A DNA stretch of 5,171 bases, from contig JAGCGE010000388.1 of NCBI GenBank assembly GCA_017649745.1, positions 1 through 5,171 of the forward strand. Reading direction: 5' to 3'. The stretch is from Clostridiales bacterium. GTDB taxonomy: Bacteria; Bacillota_A; Clostridia; Saccharofermentanales; Saccharofermentanaceae. Positions 1 to 5,171 of this stretch are shown piece after piece. Numbering within the stretch: the first letter of the stretch is position 1; each line of letters begins with the position of its first letter. The notes beneath the pieces are model-generated. The model made no database searches. It saw only the letters and a program-made list of their open reading frames with translations, and was not told the origin of the DNA. Position numbers and translations under genes: made by a program.

Positions 1-180
1 AACGGAGCTCACAAAGCAAGAACTCTTGTGACCTGACTGTCCCTGATCTGACGCAGTTGTCTGCATGCAGCAACCCGGACCCGAATGATATATCGGACAG
101 ACTCTGTCGATCGCGCCAAGCACGGAATTGATGCCGGCCAGAACGCAGCCGCCCTTAGGATTTTCCATTACGTTAGCCAT
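1..180 (-). CDS. Second nitrogenase-like NifK-type beta subunit (K2), N-terminal 60 residues; 3' part outside the window
   Basis: The first 60 codons are visible, starting MANVMENPKGGC. C12 and C37 (HSGPGCC, with an extra C38) are 25 residues apart, as are the first two NifK P-cluster cysteines (Cys70 and Cys95 in Azotobacter). The segment aligns with K1: CVLAGINSVLGAIDRVCPIYHSGPGC against CALAAMQTVQAIDRALPILHSGPGC. C25 and C55 are extra. The third expected P-cluster cysteine lies beyond the left edge. The start is fixed by GGGAGGA 7 nt upstream, inside the last D2 codons (Glu-Gly-Gly-Asn), and by the one-base gap to the D2 stop. D2 and K2 are therefore translationally coupled and should form a heteromeric complex. 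Confidence 0.85.
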   Translation of the reverse strand, partial: MANVMENPKGGCVLAGINSVLGAIDRVCPIYHSGPGCCMQTTASDQGQSGHKSSCFVSSV

Positions 181-181
181 G

Positions 182-1636
182 TCAGTTTCCTCCCTCAGTT
201 ATGTACTTAAACGGATTCTGCTCGTACCATGATTCCTTGTAAGGAAGCTTGGTATGTGCAGCAAGTTTCTTATTAAATCCCGGATTCTCCAGCTGATCGG
301 CGATCTTATTTCCGAGGAACAAAAGTCCGTCGTAACCCATGGTCGGGCGCTTACCGTCGAGAACATGAGTAGTCGGGATTCCGAGTTTAGCAGCCCACTC
401 CGGAACGCCGATGAAAGCATCAGGCTTCAGGCGATTAACGAGGTTGACCTGCTCGAACGGCTGCATATTAGCAATATCAACAACGAAGTCTTTATGAATG
501 CCGTTCAGATATTCGATATCTACTTGAGCATCATCGTCATAGGTCGGTGTCTCAAGACCTACAAGTTCCATTCCGAAATCGTCGATAAGTGCAGCAGCCG
601 CGAATGAACGTCCTGTTCCTCCGCAGATGAAGACACGCTTGCCCTGAAGTCTGTCGCGGATCTTCTTGACGAGCGGCTCGATCCTCTCGTGCTCGCGCGC
701 AATGATCTCTTCGACTTCTTTCTCCTTGCCGATGACCTTCGCGATACCTCTGTACCACTTGTCAGTATTACGGATACCGATCGGCATTACAGTGTGAGAA
801 TATGGAATGTCGTAGTCCTCTTCCAAAGTCTTCATGAACTCATCAGCGAAGACTTTACAGATTGATGTAGAAGCCTTTGCAGCAGGGATCTTGCGAATCT
901 TTTCGAGCGAACTGAAGAAAGGAATGTAATTGACCTTCGCACCAAGAAGAGAGAGCATTCTCTCCATCTCTTTCTGATCAGCGTAGCTTACAGTAGTCGG
1001 CGCGAAAAGATTGATAAGTCCGTCCTCTTTCTCAACTTTCTGATTCTTAAGAATGTACTTGTTGATCGATATGAAAGCAGCATCAAAACCTGATGCACAG
1101 ATCTTGGATTTGAAACCCTCACAATGGATCGGCACGAGAAGCGTATCAGGGAACTCAGACTGGAGATTCTCACAGATTGCATCGATGTCATCGCCGATGA
1201 TTCCCGACGCACATGATGTGAAAACGAAAGCGAGCTTCGGGTTATACCTGTCGACTGCTTTAGTAACTGCCTCGCGAAGCTTAGCCTCTCCTCCGAAAAC
1301 AACACTCTTCTGATCGATATTCGTTACGATCAATCGCGGATTTTTAACGTTCCTGATACCTCTATGGATCTGACCAACACGGTACATATCGATCGCCATG
1401 ATCGCACATCCCACACAGCCTTGCGGCGAGTGCGAGATAAACACGGAATCTTCAAGCGACATCAACGCCGCCATACTGTTAATCTGCTGGCACTGAAGTC
1501 CCTGAGCGAAGCTTCGGTCAGCTCTTTTAAGACAACCTTTCTTGTAATCCTCGCTGACTTCCTTACCTGTGGAACCCAGATCATTTAATCTGCCGGGCTT
1601 ACTTTCTCTTACACCTGAATATGTAACCTTAGACAT
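182..1636 (-). CDS. Second nitrogenase-like NifD-type alpha subunit (D2)
   Basis: The 484-aa product starts MSKVTYSG and is a clear paralogue of D1, with an aligned GII-G-[ED]-DID and HCEGFKS-[RK]-I core. P-cluster-type cysteines are C49, C74 (HSPQGC) and C142 (TSCASGIIGDDID). C260, 12 residues before EEDY, aligns with NifD Cys275. The Gln191 position is C180, His195 is F184 and His442 is L426, although H424 lies two residues away. GGTGRSF at 339-345 aligns with the GGLRPRH cofactor loop of NifD. D2 has far fewer N-terminal cysteines than D1 (C35 and C49 only). It sits between the NifX-like gene and K2, the order seen around NifE-NifN-NifX sets, so a scaffold role for D2-K2 is plausible; a second enzyme with another substrate is equally open. 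The start ATG is chosen for its AAGGAGG. The stop is one base before the K2 ATG, with K2's binding site inside the last codons. Confidence 0.88.
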   Translation of the reverse strand: MSKVTYSGVRESKPGRLNDLGSTGKEVSEDYKKGCLKRADRSFAQGLQCQQINSMAALMSLEDSVFISHSPQGCVGCAIMAIDMYRVGQIHRGIRNVKNPRLIVTNIDQKSVVFGGEAKLREAVTKAVDRYNPKLAFVFTSCASGIIGDDIDAICENLQSEFPDTLLVPIHCEGFKSKICASGFDAAFISINKYILKNQKVEKEDGLINLFAPTTVSYADQKEMERMLSLLGAKVNYIPFFSSLEKIRKIPAAKASTSICKVFADEFMKTLEEDYDIPYSHTVMPIGIRNTDKWYRGIAKVIGKEKEVEEIIAREHERIEPLVKKIRDRLQGKRVFICGGTGRSFAAAALIDDFGMELVGLETPTYDDDAQVDIEYLNGIHKDFVVDIANMQPFEQVNLVNRLKPDAFIGVPEWAAKLGIPTTHVLDGKRPTMGYDGLLFLGNKIADQLENPGFNKKLAAHTKLPYKESWYEQNPFKYITEGGN

Positions 1637-1642
1637 GATCTG

Positions 1643-1649
1643 CCTCCTT
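1643..1649 (-). promoter_or_regulatory. Ribosome binding site that sets the D2 start
   Basis: AAGGAGG lies on the minus strand 6 nt before the ATG at 1636, in the gap after the nifX-like stop. It favours that ATG over the in-frame TTG at 1654, which would place the site inside the coding region. Confidence 0.88.
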
Positions 1650-1650
1650 C

Positions 1651-2061
1651 TCAAGTGCCCGCACGAAGCGAGCGATTGTTATCGATCTTGTTGTAATATG
1701 AAGCGATCTTATTAAGTGCATCCGTAACCTTTGTCTCGATATCGAACACTGAGATCGCTCTCTTTTCGAACTGCTTCTGCGCCTGAAATCCGATCTTCTT
1801 GCAAACGACCGCACGGCAGTCTTCGACAGCAGTCACCTTAGCTGCGACTTCTTCACCGCCACCGCATCCGTGACCTCCGCCGGAGCACCCGTTCTTGTCG
1901 CCGCACTTGCTTACGCAAGCTTCACCTTCAGCGACTACACGCTCTTCATGAAGCTCGTACTTCTCGCCTTCAACTTTGTATATAAGGAACTTCTCGACTT
2001 CGCCGAACTTGAGGTCAGTGTTGACGCCGTCAGATGATCCTATCGCAATGTAATAAGCCAT
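1651..2061 (-). CDS. NifX/NafY-family cofactor-binding protein with a Cys-rich insert
   Basis: The 136-aa protein fits the dinitrogenase iron-molybdenum cofactor family (NifX, NafY, NifB C-terminal domain). It opens with MAYYIAIGSSDG, followed by LKFGEVEKFLIYKVEG (about 17-32, the family's HFG..FLIY segment with Lys in place of His). DCRAVVCKKIG follows at 81-91, and a helical end SVFDIETKVTDALNKIASYY at 104-123 completes the domain. Between the halves (about 49-69) is an unusual insert with C49, C53, C59, H64 and C66 in a Gly-rich GGGHGCGGG context, plus C82 and C87 nearby, suggesting metal or Fe-S cluster binding. Family members hold or transfer NifB-co or finished cofactor to NifEN or NifDK, so this one probably serves cofactor delivery to D2-K2 or D1-K1. 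The stop is 14 nt before the D2 ATG. It is the first gene after the inverted-repeat array. Confidence 0.82.
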   Translation of the reverse strand: MAYYIAIGSSDGVNTDLKFGEVEKFLIYKVEGEKYELHEERVVAEGEACVSKCGDKNGCSGGGHGCGGGEEVAAKVTAVEDCRAVVCKKIGFQAQKQFEKRAISVFDIETKVTDALNKIASYYNKIDNNRSLRAGT

Positions 2062-2067
2062 AACTAA

Positions 2068-2074
2068 CTCCTTT
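2068..2074 (-). promoter_or_regulatory. Ribosome binding site of the nifX-like gene
   Basis: AAAGGAG lies 6 nt before the ATG at 2061 on the minus strand. It is a strong site, which fixes the start. It sits close downstream of inverted-repeat unit 1. Confidence 0.85.
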
Positions 2075-2084
2075 ATTTACATGT

Positions 2085-2118
2085 CCAACATAACCATCGA
2101 TTTTCACGTTAATGTTGG
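2085..2118. repeat. Inverted-repeat unit 1 (nearest the nifX-like start)
   Basis: Perfect arms CCAACAT (2085-2091) and ATGTTGG (2112-2118) are separated by 20 nt. The pairing extends inward by AAC/GTT with a one-base bulge. The minus-strand core GAAAAT is at 2105-2100. The inner edge lies 23 nt before the start codon and about 10 nt before the Shine-Dalgarno sequence, so a bound protein or a hairpin could affect initiation. Confidence 0.85.
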
Positions 2119-2164
2119 GTTTTTCCGGTAGATTTCAGCTGATTTTTCTCGAAAAAACCAACAT
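2112..2164. repeat. 14-nt inverted repeat linking units 1 and 2
   Basis: ATGTTGGGTTTTTC (2112-2125) and GAAAAAACCAACAT (2151-2164) are reverse complements at 13 of 14 positions, with 25 nt between. The repeat uses one arm from unit 1 and one from unit 2, so in RNA or cruciform DNA it would compete with the two unit hairpins. Confidence 0.65.
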
Positions 2165-2191
2165 TTATTCGAAAATAAGAATTTATGTTGG
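2158..2191. repeat. Inverted-repeat unit 2, followed by T6 on the minus strand
   Basis: Perfect arms CCAACAT (2158-2164) and ATGTTGG (2185-2191) flank a core with a further inner inverted repeat, ATTC (2167-2170) and GAAT (2179-2182). GAAAAT is on the plus strand at 2171-2176, so this unit is inverted relative to units 1 and 3. In minus-strand RNA the hairpin is followed at once by U6 (2157-2152), which resembles an intrinsic terminator. Confidence 0.85.
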
Positions 2192-2220
2192 ATATCACCT
2201 CTTAAGATGTTCGAAAATTC

Positions 2221-2254
2221 CCAACATGATATTCATTTTCGAGTGTTATGTAGG
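2221..2254. repeat. Inverted-repeat unit 3 (farthest from the nifX-like start)
   Basis: Arms CCAACAT (2221-2227) and ATGTAGG (2248-2254, one mismatch) are separated by 20 nt. The minus-strand core GAAAAT is at 2240-2235. The unit begins just after the terminator of the upstream unit. Confidence 0.85.
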
Positions 2255-2261
2255 ACCCCCG

Positions 2262-2307
2262 AAAAGAGAATATACCAAGCACAACGAATCGTGCCTGGCA
2301 TATCCCC
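2262..2307 (-). terminator. Intrinsic terminator of the cysK-D1-K1 unit
   Basis: Starting 8 nt after the K1 stop, the minus strand reads a left arm GGGGATATGCCAGGCAC (2307-2291), a loop of 8 nt (2290-2283) and a right arm GTGCTTGGTATATTCTC (2282-2266), followed by TTTT (2265-2262). The arms pair over 17 positions if four G:U wobbles are allowed. The wobbles exist only in minus-strand RNA (they become A:C mismatches in plus-strand RNA), which supports the orientation. The U tract is short (U4, then CGGGGG), so termination may be partial and allow some read-through into the downstream nifX-like unit. Confidence 0.68.
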
Positions 2308-2315
2308 ACGTTTTA

Positions 2316-3614
2316 TCAGTTAAATCGGGAAACTGCTACTGTATAGCTGTCCTCGATGAGGCGGATACCGCCTTCATAACCGACATATGATCTGTCGAAT
2401 ACCACCTTGTCCTGTACAGGCCATGAGATATTCAGGAAGTTACCTTTTAATGATTCTGTCACTTCTTTATCGTAGTAACCGCCAAGCACCAGCGGATAAC
2501 CATGATAGTCGTGTTCCTTGATCTCGTTGTGGATCTTGAATCCGTCTGTCTCGAATGAGACGTCTGCTTCGATACCAAAGTTCAGTTTCTTGAACTCTTC
2601 AGCGATCTGATCTCTGTAGTTCTTTGGTGTGTCGTCGACGACAAACTGCTTAGCCGGAATGAGACCCAAGTCGTTAACGAGGAACTTAGTGATTCCAAGT
2701 GAGTACTGCGCATCAGCTACGACAGTGAATTGCTTGTTTATGACGCGGTTCTCAAGGAAGAGGTCTGCATATCTTCCGATGAGATAATAGTAGTAGTCCT
2801 CATGCTCCTTGACGACTGCTTCGATCTTCTCTTCGGCAACGCCTGCGAACTTACCGACTTCTCTTAGAAACTTACTGGTCTCTGTGGCTCCGATTGGAAG
2901 CGTCGGATAGTGAAGATAAGGAGTACCGAATTTACGCTCCATCTTCTTAACGTTGCCGAGTCCCACCCAAGGTGAAACGAGAAGATTGAATTCAGCTTCA
3001 GGGATCTTGTTGATGTTCTCGATTCCTCTGTTGTAGCCGAAGATCGTGTTAGGTGTGAGTCCTAATTCGGCAACCAGTTGCTCTAATGCTCTTAAGTTAC
3101 CGAGCCAGAAAAGATCCTGATACGGAACGTCTGCCCAGATATTCACAAGACCCTTCTGCTTCTTGTCTGACTTCTTAAGGTACTGCTCTATGATCGCGTC
3201 AACGACCTGCTCGTGTCCCTTGTAGTTGTTGCCCTTGAATCCTGCAGTTGGTGCATAGATAACAGGCTTATCAGCATCTTCGAATCTCGATACAACTTCG
3301 CCTGAATCATCACCAACGATCTCAGGGATACATCCTGTGAGAACAACATAAAGGTCTGCGTCGATGACCTTGAGAGCGTTTTCAATAGTGGAATTAAGTT
3401 TCTTTACGCCACCGAAAACAACGTCCTTCTCATTGATACTCGTACACGGGAAGATGTTCGGAGAAAAGTATCCGGAACTTCCGTTTGTATCGGAGAGTTT
3501 CTGTGCGCAGCCAGGACCTGAGTGAAGTATAGGCAATGCTCTGTCGATCGCCTGAACTGTCTGCATCGCAGCCAGCGCACATTTATATCTTTGCTTATCA
3601 AGTATTTTAGCCAT
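2316..3614 (-). CDS. Nitrogenase-like component 1, NifK-type beta subunit (K1), partner of D1
   Basis: The product is 432 aa, starting MAKILDKQ. It carries the three beta-side P-cluster-type cysteines: C12, C36 (HSGPGC) and C95 (TGCIPEIVGDD). NifK-family marks include DVVFGG at 64-69, PTAGFKGN near 122-129, and a C-terminal WPVQDKV...YVGYEGG segment at 398-416 that matches the FP..DR...GYEG end of NifK. It is about 90 residues shorter than Azotobacter NifK, lacking the long N-terminal extension, as is common in NifN and nitrogenase-like K proteins. A GTG start 45 nt upstream (3659) is open, but the ATG at 3614 is chosen because GGAGGAG lies 8 nt before it and it overlaps the D1 stop by one base (TAATG), a translational-coupling arrangement that fits a 1:1 subunit ratio. 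It probably pairs with D1 and shares a bridging Fe-S cluster with it. An intrinsic terminator follows the stop. Confidence 0.9.
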   Translation of the reverse strand: MAKILDKQRYKCALAAMQTVQAIDRALPILHSGPGCAQKLSDTNGSSGYFSPNIFPCTSINEKDVVFGGVKKLNSTIENALKVIDADLYVVLTGCIPEIVGDDSGEVVSRFEDADKPVIYAPTAGFKGNNYKGHEQVVDAIIEQYLKKSDKKQKGLVNIWADVPYQDLFWLGNLRALEQLVAELGLTPNTIFGYNRGIENINKIPEAEFNLLVSPWVGLGNVKKMERKFGTPYLHYPTLPIGATETSKFLREVGKFAGVAEEKIEAVVKEHEDYYYYLIGRYADLFLENRVINKQFTVVADAQYSLGITKFLVNDLGLIPAKQFVVDDTPKNYRDQIAEEFKKLNFGIEADVSFETDGFKIHNEIKEHDYHGYPLVLGGYYDKEVTESLKGNFLNISWPVQDKVVFDRSYVGYEGGIRLIEDSYTVAVSRFN

Positions 3615-5080
3615 TATTTGTTCTCCTCCAGGAATGTATCGACATCCTGCTTGTACCACCAGTCTGTGTATGGAAGCTTGGATCTCTTAGCGAGGTTCTC
3701 CTCGAAGCTTCGATTCTTGATCGCGTCGACGATCGTTTTCGCGAACTCAAGAGTATGCTTGTAACCGAAGATCATGTACTCGTCGGCTACATAGATAGCA
3801 GGTGTGCCGTTCTTGATAGCCCATACCGTTGAACCCGGATGACGGGACAGGTACATATCAGGCTTATATTTGTGGAGGATATTCATTACCTCATAGTTCT
3901 GCTGATCGGCTACGCTTGCCTCGAAGTCGATATCGTTATCGAGGAGGTACTTCATTGAAGGCGGAACGTCACCGTTCTCATACTTCTTGTCGTAGTGCCA
4001 AGCGAGAGCCCATACTACCTTAATGCCAAGCTCATCGAGTACTCGGGATACTTCAAACGTATAGCCAGGACCCATTCCGAGAACAGCTGTAAGACCCTTG
4101 AGTTCCTTCTTGACCTCTTCGATCTGAGGAATGTAGATCGCACGCTGCTCTTCGATGTATTTCTCGATCTTCTCGGATCTGCCGGTAACCTTACCGAGCT
4201 CGCGGAGCCATGTCTCAAAACCCTTGATACCGCACTGGTTGATGCTCCTTACATAAGGAACTCCGTACTTTTCTTCAAGTGAGTTACCAAGGTAGTTACC
4301 GAGAGTACCGCAGATACATGTCGTAGCGACAGCCTCAGAAAGATGAGAGAGTTCTTCGACTGTTGAGTTACAGTAGAGGAATACAGGATCAAGGTCGAAG
4401 TTCTTGAACATCTCGATTATCTCCGGACGGGCACTCTCGAAAAAGTTCTTGAAGTTGATCTTGTTAGTCTTAACGCCTTCCCTCGGTGGCTGCACGATAG
4501 ACTGCAAAACAGCGTGATCCGAAATATCGAAACCGGTTGCCCAGATACGTGACTTGAAGCCTTCGCAGTGGACTGCAACGATCGGTACGCCGACCTCATC
4601 TCTTACTTCATCAACGATACTGTCGATGTCCTCACCGATGATACCAGTTGCACAGGAACTTGATACAAAGATAGCCTTCGGTGAATATCTCTTGTTAACT
4701 TCAAGGATGACGTTTCTCAACGTATTAGTTGATCCGAAGATCGTGTCATTCTCGTTCATGTCTGTTCCGACATATACTGTGTCACTTGTAACGCCGCGCT
4801 TCTTTGACATTACCTTGGCCATATAATAGGATCCGGCTGCCGCAACGGAACATCCTGCAGGACCGTGGTGGATAAGTGCTACATCGCGGATACCGCAGAG
4901 CTGTCCGAGAGCACATGAAGAAAGACATGTACTGGACTGTGAAAAGCATCTGGAACATCCCTTGAGCGTTCCGCACTCACTTTGTGTAGCGAGATCTTTT
5001 AATGTTCCTACGTAGCCCGTGATGGAACCGATTCGGTTCTCTCTTGTAGCTATGTTGGAATTATTCAGATTAGTTGGCAT
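3614..5080 (-). CDS. Nitrogenase-like component 1, NifD-type alpha subunit (D1); not a true nitrogenase
   Basis: The 488-aa product has the full length of NifD (about 490 aa) and its three-part Rossmann-like layout. P-cluster-type cysteines are seen at C52, C77 (HHGPAGC) and C143 (SSCATGIIGEDID). CEGF is at 172-175. C257, exactly 12 residues before EEKYG, aligns with FeMo-co ligand Cys275 of Azotobacter NifD. By the same anchored alignment Gln191 is W180, His195 is F184 and His442 is A432, so N2 reduction is very unlikely. The N-terminus is unusually cysteine-rich (C36, C42, C45, C52, C56, C62). The protein should form a heterotetramer with K1, carry Fe-S clusters and take electrons from a NifH-like ATPase not seen here. 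The start ATG follows the cysK stop by 3 nt with GAAGAGG 8 nt upstream. The substrate is unknown; the cysK linkage suggests sulfur metabolism. A scaffold role (NifE-like) is the main alternative. Confidence 0.9.
   Translation of the reverse strand: MPTNLNNSNIATRENRIGSITGYVGTLKDLATQSECGTLKGCSRCFSQSSTCLSSCALGQLCGIRDVALIHHGPAGCSVAAAGSYYMAKVMSKKRGVTSDTVYVGTDMNENDTIFGSTNTLRNVILEVNKRYSPKAIFVSSSCATGIIGEDIDSIVDEVRDEVGVPIVAVHCEGFKSRIWATGFDISDHAVLQSIVQPPREGVKTNKINFKNFFESARPEIIEMFKNFDLDPVFLYCNSTVEELSHLSEAVATTCICGTLGNYLGNSLEEKYGVPYVRSINQCGIKGFETWLRELGKVTGRSEKIEKYIEEQRAIYIPQIEEVKKELKGLTAVLGMGPGYTFEVSRVLDELGIKVVWALAWHYDKKYENGDVPPSMKYLLDNDIDFEASVADQQNYEVMNILHKYKPDMYLSRHPGSTVWAIKNGTPAIYVADEYMIFGYKHTLEFAKTIVDAIKNRSFEENLAKRSKLPYTDWWYKQDVDTFLEENK
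3623..3629 (-). promoter_or_regulatory. Ribosome binding site of K1, inside the last codons of D1
   Basis: GGAGGAG reads on the minus strand within the codons for the final Glu-Glu residues of D1, 8 nt before the K1 ATG. It decides the K1 start at 3614 over the upstream GTG at 3659. Together with the TAATG stop/start overlap it implies coupled translation of D1 and K1. Confidence 0.85.
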
Positions 5081-5083
5081 ATA

Positions 5084-5171
5084 TTAAACCTCTTCTGCAA
5101 AAAGATTAGTGGAAAGGTAACGAAGACCTGTATCAGGGAATACAGCTACGATCTTCTTGCCCTTGTTCTCA
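5084..5171 (-). CDS. cysK: Cysteine synthase (O-acetylserine sulfhydrylase), C-terminal 28 residues; 5' part outside the window
   Basis: Only the last 28 codons and the TAA stop are visible. They encode a tail ending PDTGLRYLSTNLFAEEV, which matches the C-terminal segment of PLP-dependent cysteine synthases (family pattern P-[DS]-[TS]-G-E-R-Y-L-S-T-x-L-F). In that family the Ser/Thr-Gly part of this segment lies near the PLP pyridine ring. The enzyme makes L-cysteine from O-acetylserine and sulfide in the cytoplasm. The usual Glu of GERYLST is Leu here. The stop codon is 3 nt before the start of the nitrogenase-like D1 gene, and D1's ribosome binding site (GAAGAGG) lies inside these last codons, so the genes are co-transcribed. 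A cystathionine beta-synthase-like relative using the same fold cannot be excluded from so short a fragment. Confidence 0.85.
   Translation of the reverse strand, partial: ENKGKKIVAVFPDTGLRYLSTNLFAEEV

Follow-up and report, generated by a model that had tools for sequence, protein, structure and literature searches.

The stretch of DNA analyzed here, 5,171 nucleotides in length and referred to as the window, carries on its minus strand a row of genes for proteins resembling component 1 of nitrogenase. Its features are the following.

5084 to 5170, minus strand: C-terminus of a CysK-like PLP enzyme (28 codons plus stop), found by reading-frame inspection, the remainder lying beyond the window
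3614 to 5080, minus strand: D1, catalytic alpha subunit resembling MarD (488 aa; PF00148, 3e-70)
4310 to 4321, minus strand: TCIC in D1, with Cys257, the equivalent of MarD Cys270 (Fe1 ligand)
3833 to 3847, minus strand: loop I motif SRHPG in D1, with Arg413-His414, the equivalents of MarD Arg428-His429
2316 to 3614, minus strand: K1, MarK-like beta subunit, 432 aa (PF00148, 1e-69)
2081 to 2195, no strand: AT-rich spacer separating K1 from X, containing an imperfect inverted repeat of 45 nt (73%)
1651 to 2061, minus strand: X, NifX-like small protein, 136 aa (PF02579, 4e-14)
182 to 1636, minus strand: D2, the other group IV alpha subunit (484 aa; PF00148, 2e-80)
857 to 865, minus strand: SIC in D2, with Cys260, the equivalent of MarD Cys270 and NifD Cys275, invariant in 51 aligned sequences
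362 to 373, minus strand: TTHV in D2, with His424 of loop II aligned to NifD His442, invariant in 14 D2 sequences
1 to 180, minus strand: K2, second beta subunit, first 60 codons only (93% identity to K2 of the related locus L005)

The original prediction had described two component-1-like pairs accompanied by a NifX-like protein. The open reading frames of D1, K1, X and D2 were confirmed, the component-1-like nature of D1, K1 and D2 being upheld by their PF00148 matches and the NifX-like nature of X by PF02579; K2 leaves the window, and the second pair is complete only in relatives. The suggested linkage to cysK is genuine, as the CysK-like C-terminus abuts D1 on the same strand with its stop at 5084, 3 bases ahead of D1, and best matches the cysK copy directly preceding D1 in locus L020 (89% over 27 aa). 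Among the matches listed (the best 120 from each of three protein searches that scored the best 7998, 7997 and 7998 candidates), many relatives of the window genes were found in Lachnospiraceae, other Clostridia and Treponema. When viral contigs were scanned with the D alignment, no relative turned up, and an Rfam scan of the window gave only microRNA and snoRNA families, both under gathering scores.

A molybdenum, vanadium or iron-only nitrogenase was considered and rejected, in agreement with the earlier view that this is not a nitrogenase. D1, K1 and D2 score far under the NCBIfam cut-offs for nifD, nifK, nifE and vnf/anf, and the active-site residues Gln191 and His195 are not kept. As had been claimed, D1 and D2 each retain three P-cluster cysteines and the Cys275/Cys270 equivalent, and K1 retains its three P-cluster cysteines; complex Fe-S clusters in the encoded proteins are thus likely, judging from these residues.

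Methylthio-alkane reductase (MAR) reduces 2-(methylthio)ethanol, DMS and EMS. By sequence and phylogeny, the first pair falls within this group. The best PDB sequence match of D1 is MarD of Rhodospirillum rubrum (9fmg_A, 1.4e-88), which is also the nearest structure to its AlphaFold2 model (pLDDT 82.6; TM 0.82/0.85), and the best match of K1 is MarK (9d9u_C, 1.1e-110). D1 and R. rubrum MarD form one clade with support of 99.9/100 in a 61-taxon tree and 100/100 in an 80-taxon tree, and K1 groups with MarK at 96.3/96; these clades are separate from Nif. In alignments, D1 and K1 retain the MAR P-cluster set (MarD 66/91/158, MarK 32/56/121), which in K1 corresponds to Cys12, Cys36 and Cys95, and D1 retains the equivalents of MarD Cys270, Trp195, Phe199, His375 and Arg428-His429, that is, the ligand set for P-cluster and [Fe8S9C] cluster with the Arg-His of loop I. 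In MAR, Fe8 is bound by MarD His429 (PMC12552129). Compared to the MarBHDK system (PDB 9fmg, 9d9u), D1 is only 33% identical to MarD, the active-site residues His194 and Cys73 of MarD are replaced by Ile and Gly, and the partner proteins, whose marB- and marH-like (NifB- and NifH-like) genes are present in relatives of the window, are common to a second component-1 pair. On the refuting condition set by the original prediction, D1 thus falls in a known group, MAR.

The second pair is different. The best PDB sequence match of D2 is also MarD (2.9e-71), as is the best fold match of its AlphaFold2 model (9fmg_A, TM 0.83/0.86; pLDDT 84), and full-length K2 of L005 best matches MarK (1.9e-70). K2 shows two of three P-cluster cysteines within the window (Cys12, Cys37), and the L005 protein has all three. 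These cysteines in K were tried as a means of telling a scaffold from an enzyme and dropped as uninformative because clostridial NifN in nif loci also retains all three. The claim that the two pairs have diverged is upheld. D2 lies outside the MAR clade in both trees, though an AU test of D2 and MAR as one clade did not reject it (p-AU 0.307). D2 and D2' form a single clade (99.1/100, 80-taxon tree), whose placement in group IV varies: beside clade B in the 61-taxon tree (54.6/81) and between Nif and the remainder in the 80-taxon tree (5/42). The Arg-His of loop I is deleted in D2 relative to MarD, and His424 of loop II falls in the column of NifD His442, with an exact structural correspondence uncertain by 1-2 residues. 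All 14 D2 and D2' sequences in the 80-protein alignment keep the P-cluster cysteines and the Cys ligand, lack the loop-I His by deletion and have the loop-II His. In the same alignment, both loops bear a His in L097, and loop II of L136 has a Gln; these could be intermediate states of the His ligand.

The original prediction had offered either an enzyme with its scaffold or two enzymes, and both options still stand. D2K2 may be an assembly scaffold for D1K1, an analogue of NifEN that arose inside group IV, in which a NifB-type cluster would pass onto D2K2, then to a NifX-like carrier and then to D1K1; this is unlikely on present evidence but is the main rival to a reading as two enzymes. In its favor, D2 has no loop-I His, its loop II (HxxDxKRP) is similar to that of clostridial NifE (HxxExKHP) and automatic annotation names several D2 relatives NifE among the matches listed. 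Owing to this resemblance of loop II, the His alone cannot tell enzyme from scaffold. NifEN itself is likewise a second DK-like pair next to a catalytic pair, with NifH and NifB in common and with NifX. However, D2 forms no clade with NifE: of the two AU tests, covering D2 with NifE and D2 with MAR, the former rejected a single clade (p-AU 4e-58, with NifE represented by four clostridial sequences only), and the NifE model gave 168 of 505 bits, so that D2 as a NifE orthologue was rejected. The available text of PMC13031127 describes the NifEN L-cluster as bound via Cys250 and Gln419, with no strong His. A scaffold for MAR-type enzymes that evolved in group IV independently of NifEN, and in which the loop-II His would serve for cluster transfer, is rather improbable. 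It has also been shown that R. rubrum MAR can be made from MarB, MarH, MarD and MarK (PMC12552129), which speaks against a scaffold, but this point weighs little since nif assembly genes of the production host may have contributed.

The same residues bear on a group IV-A (NfaDK) identity of D2K2, the type of enzyme credited with N2 fixation in Endomicrobium proavitum; its substrate might then be N2 or something other than a sulfur compound. Group IV-A also includes NfaDK of Paenibacillus riograndensis. According to the available text of PMC9147875, NfaDK of Endomicrobium proavitum is predicted to hold all N2-reduction ligands in a genome that has no NifE or NifN. As far as NfaDK can be likened by description, D2 seems similar in having an equivalent of Cys275 and a His aligned with His442. 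Against this, NifD Gln191 and His195 are replaced by Cys and Phe in D2, and D2 is often found among sulfur genes. We regard this identity as very unlikely.

In favor of roles in sulfur metabolism, the neighbors across 80 loci included a CymR/IscR-type regulator in 30, cysK in 25, SsuC-like genes in 22, SsuA-like genes in 21 and CysE in 11; these are raw counts with no background rate, and many of the contigs are truncated. The names given to the transporters are labels of convenience: the protein called SsuA-like matches Pfam models of the NMT1 type and none from NCBIfam. SsuABC-like transporters close to many loci recall the isethionate reductase IsrBHDK of Rhodobacter capsulatus, a group IV sulfur-assimilation enzyme that is encoded with Ssu genes and said to be present in intestinal bacteria (PMC11423573). 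Both pairs could then be Isr or another [4Fe-4S]-only type. However, IsrD has one of three P-cluster cysteines and no cofactor ligand (PMC11423573), in contrast to D1 and D2 with all three and the Cys ligand, and the Isr-like loci L100-L102, so named from residues alone, form a separate 100/100 clade. This possibility is extremely small, and an Isr identity of D1K1 and D2K2 appears largely refuted by these residues.

The original prediction noted that no nifH or nifB was visible. This is true of the 5.2-kb window, but it is an edge effect, since both genes lie just upstream in relatives. Six related loci (L001, L003, L005, L009, L010, L016) have the order cysK, NifB-like radical SAM, NifX-like, NifH-like, CysK-like, D1, K1, X, D2, K2, and synteny with them predicts NifB- and NifH-like genes for the source of the window. 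Fourteen genomes were tested for these partners (NifB matches with E up to 1e-30, NifH matches up to 1e-40), 9 of which have both D types. Exactly one NifB-like match was found in 8 of the 9 and exactly one NifH-like match in 7, even with the pairs located apart; in G001 there is an additional NifH at 48% identity, and G210 has neither protein. Partners common to both pairs count in favor of two enzymes with the same helpers, and of a scaffold as well. In G160, the single NifB- and NifH-like genes adjoin D2K2 and not D1K1, and in G161 the sole component-1 pair is D2'-K2', accompanied by one NifB- and one NifH-like gene of the D1-cluster kind. Both observations favor two enzymes, and the second argues against a scaffold; G161 is however one genome, given with no completeness value, and its D2' is only 46% identical. 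The other D2-only genome, G018, is missing the NifB- and NifH-like genes as well as D1, so contigs may be missing. Four genomes (G001, G004, G020, G408) hold extra component-1 pairs beyond D1K1 and D2K2, a point against a simple two-enzyme reading.

The distribution of the alpha subunits was compared in samples of Lachnospiraceae (completeness of 90 requested, per-genome values not given, up to five candidates scored per genome) and Treponemataceae. The 52 matching Lachnospiraceae genomes were sorted by hand into 21 with D1 (G210 on a 109-residue fragment), 22 carrying other types of group IV, and 9 omitted, whose best matches were weaker, nif-type-looking or fused. All 13 genomes with D2 (G249 on 138 residues) also carried D1, one by a fragment, and D2 occurred in none of the 22 carriers of other types as hand-sorted, one of which (G161) has D2'. 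In Treponemataceae, D2 fell within D1 carriers (7/7) and D2' within D1' carriers (6/6). The samples contain their center genomes, G002 and G009, which were already D2 carriers. This striking nesting favors a scaffold and weakens the case for two enzymes, as a helper of D1K1 would yield the same pattern. On the other hand, no D2 accompanies D1 in 8 of the 21 Lachnospiraceae genomes, and no D2' accompanies D1' in 12 of the 18 from Treponemataceae; D1K1 thus does not seem dependent on D2K2, contrary to what a scaffold predicts. Among the eight, all D2-search candidates were scored in G167, G303, G104, G145 and G247, as distinct from G256, G078 and G255.

X, which bears a Cys/Gly/His-rich insertion (CVSKC, GCSGGGHGCGGG), is probably a cofactor carrier. 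Its position between K1 and D2 in the window and, in Treponema loci including L074-L077, immediately ahead of D2 would suit a scaffold, but X adjoins K1 in L110, L113 and L117, where D2K2 is not adjacent.

Collectively, we moderately favor two catalytic components for organosulfur reduction, with one maturase and one reductase common to both. In the system that we infer, one NifB-like maturase, with NifX-like carriers, would make a cluster of the [Fe8S9C] type, and electrons for both component-1 enzymes would come from one NifH-like ATPase. D1K1 would act as a MAR-type C-S bond reductase, passing electrons from the P-cluster to an [Fe8S9C] cluster on Cys257 and the loop-I His414. D2K2 would be a second reductase from another group IV lineage, in which the P-cluster would serve a cluster of the [Fe8S9C] type, bound by Cys260 and, in a NifD-like manner, putatively by the loop-II His424. 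Both enzymes would probably free sulfur as sulfide, thiol or sulfite from differing organic sulfur compounds, and CysE/CysK-type enzymes would then fix it into cysteine.

The layout, which had been thought undescribed, has a precedent. In the available text of PMC9147875, Heliophilum fasciatum has NflDK1-4 (of NflDK1-5) in a cluster, and one gene each of the nifB-, nifH-, nifX- and fdxB-like kinds is found at the NflDK1 locus. Among the loci analyzed here, three Clostridia stretches (L131, L135, L137) also have two or three DK pairs close to one another. Multi-pair group IV clusters are therefore already known, and the present layout adds a variant to those described there. Compared by description only, Heliophilum differs in being a phototroph with four clustered pairs, one of them a proposed nitrogenase.

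The big-cluster His ligand is on different loops in nitrogenase and MAR (PMC12552129), which the available text of PMC13031127 reads as independent evolution. D2 makes the origin of this ligand testable, as a member of group IV in which the MAR loop is deleted and the nitrogenase loop bears a His. If D2K2 were a scaffold, nitrogenase's enzyme-plus-scaffold arrangement would have arisen twice. Any bearing on rumen methane, ethylene or sulfide is speculation. Carriers of both pairs include the isolates Eubacterium ruminantium, Butyrivibrio hungatei and Treponema bryantii, and two enzymes served by one reductase and one maturase would offer in such isolates an entry to the nitrogenase-type organosulfur chemistry of gut and rumen bacteria.

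The genes of the window, all on the minus strand, were assigned as follows.

5084-5170, minus strand: 28 codons at the 3' end of a gene for a CysK-like protein (ORF reading)
3614-5080, minus strand: D1, PF00148 (Pfam)
2316-3614, minus strand: K1, PF00148 (Pfam)
between K1 and X: AT-rich gap of 254 bases
1651-2061, minus strand: X, a NifX-like protein, PF02579 (Pfam)
182-1636, minus strand: D2, PF00148 (Pfam)
1-180, minus strand: first 60 codons of K2 (ORF reading)

Protein searches in which the best candidates were scored returned at least 1191 relatives of D1 and at least 964 of D2 at E up to 0.001, numbers that argue against chance ORFs. Scores of the component-1 proteins fell far under the curated cut-offs of the nitrogenase, NifEN, DPOR and Cfb models matched. 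Within the K1-X gap, positions 2081-2195 are AT-rich and carry a 45-nt imperfect inverted repeat and recurring ATGTTGG words; this segment, which matched only a sub-threshold microRNA model in Rfam, may represent a short mobile element or have a regulatory role.

The first pair resembles methylthio-alkane reductase (MAR) of Rhodospirillum rubrum. The best PDB match of D1 is the MarD chain (33% identity), MarD is also the closest fold to its predicted structure, and K1 matched MarK at 1.1e-110 in the PDB search. Both subunits fell in supported clades with MAR (99.9/100 among 61 D proteins, 96.3/96 among 59 K proteins), and the D1-MAR clade was recovered at 100/100 in a tree of 80 D proteins. 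When D1K1 was aligned against the MAR-defining residues given in PMC12552129, three P-cluster cysteines per subunit, Cys270, Trp195, Phe199, His375, Gln74 and the Arg428-His429 loop (loop I) were kept, but His194 and Cys73 of MAR are Ile and Gly in D1. Two other D proteins of the MAR clade (L095, L096) read Arg-Ala in loop I and thus lack the MAR His ligand.

D2 shares 28% identity with D1 and 31% with MarD, and its predicted fold is MarD-like (TM 0.83/0.86). Together with D2', a sister group 46-48% identical to it, it forms one clade (99.1/100 in the 80-taxon D tree; 92.5/98 on the K side). Its deeper placement varied among trees: beside clade B in the 61-taxon D tree (54.6/81), between Nif and the remaining group IV in the 80-taxon D tree (5/42), and, for K2, nearest Isr-like K proteins (16.2/58). 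The AU test rejected a single clade of D2 and NifE (p-AU 4e-58) and did not reject one of D2 and MAR (p-AU 0.307). In all 14 aligned D2/D2' proteins the three P-cluster cysteines and the Cys ligand are conserved and the loop-I His is missing; the Trp195 position holds Cys or His, and a loop-II His stands in the column of NifD His442. This alignment-based match to His442 is only suggestive, since clostridial NifE has a comparable loop and also a His in that column. Elsewhere, one D protein (L097, 6487) has His in both loops and another (L136, 7008) has Gln in loop II; these are possible intermediates in a shift of the cluster ligand between loops. One D2 homologue (P0120), listed with a PF01497 periplasmic-binding domain besides PF00148, may be a fusion or an assembly artefact.

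In six close relatives (L001, L003, L005, L009, L010, L016), the gene order is cysK, NifB-like (B), NifX-like, NifH-like (H), a second CysK-like gene, D1, K1, X, D2 and K2, where B is a radical SAM protein without a NifX domain. The NifH-like protein of L005 passes the nifH model (464 bits; cut-off 394), and its NifB-like protein scores below its model (257 bits; cut-off 344). Of the best 80 of 187 D2 loci, 27 have K1 no more than 2.5 kb ahead of D2; for the 65 loci where at least 2.5 kb of sequence precedes D2, the count is 24. The pairs also occur on separate contigs, for example in Eubacterium ruminantium (G002) and Butyrivibrio hungatei (G006). B and H accompany D1K1 in G002, G004, G006, G009 and G020 and D2K2 in G160, while G275 has a single run, B-X-D2-K2-H-cysK-D1-K1-cysK-X.

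The NifB-like and NifH-like proteins of L005 served as queries against 14 genomes. Nine have both D types (G001, G002, G004, G006, G009, G020, G160, G210, G408); eight of these gave exactly one NifB match and seven exactly one NifH match, G001 having a second that is 48% identical. Neither was matched in G210, whose D1 is a fragment, or in G018, where D2-K2 is the only pair. One B and one H each were found in G161 (D2' only) and in G167, G078 and G303 (D1 only). Component-1 pairs beyond D1K1 and D2K2 occur in G001, G004, G020 and G408, so the clearest examples of a single B and H for two pairs are G002, G006, G009 and G160.

When one genome per species was scanned, D2 relatives turned up in 187 stretches; the best 80, which were retained, come from Lachnospiraceae, other Clostridia (Ruminococcus, Eubacterium, Butyrivibrio and others) and Treponema, and many have record titles naming the rumen or other gut sites. 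Among 298 Lachnospiraceae genomes, 21 have D1 orthologues (at least 65% identity; one a fragment), and these include every one of the 13 in which a D2 orthologue of 75% identity or more occurs, one such orthologue being a fragment of 138 residues. Among 145 Treponemataceae genomes, the seven with D2 are exactly the seven with close D1, and all six with D2' lie within the 18 with D1'. Such nesting is better explained if D2K2 is an assembly scaffold for D1K1, a reading that we consider rather improbable. If D1K1 and D2K2 are instead two organosulfur enzymes on common B/H/X helpers, the account towards which we lean, it becomes clear why D1 occurs without D2, why G161 has D2'-K2' as its sole component-1 pair, why B and H adjoin D2K2 in G160, and why D2 is not akin to NifE. 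G161 belongs to a hand-sorted list of 22 other Lachnospiraceae genomes with a group IV-type D, in which the D2 orthologue is absent. Among 299 genomes drawn from across the phylum, 12 had a D2 match at E up to 1e-45, and close D2 was present only in G002, the draw's centre genome. Treponema includes D2 sequences 82-84% identical to that of the window, a similarity that suggests movement of D2 between phyla.

Other clusters also combine several pairs. Plasmid pTS2 of Treponema saccharophilum has a cysK-B-X-H cluster with two DK pairs and an ABC transporter; one D is D1'-type, the other has the MAR Arg-His loop, and neither is D2. This group IV sulfur cluster (L141, 5386-24382 of the 382-kb plasmid) has one radical SAM (NifB-like) gene, one nifH and an IS30 transposase, with a type I-C CRISPR locus nearby. 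At three clostridial loci (L131, L135, L137), distinct group IV DK pairs lie close together, two or three per locus; one B and one H were seen in L131, and neither gene in the sequence covered for L135 and L137. Isethionate reductase (Isr) has been described and reported from intestinal bacteria (PMC11423573); the Isr-like pairs of L100-L102 have Asp, Pro and Asn for Cys66, Cys158 and Cys270, and their adjoining NifH is just 49-51% identical to that of the D1 cluster.

MarHDK-like IV-A genes are reported close to sulfur genes in PMC10418091. According to PMC9147875, multiple copies per genome are not unusual in group IV, and one heliobacterium groups its NflDK pairs with only one B, one H and one X gene. 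Among the titles and abstracts listed in searches of an open-access library, none dealt with the two-pair D1/D2 system. A system of this kind is therefore already known, and the D1/D2 case is a variant of it, in which D1 and D2 form a defined set with putative His ligands on two different loops and helpers in common.

For the two-enzyme account, the NifB-like protein would build a carbide cluster, NifX-like proteins would carry it, and the NifH-like ATPase would serve as reductant for both pairs. D1K1 would cleave C-S bonds in the fashion of MAR, and D2K2 would perform the same type of reaction on a different substrate. Neighbours of the loci include cysteine synthase A (above the model cut-off), a CysE-like protein, cystathionine-type PLP enzymes, an Rrf2 (CymR/IscR-type) regulator, NifS, IscU-like proteins, a D-cysteine desulfhydrase-family enzyme, and ABC transporters tentatively labelled SsuABC-like or amino-acid type. 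Counted as raw occurrences, these neighbours fit a role in sulfur scavenging.
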